64,000 nt of DNA from Treponema sp. (GTDB lineage Bacteria; Spirochaetota; Spirochaetia; Treponematales; Treponemataceae). The stretch's first letter is position 1. The number at the start of each line of letters is the position of its first letter. Where the stretch lies: the NCBI GenBank assembly GCA_016288205.1, contig JAEEYO010000036.1, positions 1-64,000 on the forward strand. Direction: 5' to 3'. Under the pieces are notes generated by a model. It was not told where the DNA came from, searched no databases, and saw nothing but the letters and a program-made list of their open reading frames with translations. This document shows positions 1 to 64,000 of this stretch, one piece after another. A program made the translations under genes and the position numbers.

Positions 1-311
1 AAGGCGACTTAGTTTGGCTTGACTTTGACCCGCAGACTGGACACGAACAAAAAGGTCGTCGTCCTGCAATTTGCATCTCTCAGAAAAAATACAATCAGAA
101 AATCGGTCTTGCTTTATTCTGTCCTATCACAAGCCATATAAAAGGTTATCCTTTTGAAATTGTATTAGACAAGCATTCAATAAATGGTTGTATTCTTAGC
201 GACCAAATAAAAAATCTTGATTGGAAACAAAGAAACTGCGATTTTATAGAAAAAGCAACAGAAGAGGAAATTAATTCTGTTGTAGATAATATAAAATTAC
301 TGATTGAATAG
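1..311 (+). CDS. MazF/PemK-family endoribonuclease toxin, C-terminal part (5' truncated by window edge; integron cassette)
   Basis: Frame-3 translation GDLVWLDFDPQTGHEQKGRRPAICISQKKYNQKIGLALFCPITSHIKGYPFEIVLDKHSINGCILSDQIKNLDW... stop at 309-311; matches the MazF/PemK signature (GDLVWLDFDPQxGHEQKGRRPA). Absent from the ORF track because the start is off-window. Confidence 0.85.
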   Translation, partial: GDLVWLDFDPQTGHEQKGRRPAICISQKKYNQKIGLALFCPITSHIKGYPFEIVLDKHSINGCILSDQIKNLDWKQRNCDFIEKATEEEINSVVDNIKLLIE

Positions 312-317
312 AATATC

Positions 318-381
318 ACATAACAAGAAGTTCAAAGCCGACACAGGCTCAAGGCCTGTGCGGTTTAACTCATTGTTATGC
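318..381 (+). other. attC-like integron recombination site 1 (64 bp)
   Basis: R''-like ACATAAC at 318-324 and R' GTTATGC at 375-381. The arms AGTTcAAAgCCGaCACAGGC / GCCTGTGCGGTTTAACT pair completely except for three extrahelical bases (c, g, a). Confidence 0.8.
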
Positions 382-433
382 TGACACCCGCACTGGGGTG
401 CCTGAATAAAGTAAAAAGGTATGGAGCAAAAAA

Positions 434-856
434 ATGCTAAGATTAGCGATTGTATTGATTATTATTTCTATCTCTTTATTATTTGTAGTTTTAGAAAGAA
501 TAAGAGAAAATAAAAATACAGAAGTAGAAGAAAAAAAGAATAAAGAGCTGACAGGAGCAGATAAAATAGGAATAATACATTTAATTTTTCTGTTCCTAGT
601 TTTAGTCACTGATTTAATTGATACTTTTGCCGGCAATTTTCTATACCGCGAACACAGACCTCTATTTGAAGTAGTATATAATTTTGAATTTGTCGGCCTG
701 TTTATTTTAATTCCAATCTTCTTTATAACTGTGTTAGTAAAACTAATTCGTTCATTAAAGAAAGAAAAGAAAGGCAGTGTAATTGCCTGTATATCTCTTA
801 TGCTTAACGTGGTTATGGGGCTGGTAAATGCAGGTACATATGCTTCTCACTTTTAA
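434..856 (+). CDS. hypothetical membrane protein (integron cassette gene)
   Basis: 140-aa ORF with several hydrophobic segments, lying between two attC-like sites. Confidence 0.65.
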   Translation: MLRLAIVLIIISISLLFVVLERIRENKNTEVEEKKNKELTGADKIGIIHLIFLFLVLVTDLIDTFAGNFLYREHRPLFEVVYNFEFVGLFILIPIFFITVLVKLIRSLKKEKKGSVIACISLMLNVVMGLVNAGTYASHF

Positions 857-899
857 AATATTCATCTGGAAACAATATTAAAATATTTAGTAAAATATA

Positions 900-963
900 G
901 CATAACAAAGGTTCGTAGCCGACAGACCTGTCAAGCCAGCTGCGGTACAACCAGTTGTTAGGC
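900..963 (+). other. attC-like integron recombination site 2 (64 bp)
   Basis: R'' GCATAAC at 900-906 and R' GTTAGGC at 957-963; arms GGTTcGTAgCCGaCAG.. / ..CTGCGGTACAACC with the same three extrahelical positions as site 1. Confidence 0.8.
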
Positions 964-1000
964 GGATGGCACACTGGGGAGATTTTTTAGGAAGAAAAAA

Positions 1001-1852
1001 ATGAAAAGATTTATTGTATTTTTATTTGTTTTATTATTTGTCTCAAAAATTTTTGCACAAACTAATGAATTAACGGATGCGCAAATAAAAGATGTTTTGG
1101 TAACTCAAAATATTTTTGGAGAATATCTAAAGTTTAAAAATGACAATACTTTTGTTTCCGATTATAGAACCAAAGGTGGGGATGGCTATAATTTTGAAGG
1201 GAAATATTCAATCAATAAAGGTATAATTTCTTTTTCAAATGTGAACGGAACAGAATGGGCCAATAAAATTATCACTACAGATAATAATGGAAATTTAAAT
1301 TTCAATTCAAAATATCGCTATTTACCTGATACAAATAATGGAACTTTTATTGGCTGTCTGTTTAACCTTGAAGATAAATCTTATTTCTGGTCTGTAAAAA
1401 AAATCCCATCAGACTTGATTATAGAAATAAATGGAATCAAGGTTTACAAAGTAAATAATGAAATCTACATTACAGAAAATTTAAAAATGAGAGATACCAA
1501 CTCATTAAAAGGAAAAGTTGTCGAAATTAAAGGCTGTGATTTCCGATGTAATGCTTGGGTTGAACAATCTCGAAAAGTTGTTTTTAAAGGAATGGTGATT
1601 GAAGGTTATATTGCAAAAACTGTAGAAACTGAAACAATAGATGGTGTTACAGCTCCATGGTATTATATTCAACAGCAAGAACATGATCCGTTGGATAGAA
1701 ACGAAGGAGAGATATTTTATGTATGGATTTTCGGGGGATATGTAAAAGAATTTCCTGTTAATGAAAAACATGAAAACCCTGAAGAATTAAAAGAATCCGT
1801 TGAAAGTGTAGGATTAAAATTTTATCAATATGTTAATGAAGAAAAGAAATAA
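1001..1852 (+). CDS. hypothetical secreted protein (integron cassette gene)
   Basis: 283-aa ORF with N-terminal signal peptide MKRFIVFLFVLLFVSKIFAQ; directly follows attC site 2. Confidence 0.65.
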   Translation: MKRFIVFLFVLLFVSKIFAQTNELTDAQIKDVLVTQNIFGEYLKFKNDNTFVSDYRTKGGDGYNFEGKYSINKGIISFSNVNGTEWANKIITTDNNGNLNFNSKYRYLPDTNNGTFIGCLFNLEDKSYFWSVKKIPSDLIIEINGIKVYKVNNEIYITENLKMRDTNSLKGKVVEIKGCDFRCNAWVEQSRKVVFKGMVIEGYIAKTVETETIDGVTAPWYYIQQQEHDPLDRNEGEIFYVWIFGGYVKEFPVNEKHENPEELKESVESVGLKFYQYVNEEKK

Positions 1853-1854
1853 TC

Positions 1855-1880
1855 ACCTAACAAAGCTTCTGTGGCTCCCC
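1855..1880 (+). other. degenerate/truncated attC-like half-site
   Basis: ACCTAACAAAGCTTCTGTGGCTCC resembles the left half of sites 1 and 2 (xAACAA..xxTTcNNNgCC); no matching right half or GTTRRRY follows. Confidence 0.45.
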
Positions 1881-1897
1881 GCATAGGAGAGGTCTTA

Positions 1898-2282
1898 ATG
1901 AAAGAAATTATTATCAACATGACAGAGGCTGAACTTCAAAGACATAAGGAACTTCACGGCAATGCCCCGATTTTTGAAAACCTTCACTTTATTGCGATTG
2001 GAAAAGACGAAATTGAGTGCGGAATGTTCACGCTGACTGCGGGAATTGGTGCCGAACTGCCCCTTGACCTTACAAGGTTCAGAGTGCAAAGCGACGGGGT
2101 GAGCGAAGCGATTGACACAATTCCTTATTGGCGGCTTATTTTCCTCAATGGAACTTATGGTAATTAAGAATGCGCTTGATACAGGCGAAAAGTCACTTCT
2201 CGACCAGGCATATTGGCGAGTAAAAGAGGGAAAAACGGATCCTCCTGTAGAAATAATTGACTTGTCATTGCGTGACTTATAA
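1898..2282 (+). pseudogene. hypothetical protein, probably frameshifted near 2141-2148
   Basis: Frame-2 ORF MKEIIINMTEAELQRHKELHG... (SD-like AGGAGAGG upstream) stops at 2167; an overlapping frame-3 ORF from ATG 2148 (MELMVIKNALDTGEKSLLDQAYWRVKEGKTDPPVEIIDLSLRDL) runs to 2282. Confidence 0.45.
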
Positions 2283-3812
2283 TGCAGCCGCTTTAGAAAG
2301 CCCCATGACAAAATCCCGGAATGAAGCCTCTCCTCCGGCACTCACCGTGGAGTAACAGAACAGGGCAAACCTCACGCCGACAAACTGATCCAAAGTGTAG
2401 CGCAATCTTACGGGAGCACCGAAATCAATGAAGGAAGAATCTTTTTCACTTTGGGAATCAGAGAGACAATATGCAAACTGGACCTGCTCTTTTCCGTGCT
2501 CCAAGCTGAACGTCACTTTTAATCTCAGGACCGGGGAGGAAATCTCTTTTTCTTCCATAATATTTGGCGGCGCGGAATCATAAACACCCATCGCCCAGGG
2601 TGAATAATCAATTTTGTGCTCGGCTGCAATCAGCTTGTATTTACCGCTCTTTTTTGTGACGGCAATGAATCCGTACTCACCTTCCAAAGCGCAAAGACCC
2701 GCCACGTCTCCCTCGTTGATTTTTGACGCGTCAATCTCCACGCTTCCTGAGCAATGCTCTGTAAAAGTCCTCTGTGTAAGAGTGTTCGCAGCCTGAACCG
2801 GATTCACGCAGATTTTATCGGTGCGCAATTTGAATGTGGAGCTCGTCACGTCCACAAGATTTTTATCCGGGATGTGATTCCACTGCCACGCCGGATTCGT
2901 AAAATCATTTGAGTAAAGAGGAGCGTATTTGTAATCGGGGCGGTTGTCAGTCACGCACACATCATTTTGGGCAAGGCCGTCTTCTCCAAACACAGGGAAG
3001 CCGTCAACGAAGCTCACGGGAACCAAAACCGGAATGCGGCCAAGAGCACCGTGGTCCTGAAAAACAATGGAGTACCAGCTTCCGTCATTCGCCTGCACGA
3101 CTCCACCCTGGGCAGTACCGCTGTTCCATCCCGCAAGATCGGAGCAAAGGACATCGCCACCGGTATAGGGCCCCTCAATCTTGTCCGAAACATAGCACGC
3201 CTCAGTCCGCATTTTTCCCTTGGGAATATGAATCAAAAAGACGTAGTATTTTCCGTTGATTTTATAAAAATGACTTCCCTCATATCCGAGCGCAACTTCA
3301 TCAGGATTGTCGCGGATAATCAGCTTGTTCACCCCGCCCGCCTTTGGACCGGACAAATCGCTTTCCAATTCGGTAAGTGTAATTTGCGTATTTCCGCTCA
3401 CACAAAAAACACGCCCGTCATCATCGAAAAGAAGCGACATGTCGTGGTAGAATCCCTTGATTTCAGATCGCTTCCACGGCCCCTCGATTTTTTCCGACGT
3501 GAAAAGATAGGTCTTGTGCGTGTCGTTTGCCACAAAGCTCACATAAAATTTTCCGCCATGGTAACGCAGGCTCGCCGCCCACATTCCTTTTCCGTAAGCT
3601 CCCTTGTTGTCGCTCAAAGTCTCTGCTGGTGTCACCTCAAGCTCATCAAAGACATAAGCGGCATGTTCCCAGTCCACAAGATTATACGAGCGAAGAATCA
3701 CACAGCCGGGCATGAAGTGCATCGTCGTAGTAACCATGTAGTAGCAGTCATCCACACGGATTACATCGGGATCAGGAAAATCTGCCGGGATAATATAGGA
3801 AGATTTTTTCAT
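2277..3812 (-). CDS. glycoside hydrolase family 43 protein (beta-xylosidase/arabinofuranosidase-like)
   Basis: 511 aa; IIPADFPDPDVIRVDDCYYMVTTTMHFMPGCVILRSYNLVDWEHAAYV is typical of GH43. Confidence 0.9.
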   Translation of the reverse strand: MKKSSYIIPADFPDPDVIRVDDCYYMVTTTMHFMPGCVILRSYNLVDWEHAAYVFDELEVTPAETLSDNKGAYGKGMWAASLRYHGGKFYVSFVANDTHKTYLFTSEKIEGPWKRSEIKGFYHDMSLLFDDDGRVFCVSGNTQITLTELESDLSGPKAGGVNKLIIRDNPDEVALGYEGSHFYKINGKYYVFLIHIPKGKMRTEACYVSDKIEGPYTGGDVLCSDLAGWNSGTAQGGVVQANDGSWYSIVFQDHGALGRIPVLVPVSFVDGFPVFGEDGLAQNDVCVTDNRPDYKYAPLYSNDFTNPAWQWNHIPDKNLVDVTSSTFKLRTDKICVNPVQAANTLTQRTFTEHCSGSVEIDASKINEGDVAGLCALEGEYGFIAVTKKSGKYKLIAAEHKIDYSPWAMGVYDSAPPNIMEEKEISSPVLRLKVTFSLEHGKEQVQFAYCLSDSQSEKDSSFIDFGAPVRLRYTLDQFVGVRFALFCYSTVSAGGEASFRDFVMGLSKAAAL

Positions 3813-3813
3813 C

Positions 3814-5853
3814 TCAGGATTTCTTCTGGAAGTGACTGAACGTCATGGAAAAGCTCGCACGTCCCTGGCTCACGGAACGAAGGCTTGTGGTAAATCCGAA
3901 CATCTTTTCCATGGGTGCCTGACAATGCACGATATTGCCGCCGGTTTTTTCCTCCATGCTTCCAATCATTCCGCCGCGCTGTGTAATCTGGCTCATGGCA
4001 TCCCCCACAAATTCCGTGGGAGACTCAATGTCAACCGCCATCACCGGCTCAAGCATCTCAGGTCCCGCGCTCATGCACACTTTGTCAAAGGCCTCCGCCG
4101 CAGCAGCAGCAAAAGCAACCGTAGTGGAAGTGAGTGGATCGTAAGAAAGGTCCGTAAGCGTGATTCCAGTATCCGCGCAAGGATAGCCCATCTTGATTCC
4201 GCCGCCGAAACAGTTGTTGATGCTCTGCTCGATCGCGTCAAAAATCTCATCGGGAATCTCACCGCCCTTCTTCACATTGCAAGTATAAAGATTTCCGCTT
4301 CCAGTCTCCCTCGGCTCAACGTGCAGAGTAAGCTTCGCATTATTCTCTTTTCCTGCAATCACGCGGCTGTATTCCTCGGTGTAGTCTGCGGCTTGGGTCA
4401 CGGCCTCGCGATATGTAACCTGTGGAGCACCAACGCGGCACTGCACTTTAAAATCATCACGGATTCTCGTAACAAGAACGTCAAGGTGAAGCTCTCCCAT
4501 TCCGCTGATAACAAGCTGACCCGTCTCCTCGTCATCCCTGTGCGTAAAGGTCGGATCCTCGCGGCTCAAGATTTCAAGGGTCGTGTTGAGTTTGTCCCTG
4601 TCGCTCATGGTCTCGGGCTCAATGGCAACTGAAATTACAGGCTCGGGGAATTTCACGCTCTCAAGAAGAACCGGCATTCCCTCGCTTCCAAGTGTGTCTC
4701 CGGTCTGGGCAAGTTTAAGTCCCACGAACACGGCGATGTCACCGGCACTCACGCTGTCCATCTGCTCCATGTGGTTTGCGTTCACGCGGAGGATTCTGTT
4801 GATTCTCTCCCTCTTTTTCTTCGTCACATTGTAGACCTGGGTTCCCGTACTGATTTTACCGGAGTACATCCTTACGAAACAAAGGATTCCTGCCTCGCGG
4901 TCGTACTGAATCTTAAACACGAGTCCGATCGGAGTCTTTGCATTCGGGTCACATGGCACGGAGATTTTTTCCTCCTCGTCATGCTTTTTGATGTGGATTC
5001 CCTCGGCAGGTGGAATTTCATCTGGAGCCGGAAGATAGTCAACAATGGCATCCATCAAAGGCTGCACTCCCTGATTGTGACGGCTGGAACCGCAAAGGAA
5101 CGGAACTATGGTACGGTTCAGGACCGCTTTTCTGATTGCACCCTTGAGCTGCTGGGTGGAAATCTCACCGCCCTCAAGATATATTTCGGCAAGCTCATCG
5201 TCGGTGGAGGCAACTGTGTCCACGAGCTTTTCATGCCACTCTTCGGCAAGAGCCTTGTTTTCCTCGCTGATTGGACCGACGGTAAATTTTTCTCCCTCGG
5301 TAGCGGCATCCCAGTGGATTTCTTTCATCTCAAGCAAATCAATCACGCCGTCAAAATCCTGCCCCGCACCAATCGGTATTTCCAATGCGACCGTCTCCGC
5401 ACCGAATTTCTCATGCACGTCATTCATCGCGCCAAAAAAGTTCGCCCCGATTCTGTCCATCTTGTTCACAAAGCAGATTCTCGGAACGTTGAACTCATCG
5501 GCCTGTCTCCAAACCGTCTCTGTCTGCGGCTGCACCCAACCCACCGCACAAATTACCGCGACGGCTCCGTCAAGTACGCGAAGGGATCTTTCAACCTCGG
5601 CAGTAAAATCCACGTGGCCGGGAGTGTCTATGATGTTTATCTGGCAACCCTTCCATTCCGTAGTAATGGCCGCTGATGCAATGGTGATTCCACGGTCCTG
5701 CTCCTGCTGCATGAAATCCATAGTGGCCGCACCGTCGTCAATCTCGCCAATCTTATGAATCTTGCCGGAATAGTAAAGGATTCTCTCCGTAGTGGTAGTT
5801 TTGCCCGCATCAATATGGGCCATGATTCCAATATTTCTCATCTTATCTAACAT
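3814..5853 (-). CDS. fusA: elongation factor G
   Basis: 679 aa; AHIDAGKTTTTERILYYSG, DDGAATMDFMQQEQDRGITI, DTPGHVDFTAEVERSLRVLDG, NKMDRIGANF. Confidence 0.95.
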   Translation of the reverse strand: MLDKMRNIGIMAHIDAGKTTTTERILYYSGKIHKIGEIDDGAATMDFMQQEQDRGITIASAAITTEWKGCQINIIDTPGHVDFTAEVERSLRVLDGAVAVICAVGWVQPQTETVWRQADEFNVPRICFVNKMDRIGANFFGAMNDVHEKFGAETVALEIPIGAGQDFDGVIDLLEMKEIHWDAATEGEKFTVGPISEENKALAEEWHEKLVDTVASTDDELAEIYLEGGEISTQQLKGAIRKAVLNRTIVPFLCGSSRHNQGVQPLMDAIVDYLPAPDEIPPAEGIHIKKHDEEEKISVPCDPNAKTPIGLVFKIQYDREAGILCFVRMYSGKISTGTQVYNVTKKKRERINRILRVNANHMEQMDSVSAGDIAVFVGLKLAQTGDTLGSEGMPVLLESVKFPEPVISVAIEPETMSDRDKLNTTLEILSREDPTFTHRDDEETGQLVISGMGELHLDVLVTRIRDDFKVQCRVGAPQVTYREAVTQAADYTEEYSRVIAGKENNAKLTLHVEPRETGSGNLYTCNVKKGGEIPDEIFDAIEQSINNCFGGGIKMGYPCADTGITLTDLSYDPLTSTTVAFAAAAAEAFDKVCMSAGPEMLEPVMAVDIESPTEFVGDAMSQITQRGGMIGSMEEKTGGNIVHCQAPMEKMFGFTTSLRSVSQGRASFSMTFSHFQKKS

Positions 5854-5882
5854 AAAAAATTTCCTGCCGGGGGCTTTAGATT

Positions 5883-5940
5883 AAAAAAAATTAGGAACCG
5901 CCGCAAGAGTAAAAACACCTACAGCGATTCCCGGTTCTAA
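5883..5940 (-). terminator. candidate rho-independent terminator downstream of pgi
   Basis: On the minus strand TTAGAACCGG ... CGGTTCCTAA followed by a run of T's (plus-strand A-tract 5883-5890). Confidence 0.45.
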
Positions 5941-5948
5941 GATTTTTC

Positions 5949-7538
5949 TTACTTTATAAGCAATTCAGCATAAGCCTTGAGCGAGCCGTCCATCTTTCCG
6001 GAGAGGACTGACTTTGCAAGGGTCTTTCCGAGCTGTACGCCTTCCTGGTCGAAGCTGTTCACATTCCAAAGGAAGCCCTGGAACATTACCTTGTTCTCGA
6101 AGTGCGCAAGAAGGGCGCCAAGGGACTCGGGGTTCACTTCCTTTCCGTAAATCAGGCTTGAGGGACGCTCACCGGCGAAGAATTTGTTCGGATTCTCGTC
6201 GTCCTTTCCACATGCGAACGCGACAATCTGTGCGGCAACGTTGGCTGCGAGCTTTGTCTGGCTTGTGGATCCCTGGATCGTAACGTCCTTTCCGGTCTGG
6301 TTCTTCTGGAATGCGATGAACTGGAGCGGAATAATGTCGGTTCCCTGGTGGAGCAGCTGATAGAATGAGTGCTGTCCGTTGGTTCCCGGCTCACCGAAAA
6401 TTACGGGGCCTGTCTCGTAGTTGATTTTCTTTCCGAAGCGGTTCACGCTCTTTCCGTTTGATTCCATGTCAAGCTGCTGGAGATGCGCGGGGAAGCGGCT
6501 CAGTGCCTGTGAGTATGGAAGAACTGCGGTTGAGGGCATCTTGAGGATGTTGCGCTCGTAAACACCGATCAGTGCGTCCATGAGGGCGGGATTTTTTGTG
6601 ATGTCCTTTTCACAAGCGAGTTTGTCCTCGGCTGCGGCTCCGTTAAGGAAGGCTGCGAATGTGTCCGGACCGAATGCGAGAGAAAGAATCGCACCGCCCA
6701 CGGATGATGTGGATGAGTATCTTCCGCCGATAAAGTCATCCATGAAGAAAGCGGCCATGTAATCGGGATTTCCCACGAGAGGAGAAGTCTCGCTTGTAAC
6801 GGCAATCATGTGCTTGGAGGTCTCAAGTCCAGCTCTCTTGAGATAGTTTTTCACGAAGGACTCGTTGGTAAGGGTCTCAAGTGTGGTTCCGCTCTTTGAC
6901 ACAAGGATGAAAATGGTGCGTGAAAGGTCAATGGATGCGAGTACGGAGGCTGCATCGTCGGGATCAACATTGGAGATGAAGTGTGCCGTCATCTTGAACT
7001 TTCCGTTTGCCTTTGCCCAGTTCTCAAGAGCAAGGTACATGGCGCGGGGTCCCAAATCTGAGCCACCGATTCCAATCTGACACACGTCGGTATATTTCTC
7101 GCCCTTTTCGTTCACGAGTCTTCCGGTGTGGACTTTCTGAGCGAAATCCGCGATGGCCTTCTGCTGATCAATATAGAACTTTCTCTTGTTCACGCCGTCA
7201 ACCACGACATCCTTTCCGAGCTGTCCGCGTGTAAGCTGGTGAAGAACCATTCTCTTCTCGCCCGTGTTGATTATCTCACCGTTGTAAAGGGCCTCATACT
7301 TTTCCAAAAGCTGGGCTTCCTTCGCCACTTTCTTGAACGCTGAGATAAGCTGCTTGCTGACCTTTTTCGCCGCATAGCAGTAGGTAAGTCCCCCGCCCAT
7401 CGGCATGGAAAAATCAGCCACACGCTTTGCCCCGGACGCACCGGAAAGCACCTTTGCGAGAGAAACGGAATCTTTGAATGATTTGAGTTCCTTAAAACTT
7501 TCAAGCTTGTTCAAATTGTTCCAAGAGATAGTTGCCAT
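5949..7538 (-). CDS. pgi: glucose-6-phosphate isomerase
   Basis: 529 aa; QIGIGGSDLGPRAMYLALENW, VSKSGTTLETLTNE, GGRYSSTSSVGG. Confidence 0.95.
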   Translation of the reverse strand: MATISWNNLNKLESFKELKSFKDSVSLAKVLSGASGAKRVADFSMPMGGGLTYCYAAKKVSKQLISAFKKVAKEAQLLEKYEALYNGEIINTGEKRMVLHQLTRGQLGKDVVVDGVNKRKFYIDQQKAIADFAQKVHTGRLVNEKGEKYTDVCQIGIGGSDLGPRAMYLALENWAKANGKFKMTAHFISNVDPDDAASVLASIDLSRTIFILVSKSGTTLETLTNESFVKNYLKRAGLETSKHMIAVTSETSPLVGNPDYMAAFFMDDFIGGRYSSTSSVGGAILSLAFGPDTFAAFLNGAAAEDKLACEKDITKNPALMDALIGVYERNILKMPSTAVLPYSQALSRFPAHLQQLDMESNGKSVNRFGKKINYETGPVIFGEPGTNGQHSFYQLLHQGTDIIPLQFIAFQKNQTGKDVTIQGSTSQTKLAANVAAQIVAFACGKDDENPNKFFAGERPSSLIYGKEVNPESLGALLAHFENKVMFQGFLWNVNSFDQEGVQLGKTLAKSVLSGKMDGSLKAYAELLIK

Positions 7539-7693
7539 AAATCGCCTCTTATAATTTTTTATGGGATTCCAGACATCAGTGTCCGAAAATCCTCTTTTTT
7601 TCGCTTTTTACTCTATCAAATTTCTTGAAATTATGCTATAATATTTTGAGTCTTTTTGAAAGACTTTTGAAAAAAATTTTACAGGAGCTTATT

Positions 7694-7939
7694 ATGATAG
7701 GCATCATCATTTCAATTTTGGTCGGAGCCCTCATCGGATGGATTGCGGGAAAAATCATGGACAGCAAGCACGGATTCTGGATGAACTGTCTTCTTGGAAT
7801 CATCGGAGGAGCCGTTGGTTCAGCCCTTTCTCGCTTACTGATGACAAACGGGGGAATCGTAATCAACGTAGCGTTCGGAATCGCAGGAACAGTTATCGTC
7901 ATTGCTCTCGTAAGACTGGTGGCTGGAAAGAAGTGGTAA
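7694..7939 (+). CDS. GlsB/YeaQ/YmgE-family (transglycosylase-associated-like) small membrane protein
   Basis: 81 aa from ATG 7694 (SD AGGAG upstream): MIGIIISILVGALIGWIAGKIMDSKHGFWMNCLLGIIGGAVGSALSRLL. Confidence 0.8.
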   Translation: MIGIIISILVGALIGWIAGKIMDSKHGFWMNCLLGIIGGAVGSALSRLLMTNGGIVINVAFGIAGTVIVIALVRLVAGKKW

Positions 7940-7946
7940 TACCATT

Positions 7947-10598
7947 ATGACAAAACAGGCGGATTCTGGGGCACTCTTGACAGCAATTTGCCGTGCATTA
8001 AGCAACAGGAGCCGCCCACATCAACTCACAAGGCGCAAATCATCCGGCAAGCTGCGTACCGAAATCTTCGCTGTGTTTTATGCGCTTTCTTCCATATTAT
8101 TTACATCATTTTTTGCATCATGCAAAAGCGTGGTCAACCAGCCCATATCATTTGAAACTGACTCACCAAGCCAGGACGTGGGAGGACTCTTGCCCGAAAA
8201 GGTCTATATCCGCACCATGACCCAATCTTACTGCCAGTATTACGATTTCGTTCTGGTGGACGGCAGAATCTACAGCAAGAAAACCGGCGAGGGACATTGG
8301 GAGCTTTTTAAAAAGACGGGACTTCCATACAGCGCGCCCTCAAATTTTATGAACCGGTTCAAGACACCCGAAAGAATCTGCTCAATCTGTGCGGACGGAG
8401 ATTCCCTTTACGCGATGGATAGCGAAGGCTATCTCTATTACTGCTACCTGAATAAATTTTCCACGGCACCCTACATGCAATGGCTAAAAAGGCAGGGATT
8501 CCCGGCAAACAAACAGTTCCGCGTTACCGAGCTGATTCAGGACTTCCGCTCATGGTCAATGGGAGCAAGAAGAAGCGAAGTGATGTGGCAGGAGGACATC
8601 TACGGAAACCCCCACCACTACGGCACCATGGGAATTGAGACATATTATTTTCTGAGCGAGGACGGCAGGCAGATACGATTCTGTGACTCAGGACTTCCCC
8701 AGGACACAAGCCGCATAATCATGGGACCCAGGGACGGTGCGTTTATAAGCGAGTCTCTCAGCGCGTCGGCAAGCACTCTTTTTGTCATAGGGAACCAGGG
8801 AACCATGTACACGCGTCTGATTGATTTTGACACCATGGGCTGCGACCCAATTTTCTTCCAATATACATACGACCATCTTGAGCAGACATACACGGGAAGC
8901 GAATATCTTTCGAACTACTCTCCCTGGGCATTACCGGCAGAGTACTGGAAGGAACAGCCTAAAATAAATCTCAGGGGAAAGGCACGGCTCACATCCCTAA
9001 TTTCCATCGCGCAGAACGGACAGGGAAACGCGGCGAGGGAGCTCAGGGTTGCCGGAACCGACGAAAACGGAAACGTGGGATATTACAGCAAGATGATTTT
9101 TGACGAGGAATGGACATTCCACAAAGCACCGCTGCGGCTTTCAAAAGATGTATTCCTTGATCCGACGAAATCTGAAACCACCGGCACAAAAAATTTTTCG
9201 CTCAAGGGGCAGCTTTATAAGAACGGAGTCATACTCAGGGATGTCTCATGCACGGTTTCCGACATTGATCTTTCTTCCACCGACGACTGCACGCTCACCA
9301 TAAGACGCGGCGGAGAGGAATTCAAATGCAAGCTGTTCATGGTGGAAAAATGGACCTATGTAATCCGCGACGATCCGGGAAGAGACGGAAGTTCCAGGAC
9401 ATATTACGTCACGCCCGAGCTTGACATAAACGATGCGCAATCTCTAAGCGATGAATTCAAGAATCTGATTCTGGATATGTTCGACGGCAAAAATCACAAG
9501 CTCTTCACATTCTCATCCGAAGCCACGAACCGATATTTCCACATGACCATCACCGGCAAGGACAACAGCACTTTCTTCGCACCTGAAGAGCCGAATGAAT
9601 ACACGGTTTTCGTCTCTGACTCAGCGGCGGCCATGATTGACGCGGACACATTCAAGCATTTCCATTCCTTCATGCAGCCGTCACTCCAAAAATGCGTCTC
9701 GGAGGAGCTTGTACTCGAAAGCGACAGAATTTACACCGTGAGCGACCGCAGCGAGATAGAGAAAAAAATCAAGGCGAACGAGGACTACCTGAAGGAACTC
9801 AAACTTGTGCGCAACAACTACATTGACATGCGGAACTCCACACAAATTTCACGCTGGGGATATTCGGCGGTGGAGCTTTTTACGAAAATCACTTTTTTGA
9901 ACCACCTGAATTTCCCTAAAATCAAGCAGGTTACATCGGTGGGCGGCGACCTCCTTCAAACCATAGTGCAGTCTTTGGCGGATATGGCGGAGCACATGAC
10001 ATGGTCCTACGATAACGTCTGCGACCTTGTTTCCATGAGAATAAAGCGGTACAAAGAGCTGATTGAGTCCTTCGACAATGGAGAATTCCTCACGAAGCTT
10101 CCCAAAAATCTGCTGAACTCCTACCCGGAATACTATCAACTCGTGGACATGCCCAAACTTGCGACCGGCGACGGATTTTCTGACGGCGTGAACTATGCGA
10201 GAATGGTAGACATAATCCCCTACTTTCCGGGTTACTTCATCATACACGAGAACGGAGACACGACCCTTGTGATGCTGAAAAATACGGCCAGCGCAATCTC
10301 GAAATATATCCGCGAGCATGAGGGTGAAAATATTTCGGATTCCCTGAAAAACGATCCGCTGGAACTCAAGGCTGAGTTTATGACTTTCAGCGCGCAGGAC
10401 AAAAACAACCGAGTACTGATTGACATGCATGACAGGCGCTACGAGTACAAGGACGGAAGACTGATTTGGGACGGTGACATGCTGACCGTAAAAATACAGA
10501 CCGCGGTGTTTACCGAGCACGAGATCTTTAAAGGAAAAGTGGAAAGAGGAACTATGAAAGTGCAGCGCTCACTCCTCATTCCTAACATCGAAATATAA
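7947..10598 (+). CDS. large hypothetical lipoprotein
   Basis: 883-aa ORF; hydrophobic segment ending FFASC (lipobox-like) near the N terminus; the true start may be internal. No family recognised. Confidence 0.65.
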   Translation: MTKQADSGALLTAICRALSNRSRPHQLTRRKSSGKLRTEIFAVFYALSSILFTSFFASCKSVVNQPISFETDSPSQDVGGLLPEKVYIRTMTQSYCQYYDFVLVDGRIYSKKTGEGHWELFKKTGLPYSAPSNFMNRFKTPERICSICADGDSLYAMDSEGYLYYCYLNKFSTAPYMQWLKRQGFPANKQFRVTELIQDFRSWSMGARRSEVMWQEDIYGNPHHYGTMGIETYYFLSEDGRQIRFCDSGLPQDTSRIIMGPRDGAFISESLSASASTLFVIGNQGTMYTRLIDFDTMGCDPIFFQYTYDHLEQTYTGSEYLSNYSPWALPAEYWKEQPKINLRGKARLTSLISIAQNGQGNAARELRVAGTDENGNVGYYSKMIFDEEWTFHKAPLRLSKDVFLDPTKSETTGTKNFSLKGQLYKNGVILRDVSCTVSDIDLSSTDDCTLTIRRGGEEFKCKLFMVEKWTYVIRDDPGRDGSSRTYYVTPELDINDAQSLSDEFKNLILDMFDGKNHKLFTFSSEATNRYFHMTITGKDNSTFFAPEEPNEYTVFVSDSAAAMIDADTFKHFHSFMQPSLQKCVSEELVLESDRIYTVSDRSEIEKKIKANEDYLKELKLVRNNYIDMRNSTQISRWGYSAVELFTKITFLNHLNFPKIKQVTSVGGDLLQTIVQSLADMAEHMTWSYDNVCDLVSMRIKRYKELIESFDNGEFLTKLPKNLLNSYPEYYQLVDMPKLATGDGFSDGVNYARMVDIIPYFPGYFIIHENGDTTLVMLKNTASAISKYIREHEGENISDSLKNDPLELKAEFMTFSAQDKNNRVLIDMHDRRYEYKDGRLIWDGDMLTVKIQTAVFTEHEIFKGKVERGTMKVQRSLLIPNIEI

Positions 10599-10618
10599 AA
10601 CCCAAAGGAGATTGTATT

Positions 10619-11038
10619 ATGGAAAAATATTTGCATAAGGTGGCTTATTACGAGACGGACAAGATGGGCATAACGCACCACTCGAACTACATCAGATGGA
10701 TGGAAGAGGCTCGCGTGGATTTTCTGGACAAAGTCGGCTGGGGATTCCGGAAGATGGAGGAAAGCGGGCTTGCGTCTCCAGTGCTCAACATTCAGTGCTC
10801 ATACAAACGAAGCACGACCTTCGACGACACGGTTGAAATCACCACGTACATAAAGGAAATCGGGACGCTCAGGATGACCATCGGATACGAGATGCGTAAG
10901 GCCGGTGCAAGCGAGATTGTCTGCACGGGATTTTCCGAGCACTGTTTTTTTGGAAGCGACGGCCGCCCCGTAAGGCTGGAAAAAGACCTCCCAGATTTTT
11001 ACGAGGCGATGAAAGCACACTTACGAGTTGCGAGTTGA
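10619..11038 (+). CDS. acyl-CoA thioesterase, YbgC/4HBT hotdog family
   Basis: 139 aa; YYETDKMGITHHSNYIRWMEEARVDFLDKVG is the 4HBT signature. Confidence 0.9.
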   Translation: MEKYLHKVAYYETDKMGITHHSNYIRWMEEARVDFLDKVGWGFRKMEESGLASPVLNIQCSYKRSTTFDDTVEITTYIKEIGTLRMTIGYEMRKAGASEIVCTGFSEHCFFGSDGRPVRLEKDLPDFYEAMKAHLRVAS

Positions 11039-11062
11039 AAACGGAGAGTGGAGAGTGGAAAG
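11030..11062 (+). repeat. GAAAGNN-type heptamer array overlapping the stop codon of the thioesterase gene
   Basis: gcgagttgaaaacggagagtggagagtggaaagttg; stop TGA at 11036-11038 lies inside. Confidence 0.6.
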
Positions 11063-11093
11063 TTGATATCCTCTCTTCCTCTCCTGACTCCAC

Positions 11094-13280
11094 TCAATTT
11101 TTCTTGATGGCGAATTTTCCGATCAGGGTCTTTATGTCGTTCCAGACTCCCGAGATGCCGTGCTCATTTTTTATTACAAGGACCAGGGCAAGCACAATCA
11201 ATGCAATCAGGATCAACAGCAGGATGACGCGCTTTACCGGGAATCTTTTCTGGGCGAAAGGATCCTTCAAGTCCAGGGTAGAATTTTTAGGACGGACAGC
11301 TGAATGACTCAGGACAGAACCCAGCTTGATGTTGATTCTGACATTTCCGTTCACGGCCCAACCGGATGCGTCCAAAATGGGTGCGATGTTCCTTTGGCGG
11401 AGCTTCGTCCAAGCGATGAACATTGAGGGAAGTGAAATCAGCAGGATGAGCCCCACGATGCCGAGCGGAATCCATGCACCGAGCCCGAAGAACGCCTGGA
11501 GCAATCCTCCCACCACAGTTGCGATTCCTGTAAACGCTACGGAGATTGCGGCTATGGTTCCCACGTCAATCTTCTTGGACGAGGCGGCTGCATTGGTCGC
11601 GGCTTCCGTCGGTTTTTCAACTGCGGCACTCATCTTCTCGGACACTTTTCCCTCAGCGTCGCTCGCTGCCTTGGTGATTTTGTCCTGAATCAGATGCGCG
11701 ACTTTTTTGTAAGGGCTCCAGAACGCCTCCCTTATGCTGATCGGATTCTCAACGATTTTCGTAACGGTTGCGTCCCAGTCATTTCCGTCCCTGTCGTAGA
11801 AAAGTCCGTTGCGTCCCACAATCAGATTATCCCTGTTGCCGGAAGAGACCATAGCCGCTATCTGCATTTTCTCTCCGGTTCCCTGCTTCACACAATTACA
11901 ATATAAAAGGAAGCATTGCGAGAGAGGAGACATTGCGGAATGTTTTGCCTCATCAACCACGCGGAAACACAAATCAAGGGAGAGACCGTCAATGTAAAGA
12001 GTACCGCACTGGAAAACCGCCGGTGTCTCAGGATTGTAGAACTCCTCGAAAGAGACATAATTTTTTAGGAGCCGCACAAAATCACGACGCAGAAGAAGCA
12101 TCTTTTTCAGGTCGCGCGTTGCAAGAGCAATCGGGGGCTGTTTTTCCTCCTCGCTCAAAAGATGGTCGATTATCTGCTCCGAGTCCGACGCAAGGATTTC
12201 GTCTATGCGCTCAATGCTCAGTCCGCTCGCCGTGTTCTCAGGACGCGACGCATACCAAGCCATGTATGGGGCGAAATCAGCCTCAAGTTTTTTCCACTCG
12301 GATTCGGAAAGGGTCTTTTTGTCCTCGCCGTAAAATGCGCCCACCGTGGATTTTTTGAACGCCGCCATTTTTTCAGCCCACGCAGGATTTATGCCCTGAG
12401 TCAAGGGAAGAAGCCCGTCCTTGTTTTCGGCAAGCGGAAGAAGCGAGAGTTTCTCCACGTCAAGGGACTCGTCCATCAGGGTCAAATCTTTTTCGTGCAG
12501 ATTTTTCGAAAGGTCAGACGAATAGGAGTCAAGGGAGCAGCGGAGGAAATACTCGTTGATTTTATCCTTGACCGCCATGTATGAGGATGCAGCGGAATCG
12601 GTCGCAAGTTTCAGGAAGAACACGTCGGATGAGTCTTTGCCGGCTTCTGCCCTCCACTCATGGATTGCCCTGAGGTCCCCGAAAAATGCCGTGAACTGCT
12701 CGCGGGTGATTCCCTTTACGCCGGAAATGTCGTCCTCACCTCCCGTGGCTGCGATTATGTCCGAGACAACCGACGCTGCGCTCTCATCTTTTACGGTCTC
12801 CTTGGGAAGCACCTTGTCCCCGTTCAGTACGGAGGGTGAAAAAAGCCTGTCATCAGCGGCAAGATCGGAAAGCGTAAGGCTCGTATTCTCACCCTTTCCA
12901 AGAATCTCAAGCACGGCTGTGGCGGAGGATTTCGGCGAATGTCCGCAATCAAAAGGCTCGTCGCTCATCGCATCAAGGGGGATTGAGTCACCGGCCTCCA
13001 TAATCACTTCGGGACGGCTGAAATATTTTTTTACGTAATCAACGGCGGAAAGAATCTCAGGCACACGGACACGTCCATTGCTGTCAAGGTCAAGGGCCTT
13101 CAAGGTCTCTTCATCCATCTCAAGTCCGCTCACGGGGCATGAGAGAGCCACCCAGAGTTTCTGATCCAGCTTGGAAAGATTCAGCACGTCGTCAATGTTC
13201 CGGATCTGAAGCTGCATCAGGCCGCCTACCTGAACGAAGTGCCACACATGATTGTCAGTCACAAATTTCTTTATCTTCAT
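11094..13280 (-). CDS. hypothetical protein with an EF-hand-like motif and C-terminal transmembrane segments
   Basis: 728 aa; LDLDSNGRVRVPEIL resembles a calcium-binding loop; hydrophobic segments near the C terminus. Confidence 0.6.
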   Translation of the reverse strand: MKIKKFVTDNHVWHFVQVGGLMQLQIRNIDDVLNLSKLDQKLWVALSCPVSGLEMDEETLKALDLDSNGRVRVPEILSAVDYVKKYFSRPEVIMEAGDSIPLDAMSDEPFDCGHSPKSSATAVLEILGKGENTSLTLSDLAADDRLFSPSVLNGDKVLPKETVKDESAASVVSDIIAATGGEDDISGVKGITREQFTAFFGDLRAIHEWRAEAGKDSSDVFFLKLATDSAASSYMAVKDKINEYFLRCSLDSYSSDLSKNLHEKDLTLMDESLDVEKLSLLPLAENKDGLLPLTQGINPAWAEKMAAFKKSTVGAFYGEDKKTLSESEWKKLEADFAPYMAWYASRPENTASGLSIERIDEILASDSEQIIDHLLSEEEKQPPIALATRDLKKMLLLRRDFVRLLKNYVSFEEFYNPETPAVFQCGTLYIDGLSLDLCFRVVDEAKHSAMSPLSQCFLLYCNCVKQGTGEKMQIAAMVSSGNRDNLIVGRNGLFYDRDGNDWDATVTKIVENPISIREAFWSPYKKVAHLIQDKITKAASDAEGKVSEKMSAAVEKPTEAATNAAASSKKIDVGTIAAISVAFTGIATVVGGLLQAFFGLGAWIPLGIVGLILLISLPSMFIAWTKLRQRNIAPILDASGWAVNGNVRINIKLGSVLSHSAVRPKNSTLDLKDPFAQKRFPVKRVILLLILIALIVLALVLVIKNEHGISGVWNDIKTLIGKFAIKKN

Positions 13281-13321
13281 ATTATCTCCATGCGCTCCTG
13301 TCTTTTCGCCGCCAAATTAAA

Positions 13322-14113
13322 TCAGAACATTCCGGGGAACACGTCGCTCATTCCGTAGAGACGGCCAGACTTCAAAGTTCCGTCGGAAAGAAGCTTGCTC
13401 AGGTTTTCAAGAGCATGTACCGCACCACAAGCGAATCCCTGTCTGCTTCGGGCCGTGTGTGTGAGCTCAATCGTGTCGGCAGTGCTGTCAAAAAATACTG
13501 TGTGGGTTCCGGGCACGGTTCCGCATCTTGTTGAAGAGACGTGGAGCTGGTTCGGCTCCGGCTTTGAATGGAACGCGTCAGTAACAAGCTCGGTCTTGCG
13601 CTTGCATCCGGCAAGGACTCTTTTCGCAATGTCTATGGCTGTTCCCGACGGACTGTCCGCTTTCTGATTATGGTGCATCTCCCAGACTGCGACATCATAT
13701 TCGGAGAAACTGTTCATGAGTTTTGCGGCCTCCTCCACAATGCGGTAGAACATGTTCACGCCGATTGAAAAATTAGCGCTGTGCATTATGGTTCCGCCGG
13801 TTTTTGCGGCAAGGGAGGCGACCTCATCCATCTTGTCATTCCAGCCTGTTGAGCCGACGACCAGGGGAAGTTTTGTTGGCAAAAGAGCCGAGATGTTTCC
13901 CATTACAGAAGCCGGGGAAGTAAATTCGATTATGCCCTCCGCGCCGCTTTTCAAAACAGATTCCGTAACGGCATTTCCGTCTCCGGACGCAACCTTGCAC
14001 GTGGCATCGGGAGCAAAGGGATCCACGGTGGCGACAATCTCATGTCCGAGCTTAAGCGCCTCCTTCTCTATCATGTGTCCCATCTTTCCATAACCGACCA
14101 AAGCAATCTTCAT
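13322..14113 (-). CDS. dapB: 4-hydroxy-tetrahydrodipicolinate reductase
   Basis: 263 aa; MKIALVGYGKMGHMIEKEA, VGSTGWND, EMHHNQKADSPSGTAIDIA. Confidence 0.95.
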   Translation of the reverse strand: MKIALVGYGKMGHMIEKEALKLGHEIVATVDPFAPDATCKVASGDGNAVTESVLKSGAEGIIEFTSPASVMGNISALLPTKLPLVVGSTGWNDKMDEVASLAAKTGGTIMHSANFSIGVNMFYRIVEEAAKLMNSFSEYDVAVWEMHHNQKADSPSGTAIDIAKRVLAGCKRKTELVTDAFHSKPEPNQLHVSSTRCGTVPGTHTVFFDSTADTIELTHTARSRQGFACGAVHALENLSKLLSDGTLKSGRLYGMSDVFPGMF

Positions 14114-14176
14114 AAAATCCTCCTCACAGAAGTCAAACTGTAATGAAAATTTACCACAAATTAACAGATTTGTCTA

Positions 14177-14205
14177 TTGAGGTGAATTAAAGTTTATAGT
14201 AAAAT
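14177..14205 (+). promoter_or_regulatory. candidate sigma70-type promoter (TTGAGG-17-TAAAAT)
   Basis: Near-consensus hexamers with 17-bp spacing upstream of the 14282 ORF. Confidence 0.45.
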
Positions 14206-14281
14206 ATGCCGATAAGAAATTGGGAATTTGTTTGCTTCGCCATGAGACGGAGCGGATTTTTTCCCGAGGGGAAGTACTATT

Positions 14282-14776
14282 ATGGAACAATTTTACTGTC
14301 TTTCGGTGGTTCTGAACATTTTGGCGGGTCTCATACTTGTTTATGGAATGGATTTGACTAAAAAAAACACGGAGCTGGATGTCGCGGACAACACACAGGA
14401 CACGGAGGATTTCAGCAAAGACGAGTCACAGAGAAAACTCATCCCAGGAATCAGGCTTCCCAAAAATCTGAGCGGGCTCAACTCAAAGGGACTCAGGCTT
14501 GTGGCGGGAATTGCGACCGCTGGCATCGGACTCATAAAGTTTTTTTGCTCGTACAGAAGCATACCGGTTCTCGGAGATTTGATTCCGTCGATTGTCGGAA
14601 TGGCGGGCGGTGTGTCCATATTGATTGAATATTATGCCGCGAATGTCACCGACGAGGATTTTGAGCTTTCAGACAATCTGCAGGCAATCTTCATAATCCC
14701 AAGAAAATACATTGGAGTTGCGTGTCTCGCTGCTGCCCTGCTCCACTTTCTCTTCCCGCGCGCAATCTTCCTCTAG
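14282..14776 (+). CDS. hypothetical membrane protein
   Basis: 164 aa with several hydrophobic segments; SD-like GAGGGGAAG upstream. Confidence 0.6.
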   Translation: MEQFYCLSVVLNILAGLILVYGMDLTKKNTELDVADNTQDTEDFSKDESQRKLIPGIRLPKNLSGLNSKGLRLVAGIATAGIGLIKFFCSYRSIPVLGDLIPSIVGMAGGVSILIEYYAANVTDEDFELSDNLQAIFIIPRKYIGVACLAAALLHFLFPRAIFL

Positions 14777-14803
14777 GATTCGGTACGGCGGAGGATCGGA
14801 AAA

Positions 14804-15220
14804 ATGGCTAAGACATCAGTTGCAGGAATAGCGGTGAATGGAAGCAAAGTTTTGATAGCCCACAGAAATCCCACGGGACAGATGGGCGGTCGATGGGAAT
14901 TCCCAGGCGGAAAGGTTGACGGAGACGAAAGCGACACGGAAGCCCTCAGCAGGGAATATGGCGAGGAATTCGGCATAGAAATCAATGTGGGAAAGCAGAT
15001 TGCAAGCGCATCATTTGAGCACAACGGAGAGACTGTGAATCTGCACGCATACGAAATCCACGTGCCCCACGACGGAACAGAAAAAAAATATGAGCTTACG
15101 GAACACAGCGAATACAGATGGGCCGACATAAATGAGATTGAGAACCTGAACTTCGTGGACAGCGACATGAAGCTTTATCCCGACGTAAAAAAATTTGTTC
15201 TCGGAACTTCGCTTTCTTGA
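14804..15220 (+). CDS. Nudix hydrolase (MutT-like)
   Basis: Nudix box GGKVDGDESDTEALSREYGEEFGI, preceded by GRWEFPGG. Confidence 0.9.
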   Translation: MAKTSVAGIAVNGSKVLIAHRNPTGQMGGRWEFPGGKVDGDESDTEALSREYGEEFGIEINVGKQIASASFEHNGETVNLHAYEIHVPHDGTEKKYELTEHSEYRWADINEIENLNFVDSDMKLYPDVKKFVLGTSLS

Positions 15221-15232
15221 GGAGGAATCCAA

Positions 15233-15625
15233 ATGAAACTAACGCATCAAAAAATCCGCATACTGATTCCTTTCCTCATTGTGATTTTCAGTCTCAGCTC
15301 ATGCAACAGAAAACGTGAGATTAAAATTGAGACAGAAGACCCGCTCGCACTCACTCCCGGCATTGAATGGGCCGTCATAAAGGAACCCTATGCCGCTCTC
15401 AGGGAAGAAGCATCCTATGAAAGCAACGTCGTCTCTCACGCACGAAGAGGCGAAATCCTCCTGATTACCGGAAAGACCTACCTTTCAACCGGAAGCGGAA
15501 AAAACAAGAGGATTGTGACATGGTATTGTTTTGACGAGGGCTGGCTAGACGAAAGCTGCATGGACATCTACGACAACAAGATGAAGGCCGAAAAAGAAGC
15601 GTCAAAGATGGAAAGCGAAAAGTAG
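15233..15625 (+). CDS. SH3-like domain lipoprotein
   Basis: 130 aa; lipobox-like FSLSSC; PYAALREEASYESNVVSHARRGEILLITGKT resembles bacterial SH3. Confidence 0.65.
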   Translation: MKLTHQKIRILIPFLIVIFSLSSCNRKREIKIETEDPLALTPGIEWAVIKEPYAALREEASYESNVVSHARRGEILLITGKTYLSTGSGKNKRIVTWYCFDEGWLDESCMDIYDNKMKAEKEASKMESEK

Positions 15626-15678
15626 AGAAAGTGTAGAAAGTGGAAAGCTGAAAACGGAAAGTGGAAAGCTGAAAACTA
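15618..15678 (+). repeat. heptamer array (GAAAGTG/GAAAGCT variants) containing the stop codon of the preceding gene
   Basis: gaaagcgaaaagtagagaaagtgtagaaagtggaaagctgaaaacggaaagtggaaagctgaaaac; TAG at 15623-15625. Confidence 0.65.
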
Positions 15679-15880
15679 ACCGTCGAAATAAGATTGTTTT
15701 AAAATGATTTTGGTTGCAAGTTTTTGTGTTTTTCCACAAAGTGGAAAATGGGAGCATTGCGACCAAACAAAAACTTGAAGAGCAAGCTTAGCTTGCGACG
15801 AGGAACAATATATGACATGGCAGCAGACGATAGATGAAGAGAAAGATATCGCATTTGAGGAGGGGAAGTCCGAAGGTCTC
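15668..15880 (+). repeat. structured dispersed repeat, copy A, running into an Rpn-tail ORF
   Basis: gctgaaaactaaccgtcgaaataagattgttttaaaa...; near-identical to copy B at +388 bp; nested inverted repeats TTGGTTGCAA/TTGCGACCAA, CAAGTTTTTGT/ACAAAAACTTG, TTTTCCAC-aaa-GTGGAAAA, GCAAGCT-t-AGCTTGC. Confidence 0.8.
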
Positions 15881-16039
15881 GCAGAGGGGGTAAAACTTGG
15901 GATTGAGCAAGGTATTGAACAAGGTATTGAGCGTGCGAAAATCGAATATGCGAAAGCGATGCTTGCTGACGGTGTGGATGTGAATTTGATCGCCAAATAT
16001 ACTGGTCTCTCTGTTGAAAAGTTGAAAACGGAAAGTTGA
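15812..16039 (+). CDS. stand-alone C-terminal tail of an Rpn/PD-(D/E)XK-family nuclease/transposase-like protein
   Basis: 75 aa MTWQQTIDEEKDIAFEEGKSEGLAEGVKLGIEQGIEQGIERAKIEYAKAMLADGVDVNLIAKYTGLSVEKLKTES; typical Rpn tail; SD-like GAGGAA upstream; no nuclease domain in frame upstream. Confidence 0.65.
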   Translation: MTWQQTIDEEKDIAFEEGKSEGLAEGVKLGIEQGIEQGIERAKIEYAKAMLADGVDVNLIAKYTGLSVEKLKTES

Positions 16040-16066
16040 AAGTTGAAAGCTGAAAGCTGAAAACTA
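16015..16066 (+). repeat. heptamer array (GAAAGTT/GAAAGCT) containing the stop codon of the preceding ORF
   Basis: gttgaaaagttgaaaacggaaagttgaaagttgaaagctgaaagctgaaaac; TGA at 16037-16039. Confidence 0.7.
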
Positions 16067-16262
16067 ACCGTCGAAATAAGATTGTTTTAAAACGATTTTG
16101 GTTGCAAGTTTTTGTGTTTTTCCACAAAATGGAAAATGGGAGCATTGCGACCAAACAAAAACTTGAAGAGCAAGCTTAGCTTGCGACGAGGAACAATATA
16201 TGACATGGCAGCAGACTATAGATGAAGAGAAAGACATCGCATTTGAGGAAGGGAAGGTCGAA
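16056..16262 (+). repeat. structured dispersed repeat, copy B
   Basis: Nearly identical to copy A (15668-15880) including the ORF start MTWQQTIDEEKDIAFEEGK. Confidence 0.8.
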
Positions 16263-16460
16263 GGATTCGAAGAGGGAATGAAACAGGGAATTGAATGTGG
16301 GATTGGGCAAGGAATCGAGCGTGGTGAAGAAAAAAAAGCCCTGGAGTCTGCGGAAAATTTTCTTCGGGAAGGCGACTCACCAGAAAAGGTCGCAAGATGC
16401 ATCGGACTTCCGCTGGAACAAGTAAGGCAGATTGCTCAGTCTCTTTCCGTAAAAGCATAA
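16200..16460 (+). CDS. stand-alone Rpn-family C-terminal tail ORF (second copy, diverged 3' half)
   Basis: 86 aa MTWQQTIDEEKDIAFEEGKVEGFEEGMKQGIECGIGQGIERGEEKKALESAENFLREGDSPEKVARCIGLPLEQVRQIAQSLSVKA. Confidence 0.65.
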   Translation: MTWQQTIDEEKDIAFEEGKVEGFEEGMKQGIECGIGQGIERGEEKKALESAENFLREGDSPEKVARCIGLPLEQVRQIAQSLSVKA

Positions 16461-16507
16461 AGATTCATGGTGGGCATGGAATATCGAGGAGAGATCCGTT
16501 GATATAA

Positions 16508-16608
16508 AATGGCTTTGGTCGCAAGTTTTTGTGTTTTTCCACAAAGTGGAAAATGGGAGCATTGCGACCAAACAAAAATTTGAAGAGCAATCTGAGCTTG
16601 CGACGTGG
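16508..16608 (+). repeat. structured dispersed repeat, copy C (short, no ORF)
   Basis: aaatggctttggtcgcaagtttttgtgtttttccacaaagtggaaaatgggagcattgcgaccaaacaaaaatttgaagagcaa; here TTGGTCGCAA/TTGCGACCAA is a perfect inverted repeat. Confidence 0.75.
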
Positions 16609-16679
16609 AGAGCTGAGAATTAAAATTGAAATGAATGCCGCACCGGGGATGGTACGGCACGATTGTTACAGCATTTCTT

Positions 16680-19600
16680 TTAGCTTCCTGAATAATTATA
16701 GATCCAATTTGCATCAAAAAGAGTCTCATTAGAGCGGTCTGAATATACAGACATGTCAATGTCTATCGCGTTCTTTTGTGTTACCGTTCCACGATATTTT
16801 ACAGTCGTCAGGCCGGTGCAACCACCGAATGCATGAGGTCCTATTGTTGTTACAGAAGTCGGTATAACAACGGTTGTTAAATCATCTATTCCCCAGAACG
16901 CATCTTTTGCAATCGTTGTCACCCCATTTGGGATTGTTATGCTTGTAATTGGAACATCATAATTACAGAAACCTTGCGGCACAGTTTTAAGACTAGTAGG
17001 AATATTTATTGAAGTAAGAGCATAGTTGTATCGGAAACAATTAGAGCCAATAGTTTCTATGCTGTTAGGAAGAATTACAGATGTGATATTGGGGGCATCA
17101 GCAAAAACATAGACTCCAAGTTTTTTCAAATTTGTACTTGAAGCAAAACTTATGCTCGCCATTCGTGAATGACCGAAAGCATCATTGCATATTTCCTGAA
17201 CACTTGCAGGAACTGTAAATCCACTTGTACTTGATTTGTTGTTATACATCACCAGTTTCTTTCCGTCTTTTGAATAAAGAGCATCTGTTCCATTAGAAAG
17301 ATACGGGCTATTTTCGGAAACAGTAACTTTTGCAGTAGTACCATAGAAAGTCAAATATTCCTGCGTGCCAGAAAGAGGAATAGTTGACGGTAAATGTACT
17401 TCCGTAAGATTTGTGCAATCTCTAAAAGCTTGTGAGCCAAGTGATGTCAGACCTTCTGGAAGTGTTATTTTAGAAAGCCCCATACAATCCATGAAAGCAC
17501 TTGATGGCAAAGAAGTTAGCAAAGCACCTGACAAATCGAGGATTATTCTTGTTGCATCATTGCTTGCATAAGCAGCATCTATTGCATTTTTTATGGCAGC
17601 TATATCAGCTGCTGTAAGGTTGTCGGCAATTTTTATGGTCTGATTAACGCCTCCGTTAGCAATTAGAGCAAGAGCCTTAGTTAGATAAAAGCCTCTTGCC
17701 ATTTTTTCGTGGCAAATGAACCAGTTAAAGTCATCATCCGATGTGTTATTATCTATAACTTTGATTTTTTGGGCGTACCAACTCTCAGGATCATTGGAAC
17801 CAAGCTGTATTACGGGTCTGTCTACAGTGTACAATTCATTTTTACCTGTAAGCCAGAAAGCAGTTGTTTCTGTAAGATTTTCCGTTATCTTTATCTTAAC
17901 ATTTGCGTCTTGAAGATGTACGTCATTATTTTTCTTTGCCCCAGTAGATGGAATGGAAATTCCACCGCTCATACTGAACGTCTTTGCCGCAAAAATCGCA
18001 CCACCTTGACTACCAGCAGTATTTGACTCCATGGTACCGCCGCTAATATTAAGAGCAGAAGAGGGATCAGAGCTGTTGCTAGTAAAATATATTCCCCCAC
18101 CCCTGTATGGTGTTTGATTACATTTTATCTTTCCTCCGCTCATATTTAGCATTCCGTTACTCTCAAGGCGAATACCTCCCCCCTGTCCATGATGATCGGA
18201 ATCTAAGTCATTTACGTAATTGTAAGAAATTTCACCGCTTGCAAGATACATAGAACCTTTGAGATTCACCCCACCAGCCCAATATGTGCTGTAATTTCGC
18301 TTTATTCCATAGTTTTCACTGACAGGTTCTGGTGCACCTACAGCACTGTAGCCCATGTAAACTGTACCGCTGTTATCACAATAGATTCCGCCACCAAACT
18401 GAGCTTTGTTTGCACGACCGCTTGCAGAGTCAGTGGCTACGTTTGTGCTAGTTGAGCTATCGCCTATAAGGACATCTCCGTACATGAAGAGTTTTCCACC
18501 TCCAGCGACATACACACCACCTCCACAGCGCGCCTCATTTCCAGTTACTTTTGCACCGCCCGCAAGCTTTACAGTAGCACCGTTCTTTATATATATACCT
18601 CCGCCATCACCAGTACTACCATTCCATGGGTAATAGCCGCCGGTTATTGTAAGGTGGTCTATTGTGACAGGAACCGAAGTGTCCACAGTAAGCGTAGTAC
18701 CTTTATTGCTTGCGTTCTTATTCCCATCAAGGATTCCATCAATACTCTCCCCAGTCAAAGTGAGTTTTGCAGCCATGCCATCAAGTGCACTGCTGACAGT
18801 CTGAGATCCTTTTATGGTACCAATCACATGGACCGTGTAGTCCACAGTGGGCTTATTGTAGGTCGCAATCTCAGTTACGGCCCTCTGTATCGTGGCATAG
18901 GGATGAGCCAATGTACCGTCGCCAGTTGAATTGTTTCCACCGTTATCCGTGGATGCCACCCAGATGTCGCTTGAGAATGCCTTTATGAGATAGGTCTTTT
19001 CCTCAGAATCCCTGTAGCCGGTTTTCGTCGCTTTTACCTTAAGGCACCATTGTCCGAAGGTCGTATCATGCAGGGAAGTTTGAGAGGTTATAGTATGATC
19101 ATCGGCATCATCTGCTATTTCCGTTCCTTGACAAAGTGTGTAATGCACCGTCACACCGGGACCGACAGCTACATTAGTTGTTGTCTTATTCGGGACAGAA
19201 ACTTTCACCGTAGCATAATCCTTATTTACATCAAGCTTAATATAATTATTTGCGGGGGTGCTTGAAAGCAGGTTGCCTCCCAAATCCTTTACGTCGGGAG
19301 CTTTGAGCTGGGCGTACTGAAGGTTAAGCTTGTATTTTACCTTCGCTGAATCTGTGTGATCAGGATTGCTTACCCACGTAACAAGATAATACGCATCTTC
19401 ATCAGGAAGTACTACATCCACCGGATTTGTACCGGAGATAGCGGCCTCATCAATCTTAGAAACCGTATCAGAAACCGTATCAGAATAGCCGCCCTTGTAA
19501 AGCTCATAGTGTAAAGTCACATTGCTCACAGAATTTCCTATTTCGTCATCAGTCGGAACATATATCCTTACCGTGCTTTGCTCAGCACCATCCGAGTCCG

Positions 19601-20555
19601 TGTGGAGGTAATTAACGGAACTTGTGGTGTAAAGATTATTGTCGTCATTATTTTTGACAGTGGGAGCGGAAAGGCGCGCAACGGCAGTGTCCACGGTGTA
19701 TCGGCTGCTCAGTCCCGCCTCGTCGTTAAAGCCAATGGTGTAGCTTTTATTGCCCTCGACAAAAGGCTCTCCCGTAAGAAAATAGACAGACAGCTGACTG
19801 TCATGTGTGTACCGTCTGTTTATCCGGCTAAGGTTAGGGGTCAGATCATCCGTCGTAAAGTGTGAGTCGGGAAAACTCATTACCCCGGAGCTGCTGATGC
19901 TCACAGGATAGGTCTCTCCGTTTATGGTAACGGAAACAATATCCCTGTTCCTACCATTAATTGATGGCCTGCATAAAGAAGATGTAAGTCTGTAAAATGC
20001 AAGAACAAAAGTTTCGGAGCCTGCATTATTATAACGCATAACTGCCACATTTTCGTGATCTATTTCATCAGGAGCTGAGTTGCATTTCAATTTCAACTCA
20101 TATCTGTCCGGCATGTCCCTGGGAGTCACATTTTCAGTCAGACTGATTACTCCGCCTATGTCACCGCCACATTCATGGAGGTATAAATAACTATATGGAT
20201 ATGTAAGATGAAGCACGGTAGGATCGTCTGTGTCTTGAACAATTGTAACACCGCTTTCTGTTATACCGCTTGCCGTAATAGGAAATTTTTTCGGATTCCG
20301 CATATAGAGCAGGATTTCCTTAGTCTCATCTCCCAAAGATGGAATACAAACATTCCCGTCCTTGTCAATCAAATATGACTGCACGACCTCAAAATCTTCA
20401 ACGGCCGCCGTCTCAGTATAATATTCAAGGTATTCGCGGACAGGATCATTCCACGTGGGCTGCTTACAAGCTGTGAAAATTGACAGAATCAAAACAAAAA
20501 GGGAAAAAAATCCCATTCCAAAGTATTTTTCAGCACGGACGGTAAAGTTTTTCAT
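16680..20555 (-). CDS. BspA-like leucine-rich-repeat surface lipoprotein with a parallel beta-helix-like middle region
   Basis: 1291 aa; lipobox LSIFTACKQ; repeats such as ITLPEGLTSLGSQAFRDCTNLTEVHLPS and ITIPNGVTTIAKDAFWGIDDLTTVVIPTSVTTIGPHAFGGCTGL; GGGIYIKNGATVKLAGGAKVTGNEA-type segments. Confidence 0.85.
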   Translation of the reverse strand: MKNFTVRAEKYFGMGFFSLFVLILSIFTACKQPTWNDPVREYLEYYTETAAVEDFEVVQSYLIDKDGNVCIPSLGDETKEILLYMRNPKKFPITASGITESGVTIVQDTDDPTVLHLTYPYSYLYLHECGGDIGGVISLTENVTPRDMPDRYELKLKCNSAPDEIDHENVAVMRYNNAGSETFVLAFYRLTSSLCRPSINGRNRDIVSVTINGETYPVSISSSGVMSFPDSHFTTDDLTPNLSRINRRYTHDSQLSVYFLTGEPFVEGNKSYTIGFNDEAGLSSRYTVDTAVARLSAPTVKNNDDNNLYTTSSVNYLHTDSDGAEQSTVRIYVPTDDEIGNSVSNVTLHYELYKGGYSDTVSDTVSKIDEAAISGTNPVDVVLPDEDAYYLVTWVSNPDHTDSAKVKYKLNLQYAQLKAPDVKDLGGNLLSSTPANNYIKLDVNKDYATVKVSVPNKTTTNVAVGPGVTVHYTLCQGTEIADDADDHTITSQTSLHDTTFGQWCLKVKATKTGYRDSEEKTYLIKAFSSDIWVASTDNGGNNSTGDGTLAHPYATIQRAVTEIATYNKPTVDYTVHVIGTIKGSQTVSSALDGMAAKLTLTGESIDGILDGNKNASNKGTTLTVDTSVPVTIDHLTITGGYYPWNGSTGDGGGIYIKNGATVKLAGGAKVTGNEARCGGGVYVAGGGKLFMYGDVLIGDSSTSTNVATDSASGRANKAQFGGGIYCDNSGTVYMGYSAVGAPEPVSENYGIKRNYSTYWAGGVNLKGSMYLASGEISYNYVNDLDSDHHGQGGGIRLESNGMLNMSGGKIKCNQTPYRGGGIYFTSNSSDPSSALNISGGTMESNTAGSQGGAIFAAKTFSMSGGISIPSTGAKKNNDVHLQDANVKIKITENLTETTAFWLTGKNELYTVDRPVIQLGSNDPESWYAQKIKVIDNNTSDDDFNWFICHEKMARGFYLTKALALIANGGVNQTIKIADNLTAADIAAIKNAIDAAYASNDATRIILDLSGALLTSLPSSAFMDCMGLSKITLPEGLTSLGSQAFRDCTNLTEVHLPSTIPLSGTQEYLTFYGTTAKVTVSENSPYLSNGTDALYSKDGKKLVMYNNKSSTSGFTVPASVQEICNDAFGHSRMASISFASSTNLKKLGVYVFADAPNITSVILPNSIETIGSNCFRYNYALTSINIPTSLKTVPQGFCNYDVPITSITIPNGVTTIAKDAFWGIDDLTTVVIPTSVTTIGPHAFGGCTGLTTVKYRGTVTQKNAIDIDMSVYSDRSNETLFDANWIYNYSGS

Positions 20556-20694
20556 AGCTCACCTCCATTTTAATCTAAAAAATGACAACGAAGCACTATG
20601 TATTATATAACAAATTTATCGTAACATAAATACAAGAATCTGTAAAGTTTTTAAGGAAACTCTTCAAGTTTTTTTTATGAAAATCCCCAAATTC

Positions 20695-20737
20695 TCCACT
20701 TTTCACTTTCATCTTTCCACTTTCAAGCCACTGGACA
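20695..20737 (-). repeat. heptamer-like array in the rpoZ upstream region
   Basis: ctccacttttcactttcatctttccactttcaag (GAAAGTGGAAAGATGAAAGTGAAAAGTGG on the minus strand). Confidence 0.5.
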
Positions 20738-20827
20738 TTTTTTCTTCTATATGATACAATCAATTATGAATTCAGCTTTTCCACCCGGAATTTACGTCGG
20801 CAAGGGAAAGCGGCAGGGGTTTGAAGA

Positions 20828-21031
20828 ATGATTTTTCCACTTGAAGATTTAGTAAAATACAAGGGCAGCATCTACGAGATTACGGTTGCGGCAAGCAGAC
20901 GCGCGTTCCAGCTGGCAAAACTCAACGATCCGCTGATTGAAGAGAACGACTACAAGGTGGTCTCACTCGCGGCAAAGCAGCTTTTCACAAACGAAGTTCA
21001 CTACCGCATCGAAAGCAAGCCACGTCAGTAG
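20828..21031 (+). CDS. rpoZ: DNA-directed RNA polymerase omega subunit
   Basis: 67 aa; IYEITVAASRRAFQLAKLNDPLIEENDYKVVSLAAKQLF. Confidence 0.8.
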   Translation: MIFPLEDLVKYKGSIYEITVAASRRAFQLAKLNDPLIEENDYKVVSLAAKQLFTNEVHYRIESKPRQ

Positions 21032-21036
21032 ATTCA

Positions 21037-22011
21037 ATGGAGGAAACCGGGGCAAAAATTCCCATGATTGTCATATTCGCACCGACTGCGTGTGGGAAAA
21101 CGGCTCTTGTAACGGACATTTTCGGCTCCGAAAGCAAGGGTTCCCTGGCAGGAAAGGCGGAGATAATCAGCGCGGACAGTCAGGCCGTCTACCGGTTCCT
21201 CAACATAGGTACTGCGAAACCAAGCGAAAAAGAGCAATCATCCCTCACCCATCACTTGATTGATGTGCAGACACCGGACATTCAGTTCGGCGTGGGTGAT
21301 TTTATTGACCTTGCGGACAAAGCGGCTCTGGAAATCAGGGAAAAGGGAAAAATTCCGGTCATAGTCGGTGGAAGCGGATTTTACGTGAGGAGCTTTATCC
21401 TCGGACTGCCCGAGACACCAATCAGCAAGCCCGAGATCCGTGAAAAAATCAAGGAAAGACTTAGGACCGAAGGAAACGGCAATCTCTACCACGAGCTGAA
21501 AATGGTGGACAGGGAATACGCGCGGAAGATTGACCTTCACGACGGAATCAGAATCAGCAGGGCCCTTGAAGTCTACTACTCCACCGGCAGGCCCCTCAGC
21601 TCCTACAAAATGCCCGACACCCCCAGAGCCAAATACGACTTTTGCACGATAATCCTTGAGCGGCCAAGGGAAGAGCTTTACCGAAGGATAGACCTCCGTG
21701 TGGACGCGATGTTTGAAATGGGACTCGCACAGGAAATCGAGGGTCTGAAAAAGATGGGCTACGGAAAAGACAGCCCCGGAATGAAAGCCATTGGTTACAG
21801 CGAATTTTTCACCACACCGCTCCCGGAAGATTTACCGCAGACGGAAAAACTTGCCCAAATTAAAGACCTGATTAAAAACCACAGCCGACGCTACGCAAAA
21901 AAACAATACACCATCATGCGCGACATCCCCGGAGCCATCCGCCTCCCCGCCGACGACAGACCCCAGGTAGAAAAAATCATCTCGGAGTTTCTAAAAGCTC
22001 ATTTACAATGA
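21037..22011 (+). CDS. miaA: tRNA dimethylallyltransferase
   Basis: 324 aa; IFAPTACGKTALVTDIF, EIISADSQAVYRFLNIGTAKPS, HHLIDV, VGGSGFYVRSF. Confidence 0.95.
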   Translation: MEETGAKIPMIVIFAPTACGKTALVTDIFGSESKGSLAGKAEIISADSQAVYRFLNIGTAKPSEKEQSSLTHHLIDVQTPDIQFGVGDFIDLADKAALEIREKGKIPVIVGGSGFYVRSFILGLPETPISKPEIREKIKERLRTEGNGNLYHELKMVDREYARKIDLHDGIRISRALEVYYSTGRPLSSYKMPDTPRAKYDFCTIILERPREELYRRIDLRVDAMFEMGLAQEIEGLKKMGYGKDSPGMKAIGYSEFFTTPLPEDLPQTEKLAQIKDLIKNHSRRYAKKQYTIMRDIPGAIRLPADDRPQVEKIISEFLKAHLQ

Positions 22012-22023
22012 TTTTTTATTGAC

Positions 22024-22073
22024 TTTCCACTTTCATCTTTCATCTTTCATCTTTCATCTTTCATCTTTCAACT
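22024..22073 (-). repeat. heptamer array (GAAAGAT on the minus strand) containing the stop codon of the sialate O-acetylesterase gene
   Basis: ttccactttcatctttcatctttcatctttcatctttcatctttcaac; minus-strand TGA at 22068-22070. Confidence 0.75.
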
Positions 22074-23654
22074 CGAAAACGGTGCGAGGGGGAGACCGTT
22101 GCGTCCGTACACCGTGACAGGGCCGTAATTGTACCAGGCATAGCGGGCATGCAGGGGGCGCGGGACATCGGGGGAAGAAAGCACGATTATTCCTCCCTCC
22201 TCAAAACGGAAGAGCGCTGGATAAAACTTTCCGTCCTCACCTGCGACTTCAAATCCCGTGAGATTTTCCGGCACCTTGTTTCCCTGCCTTTGCTCAAGAT
22301 ATTTGTAGTGCTCAAGGCGCTCAAAATCTTCCATATAAATAAATCCGTCCTCAGCGTTGTCGAAATACAGCACAAGCTCGTTCTCATGCGGAATGCAATT
22401 TTTGAACGAGGGTCCCTCCGCGATTTTTCTTGAGACCAATCCGTAGGCGGAGTAAAGGGCTTCCTTTTCCAGTCTCTCGCCAAGTGCCTTTTTTGATTTT
22501 GGATGAATGTCGTCGTACTGTCCCAACCCAAGGGCAACAGTCATACCCGTGTTTTTTACCGTGCGCGAAACCCATGCCTGCTGCTCGCGGATAACGCACC
22601 AGTTCTTAAAATCCTTGTCCTGACGGTAGCGGTGTTCCGGGAGCTGCACAAAGACAAACGGAAGTGTGTCATCCCCCCAGTCATGTCTCCAGCGCTCAAT
22701 CAATCTCCTGAAAAGATTTCCGTAAGATTGCGGCCTGTGGTCGTCGCTTTCCCCCTGATAATAGATAAATCCACGGAGAGTATATGGAGCCACACGGCTT
22801 ATCATGCACTCATAAAGCCCCGCAGGTCGGTACGGATTCTTGCAGCATTTTGGTCCCGGCCATCTGCATTCCCCGATTTTTTCCAGAACCTCGCTCCACT
22901 CAATCCGCGGATTCTCCTTGTAAAGGGCGTCGCTTTTTTTCTGCCACTCAGAATGGTAGGCCTCATACTCGTCATACTCTCGGCACTGCTCCTCAACGCT
23001 CTTTCCCTTCTCCGCCTCACGCTGCTCATCAAGATAGATTTTCAAATCAGCGTCCTTCTCAATGTCGCACGCGGGAATCCATGCCGCAGCCGAAGTTCCT
23101 CCCCAGTTGCACCCGATGATTCCGACGGTAACTCCCAAATCCTCAGAAAGTTTCTTGCCGAAAAAATATCCCACGGCTGACCACGCCTTTTTCTGATCCG
23201 AGTCCCAGGTCTGCCATGCCGAATTTCTTTCTCCCTCAAAAAATTTCTCGTCCATCCATGCGTTCTTCTGCGTGTAATAAAATCGCACGTTCACATCTTT
23301 CACCGACTCAAGCTCGGCAGGCCCCTCTGTGCAGTTGTGAAGCTCAAATTCCATGTTGGACTGACCTCCGGCAAGCCACACTTCACCCACGGCAATGTTT
23401 GAAAAGGATTTTTTACCACCGGCGCATGAGACCTCCAGTTTGAGCCCGTCCATAGCAGGAAGAGGGGGCAGCAGGATTTTCCACTTTCCGTCTTTCGCAA
23501 TGGAACCGTTCTCCGTGATGATTTTTCCGTCCGAATCAAAAAGAGCGGCCCTTACCTCAAGTCCGTCCCTCCCGCAGCCAAAAACAGAGATTGCACGGTC
23601 CCTTTGCAAAACCGAATTGTCCGAAAAAACAGATGCGACTGAAAAATCAACCAT
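22068..23654 (-). CDS. sialate O-acetylesterase-like SGNH/SASA-family protein
   Basis: 528 aa; SVFSDNSVLQRD, GEVWLAGGQSNMEFEL, GIIGCNWGGTSAAAWIP, YYQGESD. Confidence 0.9.
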   Translation of the reverse strand: MVDFSVASVFSDNSVLQRDRAISVFGCGRDGLEVRAALFDSDGKIITENGSIAKDGKWKILLPPLPAMDGLKLEVSCAGGKKSFSNIAVGEVWLAGGQSNMEFELHNCTEGPAELESVKDVNVRFYYTQKNAWMDEKFFEGERNSAWQTWDSDQKKAWSAVGYFFGKKLSEDLGVTVGIIGCNWGGTSAAAWIPACDIEKDADLKIYLDEQREAEKGKSVEEQCREYDEYEAYHSEWQKKSDALYKENPRIEWSEVLEKIGECRWPGPKCCKNPYRPAGLYECMISRVAPYTLRGFIYYQGESDDHRPQSYGNLFRRLIERWRHDWGDDTLPFVFVQLPEHRYRQDKDFKNWCVIREQQAWVSRTVKNTGMTVALGLGQYDDIHPKSKKALGERLEKEALYSAYGLVSRKIAEGPSFKNCIPHENELVLYFDNAEDGFIYMEDFERLEHYKYLEQRQGNKVPENLTGFEVAGEDGKFYPALFRFEEGGIIVLSSPDVPRPLHARYAWYNYGPVTVYGRNGLPLAPFSS

Positions 23655-23764
23655 AAAATGCCTCCAAAATCAAGACCAATAATATAGAAAAAAATCCGTT
23701 TTATCCATAGAAATGGAAAATTTAGCCGAATTTAACAAAAATTCTTAAATTTATCTTTCGGCAT

Positions 23765-23793
23765 TTGACAATTTGCGATTTTGGATTTATTAT
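23765..23793 (+). promoter_or_regulatory. sigma70-type promoter TTGACA-17-TATTAT
   Basis: TTGACA 23765-23770, 17-bp spacer, TATTAT 23788-23793, upstream of the 23814 ORF. Confidence 0.7.
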
Positions 23794-23813
23794 TAGAAAG
23801 AATAGGGGGCATT

Positions 23814-24650
23814 ATGGCTGGAACACAAGAAATCATCATGGGGCGAAAAACTTTTTTCTTCATGCCCGACAGCTCCATGCTTCCAGATATTTTTCTAGAA
23901 GAGTACATGGCGCGCGGTTATGAAACATACATTATAAGGGATGACAAAAGCTGCCCGCTCAGACGAAAGGTTGATTTGATCTCATCGGTCTTCACGGATT
24001 CCATACTTTTTTTCAACGTTGACTCGGAGGTTCAGGGAATCAACTGGAGAAGCTACATTGCCGAGCTGCAAAAATCATACGAGGACAGAATACTCATCGG
24101 CGTGCTGTACAAAAAAAAGGACAGCGCGGAGTCAAAGAAACATATCGAGCAGTACTATCTGTACGACCTGGGGATTCAGTGCGGGTGCATCGAGCTTACA
24201 CCGGATCCGAAAAAGAATTTCCAGCTCATTGATTCCGTCCTAAGGGCAAATCAGGCGGAGGGAAGACGAAAGACCCTCAGGGCCCCATGCGAAAGTTCCA
24301 GCTCCGTCTCCATGACCTATGAAAAGAAGGAGTATCATGGAAAAATTCTGGACATAAGCACGAACCATTTCTCATGCACGTTCACCGGAGAGCAGCCGGA
24401 GCTTTCCATCGGCACAAAGATTCAAAACATGCAGCTTTCCGTCAACGGACTTGTTTTCCACACCGACGCAATCAACTCAATGACGCGCAAAAAGGAAAAC
24501 GGAGAGATTCTGAACGTCCTTATTTTCACCAACAAGGACGGAGCGAAGGGGCTTGACGAAAACAACTACATCAACCTGCGGCACAAAATCTACCAGATAA
24601 TAGACAGCAGGGCATGGGAGCTGATGCGCACGATTTTCTCCTCAAGCTGA
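23814..24650 (+). CDS. PilZ-domain-like protein
   Basis: ATG 23814 with SD GGGGG upstream; C-terminal half RKTLRAPCESSSSVSMTYEKKEYHGKILDISTNHFSC is PilZ-like. Confidence 0.6.
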   Translation: MAGTQEIIMGRKTFFFMPDSSMLPDIFLEEYMARGYETYIIRDDKSCPLRRKVDLISSVFTDSILFFNVDSEVQGINWRSYIAELQKSYEDRILIGVLYKKKDSAESKKHIEQYYLYDLGIQCGCIELTPDPKKNFQLIDSVLRANQAEGRRKTLRAPCESSSSVSMTYEKKEYHGKILDISTNHFSCTFTGEQPELSIGTKIQNMQLSVNGLVFHTDAINSMTRKKENGEILNVLIFTNKDGAKGLDENNYINLRHKIYQIIDSRAWELMRTIFSSS

Positions 24651-24651
24651 T

Positions 24652-25584
24652 TCAGGATGTCCAGAGTCCACGGCTCATCGCTGATTCCGGTCTCCACACG
24701 GTCTTGGCCCTGAACACTTCGCTTCCGTCACTCCTGATTATGCTGTGCACGGCGCAAATTTCATCATCTTTGCATTCTTCCTCAATCACGGCCGTCCTGC
24801 AAGTCAATGTGTCGCCATAATGCGCGCTGGAGATGAAGTTTGTGTCCAGACTGGAGACAAGACGCGACGAGCAGATTTCATCCGGGACGCTGTTCAAAAC
24901 ATACTTCAAATATTCCGTATTGTTCACGTGTCCGTTCAGGTCAATCTCAAGACGCTGCGGTGTAAAAGTCCTTTCAAAGCTGAATTTCTCAGGAAGTACG
25001 ATTTTCGGAAAGCGCGTTATGCATGAGGCCTCGGAGCAAAAACCGATGTTCCCGAAATCTACGGAATCCATAGGCACAGGACGAAGAGTCTCAAGGTCAA
25101 GGAGCATCCACTGGAATTTCGCGTTCATAAAGGTCTGGCCCTTTTTCCTCTCGGCACCCGGAGTACGGCAAATCAGGGGAGTCTCCCAGTCGCTCTTTTT
25201 TCCTCCGTCGGCATAAGAAAAGCGGAAGTCGTAAAGGCTGAAAAGTCCCCTCACCTCCTCCATCCAGGACTCAAGAAGCAGGTCATCCTTCCACTCAGGA
25301 TATTCGGAAATCTCAAAATGCTGCTTCGTCACAACCCAGGTAAGTCCCTTGCGTCCCATGTGGGGAATCGTAAGTCCGTGCTCCCCGTAATGGAAGGAAA
25401 CCAGCGTCTGCGCCCAAGTGGACATTCCGACAAGCGTAAACCGAAGTTTGCCGTCTATGAATGCGGAATCCACGGCATAAGGCATTGAAAAAATATTTGA
25501 CATGGATTGAGAATAGCACAAAGCGGAAATCAAATCAAGACGCCCGGAAAAGCGACGCATTTCCACACGCATTTCCACACGCAT
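24652..25584 (-). CDS. acyl-ACP thioesterase (FatA/FatB-like)
   Basis: Up to 310 aa; double-hotdog acyl-ACP thioesterase pattern (MGRKGLTWVVTKQHFEISEYPEWKDDLLLESWM, VNNTEYLKYVLNSVP). ATG 25584 has an AAGGGGTG SD. Confidence 0.8.
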   Translation of the reverse strand: MRVEMRVEMRRFSGRLDLISALCYSQSMSNIFSMPYAVDSAFIDGKLRFTLVGMSTWAQTLVSFHYGEHGLTIPHMGRKGLTWVVTKQHFEISEYPEWKDDLLLESWMEEVRGLFSLYDFRFSYADGGKKSDWETPLICRTPGAERKKGQTFMNAKFQWMLLDLETLRPVPMDSVDFGNIGFCSEASCITRFPKIVLPEKFSFERTFTPQRLEIDLNGHVNNTEYLKYVLNSVPDEICSSRLVSSLDTNFISSAHYGDTLTCRTAVIEEECKDDEICAVHSIIRSDGSEVFRAKTVWRPESAMSRGLWTS

Positions 25585-25586
25585 TT
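25557..25586 (-). repeat. 12-bp tandem repeat carrying three in-frame ATGs at the 5' end of the acyl-ACP thioesterase gene
   Basis: Minus strand GAAATGCGTGTGGAAATGCGTGTGGAAATGCG, translated MRVEMRVEMR. Confidence 0.85.
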
Positions 25587-25658
25587 CTCACCCCTTGCCA
25601 ATTATACGAAAATTTCATAAAATAGGAGCACTTAAAATTGGAGGAAAAGGGTAACGAC

Positions 25659-26759
25659 ATGAAACTTGCGGTTGACTGCAGGATGAGCGGAAAAAGCGGC
25701 ATTGGCACTTTCATCGACGGAGTACTGCCTTTTTTTGCCAAGATGGACATTGACCTCCTTCTTGTCGGAAAATCAGAAAGCCCCGTTGAGGGAAAAACAA
25801 TCGCCTGTATCCCTTGTGACATAAAGCCATTCTCGCTCAAGGAAATTTTTGCATTTCCAAAATCCATCGCGGACAAAATCAACTCATGCGACGCATTTTT
25901 CAGCCCCTACTGCAACATTCCCGGCGGAATCCGGGTGCCTGTGGTCTGCACAATCCACGACATAGTTTTTTTGGACATTCCTTCGCTTGCTGGTAAAATC
26001 GGAACACTTGCACGAAAGATTTTCTATAAGCGCGCCATAAGACTTTCAAAGGCGGTCTGTACGGTCTCTCAGTTCAGCAAAGAAAGGATCCTCGCCCAGC
26101 TAAAATGCAGGAAGCCAATCTACATTGTGTACGGAGACGCACCGGAATATTTCCATAAGCCGATTTTGCCCGCGCCACAAAAAAAGGACACGGTGATTTT
26201 TATCGGCAACATAAAAAAACACAAGGGACTCCAGACTCTGCTCCCAGCGTTCAAAAAATTCAGGTCCCAGATTGCGGGGCAAGGAAAAAATCCACCGGAG
26301 CTGCTGATAGTCGGCTCAATGGACAATTTCAGGACAAAGGACACGTCTTTTGATGCCGCGGAACTTGAGAGCGACGGAATTAGATTCACTGGATTCATAA
26401 GCGACCAGGAACTTCACGTGCAGCTTTCACAGTCCAGACTTCTCGTGCAGCCGTCTTTATATGAAGGATTCGGCATTCCACCGCTTCAGGCACTCTACTG
26501 CGGCACACAGGCCATCATTTCCGACATTCCAGTGTTCAAGGAAATCTACGCGAATCTTCCGGTGACATTTTTCAAGGCGGGAGACTGCGAGGACCTTTGT
26601 GCCAAAATGACGGAGCTTTGGAATAATCCGGGTGAGAAAATAGATTTTGAAAGTCCGTATTCGTTTAAACTGACGGCGAAAAAAATTATTGAGTGCATCG
26701 GCAATGTCGTCGTCGGCTCGGGAAAACAGACAAACACAGAAAAAGGAATTGCTTTATGA
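25659..26759 (+). CDS. glycosyltransferase family 4-like protein
   Basis: MKLAVDCRMSGKSGIGTFIDGVLPFFAK...; QPSLYEGFGIPPLQALYCGTQAIISDIPVFKEIY is GT-B family 4-like. Confidence 0.9.
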   Translation: MKLAVDCRMSGKSGIGTFIDGVLPFFAKMDIDLLLVGKSESPVEGKTIACIPCDIKPFSLKEIFAFPKSIADKINSCDAFFSPYCNIPGGIRVPVVCTIHDIVFLDIPSLAGKIGTLARKIFYKRAIRLSKAVCTVSQFSKERILAQLKCRKPIYIVYGDAPEYFHKPILPAPQKKDTVIFIGNIKKHKGLQTLLPAFKKFRSQIAGQGKNPPELLIVGSMDNFRTKDTSFDAAELESDGIRFTGFISDQELHVQLSQSRLLVQPSLYEGFGIPPLQALYCGTQAIISDIPVFKEIYANLPVTFFKAGDCEDLCAKMTELWNNPGEKIDFESPYSFKLTAKKIIECIGNVVVGSGKQTNTEKGIAL

Positions 26760-28219
26760 AAACTACATCTTTTAAAAGAAGATTTTTGATTCTTCCGCTC
26801 ATTCTCATGATTGGAACAGGAAGCGTTTTTGCCCAGGACTCGGAGGCAGAAGACAAGGACACGGAACTCGTATTCACTATGGAAAACGAATCCGAGGAGC
26901 AGACATACAAAAGAAATTTCCTTGTGGCGGGCGGTGCTCTGATTTTTCCAAACATGGTCATCGGAGCCTGGAACCGATTTATAATCAAATCATCATGGGC
27001 TCAGGTCGGTTTTGATGACCTCACACATTTTTACGAGCATAAATGGGCTTGGGACGAGGACTGGTACTGGACGAATTTCGTGCTTCATCCCTATCAGGGA
27101 GCCCTTACGTACATGGGAGCAAGGTCGGCGAATTTCACCCCCTGGGAATCAATACTCTGGGCAACGGCCAGTTCCGTCATCTGGGAATATTTTTTCGAGA
27201 CAAACGCGCCTTCAATCAATGACCTGATTTATACAAGCGTAGGAGCCTTCCCCTTGGGAGAAATGCTGTTCCGGCTTTCCTACTCCCTGCAAAACGTATG
27301 GTCACCGCTGAGATTCCTTGCAAATCCTGTGAGACTTTTCACGGATCCCACAATGAGGGGAAAGACAAATGTACCCAAGGGAAATGTCACGGAGCTTTCA
27401 TTTAAATTTGGTGTGGGAACAGAAATCGGAAAAACTTGGGCAGACAGCGAGCACGAGTCTATCAAAGAGCAATATCCGGGGTTCCTGAGCGCGTTTATGG
27501 ATGTAGTTTACGGAAATCCTTACGGCAACGACTCAAACATTCCGTATTCACAGTTCGAGCTTTCTTTCGGAGGAAACATCGGTCTGCCAAGCGGATACGG
27601 ATACAAGGAACTGGAAGAAAAACTGATGTACGAGGTGAAAATCCTGAGCAACGGCATGATTCTTGCAAGGAGCATCGAGGGCAAGGACAACGTAAGGACT
27701 ACAATCGGCATCGTTCTTGACTACGATTTTATCTGGCAGTCATTCCAAGAGCTCTCCACCATTTCCCCCGGATTTGCCATAAAGCAGCAGATTGAATTTC
27801 CGGCTTCCTCATTGTCATGGCAGTTCCATTTGGATGCGACCCTTTTGGGAACGACGGATTTCTATTACTACCGCAGAAGACAGTTTGATGACTATCTCTC
27901 CTACCGGTCCTACAGTTACGCCATAGGAGCCGAGAGCGTCGGGAAAATTGAGTGGAAAAGCCAAAACGGCCACAAGCTCTCTTTCGATGCCCACTCATAC
28001 CTCATGTACGATATGGAGAACCAGACATACGGAGAAATGTCCTCGGGACTTGAAATTTTCTCCCTGTGCCAGCTTGACTACGAGTACAGGATTGCAAAGA
28101 ACATAAGCCTGGGTCTGTCAAACAATGTTTACTTGAAATATGCCACCTACAAGGACCTTCCGTCCATTTTTTCCACAATGTACAAGGGCCAGGTTTATAC
28201 ACGGGTTTGGGTTAGGTAA
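26756..28219 (+). CDS. DUF3943-like exported protein
   Basis: Signal peptide MKTTSFKRRFLILPLILMIGTGSVFAQ; FTPWESILWATASSVIWEYFFETNAPSINDLIYTSVGAFPLGEMLFRLS resembles DUF3943. Confidence 0.7.
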   Translation: MKTTSFKRRFLILPLILMIGTGSVFAQDSEAEDKDTELVFTMENESEEQTYKRNFLVAGGALIFPNMVIGAWNRFIIKSSWAQVGFDDLTHFYEHKWAWDEDWYWTNFVLHPYQGALTYMGARSANFTPWESILWATASSVIWEYFFETNAPSINDLIYTSVGAFPLGEMLFRLSYSLQNVWSPLRFLANPVRLFTDPTMRGKTNVPKGNVTELSFKFGVGTEIGKTWADSEHESIKEQYPGFLSAFMDVVYGNPYGNDSNIPYSQFELSFGGNIGLPSGYGYKELEEKLMYEVKILSNGMILARSIEGKDNVRTTIGIVLDYDFIWQSFQELSTISPGFAIKQQIEFPASSLSWQFHLDATLLGTTDFYYYRRRQFDDYLSYRSYSYAIGAESVGKIEWKSQNGHKLSFDAHSYLMYDMENQTYGEMSSGLEIFSLCQLDYEYRIAKNISLGLSNNVYLKYATYKDLPSIFSTMYKGQVYTRVWVR

Positions 28220-28257
28220 GGTGGACTGTTGTAACATTATATCTTCTACGAAAGTCT

Positions 28258-28286
28258 TTGACAAAACATGCTTAATAATATATAAT
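28258..28286 (+). promoter_or_regulatory. exact-consensus sigma70-type promoter TTGACA-17-TATAAT
   Basis: TTGACA 28258-28263, spacer 28264-28280, TATAAT 28281-28286, 24 bp before ATG 28310. Confidence 0.85.
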
Positions 28287-28309
28287 TTCTTTACCAACAG
28301 AGGATTATA

Positions 28310-31006
28310 ATGTCATTTGCGAATATTTTATATACGGTCATTTTATATCCGTTAGTTCAGATCATTGAGATTTCTTTCAAGGTTTTTGATAAACTTTTCA
28401 GCAATACGGGAATTGCCGTGCTTGGAGTAAGTTTGACCGTAACTCTTCTTTGTCTTCCGCTTTACATAGTTGCAGAACACTGGCAGCAGGTCGAACGTGA
28501 TACCCAAAAGAAGCTAAAACCCGGAATAGAACGAATAAAAAAAGCATTTAAAGGCGATGAGCAGTACATGATTTTGTCCACATTCTACAAACAGAATCAT
28601 TACCACCCAATGATGGCTCTCCGCTCTAGTTTTGGTCTGCTCATACAAATTCCATTTTTCATGGCAGCATATTCCTGTCTTTCAACCCTACCGGCGCTTC
28701 AAGGGCAGTCATTCCTTTTTATCCGCGACATGGGTCAGCCAGATGCAATTTTCAAGATAGGATCCTTTCCTGTAAATATACTTCCCATAGCCATGACCAT
28801 AATCAATATCATCGCCGGAGCAATTTACACAAAAGGATTCCCAATCAAGGAAAAAATACAAATCTACGGCATGGCACTAATTTTCTTGGTCCTTCTCTAC
28901 TCCAGTCCGGCAGGTTTAGTTCTTTACTGGACAATGAACAATATTTTCAGTCTTATCAAAAATATTTTCTATAAACTAAAGAATCCTCTGAAAGTCTTGT
29001 ATATACTTATGACCGCAGCCTGTGTTTTCGTTGCAGTGTATGTCCTCTTTATATACGATGGAGGTGTCTCTCCAAAGAAAAGGATTGCCGCAGCAATTCC
29101 AATGTTGCTGTTAACCGGCATACCGCTATATCTGAAAGGAATCAGGTGGTTGCTTAACAAACCGCTTGCACATCTACAGGACAATAACACAAACAGACTT
29201 AAGCTATTCCTTTTTTCAGCAGCCGGACTATGTGTTCTTACGGGTATCGTACTTCCAACAAACCTCATTTCTTCCTCAGTGCAGGAGTTTTCAAACATAG
29301 AAACATATAAATCTCCAACAGATTTTCTTGCAGCTCCGTTCTGGCAAAGTCTCGGTATTTTCGTTTTCTGGCCTACATGCATCTATTTTCTCTTCAATAA
29401 AAAATTGCAGACCTTAATCGCTGCACTATTTTCGGTATTGCTTGTTACTTTTGCCGTAAACGCATTCGCCTTTGCAGGTAATTATGGTTCTATGGATATC
29501 ACCCTAAAATTCATTGGTGGAATCATTTCTCAAAGCAAACTGTTTATTCTGATAAATCTTGTAGTAAATATCCTGCTTATTGTTATCATAAACATCATTT
29601 TCTCTACAAAAAGGAATTCATATTTTACTACTTTCACATTCTTGATTTTCCTTGTGTTCACTGTATTCGGAATTATCAATGTAGGAAAAATAAAAAAAGA
29701 GTACAAGCAGTTTTTAGTAAATCATGATTCTAAAACCTCTACAGACAGCAATGATTTTACAACAAGGTTTCACCTTTCTAAGACTGAAAAGAACATAATT
29801 GTCATAATGCAAGATAGGGCGGAAAGTTCATATTTCCCGCATATCCTTCAAAATTTCCCTGAATTTAATGAGCAATTCAGCGGTTTTACTTTCTATCCAA
29901 ACACAGTTTCATGTAATGGACATACATTTATGGGCAGTCCAGGACTCTATGGTGGCTATGAATACATCCCATCCGAAATGAACAAAAGAGAATCGGAAAA
30001 ACTTGTAGACAAGCATAACGAAGCCCTACTCCTTATGCCAAGAATTTTTACGGAACAGGCTGAATATACAGCAACAGTTTCAGACCTTTCATGGGGAAAC
30101 TACAGCTATCTTGCAGACCTGAGTTTTATTGACAAATATCCTAAAATTTCTACATCAATTTTGAACGGACGATATACAGGTGAATTAAAGAAAAACATTT
30201 CCCTTTCAAGCCAAAGTTCGCTGATAAAAAGTGCAAATAGAAATTTCTTATGGGTGAGCTTATTCCGTGGAATTCCTGCCGCACTCAGACCACTCATTTA
30301 TTACAAGGGTTCCTGGTGGGGAGCAGAAGATGTCATAGACATGGATTCTTTCCTTGATTGGTATGGAAGCCTTTATTTCCTACCCGAGATTACGGATTTT
30401 TCTTCTAAGACAGGAAACCTTGTCGTAATAACAAATGAAGCAACTCATTCAAACGAAGATATTCCATACATTGATTTTACAAAATCCATAAATCATTTTT
30501 CCGACAATCTTCCCGGATATGACATAAATGTGGTGTGTCTCAAAAAGATAGCGGAATTCTGTGACTATCTAAAAGCAAACAACGCTTACGATAATACAAA
30601 AATCATAATTGTCGCAGATCATGGAATAGGCTATGGAGCTACAGCTGACGAAAACTATACCACATCATCGCTTGGCAACGGATATAATAAAGATCACTTG
30701 AACCCACTGCTCCTTGTAAAGGATTTCAATTCAACTGGTCCTATAAAGACCGATATGAGTTTCATGACAAATGCGGATACACCAAGCATTGCATTTAAGG
30801 ATGTCATAGAAAATCCGACGAATCCATTCACAGGGAAGCTTGTTACATCTGATTCAAAGACAGAAGGTATTCTTGTTACGACAGACGATATCTTCATGCC
30901 GCACCATAGCTCAAGTTCATATACTTTTACTGTGAAACCAGACTCTTGGTACAGAGTAAAGGATAATATATTTGTTGATGAAAATTGGGTACAGGAATCC
31001 AAGTAA
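28310..31006 (+). CDS. fusion protein: N-terminal YidC/Oxa1-family insertase domain, central transmembrane region, C-terminal sulfatase/LtaS-like phosphotransferase domain
   Basis: 898 aa; N-terminus ILYPLVQIIEISFKVFDKLFSNTGIAVLGVSLTVTLLCLPLY...LVLYWTMNNIFSLIKNIFYK is YidC-like; C-terminus KNIIVIMQDRAESSYFP...SCNGHTFMGSPGLYGG...IIIVADHGIGYG is alkaline-phosphatase-superfamily-like. Confidence 0.85.
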   Translation: MSFANILYTVILYPLVQIIEISFKVFDKLFSNTGIAVLGVSLTVTLLCLPLYIVAEHWQQVERDTQKKLKPGIERIKKAFKGDEQYMILSTFYKQNHYHPMMALRSSFGLLIQIPFFMAAYSCLSTLPALQGQSFLFIRDMGQPDAIFKIGSFPVNILPIAMTIINIIAGAIYTKGFPIKEKIQIYGMALIFLVLLYSSPAGLVLYWTMNNIFSLIKNIFYKLKNPLKVLYILMTAACVFVAVYVLFIYDGGVSPKKRIAAAIPMLLLTGIPLYLKGIRWLLNKPLAHLQDNNTNRLKLFLFSAAGLCVLTGIVLPTNLISSSVQEFSNIETYKSPTDFLAAPFWQSLGIFVFWPTCIYFLFNKKLQTLIAALFSVLLVTFAVNAFAFAGNYGSMDITLKFIGGIISQSKLFILINLVVNILLIVIINIIFSTKRNSYFTTFTFLIFLVFTVFGIINVGKIKKEYKQFLVNHDSKTSTDSNDFTTRFHLSKTEKNIIVIMQDRAESSYFPHILQNFPEFNEQFSGFTFYPNTVSCNGHTFMGSPGLYGGYEYIPSEMNKRESEKLVDKHNEALLLMPRIFTEQAEYTATVSDLSWGNYSYLADLSFIDKYPKISTSILNGRYTGELKKNISLSSQSSLIKSANRNFLWVSLFRGIPAALRPLIYYKGSWWGAEDVIDMDSFLDWYGSLYFLPEITDFSSKTGNLVVITNEATHSNEDIPYIDFTKSINHFSDNLPGYDINVVCLKKIAEFCDYLKANNAYDNTKIIIVADHGIGYGATADENYTTSSLGNGYNKDHLNPLLLVKDFNSTGPIKTDMSFMTNADTPSIAFKDVIENPTNPFTGKLVTSDSKTEGILVTTDDIFMPHHSSSSYTFTVKPDSWYRVKDNIFVDENWVQESK

Positions 31007-31036
31007 ATACTAAAACCATTTAGGAGACGAAACAAA

Positions 31037-33028
31037 ATGACAGAACAAGAATTTGATTACATAATGGCCATTCGCCGCAAAGAAGATGTTTCAGGATTTT
31101 CAAAGGACACAGTCCTTTCATGCACAAAATCTGGATGGATAAAAAACGGAAAAGTCACAAACGATGGTATGGAGGCTATTGCCCCATATAAGGTTGACAA
31201 TGCAATTATCATGGCCGCTGGAAGAAGCAGAAGATGTATGCCTCTTTCAAATTATTTGCCAAAAGGACTTTTTGAAATCAAAGGTGACACTATGGTTGAG
31301 CGGCAGATTAAGCAGCTGCACGATGCCGGTATCAAGGAAATTATTCTTGTCGTCGGATATCTTAAAGAGAGATACTACGATATGGCAAAAAAATATCCTG
31401 AACTCATAGTAATTGATAATACGGAATGGGAAGAAAAAAACAATATGTCTTCACTTTATGCGGCAAAAGACTACATAAAAGCAAGCTACATCTGCTGTTC
31501 CGACAACTGGTTCGCACACAATGTGTACAGAGATTATGTCTATGACTCTTACTATGGCTGCCTCTACTCAGATGAATTCTGCAACGAATATTGCGTCAAG
31601 GGACTTGATGACCGCGGATACATGACATCAGTTAAAAAAGGCGGCGAGAAATCCTGGTATACAATTGGAGAAGCTTTTTTCTCAAAATCTTTTTCTAAAA
31701 AATTTGTGGATTTGATGGTAAAAGAATACTACGATCCAGAAATGAAATATATGCTTTGGGATGATTTCCAGATCAAACATATAACAGAGCTCTTAATGAA
31801 GATCAAACGTTATGATGATTCGGAATGCAAAGAATTTGACACAACAGAGGACATTCTTCAGTTCTATCCAAACTTCAAGGATTTCATCGATCAGTTTTTT
31901 CAGGAAGATGAGCTGATTAATTCCACTCAGCGAATTTCATATCTGTCAAACTATTCAGACACAAAGCAATATTCCGTAGTAGCAACAGAGCAACTGACAG
32001 GACGATTGCATGTAAATGAAAACCTGTTTGGTCCCAGTCCAAAATGTCTTGAAGTGCTCCACAATGCAACAATGGAAGATTTATATCTCTACGACCTTAC
32101 TCGCGAAGATAATCTGGCCATAGAAGTTTCAAAGGCGACTGAAATTCCGACTGATTCAATTTTCATACACTCAGGAAGCTCGGATGTCATAAAAACAATC
32201 ATGACCATAGTATTAAACAAAGATGATACAGTTCTTATCTCAAATCCTGCATGGAACTATTATAAGTCAGTATGTGAACTCCGTCATGCCAAGGCCGCAT
32301 ATTATAATATTGTTCCAGGGAAAGATTCCTATGAGTTTGACATAAAAAACCTTCTTTCGGAAGCGAAAAAATCCAGACCAAGAATAATCATCATTACAAC
32401 GCCTCATAATCCAACCGGAGCCGTTATCTCCCGTAATGATTTGGAAAAAGTAATTAAAGAAAACCCGACTTCCCTTGTAGTTGTTGATGAAGCATATCTT
32501 GGGCTTTCAACCATTACCTATGATACGAAATACCTGCTCAATTCATATAACAATGTTGTTTTCTGCAGGACATTCTCAAAACTTTATGGTCTCGCTGGAA
32601 TCCGCATGGGGTATGGACTTTGCACACCGATGGCAAAACAGGTATTCAAACTTGATTTAAATCCATTCAGGGTTTCTAATATAGGACGCAAAGTGTGCAT
32701 TGCGGCACTTAATGACAAAGCCTATTATTCAAACCTCACAAAAACAATAATCAAGATTAAGGATGACTTTATTTCGCAGATTAACAAAATTAAAGGTGTG
32801 AAAGCCTATAAATCTGCCGCGAATTTTATTTTCATCCGCTTCAATGAAAACTTAGGCGAGAACGACAAAGAGATTGATGTACAGGCACTAAAGGATTACC
32901 TTTCGCAAAACGGATATCTGACCAGATTATGGACTGAAGAAAATCACCTTTCAATGCGTATTACTGTTGCACCTGAAGAGGAGATGAACAAAGTTCTTGA
33001 ACTGATTAAGGAGTTTGTCGAAAAATGA
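31037..33028 (+). CDS. bifunctional LicC-like nucleotidyltransferase / HisC-CobD-like PLP-dependent enzyme
   Basis: 663 aa; DNAIIMAAGRSRRCMPLSNYLPKGLFEIKGDTMVERQIKQLHDAGIKEIILVVGYLKE (LicC-like); CRTFSKLYGLAGIRMGYG PLP-Lys motif, TPHNPTGAVISRNDL. Confidence 0.85.
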   Translation: MTEQEFDYIMAIRRKEDVSGFSKDTVLSCTKSGWIKNGKVTNDGMEAIAPYKVDNAIIMAAGRSRRCMPLSNYLPKGLFEIKGDTMVERQIKQLHDAGIKEIILVVGYLKERYYDMAKKYPELIVIDNTEWEEKNNMSSLYAAKDYIKASYICCSDNWFAHNVYRDYVYDSYYGCLYSDEFCNEYCVKGLDDRGYMTSVKKGGEKSWYTIGEAFFSKSFSKKFVDLMVKEYYDPEMKYMLWDDFQIKHITELLMKIKRYDDSECKEFDTTEDILQFYPNFKDFIDQFFQEDELINSTQRISYLSNYSDTKQYSVVATEQLTGRLHVNENLFGPSPKCLEVLHNATMEDLYLYDLTREDNLAIEVSKATEIPTDSIFIHSGSSDVIKTIMTIVLNKDDTVLISNPAWNYYKSVCELRHAKAAYYNIVPGKDSYEFDIKNLLSEAKKSRPRIIIITTPHNPTGAVISRNDLEKVIKENPTSLVVVDEAYLGLSTITYDTKYLLNSYNNVVFCRTFSKLYGLAGIRMGYGLCTPMAKQVFKLDLNPFRVSNIGRKVCIAALNDKAYYSNLTKTIIKIKDDFISQINKIKGVKAYKSAANFIFIRFNENLGENDKEIDVQALKDYLSQNGYLTRLWTEENHLSMRITVAPEEEMNKVLELIKEFVEK

Positions 33029-34275
33029 TTTTTTTACCCCTTTATATTGACCCAGGAACGGGAAGCATGCTCTTTTCAATTCTGATTGGAGCAGCGGCAA
33101 CTCTGTTTTTCCTCGCAAAGGCATTGTTTCTAAAACTCAAGCTAATTTTTGCTGGTAAAAAAGGTTTACAAGAGGACAAAGGATATAAGAATTATGTGAT
33201 TTACTGTGAGGATAAGCGATATTGGACAGTATTTCAGCCCGTAATAGAAGAATTCGAAAAGCGAAAGATTGAGCTTACATACTATACCGGCTCAAAGGAT
33301 GATCCCGTATTTCAGAACAAATATGATTACATAAAATCTGAGTTCATAGGGGCTGGAAATGTCGCTTACGCAAAGCTGAACATGATTTCAGCAGGCATTG
33401 TCCTTATGACTACGCCAGGACTTCAAGTCTATCAGTTAAAAAGAAGCCGCAACGTAAAGCACTACAGTCATATTTTTCATTCATGCACAGATTCAACAAT
33501 GTACAGACTTTTCGGATTGGATTATTTTGATTCAGTACTCATGACCGGGGACTATCAGGGAGAAGACATAAGACTTCTTGAAGAACAAAGAAATTTACCG
33601 AAAAAAGAACTTGTTACTGTAGGCTGTACTTATCTCGATGTTTTAAAAGAAAAAATGGCCTCTATACCAGATGAGGAAAAACATGAATTTACAGTACTTG
33701 TCTCTCCCTCATGGGGTAAAAGCGCACTTCTCGGGCTTTATGGAGAAAAATTACTTGACCCACTTGTAAAAAGCAACATGAAGATTATTGTGCGTCCACA
33801 CCCTCAGTCGAGAATCTCGGAAAAAGAAATGCTTGATCGTCTTCACGAACGTTACAAGGATAACACAAATCTTGAGTGGGACAATGAAAGAGACAACATT
33901 TATTCACTCAAAAAAGCAGACATCATGATATCAGATTTTTCCGGCATTGTTTATGACTACACATTCCTATGCGACAAACCTGTTATGTATGCAAACTCGG
34001 ATATGGACTTACTGCCTTATGATATTTATGACACAGGGCATGATCCATGGGCAGTCACAACACTCCAGAAGATTGGTATTCCCATAAACGAAAGTGATTT
34101 TGAGAACATTGCTGAAGTAATAAAAAATGCGTCTGACAGTCCGGAACTTGCAAAATTGAGGGCTCATTACAAAGCAGAGGCATGGCAGCATATTGGTGAA
34201 GCTGGAAAGCTTACAGCAGAGTTTATGGTTTCAAAACTGGCAGAAATTGAAAACGAAAAAACTCGCTCCCGATAA
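33025..34275 (+). CDS. CDP-glycerol glycerophosphotransferase (TagB/TagF)-like protein with N-terminal membrane anchor
   Basis: 416 aa; N-terminal LYIDPGTGSMLFSILIGAAATLFFLAKALF; GCTYLDVLKEKM, IIVRPHPQSR, ADIMISDFSGIVYDYTFLCDKPVMYA. ATGA overlap with the preceding stop. Confidence 0.8.
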   Translation: MIFLPLYIDPGTGSMLFSILIGAAATLFFLAKALFLKLKLIFAGKKGLQEDKGYKNYVIYCEDKRYWTVFQPVIEEFEKRKIELTYYTGSKDDPVFQNKYDYIKSEFIGAGNVAYAKLNMISAGIVLMTTPGLQVYQLKRSRNVKHYSHIFHSCTDSTMYRLFGLDYFDSVLMTGDYQGEDIRLLEEQRNLPKKELVTVGCTYLDVLKEKMASIPDEEKHEFTVLVSPSWGKSALLGLYGEKLLDPLVKSNMKIIVRPHPQSRISEKEMLDRLHERYKDNTNLEWDNERDNIYSLKKADIMISDFSGIVYDYTFLCDKPVMYANSDMDLLPYDIYDTGHDPWAVTTLQKIGIPINESDFENIAEVIKNASDSPELAKLRAHYKAEAWQHIGEAGKLTAEFMVSKLAEIENEKTRSR

Positions 34276-34306
34276 AATCAAGCGGTAGAAAAAAAAAAAT
34301 CAATAT

Positions 34307-34314
34307 GCTATAAT
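34307..34314 (+). promoter_or_regulatory. extended -10 element (TGc-TATAAT) just before the glycosyltransferase start
   Basis: tatgcTATAATaaccaccATG; TATAAT 34309-34314, ATG 34322. Confidence 0.5.
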
Positions 34315-34321
34315 AACCACC

Positions 34322-35449
34322 ATGAAAGTAGCAATCGTACATGACTGGCTTGTAACTTATGGGGGAGCGGAGCGCGTGGTGGAGGAGTTTTTGAAAATCT
34401 ACCCCGACGCTGATATTTTTACGCTCGTCTATGACAAAAAGAAGATGGGAAAAATATTTCCGCCCGAAAAAGTCCACACATCATTCGTGCAAAAAATTCC
34501 GTGCGCGACAAAGCTTTACACAAAACTGCTGTCCCTTATGCCGAAAGCATTCGAAAGTTTTGACCTCACGGGATACGACCTTGTGATTGCATCCTCATCA
34601 TCATGTGCAAAGGGCGTAATCACCTCCCCCGCCACTCCGTACATTGCATACATACACTCACCCATGCGCTATGCCTGGGATCTCTACTTTGACTATTTCA
34701 AACGCTCAGGTCTGATAACGCGATTCTTCATGAAACGACAGATGCCGAAAATCCGCCAGTGGGATTTTATCTCAAGCCAGAGGATTGACACACTTGTCGC
34801 AAACTCAGCATACATCGCGCGCCGCATAAAAAAATTCTGGAACCGCGATTCAAAGGTGATTTTTCCGCCGGTGGACACAGAGAGAATCTCTCCGAACGGA
34901 CTTCCGCCAGAGGATTTTTACGTAGTGTTCAGCCGCTTTGTTCCATACAAAAGAATTGATCTTGCCATCAGTGCATGCGGAAAAACGGGAAGAAGGCTTG
35001 TCGTAATCGGTGGCGGTAAGCTTGAAAAGGATTTGAAATCACTTGCCGCAAAATATTCCCATGACGCAAAAATTACGTTCACCGGGAGAATCAGTGATGG
35101 CGAGGTGAAAGACTATCTCCAAAAATGCCGTGCCCTGATTTTCTGTGCTGAGGAAGATTTTGGAATCATCCCGGTGGAAGCTCAGGCTGCGGGAAGGCCT
35201 GTCATCGCATTTGGAAAAGGCGGTGCGCTTGAAACTGTTCAGGACGGAAAAACAGGAGTATTTTTCAGCGAACAGACGGATGAGTCTCTTGTGGAAGCCT
35301 TGGACAGATTCGAAAAACTGGAAGCCGACGGCGCATTTAAATCTGAGACCATATCAGCTTGGGCAAAAAAATTCTCCGCAGAAAGATTCAGAGACGAAAT
35401 AAAGGCAACAGTGAAAGTGGAAAGTGGAAAGTGGAAAGTGGAAAGCTGA
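34322..35449 (+). CDS. glycosyltransferase family 4 (WbaZ/mannosyltransferase-like)
   Basis: 375 aa; MKVAIVHDWLVTYGGAERVVEEFLKIYPDADIFTLVYD; EEDFGIIPVEAQAAGRPVIAFGKGGALETV. Confidence 0.9.
   Translation: MKVAIVHDWLVTYGGAERVVEEFLKIYPDADIFTLVYDKKKMGKIFPPEKVHTSFVQKIPCATKLYTKLLSLMPKAFESFDLTGYDLVIASSSSCAKGVITSPATPYIAYIHSPMRYAWDLYFDYFKRSGLITRFFMKRQMPKIRQWDFISSQRIDTLVANSAYIARRIKKFWNRDSKVIFPPVDTERISPNGLPPEDFYVVFSRFVPYKRIDLAISACGKTGRRLVVIGGGKLEKDLKSLAAKYSHDAKITFTGRISDGEVKDYLQKCRALIFCAEEDFGIIPVEAQAAGRPVIAFGKGGALETVQDGKTGVFFSEQTDESLVEALDRFEKLEADGAFKSETISAWAKKFSAERFRDEIKATVKVESGKWKVES
35411..35449 (+). repeat. perfect GAAAGTG heptamer array at the 3' end of the glycosyltransferase gene, containing its stop codon
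   Basis: gtgaaagtggaaagtggaaagtggaaagtggaaagctga; translated as VKVESGKWKVES*. Confidence 0.85.
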
Positions 35450-35514
35450 GAGTGTCCGATTTTGCGATTATCAATTTTCTAAACTATTATGGCCAATCTG
35501 CCGAAAATGGGATT

Positions 35515-36147
35515 ATGGAAAAGTCTACATTCAGAAACATATATAAATATCTCGCCGCAATCATTTTGGTGATGATTCTTGCAAATCAGGGAGCCGGGGC
35601 TTATGTGTGCAAGTATAAGGAAGATTTTTACAAGCTCTATCATGTGCATTACCAGCAGCTTCCCGACGACTGCATTGAAAACATCTACTGGCTGGAAAAG
35701 GCTGTCAAGGCTGATTTTGCAAACCCCTACTATGCGTTTGCAAAAATCGAGGACGAGCGGCAATGGGAAAAATACCGCTATCTTTTTATGATGCACGTCA
35801 ATCTGAAACTGATTGAGCAGCACCTTCGCCTGGGACGTATTTACGACAAAAAAATCGCATATTTCTACGACGCTCCTTGGACGGACGAATATCAGCGCAA
35901 TCTGGAAAAGGCACAGTCCTGCTACGAGGCCGGATATTATTATTGGGAAGAGGCAAAACTGTGGGCGGAAAAAGCAAGCGTCTCAAAATTTAATTTTCTC
36001 TGCATGACGGACATCCAGAACTGGGAAGACGAGCGTGAAAGAATCAACACAGGAGACCTGGACTACGGACGCACATTGGACCGCGAGCTTACGAGACTCA
36101 GAAAAGTTCTTGCCGACCTTATTGAAATGAATGAAAAAAAATATTAG
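35515..36147 (+). CDS. hypothetical protein (N-terminal hydrophobic anchor)
   Basis: MEKSTFRNIYKYLAAIILVMILANQGAGAYVCKYKEDFYKLYHVHYQQLPDDCIENIYWLEKAVK...; longer track ORF runs through the heptamer array so ATG 35515 is more likely. Confidence 0.65.
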   Translation: MEKSTFRNIYKYLAAIILVMILANQGAGAYVCKYKEDFYKLYHVHYQQLPDDCIENIYWLEKAVKADFANPYYAFAKIEDERQWEKYRYLFMMHVNLKLIEQHLRLGRIYDKKIAYFYDAPWTDEYQRNLEKAQSCYEAGYYYWEEAKLWAEKASVSKFNFLCMTDIQNWEDERERINTGDLDYGRTLDRELTRLRKVLADLIEMNEKKY

Positions 36148-36156
36148 AATGGGGGA

Positions 36157-37311
36157 ATGAAAGACAAGACATTCTCCTTTTCCTACCCCGCCGACTCTGG
36201 CTTCAAGGGTACGGACATTCATTTTTACTCGGGCACTCCCGACCTTGAGGCGATTTTTTTCAACACGGACGAAAAGAAATCTTCCCAAAGACTTTTTGTT
36301 ACAGACAAAACTCTGGCATCCCTTCCATCAGTCAAAAAATTCAGCGAAAAATTTACGGACAGCGGGGACACATCAATTCCGGGCATTACATACGCAAAAC
36401 GAGGCACTGACATTCTTGCTGTAATCGGTGCGGGTGAAAAGTTCAAGACCATGGACAGCATTCTTTCCATTGAAAGCGTCGCAATCAAAAACAACTTCAA
36501 CAGAAACTGTACTTTCATAGCCATCGGTGGCGGTGTGATGAGCGACATGGTTGCCTTCGCTGCATCAATTTTCAAGCGCGGAGTCTCGGTTGATTTTGTT
36601 CCAACAACTCTGCTTTCTATGGTGGACGCGTCCATCGGAGGAAAAACCGGAGTTGATTTCAGCAACTACAAAAACATGGTCGGCACTTTCTGGCCAGCAG
36701 ACAATCTCTACGTCTGGTCTGATTTTGTAAAGACATTGCCCGAAAACGAATTCCGCTCAGGACTCGGAGAGGCATTAAAAACAGCCCTGCTCTTCAACGA
36801 AGAGATGCTCAATCTGTTCAGGACAGAAAAAGACAAGGTTCTCGCAAGGGATTCCGAAATCATCGGCAAAGTAATTTCCGAATGTGCCAAGGCAAAGGCA
36901 ATCATAGTTGAGGAAGATCTCAGGGAGCACGGACGGCGCGCGTTTTTGAATCTGGGACATACTTTCGGACATGCGCTTGAATCCGTTGCTGGACTCGGAG
37001 CTATCACCCACGGAGAAGCCGTCATGTGGGGAATCGGAAGAGCCTTGGATTTGAGCGTAAGACTTTCTCTTTGCACGAAAGAATATGCGGAGAGCTGCAA
37101 GACACTTTTTGCCGATTACGGTTACGACATGAATCCGGTTCCAGAAGCCCTTAAATCTTTTGGCGGCGACCGTGTAAAATCACTTATTGAGGCAATGCGC
37201 AAGGATAAAAAAAATCAGTCCAGCGAAATCCGTCTCACACTGCAGAAGGGACTTTGCGACACTGTGATTCAGACTGCAAGCGACAGCGACATTGAGGCGG
37301 TACTCGCATGA
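36157..37311 (+). CDS. aroB: 3-dehydroquinate synthase
   Basis: 384 aa; IGGGVMSDMVAFAASIFKRGVSVDFVPTTLLSMVDASIGGKTGVDF, NLGHTFGHALE. Confidence 0.95.
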   Translation: MKDKTFSFSYPADSGFKGTDIHFYSGTPDLEAIFFNTDEKKSSQRLFVTDKTLASLPSVKKFSEKFTDSGDTSIPGITYAKRGTDILAVIGAGEKFKTMDSILSIESVAIKNNFNRNCTFIAIGGGVMSDMVAFAASIFKRGVSVDFVPTTLLSMVDASIGGKTGVDFSNYKNMVGTFWPADNLYVWSDFVKTLPENEFRSGLGEALKTALLFNEEMLNLFRTEKDKVLARDSEIIGKVISECAKAKAIIVEEDLREHGRRAFLNLGHTFGHALESVAGLGAITHGEAVMWGIGRALDLSVRLSLCTKEYAESCKTLFADYGYDMNPVPEALKSFGGDRVKSLIEAMRKDKKNQSSEIRLTLQKGLCDTVIQTASDSDIEAVLA

Positions 37312-38492
37312 CAGAGAGCAAAAAGATTTCACGAGAACATTATTTTGATTGGGCCGCGACATCCCCTTCCGACGAGGAGATAATCAGAAAGGCTCTGGAC
37401 ATTTCTCTGGAGCACTGGGGAAATCCTTCGAGCATACATGAGGCCGGAACCGATGCAAAAAAAGCGTTAACTGAGGCAAGGAAGATTGCGGCAGAGGCAC
37501 TCGGAGTAAAAGAGTCAACAATTTTTTTCACATCGGGAGGAACTGAAAGCGACCACATTCCCCTTCTCTCCATGCTCACACGCCCGAACCAGGGAAGCAT
37601 AATCCTGAGCGCGATTGAGCATCCTGCAATGCGGGAAATGGCAAAGGCAATGGAAAACTGCGGATGGAAAATCATCACGGTAAGCCCGGACAAAAACGGA
37701 TTCATCACACCTGAGAGCATTGTGGAAAAAATTCAGGACGACACGACCTTCGTTTCAGTGATGGCGGTGAACAACGAGACAGGTGCGGTGCAGCCATACG
37801 CCGAGATTGCAAAATCTATTGAGGAAGCGTGCAAGGGAAAAAGAAAAGCGATTTTCCATGTGGACTGCGTTCAGGGAGCCGGAAAAATCCCACTTGATTT
37901 AAGCAAGGTTGACGCGGCATCTGTAAGCGCGCATAAAATCGGAGGACCGAGGGGCGCTGGACTTCTTTACCTGAGCCGTCAGATCACTCCATTTTTGCGA
38001 GGCGGCGGACAGGAAGGCGGAATCAGGAGCGGGACGGAAAATCTTTTCGGTGCGACGGCCCTTGCAATGTGCCTTAGAAAATATGCAATCAGCGAGAGAA
38101 ATCCCGAAGCCATGAAGCGGTTCAAGGACCAAGAGGAGATGACCCAAAGATTCATCGAATCACTAAAGGAAATCCCAGGATGCAAAATCATCCCGCACGG
38201 ACGCATGGAGGACCAAGGCCTTAATTTTTCACCGTGGATTGTGCAGGCGGCATTTCCGGGCATTCCGGGTCAGGTGATGGAAAGGGCTTTGAGCGAGCAG
38301 GGATTTTACATCTCCACAGGAAGCGCGTGCTCTTCGGGCAAACAGTCCCGACCGGTTTTGGACAGCATGAACGTAAGCCGCGAGGAAAAGGAATCCTCGG
38401 TAAGATTCAGCTTCGGATCTTCGACCACGGAAAAGGCAATGGGAGAACTCATTGAAAAAGTAAGGGAGATTGCGGCAAGATTCGCACACTAG
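37308..38492 (+). CDS. cysteine desulfurase (NifS/IscS-like)
   Basis: 394 aa; FDWAATSP, GNPSSIHEAG, FTSGGTESDH, SAHKIGGPRGAGLLY, STGSACSSGKQ. Confidence 0.95.
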   Translation: MTESKKISREHYFDWAATSPSDEEIIRKALDISLEHWGNPSSIHEAGTDAKKALTEARKIAAEALGVKESTIFFTSGGTESDHIPLLSMLTRPNQGSIILSAIEHPAMREMAKAMENCGWKIITVSPDKNGFITPESIVEKIQDDTTFVSVMAVNNETGAVQPYAEIAKSIEEACKGKRKAIFHVDCVQGAGKIPLDLSKVDAASVSAHKIGGPRGAGLLYLSRQITPFLRGGGQEGGIRSGTENLFGATALAMCLRKYAISERNPEAMKRFKDQEEMTQRFIESLKEIPGCKIIPHGRMEDQGLNFSPWIVQAAFPGIPGQVMERALSEQGFYISTGSACSSGKQSRPVLDSMNVSREEKESSVRFSFGSSTTEKAMGELIEKVREIAARFAH

Positions 38493-38526
38493 GATTAGGA
38501 AAACGCTGTATCCTTAAAAAACTTGC

Positions 38527-38555
38527 TTGTAATCTGAGGGAATTTGTTTTATAAT
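38527..38555 (+). promoter_or_regulatory. sigma70-type promoter TTGTAA-17-TATAAT upstream of nrdR
   Basis: TTGTAA 38527-38532, TATAAT 38550-38555. Confidence 0.6.
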
Positions 38556-38573
38556 TAAACAAAGAGGTGCAAA

Positions 38574-39044
38574 ATGAGGTGTCCATCATGCGGAAGTCTG
38601 GATGACAAAGTGATAGAGTCCAGGACGATGATTAACGGAGAAAGCATAAGACGGAGACGGGAATGCAATGTCTGCCACTACAGATTTACTAGCTACGAGA
38701 GGATTGAGGAACGGCCTTTCATGGTTGTGAAGCGGGACGGCAGGCGTGAGCCATTCGATCAGGAAAAGCTTTCGAGGGGCATTGAACGCGCGCTGGAAAA
38801 ACGTCCGGTCTCAACGAGCATGGTGGATCAGATTGTCACCGAGATTGAGGATGAAGCCTACGAAAAGGGAAAGACCTCACGCGAAATCACCACGTCCGAT
38901 CTGGGAGAAATCGTGCTCAAGAGGCTAAACGATGTGGACAAGGTTGCATACATCCGCTTCGCGAGCGTGTACAAGCACTTCAACAATCTGGATGAGTTTA
39001 TAAATGAGGTAAAAAAAATCGGGGAGGCCGACAAAAACTCGTAG
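38574..39044 (+). CDS. nrdR: transcriptional repressor NrdR
   Basis: 156 aa; MRCPSCGSLDDKVIESRTMINGESIRRRRECNVCHYRFTSYERIE. Confidence 0.95.
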   Translation: MRCPSCGSLDDKVIESRTMINGESIRRRRECNVCHYRFTSYERIEERPFMVVKRDGRREPFDQEKLSRGIERALEKRPVSTSMVDQIVTEIEDEAYEKGKTSREITTSDLGEIVLKRLNDVDKVAYIRFASVYKHFNNLDEFINEVKKIGEADKNS

Positions 39045-39089
39045 CGACTTCCCCGTTAAAATCCGATGTCAAATCAGCACAGCATTAAA

Positions 39090-40307
39090 TCAGCTTTCGG
39101 AACCGGCACTGCTTCTGCTGATTCGTGAAGATGCCTTGTTTTTCCAGTAATTGTCGGGAAGAGTGTCGCCAAGCACGGTGAAAAGCCCCGCCGCAAAAGA
39201 CGTGTATCCCATTTCACCGGCTACGTCAGCAAGATTGTAGAAAAGCTCCCAGATTCCGTTGTCATGTCCCCAGTTCACGATGTCCGAATATTCCCCGGCT
39301 TTTTTGAGCAAATCCGCAAGTGACTGATATTTGAAATTAGTCAGACGGTCACCAAGGGTCTCTTCAATTCTGGTAACTGCAATCACAGTGGCAAGGGCGG
39401 CGCAACGCAGGGACTTTGATTTTTCACTTCTCACCTTCTTCGGATCGGAAAGCATGGTTGAGACCGTCTTGTAATATTTTGAGAGTCCGTCAAGAGCCGC
39501 AAGAGAGCGGTCCACATTGCTTCTGTAAAGAATAAAGAATCTGTCCACGGATTTCGGTGTGTTTCCGGAGATAACGGTCTCCATGCTCTTCATAAAGATT
39601 GCGTCGGTGTAGAACTCATCGTCCGCAAGGATGTCCAGCATGTATTTCTCGTAATCAGTAAAATAAGGAGAGGATTTGCCGGAATTTCTCAGATACTCGG
39701 CATAGTCGGAAGCCTCAAGCTGATTTTTCGCCATTTTGCCAAGGTCATAAAGGATGTCGTACTTAACCTCGGGCACACTGAGCAAATCTGCGGCTTCATA
39801 CGCCTTTTTCATGTAAAGAGACGCGTTCTTCACCTCTCCCTCAACCATGTAGACTGAACCCAAAAGATAGTCCGCCTCAGGATAAGAATTGTTGCGGTTG
39901 ATGAAAGAAAGCAGGTTTGAAAAGCTGTTTTTGAACTTTGCGTCGCCGTAAGTTGAAAGATAGGAGCGGACAATGTCAAGGGCATTCTTCTGCTTGGTCT
40001 TGTCAAGGGCCTGGATTACCACGTTCAGCTCATCACCGGCATTTCGCACGCTGGAAATTCTCTGCGCATGATCAAGCGTATACTGCTCCCACTGAATCTG
40101 AGACATTCGTTTTTTCTTTGCCTGCTCAGCAAGCGAAACACAGCGTCCGTACTCGCCGAAATCAAAAGCATCCTGAGCCTGCTTCAAAATGTACCAATAC
40201 TCGTCACCGGCAGGTTTTCTTACTACAATGGAACCTTCCGCCCCCACGCTCACGGCTGTAAATGCCATAACAAGACTCAGAACACATATTTTCAAGACTG
40301 CTTTCAT
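39090..40307 (-). CDS. hypothetical exported protein, TPR-like
   Basis: 405 aa; signal peptide; helical repeat-like composition. Confidence 0.6.
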   Translation of the reverse strand: MKAVLKICVLSLVMAFTAVSVGAEGSIVVRKPAGDEYWYILKQAQDAFDFGEYGRCVSLAEQAKKKRMSQIQWEQYTLDHAQRISSVRNAGDELNVVIQALDKTKQKNALDIVRSYLSTYGDAKFKNSFSNLLSFINRNNSYPEADYLLGSVYMVEGEVKNASLYMKKAYEAADLLSVPEVKYDILYDLGKMAKNQLEASDYAEYLRNSGKSSPYFTDYEKYMLDILADDEFYTDAIFMKSMETVISGNTPKSVDRFFILYRSNVDRSLAALDGLSKYYKTVSTMLSDPKKVRSEKSKSLRCAALATVIAVTRIEETLGDRLTNFKYQSLADLLKKAGEYSDIVNWGHDNGIWELFYNLADVAGEMGYTSFAAGLFTVLGDTLPDNYWKNKASSRISRSSAGSES

Positions 40308-40357
40308 AAAAACACAGACTCCATCAACTTAATTTCTAGTTTAACCGGGAAACCGCC

Positions 40358-41452
40358 TTAAAGTTCATTGAGTAGTTCCCTAAACACATTATCGGCATCC
40401 GAAGCGTCAATTGTTCGCACAATTTTGCCTTTTTTGAAAAAAACCACACGTCCGTCACCGCCGGCGATGCCCAAATCCGCGTGCTTTCCTTCTCCGGGTC
40501 CATTAACAACACAACCCATCACGGCAATGGTTACATCTTTTTTCATGGAAAGAAGCTCGTTCTGCCATCTTGCGACAAATCCATGCACGTCAAAGCCGAT
40601 TCTGCCGCACCTCGGACAGCTCACGATTGTGACTCCACCTTCCCTCTTGCCACATTCACGCAGGATTTCCCGTCCCGCAATGACTTCGTTTTCAGGGGTA
40701 GATGAAAGGCTCACACGGATTGTGTCACCGATACCCTCTTTCAAAAGCGTGGAAAAAGCCAGGGTTGACTTTACGAGTCCGCCGATCAAGGGTCCAGCCT
40801 CGGTAACTCCGATGTGCAGGGGGAGGTCGGAAATGCGGGCGAATGACTCGTTTGCCTCAACGGTCTCGGAAACTGACGACGCTTTCATGCTCACGGCTAC
40901 ATTGTGAAAATCCAGCTCATCGAAAATCTCCACCTCGCGCATGGCTGTTTTTGAGAGAGCTTCGGCACGGCTGATTTTTCCACCCTCCACTTCCGCTTCC
41001 AAATCCTTGGGCAGACTTCCCGTATTCACTCCGATCCTGATTGCAAGACCCTTTTCCCTGCAACCGTTGACCACTGCCTCCACACGCTCGCGGCTTCCGA
41101 TGTTTCCGGGATTGATTCTAATTGCGGCTACATTTCCCTCGATGCAGGCCAATGCAAGGCGGTAGTCAAAATGTATGTCGGCGACAAGAGGCATCTCGCA
41201 TCTTTTCTGGATGGCACAGAGACCGGCGGCACTCTCCATGTCCGGCACGGCGAAACGGATTATGTCACAGCCGAGGGACTTGAGCGTGTTGATTTTACGC
41301 AGGATTTCCTCAATCTTTTCGTTGTTTCCGGCCACATCGGAAATGGGTTCCTTCCACATGGTCTGTATTGTTACGGGAGCACCCCCGCCCACTTCCACAC
41401 GAGCGATTCCATCATGCCCGCCCAGCACTATCATGCGACTCTTTTTGTACAT
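40358..41452 (-). CDS. ispG: 4-hydroxy-3-methylbut-2-en-1-yl diphosphate synthase
   Basis: 364 aa; PVTIQTMWKEPISDVAGN, GCDIIRFAVPD, PLVADIHFDYRLAL, CPRCGRIGFD, GCVVNGPGEGKHADLGIAGG. Confidence 0.95.
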   Translation of the reverse strand: MYKKSRMIVLGGHDGIARVEVGGGAPVTIQTMWKEPISDVAGNNEKIEEILRKINTLKSLGCDIIRFAVPDMESAAGLCAIQKRCEMPLVADIHFDYRLALACIEGNVAAIRINPGNIGSRERVEAVVNGCREKGLAIRIGVNTGSLPKDLEAEVEGGKISRAEALSKTAMREVEIFDELDFHNVAVSMKASSVSETVEANESFARISDLPLHIGVTEAGPLIGGLVKSTLAFSTLLKEGIGDTIRVSLSSTPENEVIAGREILRECGKREGGVTIVSCPRCGRIGFDVHGFVARWQNELLSMKKDVTIAVMGCVVNGPGEGKHADLGIAGGDGRVVFFKKGKIVRTIDASDADNVFRELLNEL

Positions 41453-41582
41453 ATTACGAGCTTTCTCCTATTTCAAAACAAAAATGACCGTCAAAGGCTG
41501 ATCCTGTACGGACCTCCAAGACGGCCATTGAAAAGTCAGGATACCACACAGATATTGCGGCACCCCTAAACGAATGGGTAAA

Positions 41583-42014
41583 TCAGGCAATCATTCCGAA
41601 AACCATTGCAAACAGAGCGACGGTTTCGCAAAGACCGACTACCATGATGTAGTTTGTGAATCCCTTTCCGGTTTCTCCCAAGGCATCGCTACCTGCGGCA
41701 CCGGCTTTTCCCTGAGCGATTGCGGACATGCACATTGCAAGACCACAAGCAAGACCCAGACCCAGTGAGAACAAAGGATCAAGAGCACCGTCCAAAACCT
41801 TTCCCTTCATTGAGTTCATCAGAAGGAAGCCGTAGATGGTCTGTGTAAGCGGAGCACCCGCAAAAACCACCAGAAGGAAGGGAGCGGGCTTGTTATTCAG
41901 GTAGCATCTCTTCCATGCACCAATGGCACCCTGTCCTGCAATTCCAATTCCAATTGCGCTTCCCATAGCAGCAATACCCATAACCAAACCGGCACCAATC
42001 ATACCCCAGTTCAT
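41583..42014 (-). CDS. V-type ATP synthase subunit K
   Basis: 143 aa double-hairpin proteolipid; GLVMGIAAMGSAIGIGIAGQGAIGAWKR. Confidence 0.9.
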   Translation of the reverse strand: MNWGMIGAGLVMGIAAMGSAIGIGIAGQGAIGAWKRCYLNNKPAPFLLVVFAGAPLTQTIYGFLLMNSMKGKVLDGALDPLFSLGLGLACGLAMCMSAIAQGKAGAAGSDALGETGKGFTNYIMVVGLCETVALFAMVFGMIA

Positions 42015-42122
42015 AATCTTTACTCCTTAAACGCTTTTGCGCTTTATATTTTTCTTATTATCAAGCAGGATTTTCGTCCTGCCTGTTAAAACCTTACTTA
42101 ACTGACATTAAAGTCAGATCCA

Positions 42123-44240
42123 TCACCTCAGTTTGCCGAGGCTTCCCATCGCGTTGATTGCCTTTCCCAGACCCTCAATGCGGATTTCCTTGTTTGCATT
42201 TCCGTTCTCGCTAAACGGTCTGTACTTGGTTCCGCTCCATGCCATGCCCAGATGCTGAGAGAATTCCAGCGTATTAAGACGCACACCATGAACCACAACC
42301 GAAAGCACGTTAAGTATGGCGTTGAGTCCGTGACCGAAGCACAAAAGCACTACCATCAGGATTCCGAAAATCACCATCTTTGCGACCACACCGCCGTTGG
42401 CTCCGAAAATGTTCAAAGCCATGCTGTTTACGGTACTTGAGATTGCACCGCCCGCAAGAGCAACAGCCCAGAGACGGATGTACGAAACAATGTCACTGAA
42501 CACGTTGACCACTCCAAGCAGCACGGAAATGATATTCTTGCAGCTTTCAAGCACGGATTTTCCTATGCTTCCCTCGTAGTTCGAGAAGATGAAGCTCAGG
42601 ACGAATCCGAAGAGCAGCACACCGATGGCAATCAGCGGCATTGCAGACGGCAGGTTAACCGCACCGCCAAATATGGAAATTGGATTTCCGGTATCTGACA
42701 GAGGATATTTCGTAGCGTCCACGACCAGGCTCATCACCACGTAGAACATACCCCAGAGCTGAAGCAGGGATCCCAAATCACCAAGGCATTTAAGGCTCTT
42801 TTTGTCGGCCATAAAGCACTTGATGTGAGCGATGCTCAGCTGGACCAAGGCAAGCATGAAACAGAAAATCTTCTGGTTTGTGTTCGCAGTGTCCTCAGCA
42901 AGCCTGTCTCCCATATTGTAAACCAAATCGAGCTTGGCCTTTGATATGGGTTTCAGAGACAGTCCCACCATCCACTCAGGAAGAACTTTGTAGTCAATTC
43001 CGAACCATGAGCAGGTGAAGATTCCGTAAGCCGTGGTGCACAGTCCCAAAAGGGTCACGAGCACCGGCAGGGATCTTTTTCCGCTCTTTGACTTTGCAAG
43101 GAGAAGCAGACCGAGAAGCGAAATTATCGCACCGTATCCAGCATCTCCGAAAATCATCGCGAAGAAAATGCAGAAGAACAGCAGGAACCATCCAGAGATG
43201 TCAAACTCATGGTAGCCCGGCGTAACGTCAAGGAAGTCGGTAAGCGGATAGATTATGCTCACCAGCTTATTGTTGCGAAGTTTTGTCGGAACAGGATCTT
43301 CCTCGGCAGGATCGGATGCTGCGAATGCCCACTCGTTCATCTTGCAGGCAGACGCGAAATCCTCCATTGAATCCTCTGGAACATAGCCCGTAAGCCATGC
43401 GAGTTTGCCGCTTCTGTCTTTCTCTTCCTCGGCAACCTTTTCCAAAGCTTCCTCAATGGTCTCAAGTCCGGCAGATTTTTCTCCACTCACCTCTTTCGGC
43501 ATGTCCCTTTCCATTCCACTGAAGATATTCTCAAACTCAATGTTTCCGGCAAGATTTTCCTTAAAACCGGCAATGGCGGAACTGTATTTCTTTGCGTCCT
43601 CAAGGGACTTTTCTATGGAAGAAATCTCATTCTTTGAGGCCGCAATCTCAGCCTGGAATTCCCCGGAGGATTTTTCAGGCATGGGCACTGCAAATGCTTC
43701 CGGCGGCAAATCTGCGGGTCTCTCCAGAACCTCCTCCTCGGAAAGAAGAAGGAAACGGATGATTTTTCCCACGGAGTTAACCACCATGGTCTTTGAGTTC
43801 TCACCGATGAGTCCGTACTTTTCCACGGGAATCTCATACATATACATGCAGACACCCTTTTCGGCAAGGTACTTAAAATCATCGGGATTGACGGAACCCC
43901 ATTTGGAAAGTCTGTCAAGCTCCTGCGTGTCCTGCGAAATCAAATCCATGAGGGCTTTTTTTCTGTCACTCAGCGCGACAATCTCCCTTGCCCTCTTGTC
44001 AGCCTCATCGCTTGAAAGCTCCACCTGCGCGGGAAGCAACTTTTTGGGCAGCTTTATTTCGTCAAGAACGGAAAGAGCCTTATCAGCCGCAGCGCTCGCA
44101 TCCTTGAAAGCCTGCAAGACGGGACCATGCCCCTCCACAGTCTCCAGATGCACAAGCCCAATCTTCCTGAGCTTTTTGAGCGCGGATTTTCTCTCAGAAT
44201 TCAGCATTACAATGGAGACTTTTTTCATGGGTACAATCAT
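42123..44240 (-). CDS. V-type ATP synthase subunit I
   Basis: 705 aa; N-terminal MKKVSIVMLNSERKSALKKLRKIGLVHLE and C-terminal multi-TM region. Confidence 0.9.
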   Translation of the reverse strand: MIVPMKKVSIVMLNSERKSALKKLRKIGLVHLETVEGHGPVLQAFKDASAAADKALSVLDEIKLPKKLLPAQVELSSDEADKRAREIVALSDRKKALMDLISQDTQELDRLSKWGSVNPDDFKYLAEKGVCMYMYEIPVEKYGLIGENSKTMVVNSVGKIIRFLLLSEEEVLERPADLPPEAFAVPMPEKSSGEFQAEIAASKNEISSIEKSLEDAKKYSSAIAGFKENLAGNIEFENIFSGMERDMPKEVSGEKSAGLETIEEALEKVAEEEKDRSGKLAWLTGYVPEDSMEDFASACKMNEWAFAASDPAEEDPVPTKLRNNKLVSIIYPLTDFLDVTPGYHEFDISGWFLLFFCIFFAMIFGDAGYGAIISLLGLLLLAKSKSGKRSLPVLVTLLGLCTTAYGIFTCSWFGIDYKVLPEWMVGLSLKPISKAKLDLVYNMGDRLAEDTANTNQKIFCFMLALVQLSIAHIKCFMADKKSLKCLGDLGSLLQLWGMFYVVMSLVVDATKYPLSDTGNPISIFGGAVNLPSAMPLIAIGVLLFGFVLSFIFSNYEGSIGKSVLESCKNIISVLLGVVNVFSDIVSYIRLWAVALAGGAISSTVNSMALNIFGANGGVVAKMVIFGILMVVLLCFGHGLNAILNVLSVVVHGVRLNTLEFSQHLGMAWSGTKYRPFSENGNANKEIRIEGLGKAINAMGSLGKLR

Positions 44241-44923
44241 TTTTTAGCCTCCTTCTTTGCTGTGGTTCTGGTCGTACGTCTCTTTTTGGGAGCCTCATCC
44301 TCCTCATCCACAACAACAGGTGTTGCAGAAGCGGACTGTAGCTTCCTCTTTGAGATCTTACTTCTAACAACGGCGGCAACCTGCTCATCACCAAGGAAAA
44401 TACCGATTTTCTTGATGTTGGCCTTTGTCTCCGGAATTTTTACCTTTTCAAACAGGTTCACTCTCTGGCTTGTGGTCCTGAGCTCCTGGGTCAGCAATCT
44501 TACCTGCTCCTCCAGAACCTCGGCTTCCAAATCCAGCTCAAGTTCCCGCTCCATCCGGTCTGCAGCCATATCAATCCACAGAGGGGTCGAATAGAGGTCG
44601 TAGTCACCACGGCCAAAATCAGCACCCTCATAGATTGGGATTTTCACACCGGCAATGTTGCTCCAGCCCTTCTTGATGTTTCTTACTGTCACCATGTCGG
44701 GCTTGAAGGCATCTTTTTCACCAAAGACGGAGATCCATTTCTGGAAATCCTCCTCAAGTGCTTTCTTTTCCTCTCGGACTGCCTTGCACTTTTCATCTAT
44801 GGTGCGGATTTCTGACTGCAGCTGCTGTTTTTTGAGCGTAAGGGTCGGAAGATAACGCTGATACATTTTCAGCGCGTCTTTCTGTGCCTTCTGCTCGTTT
44901 TTCGTCAGCTTAATCTTTGCCAT
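44237..44923 (-). CDS. V-type ATP synthase subunit D
   Basis: 228 aa coiled-coil protein in operon context. Confidence 0.9.
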   Translation of the reverse strand: MAKIKLTKNEQKAQKDALKMYQRYLPTLTLKKQQLQSEIRTIDEKCKAVREEKKALEEDFQKWISVFGEKDAFKPDMVTVRNIKKGWSNIAGVKIPIYEGADFGRGDYDLYSTPLWIDMAADRMERELELDLEAEVLEEQVRLLTQELRTTSQRVNLFEKVKIPETKANIKKIGIFLGDEQVAAVVRSKISKRKLQSASATPVVVDEEDEAPKKRRTTRTTAKKEAKK

Positions 44924-44934
44924 TCAGTATCCTC

Positions 44935-46227
44935 TTATTTGGGCCAGAACTGCTCAATCAGATCAGTCTTCAGACCTGTTTCCTGTTTCTCAAAGCACTG
45001 GGCAAGAATCTTCCATCCGTTGTCCAAGGCTTCCTCCAGCGGAATGTTTACGCTAAGGTCCATCATGTTGGACTCAAAGAGCACTCCGTACTTCAAGAGC
45101 TTTTCGTCCCAAGCCGACATATTGAATCCCATGGATTTCTTTTCCAGGGTGTCGCGGTACTGTGCGTAAAGGCGGATCATACCGTCCATGAGAGCGCGGT
45201 GGTCTTTGCGTGTCTTTGAGTTGACCTGCTGCTTAAGACGTGAAAGTGAACCGAACGGCTCAATGTGTCCGCCCTTGAGATAGAACTGTCCCTCGGTGAT
45301 GTATCCCGTGTTGTCAGGAACCGGGTGAGTAACGTCGTCACCAGGCATTGTAGTAACAGCAAGGATTGTGACGGAACCGGACTCAGCGAAGTCAACGGCC
45401 TTTTCGTAGCGGCTCGCAAGCTGTGAATAGAGGTCTCCCGGATATCCACGGTTTGAAGGAACCTGCTCCTGAGTAATGGCGATTTCCTTCATGGAGTCGG
45501 CGAAGTTGGTCATGTCGGTAAGAAGAACCAGAACGTCCTTTCCCTGCAATGCGAACTGCTCGGCAACCGCAAGCGAGAGATCCGGAATCTTCATACATTC
45601 TACGGTCGGGTCGGCAGCCGTATGGATGAACATTACGGTCTTGCTCAATGCACCGCCCTCTTCCAATGTGTTCTTGAAGTAGAGATAGTCGTCATATTTC
45701 AGACCCATTCCACCAAGAACGATTACATCAACCTCAGCCTGCATGGCGATTCGTGCGAGAAGCTGGTTGTAAGGCTCACCGGAGATTGAGAAAATCGGGA
45801 GCTTCTGAGAGACGACCAATGTGTTGAAGATGTCAATCATCGGGATTCCGGTACGGATCATGCGGCTCGGCGTGATGCGCTTTGACGGGTTGACGGAAGG
45901 TCCTCCGATCTCGACAAGGTTATCCACCAGGGCAGGTCCGTGATCACGGGGCTCTGCTGAACCGTTGAAGATACGTCCGAGAAGGTCCTCGCTGAAAGAA
46001 ACCTTCATCTCCTGTCCAAGGAAGCGGATCTGGTCATTTGTGGAAACACCTCGTCCACCCGCAAAAACCTGCAAGGAAACCAAATCACCGTCAATCTTGT
46101 TGACCTCGGCCAGAGAGCGTCCGAATCTTGTGGTGATTTCCGCAAGCTCGTTCAGTTTTACTCCCTTGGCACGAACGGTTATGACGCTTCCGTTAATGCT
46201 TTCTATTTTACTGTATACTTTGTTCAT
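44935..46227 (-). CDS. V-type ATP synthase subunit B
   Basis: 430 aa; [56 protein letters not shown]. Confidence 0.95.
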
Positions 46228-47996
46228 TACTCACCGTCCTTGACGAGCGCCTTTACCCCGTCAGAGAGCTTTGCATTCTTTTCCTTGAGCAGATCCTCAA
46301 TCTTCTTTTCCTGAGTCTTGAACTCCGCGCTCTCGTACTTGGAATAGTTCATGTCGATGAAATTCTGCCTGAGGTTGTTGAAGAATACGCGCGCATCGTC
46401 CTTTTCCTCATAGTCGAAATCGGAGCCGAGGATTTCCAGAATCTTCTTGAAGATATATCTCTGTCTCTCAGGAGGTGTGGCTCCCTCAATCTCGTCGAAG
46501 CTGTCCTGCTGCATATAGACCGCATCCAGGAATTCACTCTTGAGATAGAGTGTGAAATCTTCAAGGGAAGTTCCTTCCTCACCGACGACCTTCATCATCT
46601 GGTTGACTTCGCATCCCCTGCGGTAAATGGAACGGGCATACTCAACCCACTCCGGTTTAATTACGGAATGATACTTTGACCATGAGTCAAGCGGGTCAAT
46701 AGCCGGATAGCGACGTGCATCGGATCTCTCACGTGAAAGACCATGGAACGCACCTACGACCTTCAAAGTTGCCTGGGTAACAGGTTCCTCGAAGTTACCA
46801 CCAGCAGGAGAAACCGTACCACCGATTGTAACGGATCCGGTCTCACCAGTGCGAAGTTTTACGATACCGGCACGCTCGTAGAATGAAGCGATTGTTGACT
46901 CCAGATATGCCGGGAATGCCTCTTCACCAGGGATTTCCTCAAGACGACCGGACATCTCGCGCATAGCCTGTGCCCAACGTGATGTTGAGTCCGCAAGAAG
47001 AAGAACGTGGAGTCCCATCTGGCGGTAGTACTCGGCAAGGGTAACACCTGTGTAAACGGATGCCTCGCGGGATGCAACCGGCATGGATGATGTATTACAG
47101 ATGATGATTGTACGCTCCATGAGTGAACGTCCAGTCCTCGGGTCCTTAAGCTCAGGGAACTCGGTCAATGTCTCAACGACCTCACCGGCACGCTCTCCAC
47201 AAGCTGCGATGATTACTATGTCAACGTCGGCATTGCGGCTTGTCGTGTGCTGCAAAACGGTCTTTCCAGCGCCGAATGGTCCAGGAATACAATAAGTTCC
47301 TCCACGTGCCACCGGGAAGAATGTGTCAATAAGGCGGACCTTTGTCACCATTGGCTCATCGGGGTTAAGACGCTCGGCATAGCAGTTCACGGCACGCTTT
47401 ACAGGCCACTTGAAGCTCATGCAGATATTTACGCTCTTTCCCTTTTCGTCGGTCAATGTAGCAATTGTGTCATGGATTTTGTAGCTTCCTTCCTTCGCCA
47501 CGGATTTTACAGTGTAAGTGCCAAGGAATCCATAAGGAACCTGAATCTTGTGCACGAAAGGTCCCTCGGGAACTGTACCCACGGAATCTCCTGCCTGAAC
47601 TTTGTCTCCGGGCTTTGCGGTGGGAGTGAAATCCCATTTTACCTTGTCATCAAGGGCCGGAAGATACACTCCGCGCTCCAGGAAGTTACCTGAATGCTCG
47701 GCAAGCAACGGAAGCGGATTCTGCAATCCGTCGTAAACCTGTCCGAGAAGTCCTGGTCCAACCTCAACGCTCAGAAGATCGCCGGTGAATTCCACAGAAC
47801 AATCCGTGGATATGCCCTTTGTCATTTCATAAATCTGCATCTGCGCCGTATTGCCGCGGATACGGATGACCTCGCCCTTCAGGCTCTTTCCGTCAACATT
47901 GACGAATCCCACTTCATTGAGCGAGACTTTTCCGTCAAATTCCACAGAAACCAGGTTTCCGTTGACGGCAACTACCTTGCCTTTTGTATCAGTCAT
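46227..47996 (-). CDS. V-type ATP synthase subunit A
   Basis: 589 aa; [55 protein letters not shown]. Confidence 0.95.
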
Positions 47997-48541
47997 TTCT
48001 TTTCTCCAAGAATCTCTTCATATATTTTATGGTAAGAAGCAAGTCCCTCGTCCCTGTTGAACTTCTTCATGCGCTCCGTCAGCATAAGGCGGAGACCATA
48101 GCTGAAAACAGCGTCCACCGAAAACATGTCCAGAGGCGCAATCTTGTCCAAAACCGACAAGCGGTATTCGTTCAAAAACTGCTCCGCGCTCAATGGACTG
48201 TCCATTCCTGTTGCCGTGCGGGCGGCCTGAATAACCTCACCGTCCGAAGTCACGGGAACGTCCTTGGCATCCTTCTTCATTTTCTGGGCACGCACCTGAG
48301 CAAGGGCAAAACGTAGGTTCCGCTCCTTGGCATACCACTCATCGAGAAAAGCTGAGCCCGTTGGCTTACTTTCCCTCGGCGGCTCCAGAGACAGGGTTGA
48401 GGCAAGCTCACTGTTCCGTTTGCTCATAAAGCGGGAGCACAAATCCTTGTAGTACTCTGTGGTAATAGGAAGCTTTGCCGTACTGTCACCCGATGTCTGA
48501 AACGCAGGAAGCTGTGACACAAGATAATAAAGACGTTCCAC
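47993..48541 (-). CDS. DUF2764-family protein of the V-ATPase operon
   Basis: 182 aa; MERLYYLVSQLPAF; lies between subunits E and A with overlapping ends. Confidence 0.8.
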   Translation of the reverse strand: MERLYYLVSQLPAFQTSGDSTAKLPITTEYYKDLCSRFMSKRNSELASTLSLEPPRESKPTGSAFLDEWYAKERNLRFALAQVRAQKMKKDAKDVPVTSDGEVIQAARTATGMDSPLSAEQFLNEYRLSVLDKIAPLDMFSVDAVFSYGLRLMLTERMKKFNRDEGLASYHKIYEEILGEKK

Positions 48542-49281
48542 TATTTTGTTCCCTTCTCAGAGGCAGGTTTTCTTCCACGGCGGGCGGGAACCTTTACAGC
48601 GGTCTCCTCTTTTGCCTCTTTTGGAGCAGCCTTTGTCTCCACGTTCTCAGCAGAACTTGACTGAATGCCAGCAGCCGCTTTTTTCATAAGTTCCGTGGTC
48701 TTGGGGTTCAGATATGCACTGAAAAGACCGGCAACCTCGTCGGCACTGAAATCATAGAATGCGCTTCCGTCCTTCGCACCGATCCTGAATCCGCTTGAAA
48801 GTGAAGCATCAGCCTTGATTTCAAGACCCTTGGAAATCTGAGCCTTGAGAGCTGTCTTAAATCCTGACTCAAGAGCCTTCAGGTCTTTTGCAGGAAGAAG
48901 CACGGAAACATCCTTCGCATCAGGATTTGCTGCCCATGCCTTTACAGTCTCAGGAACCAGTTTTTTAAGCAGGTCCTTGTCGAAAGCCTTTTCGGTCTCC
49001 GCTGCAACCAAAGCAGAAAGCTCCTTGTTGATTCCGTCGCGGAATGAGATAATCAGATTGCGTCCGGCCTGGGTAATCGCGTCCTCACTGGCCTTTTCCA
49101 TCCTCTCAGTCTCAGTCTTTGCATTTTTAATAATGCTGTCCGCTTTTTCCTCTGCTTCCTTCAATATGGCAGCAGCCTGCTTTTCAGCCTGGGAAACGAT
49201 TTCCTTGGCCTCGTTTTCCGCACTGGAGACACCGTCTCTTTTGATCTTGTCGATCAGTTCTTGTAACTGGACGTCCATCAT
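48541..49281 (-). CDS. V-type ATP synthase subunit E
   Basis: 246 aa; MDVQLQELIDKIKRDGVSSAENEAKEIVSQAEKQAAAILKEAEEKADSI. Confidence 0.85.
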   Translation of the reverse strand: MMDVQLQELIDKIKRDGVSSAENEAKEIVSQAEKQAAAILKEAEEKADSIIKNAKTETERMEKASEDAITQAGRNLIISFRDGINKELSALVAAETEKAFDKDLLKKLVPETVKAWAANPDAKDVSVLLPAKDLKALESGFKTALKAQISKGLEIKADASLSSGFRIGAKDGSAFYDFSADEVAGLFSAYLNPKTTELMKKAAAGIQSSSAENVETKAAPKEAKEETAVKVPARRGRKPASEKGTK

Positions 49282-49361
49282 GACCTCTCTTTTGTATAAA
49301 AATATCGTAAAGTTTTTCGCCGCAAAAACGCAACCAAAAAACAGATTAATTACATTCCTAT

Positions 49362-49390
49362 AGACTAATACACAAATCGCGTACTGTCAA
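49362..49390 (-). promoter_or_regulatory. candidate sigma70-type promoter of the V-ATPase operon (TTGACA-17-TAGTCT)
   Basis: Minus-strand TTGACA (49385-49390) and TAGTCT (49362-49367). Confidence 0.5.
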
Positions 49391-49399
49391 GAATTATAA

Positions 49400-50449
49400 T
49401 CAAAACTCAAAGACGTATTGTGTGACCTGATGATAGGTCTCACCCGGTCTCAGAATCGTGTTCGGGAATTCCGGATGATTCGGCGCGTCGGGATAGCCCT
49501 GGGTCTCAAGGCAAAGAGCCTCCTGTCTTCCGTAGGGATGTCCGTTCTTTCCCTTCTCTCCGTTAAGGAAGTTCGCGGTATAGAACTGGATTCCGGGCTG
49601 GGTCGTCTTTACGCTCATCTTGCGTCCGCTCGCGGGATCCTTCACATAGCCGAATTCCCTGAGCGTGAAATTCTTCTCGTCGAATCCGGGAACACAATAG
49701 CAGTCGTCGAATCCGAATTTGAGCTTTTCAATCTGTGTGGAAAGCAGCCTTGGAGTGCGGAAATCAAAAGGAGTTCCCTCAACGTCAAGAATCTTTCCGC
49801 TCGGAAGATGGTCCTCCCCAATCTCCAGGACCTTGTCAGACTTGAACATGATTTCGTGGTCTTTTACCGTACCGCCGTCATATCCCTTCATATTAAAATA
49901 GGCATGGTTCGTGATGTTCACCGGGGTCGGAGTGTCGGTCGTCGCATAATACTCAAGGGTAAGCACATTGTCCTCGTTGAGTGTAAAAATCTGCTTCACG
50001 TCAAGATTTCCGGGGAATCCCTGCTCACCGTCGGGGCTCACACGTGAATATTCCACGCCGCGTCCGTACTGGGTCTCAACTTCCCTGGGGCTCCAGACTT
50101 TCTTTTCCCAGCGGTCAAATCCACCGTGGAGGGTCCGTCCTGAGTCGTTGTCATCCAGCTGATATTTTTTTCCATCAATCTCAAAGGTGCATCCACCGAT
50201 GCGGTTGGCGAACCTTCCCACTCCGGTACCGAAGCAGAGACCGTCCATCACCCATCCTTCAAGAGTGGAAAATCCCAGAAGCACGTCCACTTTTTTTCCA
50301 TTTCCAGCGGGAAGCAGAATTGTAGTCAGCGTACAACCATAATTCGTTGATGAAAAGGACATCTTTCCGTTGTTCACGGTATAAAGCTCAATTTCTGAAC
50401 CGTCGGAAAGCATGCCGAAGATATTTTTCTTAAGTTCTAAGTTTGCCAT
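49400..50449 (-). CDS. galM: aldose 1-epimerase
   Basis: 349 aa; GTGVGRFANRIGGCTFEIDGKKYQLDDNDSGRTLHGG, NITNHAYFNM. Confidence 0.92.
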   Translation of the reverse strand: MANLELKKNIFGMLSDGSEIELYTVNNGKMSFSSTNYGCTLTTILLPAGNGKKVDVLLGFSTLEGWVMDGLCFGTGVGRFANRIGGCTFEIDGKKYQLDDNDSGRTLHGGFDRWEKKVWSPREVETQYGRGVEYSRVSPDGEQGFPGNLDVKQIFTLNEDNVLTLEYYATTDTPTPVNITNHAYFNMKGYDGGTVKDHEIMFKSDKVLEIGEDHLPSGKILDVEGTPFDFRTPRLLSTQIEKLKFGFDDCYCVPGFDEKNFTLREFGYVKDPASGRKMSVKTTQPGIQFYTANFLNGEKGKNGHPYGRQEALCLETQGYPDAPNHPEFPNTILRPGETYHQVTQYVFEF

Positions 50450-50472
50450 ACCGATATTATACCGCGTTTCTG

Positions 50473-51222
50473 TTAAAATTCAAGTATTAATTTTACTTCT
50501 GTGGTACTTATTCCTAAATTTATGGCAATTTCTTCTATTGTATAGCCCTGATCGGACAATTCGTGAACCTGTTTGTTGATAGATTTCTTCGGTTTAATCA
50601 TTTCAGCCGCATTTGTAATCTTCGGGAACTCATTCGGAAGGCCACCAGCGTCCGCCGACTCCACATTGAAATCGGTCTTGCCGGCCCTTTCCACAATCAT
50701 GTCCATCTCATCCTGAAGCGACGTTCTTCCGCCAAGCATCCTCTGCTCACGGCTTTCCTTTTCATACGAAGCAAGTGGTGAGCGTACTTTGAGCAAGGGT
50801 TCTTCCGCCGCGACTTGATTTTTTGGAGTTTTTACCGGAGCAGATTTCGCACCCGTAACCGAGCGTGCCCTTGACCTCGGCTTTTTTTCCTCCACCGCAA
50901 CGGGCTCAATATCATTGGATGTGGAAATTGATTTTATTCTTTCCTGGAAAACCTTGGACTTACCCGCGTTCTCAATCTCACCCCGCAAAATGGCGATGTG
51001 CTTGTCCGCCTCCTGCTCGGCTTCCTTCAGCTGTCTGATCCGCTCGTCAATCAGCGTAATGTTTCTTTCCGCGTTCTGATTGATGTTCATGAGCATACGG
51101 TCCAACTGCTCGCGGGCCTCTGAGATTATGTCATCAGTAGAGAAGATTTTTCTGAAACGGACTATGGCAACAAGCCACATGACCAGATTGAAGACGCACA
51201 GAAGAATAATCAGGACCGCCAT
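50473..51222 (-). CDS. membrane-anchored coiled-coil protein with C-terminal helix-turn-helix (DUF6115-like)
   Basis: 249 aa; N-terminal TM, C-terminal VHELSDQGYTIEEIAINLGISTTEVKLILEF. Confidence 0.65.
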   Translation of the reverse strand: MAVLIILLCVFNLVMWLVAIVRFRKIFSTDDIISEAREQLDRMLMNINQNAERNITLIDERIRQLKEAEQEADKHIAILRGEIENAGKSKVFQERIKSISTSNDIEPVAVEEKKPRSRARSVTGAKSAPVKTPKNQVAAEEPLLKVRSPLASYEKESREQRMLGGRTSLQDEMDMIVERAGKTDFNVESADAGGLPNEFPKITNAAEMIKPKKSINKQVHELSDQGYTIEEIAINLGISTTEVKLILEF

Positions 51223-51225
51223 GTG

Positions 51226-51570
51226 CTACCCCGTGATGTCAATATGCTGTCCCAAGGACGGATCGCTTATCACATACTGGGAAGTCTCTTGGTTTTCGTC
51301 CTCGGAATCTTCCCCGGATTTTTTCTTTTTTCCCTGGGTCAAGGCTCCACCACCGCTACTCCCCTGCCTCAAGTCGTTTTTGATTGTGTTAGTATCGGTG
51401 CTGTTTTCAGTAGCCTTTACCGTTTTGGAACTTTCCAGCCTGTCCTGAGCAGTCTTGTTGATCATGCTCTGATTGGCAGCCTGTGCCTGTTGATTCTGAG
51501 ACGCATTAAATTTCGCAACATTGTCCATCTGCGAATAAATGACGGACAGATCAATTGGTTGTATAGCCAT
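51226..51570 (-). CDS. hypothetical protein linked to the flagellar operon
   Basis: 114 aa Gln/Asn-rich ORF between the HTH-tail protein and the FapA-like gene, overlapping the latter. Confidence 0.6.
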   Translation of the reverse strand: MAIQPIDLSVIYSQMDNVAKFNASQNQQAQAANQSMINKTAQDRLESSKTVKATENSTDTNTIKNDLRQGSSGGGALTQGKKKKSGEDSEDENQETSQYVISDPSLGQHIDITG

Positions 51571-53515
51571 CTGGTCCCTTTATATCATCAGTATTCGGAT
51601 TGTATTTTCCGCGACGCACGAATCCGTTCTCATAATAGAAAGTGACGGCCTTGACGTTGGTCTTGAGATCATCCTCGCGATCCCTGACACGGATTTTTGC
51701 ACCCGCATAAGCCGTACCGGAAATGTTGACCTTTCCAGCCACCTTCAAATCCTTGAGACGAGCGTCAATCTCGTTGATTTCCTCGGATGCCTTGGCTGTC
51801 TCATCATCTATCTCGTTCTTGCGTGTAATCAGCTGGTTAAGAGATTCTTCCTTGTCTTTCGGCAGAGAACGGCGGATCTTACGCTGCTCCTCAAGATGTG
51901 CGATGCTCAAATCGATTTCCTCAAGCTCGGCGACCAGCTTTGCCTGCATCTCCTGCAGCTCCTGCATACGCTTCTTTGCCTTCGGATCAATTCCGACCTC
52001 AAGCACAGTTTCCGTTCCACCGGCGGGAGAACCAAGGTTTTTCGCGGTGATTTCCTCCGTTGCAAAGAGGTGTCCTCCGACAATCTGGGCGCGCTTACCC
52101 TTGAGCACAATCTTTTTCATTGCGGTAACTTCGGAGTTAACGATACTGTCGTTGATTATGACATACTCGCCTGCCTCAATCTTGACGTTCTCCACGTGGT
52201 GAGCCCAAATGGACTTCGGTGTGGAGATGAATCCCTCGTGCCTTCCTGAGACACCCTGGGAGATAACGATGTCTCCACCGGCCTCAATGCGGCAGTTTCC
52301 GACGGTTCCATAAACCTCAACATTACCGTCAGCCTTGATGTTGAATCCGTCCTCGACGTTTCCACGGACAATAACGGTACCCATGAAGGTGATGTGTCCT
52401 GTCTTGATGTTGACACCCTTCTCCTCGCGAACCGGCTCAACAGAAAGCTTGTCTCCCTGCAAAAGAACCTCACCGTTACATGTGGCCACGATTGAAAGTC
52501 CGTCATCACCAATCTTAACGTTCTGTCCGAGCGGAATATTGATGTCCTTTCCGTTTTTCGCCTCAAGATAGCGTCCCATGATGGTCTTTCCGCCCTTACC
52601 CTGCTGGGGAAGAACCTTGACCGCAAGAACCTGTCCCTCGACGACGTTCTCAATCAGGTTGAGCTGCTTGAAGTCCACCTGACCGTTATCAGCTTCCTTA
52701 AGACGCAGCTTTGTATGGTCCGTCTCAACCTTATAGTCAATGTATGCGTCATTTCCGTCCTTAGGCAAAACGGCGGCCGCTACCTCAAACGGAATATTGT
52801 AAACTGGATTGTCCACGAACTCAATGATTTTGTCCTCAAGGATTCCTGCGACGACACCCTGAATTCTGAGTTTCTGGAGGATTGCATCCATGGAGATTTC
52901 AGAACCACTCTGTGAAGGCGGAGAAGCCGTAATGGTAGCGCTCATCTCGTCCTTTGCAATGTCCACGGCAAAAATAGCGTCGCCCGCAGCCACACGTGAG
53001 TAGGATCCGATTTCCGCATAATCGTCGTTGGTTCCCTCCACACACAGCTTCTTAATAAGAGCGTCATCAAGAGTCCTTGTGTCAGCACGCTTTGCCTCGA
53101 TAATGACATCGTTGAAATTGACGGGTCTTCCCTTTCCGACGGGGAGCACAATCTTGAGGTAAATGCCATCCCCGAAGCGACGCACGTGATAGATTCCGTC
53201 CACATCCAGATTCTTTGCTTCTTCCTGAGCATCGGTTCCACCGGATACGGCAAGAGCCTCCTCCATCTTTTTCTGGATAAACTGGGAATTCTGATATACA
53301 CGGAGCACCCAGGGCTTCTTTGCGACACCCATCACTCCTGCAAATCCCTTTTCAAGGACCTCATATTCAAGATTGGAAATTTTTGAGTCAAGCTGAAGTG
53401 CTGCGTCGGAAAGACACTCCTCAATGGTATCTCCACGAACTTCCACGGAATGAATTTCCTTGTCAATCTTCAGAATCTTTTCCATGTCAGCCCTGAGTTG
53501 GTCAAGCGTTACCAT
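51551..53515 (-). CDS. FapA-family (DUF342) protein
   Basis: 654 aa; GKDINIPLGQNVKIGDDGLSIVATCNGEVLLQGDKLSVEPV, beta-helical GTVIVRGNVEDGFNIKADGNVEVYGTVGNCRIEAGGDIVISQGVSGR. Confidence 0.85.
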   Translation of the reverse strand: MVTLDQLRADMEKILKIDKEIHSVEVRGDTIEECLSDAALQLDSKISNLEYEVLEKGFAGVMGVAKKPWVLRVYQNSQFIQKKMEEALAVSGGTDAQEEAKNLDVDGIYHVRRFGDGIYLKIVLPVGKGRPVNFNDVIIEAKRADTRTLDDALIKKLCVEGTNDDYAEIGSYSRVAAGDAIFAVDIAKDEMSATITASPPSQSGSEISMDAILQKLRIQGVVAGILEDKIIEFVDNPVYNIPFEVAAAVLPKDGNDAYIDYKVETDHTKLRLKEADNGQVDFKQLNLIENVVEGQVLAVKVLPQQGKGGKTIMGRYLEAKNGKDINIPLGQNVKIGDDGLSIVATCNGEVLLQGDKLSVEPVREEKGVNIKTGHITFMGTVIVRGNVEDGFNIKADGNVEVYGTVGNCRIEAGGDIVISQGVSGRHEGFISTPKSIWAHHVENVKIEAGEYVIINDSIVNSEVTAMKKIVLKGKRAQIVGGHLFATEEITAKNLGSPAGGTETVLEVGIDPKAKKRMQELQEMQAKLVAELEEIDLSIAHLEEQRKIRRSLPKDKEESLNQLITRKNEIDDETAKASEEINEIDARLKDLKVAGKVNISGTAYAGAKIRVRDREDDLKTNVKAVTFYYENGFVRRGKYNPNTDDIKGPDGYTTN

Positions 53516-53611
53516 AAATCCCCCTTAAAAAATACGCGTCGGGCGTTGAAAAACGAAGGTCAGACCTTCTTCTATAATATCGGCGAAATCACCTCGGTTC
53601 TATAGGAAGGG

Positions 53612-54400
53612 CTAAAAAATACCCTTTCTGAAACTGGTCAGTTTTGCACGGAGCCTCAGGTTTGCCTTTGAATGCAGCTGGCTGATTCGGCTCTCGCTGA
53701 CGTTCAGGACCTGTCCTATCTCACGGAAAGTCAAATCCTCATTATAATAGAGGACAATGACCATTTTCTCGTTCTTGGGCAGCTCATTGATTGCCTCGAT
53801 TATGACCTTGCGGACCTCCTCCCTTTCCACAATCACATCAGGATTCAGGCTTGAGGGAGACTCTATGTTGTCGCCTATGGACATGTGATCGCTGTCATCA
53901 CCGGAGTACCACACATCGTTCAGGGAAAGAATGCTCGTACCGCTCACCTTCATCATGGTAGACTGATACTCGCTTTCGGACATGCCCATTGCCTTCGCAA
54001 TCTCAGAGTCAGTGGCGGCCCTGCCCAGCTTGGACTCCAGCTCACCGATGGCATCCTCTATCTCACGGGATTTCTGGCGGACTGAACGTGGAACCCAATC
54101 CTGCTCGCGAAGTTCATCAAAAATCGCGCCTCTGATGCGGGTAACGGCATAAGTCTTGAACTTAACGTTCTTGTCGGGATCGAATTTCTTTATGGCATCG
54201 AGCAATCCGAACTGACCGTAACCGACCAGATCATCAAATTCAACGCTGTCCGGCATTCCCGCAGACACTTTGCCCGCAACATATTTCACCAGAGGCATAT
54301 ACTGACGAATAAACCTATCTCTTATGGCAGGAGACTTCGTCTTCTTATATTCATGCCAAAGTTCGTCTTCGTTTTTTTCCTCAATAAGCGAATTTCCCAT
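53612..54400 (-). CDS. fliA: FliA/WhiG-family RNA polymerase sigma factor
   Basis: About 262 aa; YMPLVKYVAGKVSAGMPDSVEFDDLVGYGQFGLLDAIKKFDP, RIRGAIFDELREQDWVPRSVR, LTFREIGQVLNVSESRISQLHSKA. Confidence 0.93.
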   Translation of the reverse strand: MGNSLIEEKNEDELWHEYKKTKSPAIRDRFIRQYMPLVKYVAGKVSAGMPDSVEFDDLVGYGQFGLLDAIKKFDPDKNVKFKTYAVTRIRGAIFDELREQDWVPRSVRQKSREIEDAIGELESKLGRAATDSEIAKAMGMSESEYQSTMMKVSGTSILSLNDVWYSGDDSDHMSIGDNIESPSSLNPDVIVEREEVRKVIIEAINELPKNEKMVIVLYYNEDLTFREIGQVLNVSESRISQLHSKANLRLRAKLTSFRKGIF

Positions 54401-54454
54401 TCTCCACACCCTTTTTTTTCTAAATAAAATAAAGCGACTAAAAAAATCGCATTA

Positions 54455-55249
54455 CTATTCCTCTTTTTTCAAAATTGTCTGAATTGCCTTGGCAAGTGTC
54501 GCCGCGTCATGGTCAGCAGCCCTTGATCCGTCAGAGAAAGTCGGTCTGTCAGAATATCCTGAGTTACCGCTTTCGGCAAAATCAGAGTCATTTATGATGT
54601 CGCTGGTTGAAAACCCGTCATCCTCAGTTCCAAGCTCGGAATCGAAATCCATCATGTCGGGAAGCTCATCCACGTCTCCAGCCCTGCTTACCGCCGCCTC
54701 ATCTTTCAATGAAGTTCCCAACGGCACGGGAGTAAATCCTGAGTCAGCCGCAGGAGCCGCTTTCGGAGTCTCTGTCTTTGCGGGAGCCGCAGCCTGAGGA
54801 GCGCTCTCTTTTTTGGCAGGAATTTCCTCCACCTGCTCCGCCATCGGAACTGAATCCACGGAAGGAGCCGGCTCAACCATGGGCCTTTCCTCCGCTGGGC
54901 TGGACTGTTTTCTCATTCCGTCCAGATTTTCAGCCCCCAGTCCCACGCGATTCTGGGAGACCGGGAATTTCAAATCATCGCTCGCATCGGAAAGCTCCTC
55001 GTCCGCAATCGTGATGTCCACCATCTTTCCGCGCTCAGGAGAGGCTTTTTTTCCGAGTCCGGGAGAATCTGAGTCCAGGAAACGGGAGAAAACAAAATCT
55101 ATCAACAAAAACAATCCTGCAAAAACAACCGCAAATATAACTCCGCGCCCCAGGGAAACAAAAAATTTCCTGGATGCGACAAGGCTTATTAAAAAGGACA
55201 GCGCAAATCCGAAAATTGCCGGCATAAACATTTTTTTTATGTTCTGCAT
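54455..55249 (-). CDS. hypothetical membrane protein between flhG and fliA
   Basis: 264 aa; N-terminal TM segments and a long acidic/Pro-Ala-rich low-complexity region. Confidence 0.6.
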   Translation of the reverse strand: MQNIKKMFMPAIFGFALSFLISLVASRKFFVSLGRGVIFAVVFAGLFLLIDFVFSRFLDSDSPGLGKKASPERGKMVDITIADEELSDASDDLKFPVSQNRVGLGAENLDGMRKQSSPAEERPMVEPAPSVDSVPMAEQVEEIPAKKESAPQAAAPAKTETPKAAPAADSGFTPVPLGTSLKDEAAVSRAGDVDELPDMMDFDSELGTEDDGFSTSDIINDSDFAESGNSGYSDRPTFSDGSRAADHDAATLAKAIQTILKKEE

Positions 55250-55303
55250 AAGTAAAAATCCTCCATCTATTAGATTACGTCATAATACGCTTCGGGTCAA
55301 GTT

Positions 55304-56173
55304 TTATTTTTTCTTCTTGTTTCCGCCCACGAATTTCTTAAGGAAAGTAGAGACTCCCGCAGAAGTAACGTTGTCAGTCTTCTCAATGCGGCCGACAATA
55401 TGCTTCAGACATACGGCGGGACGCGACGTGGGATTTACGACCATAAAGGGCTTCTGCCTGATTACGGCGGTCTGAACCACAGGATCGTCATACACGAAAC
55501 CTATGTAGTCCACTTTGTAATTCAGGAACTGCGCCACAATCGTGATGATTCGCTCGGAGATTCTTTTTCCCTCGTCAGCGGAATGCACGCGGTTCACAAG
55601 CAGCTTTATGTTGATTTCCCGGTTCACAAGCTCGGTGGAAATAATCTTTATGATTCCATAGGCATCGGTAATTGCGGTCGGCTCCGGAGTCGTAACGACA
55701 TAAACCTCATCGGCGGCGGCAACAAACTGCAATACATTGTTGGCAATACCCGCTCCAGTGTCTATGATGATTATGTCCGCGTTTCCGAGCGATGCAAATT
55801 CCTTGGTAAAATAGGCAAGCTCCTCCACCGAAAGATTCGCAATCTTAGAGAAACCGTTTGCTCCGGCTATGAACTTGATTCCGAACTCAGTGTCCAGAAT
55901 AATCTCGCTCATCTTTTTCTGATGGTTGATCACCTGCATGAGATTGTACCGGGGCACAATGTTCAAGAGGACGTTGACGTTCGCCATACCCATATCGCCG
56001 TCAATCAAGATGACCCTCTTTCCAATCTCCGCATAAGCAATAGCCATGTTCACGGCAATGTTAGTCTTACCTACACCACCCTTTCCGCTGGTTATCGCTA
56101 TGATTCTCGTCTTGTGGCTGCCGTCATTGCCCATCATGGCACGCAGCTCGTTTGCCTGCTCTTCCATTCCCAT
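55304..56173 (-). CDS. flhG: MinD/ParA-like ATPase FlhG (YlxH)
   Basis: 289 aa; IAITSGKGGVGKTNIAVNMAIAYAEIGKRVILIDGDMGMANVNVLL. Confidence 0.92.
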   Translation of the reverse strand: MGMEEQANELRAMMGNDGSHKTRIIAITSGKGGVGKTNIAVNMAIAYAEIGKRVILIDGDMGMANVNVLLNIVPRYNLMQVINHQKKMSEIILDTEFGIKFIAGANGFSKIANLSVEELAYFTKEFASLGNADIIIIDTGAGIANNVLQFVAAADEVYVVTTPEPTAITDAYGIIKIISTELVNREINIKLLVNRVHSADEGKRISERIITIVAQFLNYKVDYIGFVYDDPVVQTAVIRQKPFMVVNPTSRPAVCLKHIVGRIEKTDNVTSAGVSTFLKKFVGGNKKKK

Positions 56174-56221
56174 TTTACTCTTGCCTATAATTTTCCTATA
56201 TTCAAAACTGACTCTCAGAAA

Positions 56222-57643
56222 TCAGTTTTCCGTTTCCTCTTCATCGGCTTCTTCGGGGCCGTAAAGCTCAATCAGACGATTCCGATCCACCGTGAATCCA
56301 GAAAGATACCGCATGAACTGCAGGGGATGAGCCCTCTTCAATGCATTCAATATTTTCTGTCCGGTCGCAACCATGGAAACCGACTTTTCCTTTTCAGCGA
56401 GCACGCTCAGTACATTGCCGTAAGAAAGCGTCTCGTCGCACTTGGTAATTATCACGCTCCTGTAATTGAAGGAATCGTAGTTGCGGATGATAAACTCCAC
56501 ATCTTTCGCCTTTGTCGTAGCCGATATTGCCAGATAGATGTCCGCCTTCATTCCGTCCACATCCAGGAGAGTGTGCAATTTCGCGATGTTCTCCAAATCC
56601 CTGGGACTGTATCCGCTCGTGTCAATGAAAATAAAGTCCTTTGTGTTTCTGTAGGACTTGTACAGTCTCTCAAGCTCCTCCGAGTTGCCCGCCCTCTGCA
56701 CTTCAACTTCCATAATGGACGCATAGCGTGAAAGCTGTTGTTCCGCCGCAACACGCATTGAATCAGCCGCAATCATAAGGATTTTCGGAGTCTCCATGCC
56801 GCTGTTTTTCGAAAGCATCATAACCTTCGCCGCCATCTTCGCAACCGTAGTCGTCTTTCCCACTCCCGTAGGTCCCACGATTATTATTGTATGCGCGAGT
56901 TTTTTTGACTTGTTCGTGAATTTGGGCGCGATTCTGATTGATTCCGCAATCCACTCCACAACATTGTTCTGGACTTTCTCAAAATCATCGAGATCCTCGT
57001 AGGTCATCTCGTTCCGGATTCTCGCGTTGATTTTTTCTATATAAGAGCGCGTAAATTCATTCTGAGCCAGGTAGTCGTCAATCTTCACGATGGACGGATG
57101 CTTTTCCTGGGATGTCGCAGTATGAGAGAGACTGTCAATCTTCGCATTCAATGACTCAAGTTCTTTTTTCAGGAGCGCAAACTGCTTCAGCTGACTCACC
57201 GCGCCCGGATTGTTGTCCGCCTGCTTCTGGAGGATTGCGTCACGTACCGCCGTAAAATCCTCGCTTCCGATTCCACCGTTGCGCATGGCTTCCCCGGCAT
57301 TTCCACCGGTCCACATTGGTCTTCCGCCCCTCGCATAAGGAGCCATGTCCTGCATCTGACCGGCACTCATCTGTCCGGGTCCCGGATATGCGGCTCCACC
57401 ACGCCCCATTGATCTTCCGGGCACAGCGGTAGAAGGATATTTGTCGTCCACAACATAGTCCACATGAATCATCTCGCGGTTGAAGAGACCGAAAAACCCG
57501 CCCTTCATTACGGTGCGATAATTCATTATCTGATAGCGGTCTCCGTAACGTGAGAAAAGCTTTTCCCTGCAGACCTCAAGGGAGGGACCTTCTATGAACA
57601 TGTTTGTCGTCGTGTTAGCCAGATCATTGTACATCGATGTCAC
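56222..57643 (-). CDS. flhF: flagellar biosynthesis GTPase FlhF
   Basis: 473 aa; IIVGPTGVGKTTTVAKMAAKVM, DFIFIDTSGYSPRD. Confidence 0.92.
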   Translation of the reverse strand: MTSMYNDLANTTTNMFIEGPSLEVCREKLFSRYGDRYQIMNYRTVMKGGFFGLFNREMIHVDYVVDDKYPSTAVPGRSMGRGGAAYPGPGQMSAGQMQDMAPYARGGRPMWTGGNAGEAMRNGGIGSEDFTAVRDAILQKQADNNPGAVSQLKQFALLKKELESLNAKIDSLSHTATSQEKHPSIVKIDDYLAQNEFTRSYIEKINARIRNEMTYEDLDDFEKVQNNVVEWIAESIRIAPKFTNKSKKLAHTIIIVGPTGVGKTTTVAKMAAKVMMLSKNSGMETPKILMIAADSMRVAAEQQLSRYASIMEVEVQRAGNSEELERLYKSYRNTKDFIFIDTSGYSPRDLENIAKLHTLLDVDGMKADIYLAISATTKAKDVEFIIRNYDSFNYRSVIITKCDETLSYGNVLSVLAEKEKSVSMVATGQKILNALKRAHPLQFMRYLSGFTVDRNRLIELYGPEEADEEETEN

Positions 57644-59810
57644 CTATCCTTTCAACCTTGATTCCGCTTCCGGCTGCCATGACCTCACTGAGCGACAATA
57701 CCACAAGGCGGGGCATTTCACGGGAAGTTGAAGCTTTAACCAACTGTCTGACCTCATCAGGACAGAGAATGATCGGCAGATAGTTTCTTTCGTTTACAGC
57801 TGCGATGGCAGAGCTCATTGCTTCTATATACTTGCGTCCCTCGACTGGATCAAAAGCGACGAACGGCTCTTGTCCGGCACTCACGGCCTTATGCTCAAGG
57901 ATTTTGTTGGCAAGGTTCTGTGAGAGCATGAGCACGGAAAGCACACGGTTTTCATCCGCATACTGGAGACAAATCTGTGAGCCGAGCGCCTGACGCACCT
58001 TTTCCGTAAGAATCCAGGGATCCTTTGTAATCGGAGCAAAGTTCGCGAGTGTTTCCAAAATGACAACCATATTTCGGATGCTGACCTGCTCGTCCAAAAG
58101 CGCCTTGAGAACAGCCTCGATCTGACCATAGCTCATCTTGTCTGGACCGTTGAGAACTTCATCCACAACAACAGGATTGGTTTCCTTAATCTTGTTGACG
58201 ATTGAGCTGACTTCCTGACGGCTCAGGATTTCAGACGCATGCTGTCTTATGATTTCCGTAAGGTGAGTTGCGATGATTGTCGGAGGATCGATGACCACGT
58301 ATCCCACGCGCTCCGCCTCCGCCCTCTTTGACTCAGGCAGCCAGATTGCTTCCATGCCGAACGCTGGATCGTAGGTTTTCTCTCCCGCCATGACATTCTC
58401 TTTTTTAACGCCGCCCGCATTAAGGCACATATAGTATCCGAGCTTCAAGCGGCTTCTTCCCGCCTCAATTCCACGGATTTTGAAGGAGTATTCCTCGGGC
58501 TCAATTCCCATGCTGTCTCTGATTCGGATGGGAGGAACGACAAGGCCAAGCTCCAGCGCCTGCTCACGACGGATTCTCGTAACACGCTCAAGCAGCTCCG
58601 CACCCTTTTCCTTGTCAACAAGCGGAACGAGGGCGTATCCCAAATCCAATGAGAGAGCGTCCAGGGGAACCACGGGAGAAACATCGTCCGGGCTTGAACC
58701 CGTCTGCTTCTTTGACTTTGCGGCTGCAACTGCGGTCTGCTTCTTGACTTCCTCGACCTTCTGCATCTTCTGCATACGGATACCAACATAGATGAAGATG
58801 GCACCGACCGGAATAAGAACGAATGTGGCTCCTCCGAAGAACACGATTCCGAGAGCCATGAGAGCAGCGCCTACAATGACGTAAACCGTACCGCTGACAC
58901 TGAAATTCTTTTTGAGCTGGTCGCTGAGGACTTCCTCCGCAGAGCTTCCGGTAACAAGGATACCAGTTGCGAACGAAAGCATGAGTGCCGGGAGCTGGGA
59001 CATAAGACCGTCACCAATCGTGAGTCCCGCGTATGTCTTGAATGCTTCTCCGAACGAGAGACCCGCGCCACTTTTTCCGCCAATCAAATCAGGGAACATG
59101 CCGGTGATGATTCCTCCAATCAGGTTCACGACCGTAATGAAGATTCCCGCCTTGACGTTTCCGCTGACGAATTTTGAGGATCCGTCCATTGACGAGTAAA
59201 AATCAACCTCGCGCCTAATCTGCTCCTTTCTACGGGCAGCCTCTTCCTCAGTTATAGTACCTGCGTTGAACTCATTCTGGATGTCAAACATCTTGTTGTT
59301 CATGCTGTCCAAAGTAAACCTTGCGCTGACCTCAGATACACGGCCCGCACCCTTCGTGACGACGATGACCTGCACGACCACAAGTATAATGAAGATAACG
59401 AATCCGACGACCATGCTGTTGCCGGCGACTATGCCTGCGAAAGCCTGAACGAGAGCACTCTGACCACGCATCGAGCCCATCGGTGCACCAGCCGCAACCG
59501 GATGTGTAAGGATGAGCCTTGTGGACGCTATGTTGATTGCAAGACCGAACAAGGTGACGAGCAACGTGACCCTTGGAAACGAAATGAAATCCGAGGCACG
59601 CTTCGTGTAAATGACGGTCATGAGTATAACGAGAGAAATCGCCAAATTCAAGGCCATAGCAATGTCAACGAACACACTGGTAAGCGGAATGAACATCATC
59701 AATACTGTGAGTATGACAGCCACTGCTACAGAGTTGTTTTGTATTGCTCCAATGATACTGACTTTTCTTACTGATTCTTTATTTTCCCTTTCTGACATTT
59801 GAGTCCCCAC
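57624..59810 (-). CDS. flhA: flagellar biosynthesis protein FlhA
   Basis: 728 aa; PRVTLLVTLFGLAINIASTRLIL, FTLDSMNNKMFDIQNEFNAGTITEEEAARRKEQIRREVDFYSSMDGSSKFVSGN. Confidence 0.96.
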   Translation of the reverse strand: MGTQMSERENKESVRKVSIIGAIQNNSVAVAVILTVLMMFIPLTSVFVDIAMALNLAISLVILMTVIYTKRASDFISFPRVTLLVTLFGLAINIASTRLILTHPVAAGAPMGSMRGQSALVQAFAGIVAGNSMVVGFVIFIILVVVQVIVVTKGAGRVSEVSARFTLDSMNNKMFDIQNEFNAGTITEEEAARRKEQIRREVDFYSSMDGSSKFVSGNVKAGIFITVVNLIGGIITGMFPDLIGGKSGAGLSFGEAFKTYAGLTIGDGLMSQLPALMLSFATGILVTGSSAEEVLSDQLKKNFSVSGTVYVIVGAALMALGIVFFGGATFVLIPVGAIFIYVGIRMQKMQKVEEVKKQTAVAAAKSKKQTGSSPDDVSPVVPLDALSLDLGYALVPLVDKEKGAELLERVTRIRREQALELGLVVPPIRIRDSMGIEPEEYSFKIRGIEAGRSRLKLGYYMCLNAGGVKKENVMAGEKTYDPAFGMEAIWLPESKRAEAERVGYVVIDPPTIIATHLTEIIRQHASEILSRQEVSSIVNKIKETNPVVVDEVLNGPDKMSYGQIEAVLKALLDEQVSIRNMVVILETLANFAPITKDPWILTEKVRQALGSQICLQYADENRVLSVLMLSQNLANKILEHKAVSAGQEPFVAFDPVEGRKYIEAMSSAIAAVNERNYLPIILCPDEVRQLVKASTSREMPRLVVLSLSEVMAAGSGIKVERIGDIDVQ

Positions 59811-59881
59811 CCATATCTTATTTTAAACCATATCTTCAAGTTTTTCAATGCTTTAATGCATTTTTTGGCAATTTTTTCTGC

Positions 59882-60997
59882 CTAAACCTTATTTTTTTTC
59901 TCCATATAGCCAATCTCAGCGTAAACAAGGGCTATGGCTCGCCAGTAAACGTCGGGAACCTCCTCTCCCACCTGCACCTCATGGTAAAGACCTCGCGCAA
60001 GAGGCCTGTTTTCCACGGTCGGAACACCGTTCTCACGGGCTATCCGCTTCATGTTCTGCGCCGTCATATCCTCTCCCTTCGCCGTAACCTGAGGAACAGC
60101 ACTGCTCTCCCTCTTCCACTGCACCGCGACTGCATAATGGGTCGGGTTCGTAATCACTACGTCCGCCTCTTTCACAGCCTTGGGAATGTTCTGCAAAAGC
60201 ATCTCCTTTTGGGCGGCCTCCAGATGTCCCTTCACGTCCGGGTCTCCCTCAAGGTCCTTGAACTCCTGCTTGACTTCCTGCTTGGTCATCTTGTTTTCCT
60301 GCCTGAACTGCCGTCTCTGCACGAAATAGTCCAGTATGCCGATTCCCACAAGAATCACTGCGGAAATGATGAGCATTTTGGCAGCGTCCCCGGCAAAGCG
60401 TTTCAGGGCAAGCATGGGTCCTCCGGTCTGCAACGCCGAAAGCAAACGGTCCATGTCCGAGCTGATTATGAGGAAAGCGACCACAGCAATCACCGTCACC
60501 TTGATTATGGACTTCGCGATGTTGAACACGCCCTGGAACGAAAACATGGTCCGCTTGAAATAATCACCGAACCTGGGCACAATCTTGCTGAACTTCGGCG
60601 AGATGGTCTTCGTGGTGAAAATGAATCCCTTGTTCTGAATCAGATTGGAAACTACCGCGGCCACAATGCCCAAAAAAGCAAAGGGAAGCACCATCATCAG
60701 GAAGTACCTGAGAAAAACATACAGGAAAGTAATGTCATCAACCTTTTCCGCCGTAACGTGCTGGAAGAAAAACACCATCATCTCCTCCAGCTTGCGCTCA
60801 ATCCACGGGGCAAAAGGAAGAAGCAGGATGGCGCCGACAAAAAAAACAAGGGCACCGTTGAGTTCCTGACTCTTTGCGACACGTCCTTCCTCGCGGAGTT
60901 TGCGGAGTTTATGTTCTGAAGGCTCCTCGGTTTTTCCCTCATCCTCAGGAGCGAACCACTGCAAGTCAATGAAAGGAATCTTGTAGTATTCTTCCAT
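59882..60997 (-). CDS. flhB: flagellar biosynthesis protein FlhB
   Basis: 371 aa; GKTEEPSEHKLRKLREEGRVAKSQELNGAL, and the NPTH autocleavage motif (VVITNPTHYAVAVQW). Confidence 0.96.
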   Translation of the reverse strand: MEEYYKIPFIDLQWFAPEDEGKTEEPSEHKLRKLREEGRVAKSQELNGALVFFVGAILLLPFAPWIERKLEEMMVFFFQHVTAEKVDDITFLYVFLRYFLMMVLPFAFLGIVAAVVSNLIQNKGFIFTTKTISPKFSKIVPRFGDYFKRTMFSFQGVFNIAKSIIKVTVIAVVAFLIISSDMDRLLSALQTGGPMLALKRFAGDAAKMLIISAVILVGIGILDYFVQRRQFRQENKMTKQEVKQEFKDLEGDPDVKGHLEAAQKEMLLQNIPKAVKEADVVITNPTHYAVAVQWKRESSAVPQVTAKGEDMTAQNMKRIARENGVPTVENRPLARGLYHEVQVGEEVPDVYWRAIALVYAEIGYMEKKNKV

Positions 60998-61818
60998 CAG
61001 GCACCTCCCCCGCCCAAATTAGCGAAAAGTCTTCCCATGGCCTTGAAGCCGGAATAGAAGCTTTCAATGAAATAGTCGGTAAGCTGCGGCATGATTGCGG
61101 TAAGCACGAAAAATGCCGTCAAAATCAAAATGGGGAAACCTTCCGCGAGCAGGTTCATCTGAGGAGCCGCCTTGGAGAGAATTCCCATCGCCACATTTAT
61201 AAGGAAGAGAGTGCCCATCATCGGAAGAGCGATAATGAGCGCGTCCCGGAAAAGTCTTGTTAAAGAAGAAAGCATGAATGAAACGAGGTTTCCGTTGTAG
61301 TTCACGATTGAAAACGCGTTCAGAGTCTCAAAGCTTGATTTCAGACCTCCAAGGAAAAGCATCTGGAACCAATGGTTTTGCATAAAGACCAGCATCGCGA
61401 CAAGATTCAGGTACTGACCCATGAGAGGATTTTCCACCTGGCTCAAGGCATCGTAAACCTCGCTCGCCGCAAATCCCATCTGGAAAGCGAAGAACTGTCC
61501 CGCCGTACTGAACACCGCAAAGATAATGCTGATGCAGAATCCGATTATAATTCCGATCAGAGCCTCTCCTACAAGCAGGAAAATGAAATCCAGGTTGAAC
61601 GCACCGTCCGCCCTGATGAACGACGCATATACAGAAAAATTTCCCTCGTTAAGGGAAAGCTGCGGAGAGATAAAAAAGGCCATGTAAGCCGCAAGAGTCA
61701 CTTTCGCAATCCTGGAGACTGATTTCGATGAAAAAAGAGGCAATGTCATTATAAGTGCAAAACATCGCACGGCAACCAAAAGGTAGACCGGAGCGCTCGC
61801 CAGGATTCTGTCAAGCAT
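60997..61818 (-). CDS. fliR: flagellar biosynthetic protein FliR
   Basis: 273 aa; polytopic; AFSIVNYNGNLVSFMLSSLTRLFRDALIIALPMMGTLFLINVAMGILSKAAPQMNLLAEGFPI. Confidence 0.94.
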   Translation of the reverse strand: MLDRILASAPVYLLVAVRCFALIMTLPLFSSKSVSRIAKVTLAAYMAFFISPQLSLNEGNFSVYASFIRADGAFNLDFIFLLVGEALIGIIIGFCISIIFAVFSTAGQFFAFQMGFAASEVYDALSQVENPLMGQYLNLVAMLVFMQNHWFQMLFLGGLKSSFETLNAFSIVNYNGNLVSFMLSSLTRLFRDALIIALPMMGTLFLINVAMGILSKAAPQMNLLAEGFPILILTAFFVLTAIMPQLTDYFIESFYSGFKAMGRLFANLGGGGA

Positions 61819-61827
61819 AGGCTATCC

Positions 61828-62094
61828 TTATCCCATATTGGGGATCTGCTCGAACAGATTTCTCGTATAGTTTTCCATGTTGCCGAAAAGCCATCCTCCG
61901 AGCAAGGCAAGCATCAGAAGGATTATCATCAGCTTCGGCAGGAACGTAAGAGTCTGTTCCTGAATCGATGTGGTGGCCTGAAAGATTGCGACGATCAGAC
62001 CCACGATGACGGCAGCTCCAAGCACGGGCGCGCACATCAACAGAACCTGCTGTATGCCCTCCCGCATGAGCATCGTAATTTCTCCCAATCCCAT
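61828..62094 (-). CDS. fliQ: flagellar biosynthetic protein FliQ
   Basis: 88 aa; VIVGLIVAIFQATTSIQEQTLTFLPKL. Confidence 0.94.
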   Translation of the reverse strand: MGLGEITMLMREGIQQVLLMCAPVLGAAVIVGLIVAIFQATTSIQEQTLTFLPKLMIILLMLALLGGWLFGNMENYTRNLFEQIPNMG

Positions 62095-62106
62095 TTTTTA
62101 CCTCCC

Positions 62107-62949
62107 TTACAGTCCCACGCTGTGGAAAAGCTGCGTCGTAAGAAGTCCCCATCCGTCAACCAGAACGAAAAGCATGAGTTTGAACGGCATTGAAATCTGA
62201 ACAGGCGGAAGCATCATCATACCCATGCTCATCAGGATTGACGCAACCACCATGTCTATTATAATGAAGGGAATGTACAGCAGCACTCCTATCTTGAAAG
62301 CGACTGTCAGCTCGTGCAGAATGTAGGCCGGAACCAGAACATAGGTCGGAACCTCGTTGATGTTCTTCGGTCTTGTGCTTCGTGTCATGGAAATAAAAGT
62401 CGTAATGTACGAGGGGTCATCCTTCATCTGCTGGTACATGAAAGTGCGCAATGGAGCCTCCGCGTTCTGATATGCCTGCTCAAGCGTAATCTCGTTGTTG
62501 GACATGGGATGCAGGGCATTGTCGTAGATATTCTTGAACGTGGGCCACATGCAGAAAATGGTCATGAAGATTGCGATTCCGTTGAGTACCGCCGTCGGAG
62601 GAACCTGCTGCAAGGAAAGAGCCCTCTTGATAAAGTCAAGCACAATGCTGAAGCGGAGGAAGGTCGTGGTCAGGATGATAAGGCTCGGTGCGAGTGTAAG
62701 CAATGTGAGCATTATCAAAAGCTGGACGCTGAACGCAACCTCATGTCCGTCCTTTGGTGCCGAGGCAGAGAATTCTATGTTCGGAAAATCAATGCCGGTA
62801 ATGCGCTCGCTCATCTCGGTGTTGCCGTTTGTTGAGCCTTCCGGGAAAGACTGCGACGTTACAGGCAGAACCGTAAAGACTGAAATCAGTGCGAAAAACG
62901 CTATCTTCGGAAAGTGCTTCCTGAAAAATCTTTTGAAAGTTCCCTTCAT
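62107..62949 (-). CDS. fliP: flagellar biosynthetic protein FliP
   Basis: 280 aa; LIILTTTFLRFSIVLDFIKRALSLQQVPPTAVLNGIAIFMTIFCM, IIIDMVVASILMSMGMMMLPPVQISMPFKLMLFVLVDGWGLL. Confidence 0.96.
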   Translation of the reverse strand: MKGTFKRFFRKHFPKIAFFALISVFTVLPVTSQSFPEGSTNGNTEMSERITGIDFPNIEFSASAPKDGHEVAFSVQLLIMLTLLTLAPSLIILTTTFLRFSIVLDFIKRALSLQQVPPTAVLNGIAIFMTIFCMWPTFKNIYDNALHPMSNNEITLEQAYQNAEAPLRTFMYQQMKDDPSYITTFISMTRSTRPKNINEVPTYVLVPAYILHELTVAFKIGVLLYIPFIIIDMVVASILMSMGMMMLPPVQISMPFKLMLFVLVDGWGLLTTQLFHSVGL

Positions 62950-62951
62950 CT

Positions 62952-63644
62952 TTAGTCCTCCCTGCCCAGACGGTCCGACTTCTTTTTCAAGGAGTCCAGA
63001 ATCTGCCGTGAGGCTCCGTCTTCAAACACATTCTTTGATTTTCTCATGTCCGAGGAAAAGCGCTGGTTCTTTTTCTTTGGCATAAAAAGCTCAAGCACCT
63101 CAGAGAAGTTCCGGGGTCTGGATGTCGCGGAATGTTGGTCCGCATAGAGATTCATCGCATTTATCATTTCCTCGTCGTCAAGCTCGGCGATCAGATTGAT
63201 CGAATCGTCAGCGACACCGATTAAAAACGCACGGTCCACAAGAGTAACGACCTGCACGGATTTTCCCGGAGCCACGGTGATATGTGCGACCCGCCTCAAA
63301 AACTGGTCGTCGTCCGATCCACCGCCGCCGGTAGACTTTTGCAGGAGCTTGAAAATAATCCAGATGATTGCAAGCACTATGGCAAGAACCAGAATCATCT
63401 TCAAAAAAGCAGCGAGAGTATTTCCCAGCCCGGATTTCTTCTGTGACTTTCCGGCAGGACTCTCCACCCAATTGATGGTTCCGTCATCCTCAATTACCGG
63501 AGTCGCACTGTCCTCAGTCTGAGTTGTTTGATTTTCAACGTAATTTGTTTGTGCCGAAAGCCCCGCCAGACATAAGAACGTCAGCAGAAGTACGGCAGAA
63601 ACGAACTTGAATGCGTACTTTGACTTAATTTTATTTTCCCCCAC
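62952..63644 (-). CDS. fliO: flagellar biosynthetic protein FliO/FliZ
   Basis: 230 aa; single TM then LLQKSTGGGGSDDDQFLRRVAHITVAPGKSVQVVTLVDRAFLIGVADDSINLIAELDDEEM. Confidence 0.85.
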   Translation of the reverse strand: MGENKIKSKYAFKFVSAVLLLTFLCLAGLSAQTNYVENQTTQTEDSATPVIEDDGTINWVESPAGKSQKKSGLGNTLAAFLKMILVLAIVLAIIWIIFKLLQKSTGGGGSDDDQFLRRVAHITVAPGKSVQVVTLVDRAFLIGVADDSINLIAELDDEEMINAMNLYADQHSATSRPRNFSEVLELFMPKKKNQRFSSDMRKSKNVFEDGASRQILDSLKKKSDRLGRED

Positions 63645-63904
63645 CCATTTTTAGCTTCCGGACTTCCACATCCGAAAACCCATGCGACACCCACCCCTGA
63701 ATGTCTTTTTTTAAAACTACAAAGCCACTGTCTGAAATCCAGAAAATTCACGCGCGGCAAATCTTACCGGATCAGTCAGTGTCCCATCCAAAAACAATGT
63801 AACCGGTCCAGAAACCGAAGCTCCCGAACTGGTCAAATATAAAACCAGAAAGCCAGCCCCCGAAAAAGAAGCCGGCTCTTGTCTCCACCGGAATGCGGGG
63901 AAAC

Positions 63905-64000
63905 TTACATCTGATTTGTTACGTGCTCAATGGCCGGAAGAATCTCGGTTACGCGGACACCGAAGTTTTCATCGATGACCACAACCTCTCCCTTGGCGAT
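63905..64000 (-). CDS. fliN: flagellar motor switch protein FliN/FliY, C-terminal end (truncated by window edge)
   Basis: Minus-strand translation [31 protein letters not shown]; position just upstream of fliO. Confidence 0.9.

Follow-up and report, generated by a model that had tools for sequence, protein, structure and literature searches.

Does the left end of this Treponema contig belong to an integron, and if so, is that integron still at work? The window, i. e. the whole stretch of 64,000 nucleotides that was analyzed, opens with small open reading frames (ORFs) separated by palindromic sites, which the original prediction had read as the tail of the cassette array of a chromosomal integron. 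In established integron biology, attC folds as a single-stranded bottom strand that the tyrosine integrase IntI cuts at G^TTA in the R' box, and circular cassettes are excised and then inserted at attI. Each cassette of the present array consists of an ORF and a 64-bp attC whose folded bottom strand is, or was, cut by IntI in R'.

The cassette array at the start of the window

Direct reading of the sequence confirmed two 64-bp sites with matching R''/R' boxes on the + strand. Site 1 spans 318–381 (ACATAAC...GTTATGC, R'' at 318–324 and R' at 375–381), while site 2 is located at 900–963 (GCATAAC...GTTAGGC, R'' at 900–906 and R' at 957–963). Single-strand DNA folds of both bottom strands display the attC architecture, composed of an R''/R' helix, an internal loop, an L''/L' helix and a terminal stem. 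The three extra bases that had been noticed in the same register of both sites likewise hold up and appear as three one-base bulges in each folded bottom strand. Site 1 folds with −18.4 kcal/mol (z −7.4) and site 2 more weakly with −11.2 kcal/mol (z −2.9). Taken on its own, the moderate fold of site 2 could be brought forward in favor of chance palindromes or of another repeat family instead of attC. Yet, a structural finder detected these two sites and no others in the 64-kb window, whereas the same finder gave five + strand matches in 40 dinucleotide-shuffled windows, i. e. a chance rate of about 0.13 sites per window. In addition, near-identical sites reside between co-directional ORFs on contigs C6, C7, C11 and C60 of the same genome, which also holds an intI relic and attI-like heads. 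Coincidental palindromes or another repeat family are thus hardly conceivable. A truncated third attC was found by direct reading at 1855–1869 on the + strand, in which R'' (ACCTAAC) is followed by AAAGCTTC and the remainder including R' is missing (complete remnant ACCTAACAAAGCTTC; the attC on C11, ACATAACAAAGCTTC, is an intact counterpart for comparison). This brings the count for the window to two attC sites and one remnant.

The ORFs between the two attC sites are co-directional, as the ORF list of the window bears out. MazF/PemK toxins are common integron cargo. The ORF of cassette 1 (3–311, + strand) encodes such a MazF/PemK-type endoribonuclease toxin of toxin-antitoxin systems (Pfam PF02452, E 2e-23; NCBIfam MazF, E 3e-34), of which 102 aa can be read, with the 5' end cut by the contig start. 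None of the other three ORFs, all on the + strand, has a family match: cassette 2 (434–856) encodes a hydrophobic protein of 140 aa, cassette 3 (1001–1852) a protein of 283 aa with a signal-peptide-like start, and the probable last cassette (1898–2167) a protein of 89 aa. Because the truncated third attC closes the cassette for the 283-aa protein, the array extends at least to about position 2167. Past the probable last cassette, chromosomal genes on the − strand follow from 2277. Base 1 of the window is also base 1 of contig C47, of whose 85.5 kb the window covers 64,000 nucleotides, and the upstream part of the array is missing since the 77-contig draft assembly broke at this very point.

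Taken together, several attC sites with R''/R' boxes, a foldable bottom strand and extrahelical bases separate small co-directional ORFs, as is characteristic of an integron cassette array. With at least two attC sites and no functional intI nearby, the locus also classifies as a CALIN, the full array structure being hidden by contig breaks. Bases 1–2167 are thus very probably the tail of the cassette array of a chromosomal integron with a decayed integrase, carried by a Treponema-type spirochaete.

Remains of the integron platform elsewhere in the genome

The draft genome was searched across its contigs with an attC pattern and for leaders. The additional attC copies that the original prediction called for are present, with six further intact sites (two each on C6 and C60, one each on C7 and C11) and degenerate copies on C6 and C5. 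Moreover, three heads qualify as putative attI sites of an integron array, as judged from sequence and position; each of them, on C7, C11 and C60, is followed by a cassette, and they have the core GGATATGGGGARATTTTGTTA in common. Their positions in this genome (G000) are C7:84587, C11:2918 and C60:2256. Three attI-like heads in a single genome suggest duplicated or dispersed platforms. The further attC sites on C6, C7, C11 and C60 and these heads support the assignment of the window's left end to the tail of a chromosomal integron array.

The proposal that the integrase lies left of the window, in contrast, found no support, since the window opens at a contig end and the only intI sequence is a relic on a different contig. 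The search for an IntI-type recombinase gene therefore succeeded in part: a relic exists, while an intact gene was not found. This sole integron integrase sequence of the genome is a frameshifted C-terminal fragment (C11:3074–3260), which comprises 47 C-terminal residues with 85% identity to relatives plus 14–20 residues in another frame, and is located inside contig C11 rather than at its edge. With an intact intI tyrosine recombinase absent from the assembly, the locus does not represent a complete, functional integron. Two tyrosine recombinases of 320–324 aa are encoded within 8 kb on C65 (1628–2446 and 8355–9158; L009); with about 30% identity to IntI, they are probably other tyrosine recombinases.

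Given the decay of the integrase gene, shuffling of the arrays by their own integrase has most likely ceased. A still active array would require an intact IntI in an assembly gap, on a plasmid or in other cells. Indeed, the 77-contig assembly is broken within arrays, Treponema saccharophilum harbors an array of the same type on a 424-kb replicon, and an intact intI could lie hidden in a gap between contigs or act in trans. However, the 3–10 kb read upstream of all three attI-like heads contain no intact intI but only the relic on C11, and no IntI over the family cut-off was found in the 99.3% complete assembly, which renders ongoing activity improbable.

Integrons of this kind are known in the family: an IntI match (E 1e-40 or better) was obtained for 77 of 196 sampled genomes, 61 of which exceed the curated cut-off. 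The position of intI in one relative (G079) agrees with that published for T. succinifaciens (PMC3607928). Earlier work described Treponema integrons, the orientation of their intI and the fact that T. phagedenis has lost intI (PMC3607928), and the array of the window is a further Treponema chromosomal integron of this known kind, with a decayed integrase. It shares the shape of attC and the co-directional cassettes with the chromosomal integrons of T. denticola, T. succinifaciens, T. vincentii and T. brennaborense, and its intI, here a relic, is likewise transcribed toward attI and the cassettes. It differs from them in that intI is reduced to a decayed fragment and in the presence of three attI-like heads in one genome. 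The integron remnant of T. phagedenis has likewise kept attC sites and cassettes despite the loss of the integrase, while the present genome still retains a recognizable intI fragment and attI-like sites (all comparisons with PMC3607928). Since the array adds a further Treponema integron whose integrase is dead, the integrase was lost more than once in this group.

A hairpin at the start of Treponema cassettes

Site 1 is followed by a further structure. At 382–401 on the + strand, 3 nt after R', the leader of cassette 2 contains an intact hairpin (T-G-A-CACCC gcactg GGGTG-C) with the A preceding the stem in an extrahelical position. The other leaders in the window are decayed: GGATGGCACACTGGGGAG (964–985, + strand) resembles the family, with no stable hairpin, and the leader of the fourth cassette, TGTGGCTCCCCGCATAGGAGAGG (1870–1892, + strand), is degenerate. 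For comparison, 345 attC sites with 302 distinct downstream leaders were collected from the Treponemataceae. A stem at exactly 3 nt after R' occurs in 82% of these 302 leaders, versus 16–21% at comparable offsets in the controls (45 nt further down or on the other side of attC) and about 7% for shuffled leaders in a smaller set; 18% of the leaders lack the hairpin. The rate amounts to 85% in g1, the genus of the window, 82% in g15, 89% in g3 and 59% in g21. This comparison shows that most cassettes of the Treponemataceae open with a predicted short hairpin exactly 3 nt after the R' box.

The hairpin has the form N-X-A plus stem, closed by X', with a stem of 3–8 bp and one extrahelical A. The 118 distinct hairpins with perfect pairing comprise 41 stem sequences of 4–8 bp, with ACT, GCACTG, TTC and TTAC as frequent loops, and base 3 of the leader is the extrahelical A in 115 of them. 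The pair flanking this A, i. e. position 2 and the first base past the stem, is of the Watson-Crick type in 107 of the 118 (G-C 92, C-G 14, T-A 1), with these bases having played no part in selecting the hairpins; 20,000 permutations averaged 80.7 such pairs and never exceeded 93. In a fixed-geometry subset of 28 sequences, for which the inner six pairs but not the outer pair were the selection criterion, 99.5% of the cells are paired and 51 cells show double changes versus 12.9 after shuffling, a covariation signal that is destroyed by sliding the partners.

Outside the family, the hairpin is present in one genome from a different family of this order (G372) and in part in a more remotely related spirochaete (L164). 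Leaders behind the attC sites of other phyla lack it, with the 9% at offset 3 corresponding to background (75 leaders at 80 loci from named records). It was not found after the repeats of the Vibrio array that was read, and the aac(6')-Il cassette of a class 1 integron also has no such leader. The string GCCCCTTAGGCGGGC in the Vibrio repeat was considered as a similar leader and rejected, as it was placed as the L' arm within attC and no hairpin follows the true R'. Class 1 and Vibrio attC sites of the literature likewise feature a folded bottom strand, R and L boxes and extrahelical bases, but of Vibrio and Treponema only the latter has a hairpin at a fixed offset after R'. The structured motif OTH-22-1 (PMC8632094) is an attC-like structured DNA element reported by others, which was described as an attC variant rather than as an additional hairpin past R'. 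Rfam contains no family for the leader hairpin, and no description was found in the open-access literature, which was the scope of the survey. T. saccharophilum provides a named example with the array on its plasmid pTS1. This integron-type array (L271, 364–376 kb of the 424-kb replicon) has RelB/YafQ, HipA and SinI-type restriction genes inside or beside it. The exact Treponema string of R' plus leader was also detected on two contigs filed as viral in IMG/VR (L269:1679–1705 and L270:12092–12118), which may be mis-filed integron DNA or phages that picked the string up.

The IntI proteins of Treponema (L033, L038, L050, L055, L056 and L060) carry an N-terminal extension of about 80–100 aa with a W..W motif in front of the SAM-like domain. 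Pfam gave a sub-threshold hint to HARP in two of eight sequences (E 0.024), and a profile of the extension had no match among solved structures. A similar extension is found in IntI of Elusimicrobia (L114, L121 and L165). A link between hairpin and extension was considered and abandoned: there is no clean correlation, as the extension is shared by Elusimicrobia, for which no convincing attC turned up, and a distant spirochaete (G345) combines an IntI of similar length with attC sites that have no hairpin.

Possible roles of the leader hairpin

Because spacing and shape are conserved while the stem sequence is not, the hairpin could be read as DNA along with attC when the bottom strand folds, and would then mark a boundary or act as an insulator on the R' side. 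We regard such a role as plausible, if somewhat short of probable. It is supported by the fixed 3-nt distance from R', by the preservation of shape over sequence and by the retention of the hairpin in 16 of the 21 cassettes that lack a credible ORF. Furthermore, bottom-strand pairing of the R boxes is higher with real than with shuffled leaders in 64 of 90 cases, albeit as a small effect. On the other hand, the hairpin lies just upstream of the ribosome-binding site, thus becoming part of the mRNA leader as well, and is somewhat commoner in cassettes with an ORF (141/155) than in those without. The departures from Watson-Crick pairing, 12 of the GU and 7 of the AC type, do not point to one strand.

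The hairpin might instead act in RNA, as a stem in the 5'-UTR immediately before the Shine-Dalgarno sequence, where it would shield ribosome binding from the adjacent attC stem-loop or protect the mRNA. In class 1 integrons, attC stem-loops hinder translation (reviewed in PMC8876359). The median distance from the stem to the start codon is 19 nt, and RBS-like motifs, where identified, lie about 6 nt past the stem. The slight excess of GU over AC departures and the higher frequency in ORF-containing cassettes would also fit. Yet, the exact distance from R' and the nearly invariant extrahelical A have no obvious reason at the RNA level, the hairpin persists in most of the ORF-less cassettes, and the accessibility of the start region is not clearly better than with shuffled leaders (52/89). 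A role in RNA appears possible, if somewhat less likely than one in DNA. Intrinsic terminators or attenuators between cassettes are quite unlikely. In g1, four consecutive T follow within 10 nt past the stem in 39% of cases as part of a T-rich tract, e. g. in L073 (CAGGCC gct GGCCTG C TTTTTT), but the combination of GC-rich hairpin and T-tract that makes up an intrinsic terminator occurs in only 8% of cases in g15 and in none (0%) in g3, and a constitutive terminator at this position, about 19 nt ahead of the start codon, would shut off the very gene it precedes. What little likelihood is left beside DNA, RNA and termination or attenuation falls to a hairpin inherited without function.

Following the reading as DNA one step further, attC and the leader hairpin might form a bipartite recombination signal, in which the attC hairpin is joined by a mini-hairpin that is read by structure, contains an extrahelical base and lies 3 nt beyond the cleaved R' box. 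Treponema IntI with its extra N-terminal domain would use this signal for the strand, the end or the efficiency of recombination. We put forward this proposal, including its use by IntI, only tentatively.

In any case, the leader hairpin is a recognizable, structurally conserved 5' signature of Treponema cassettes, which aids in calling cassettes and in tracing where they come from. A function in recombination would make it, next to attC, a second DNA element of integrons that works through its structure, in a system whose description has so far comprised only attC and attI.
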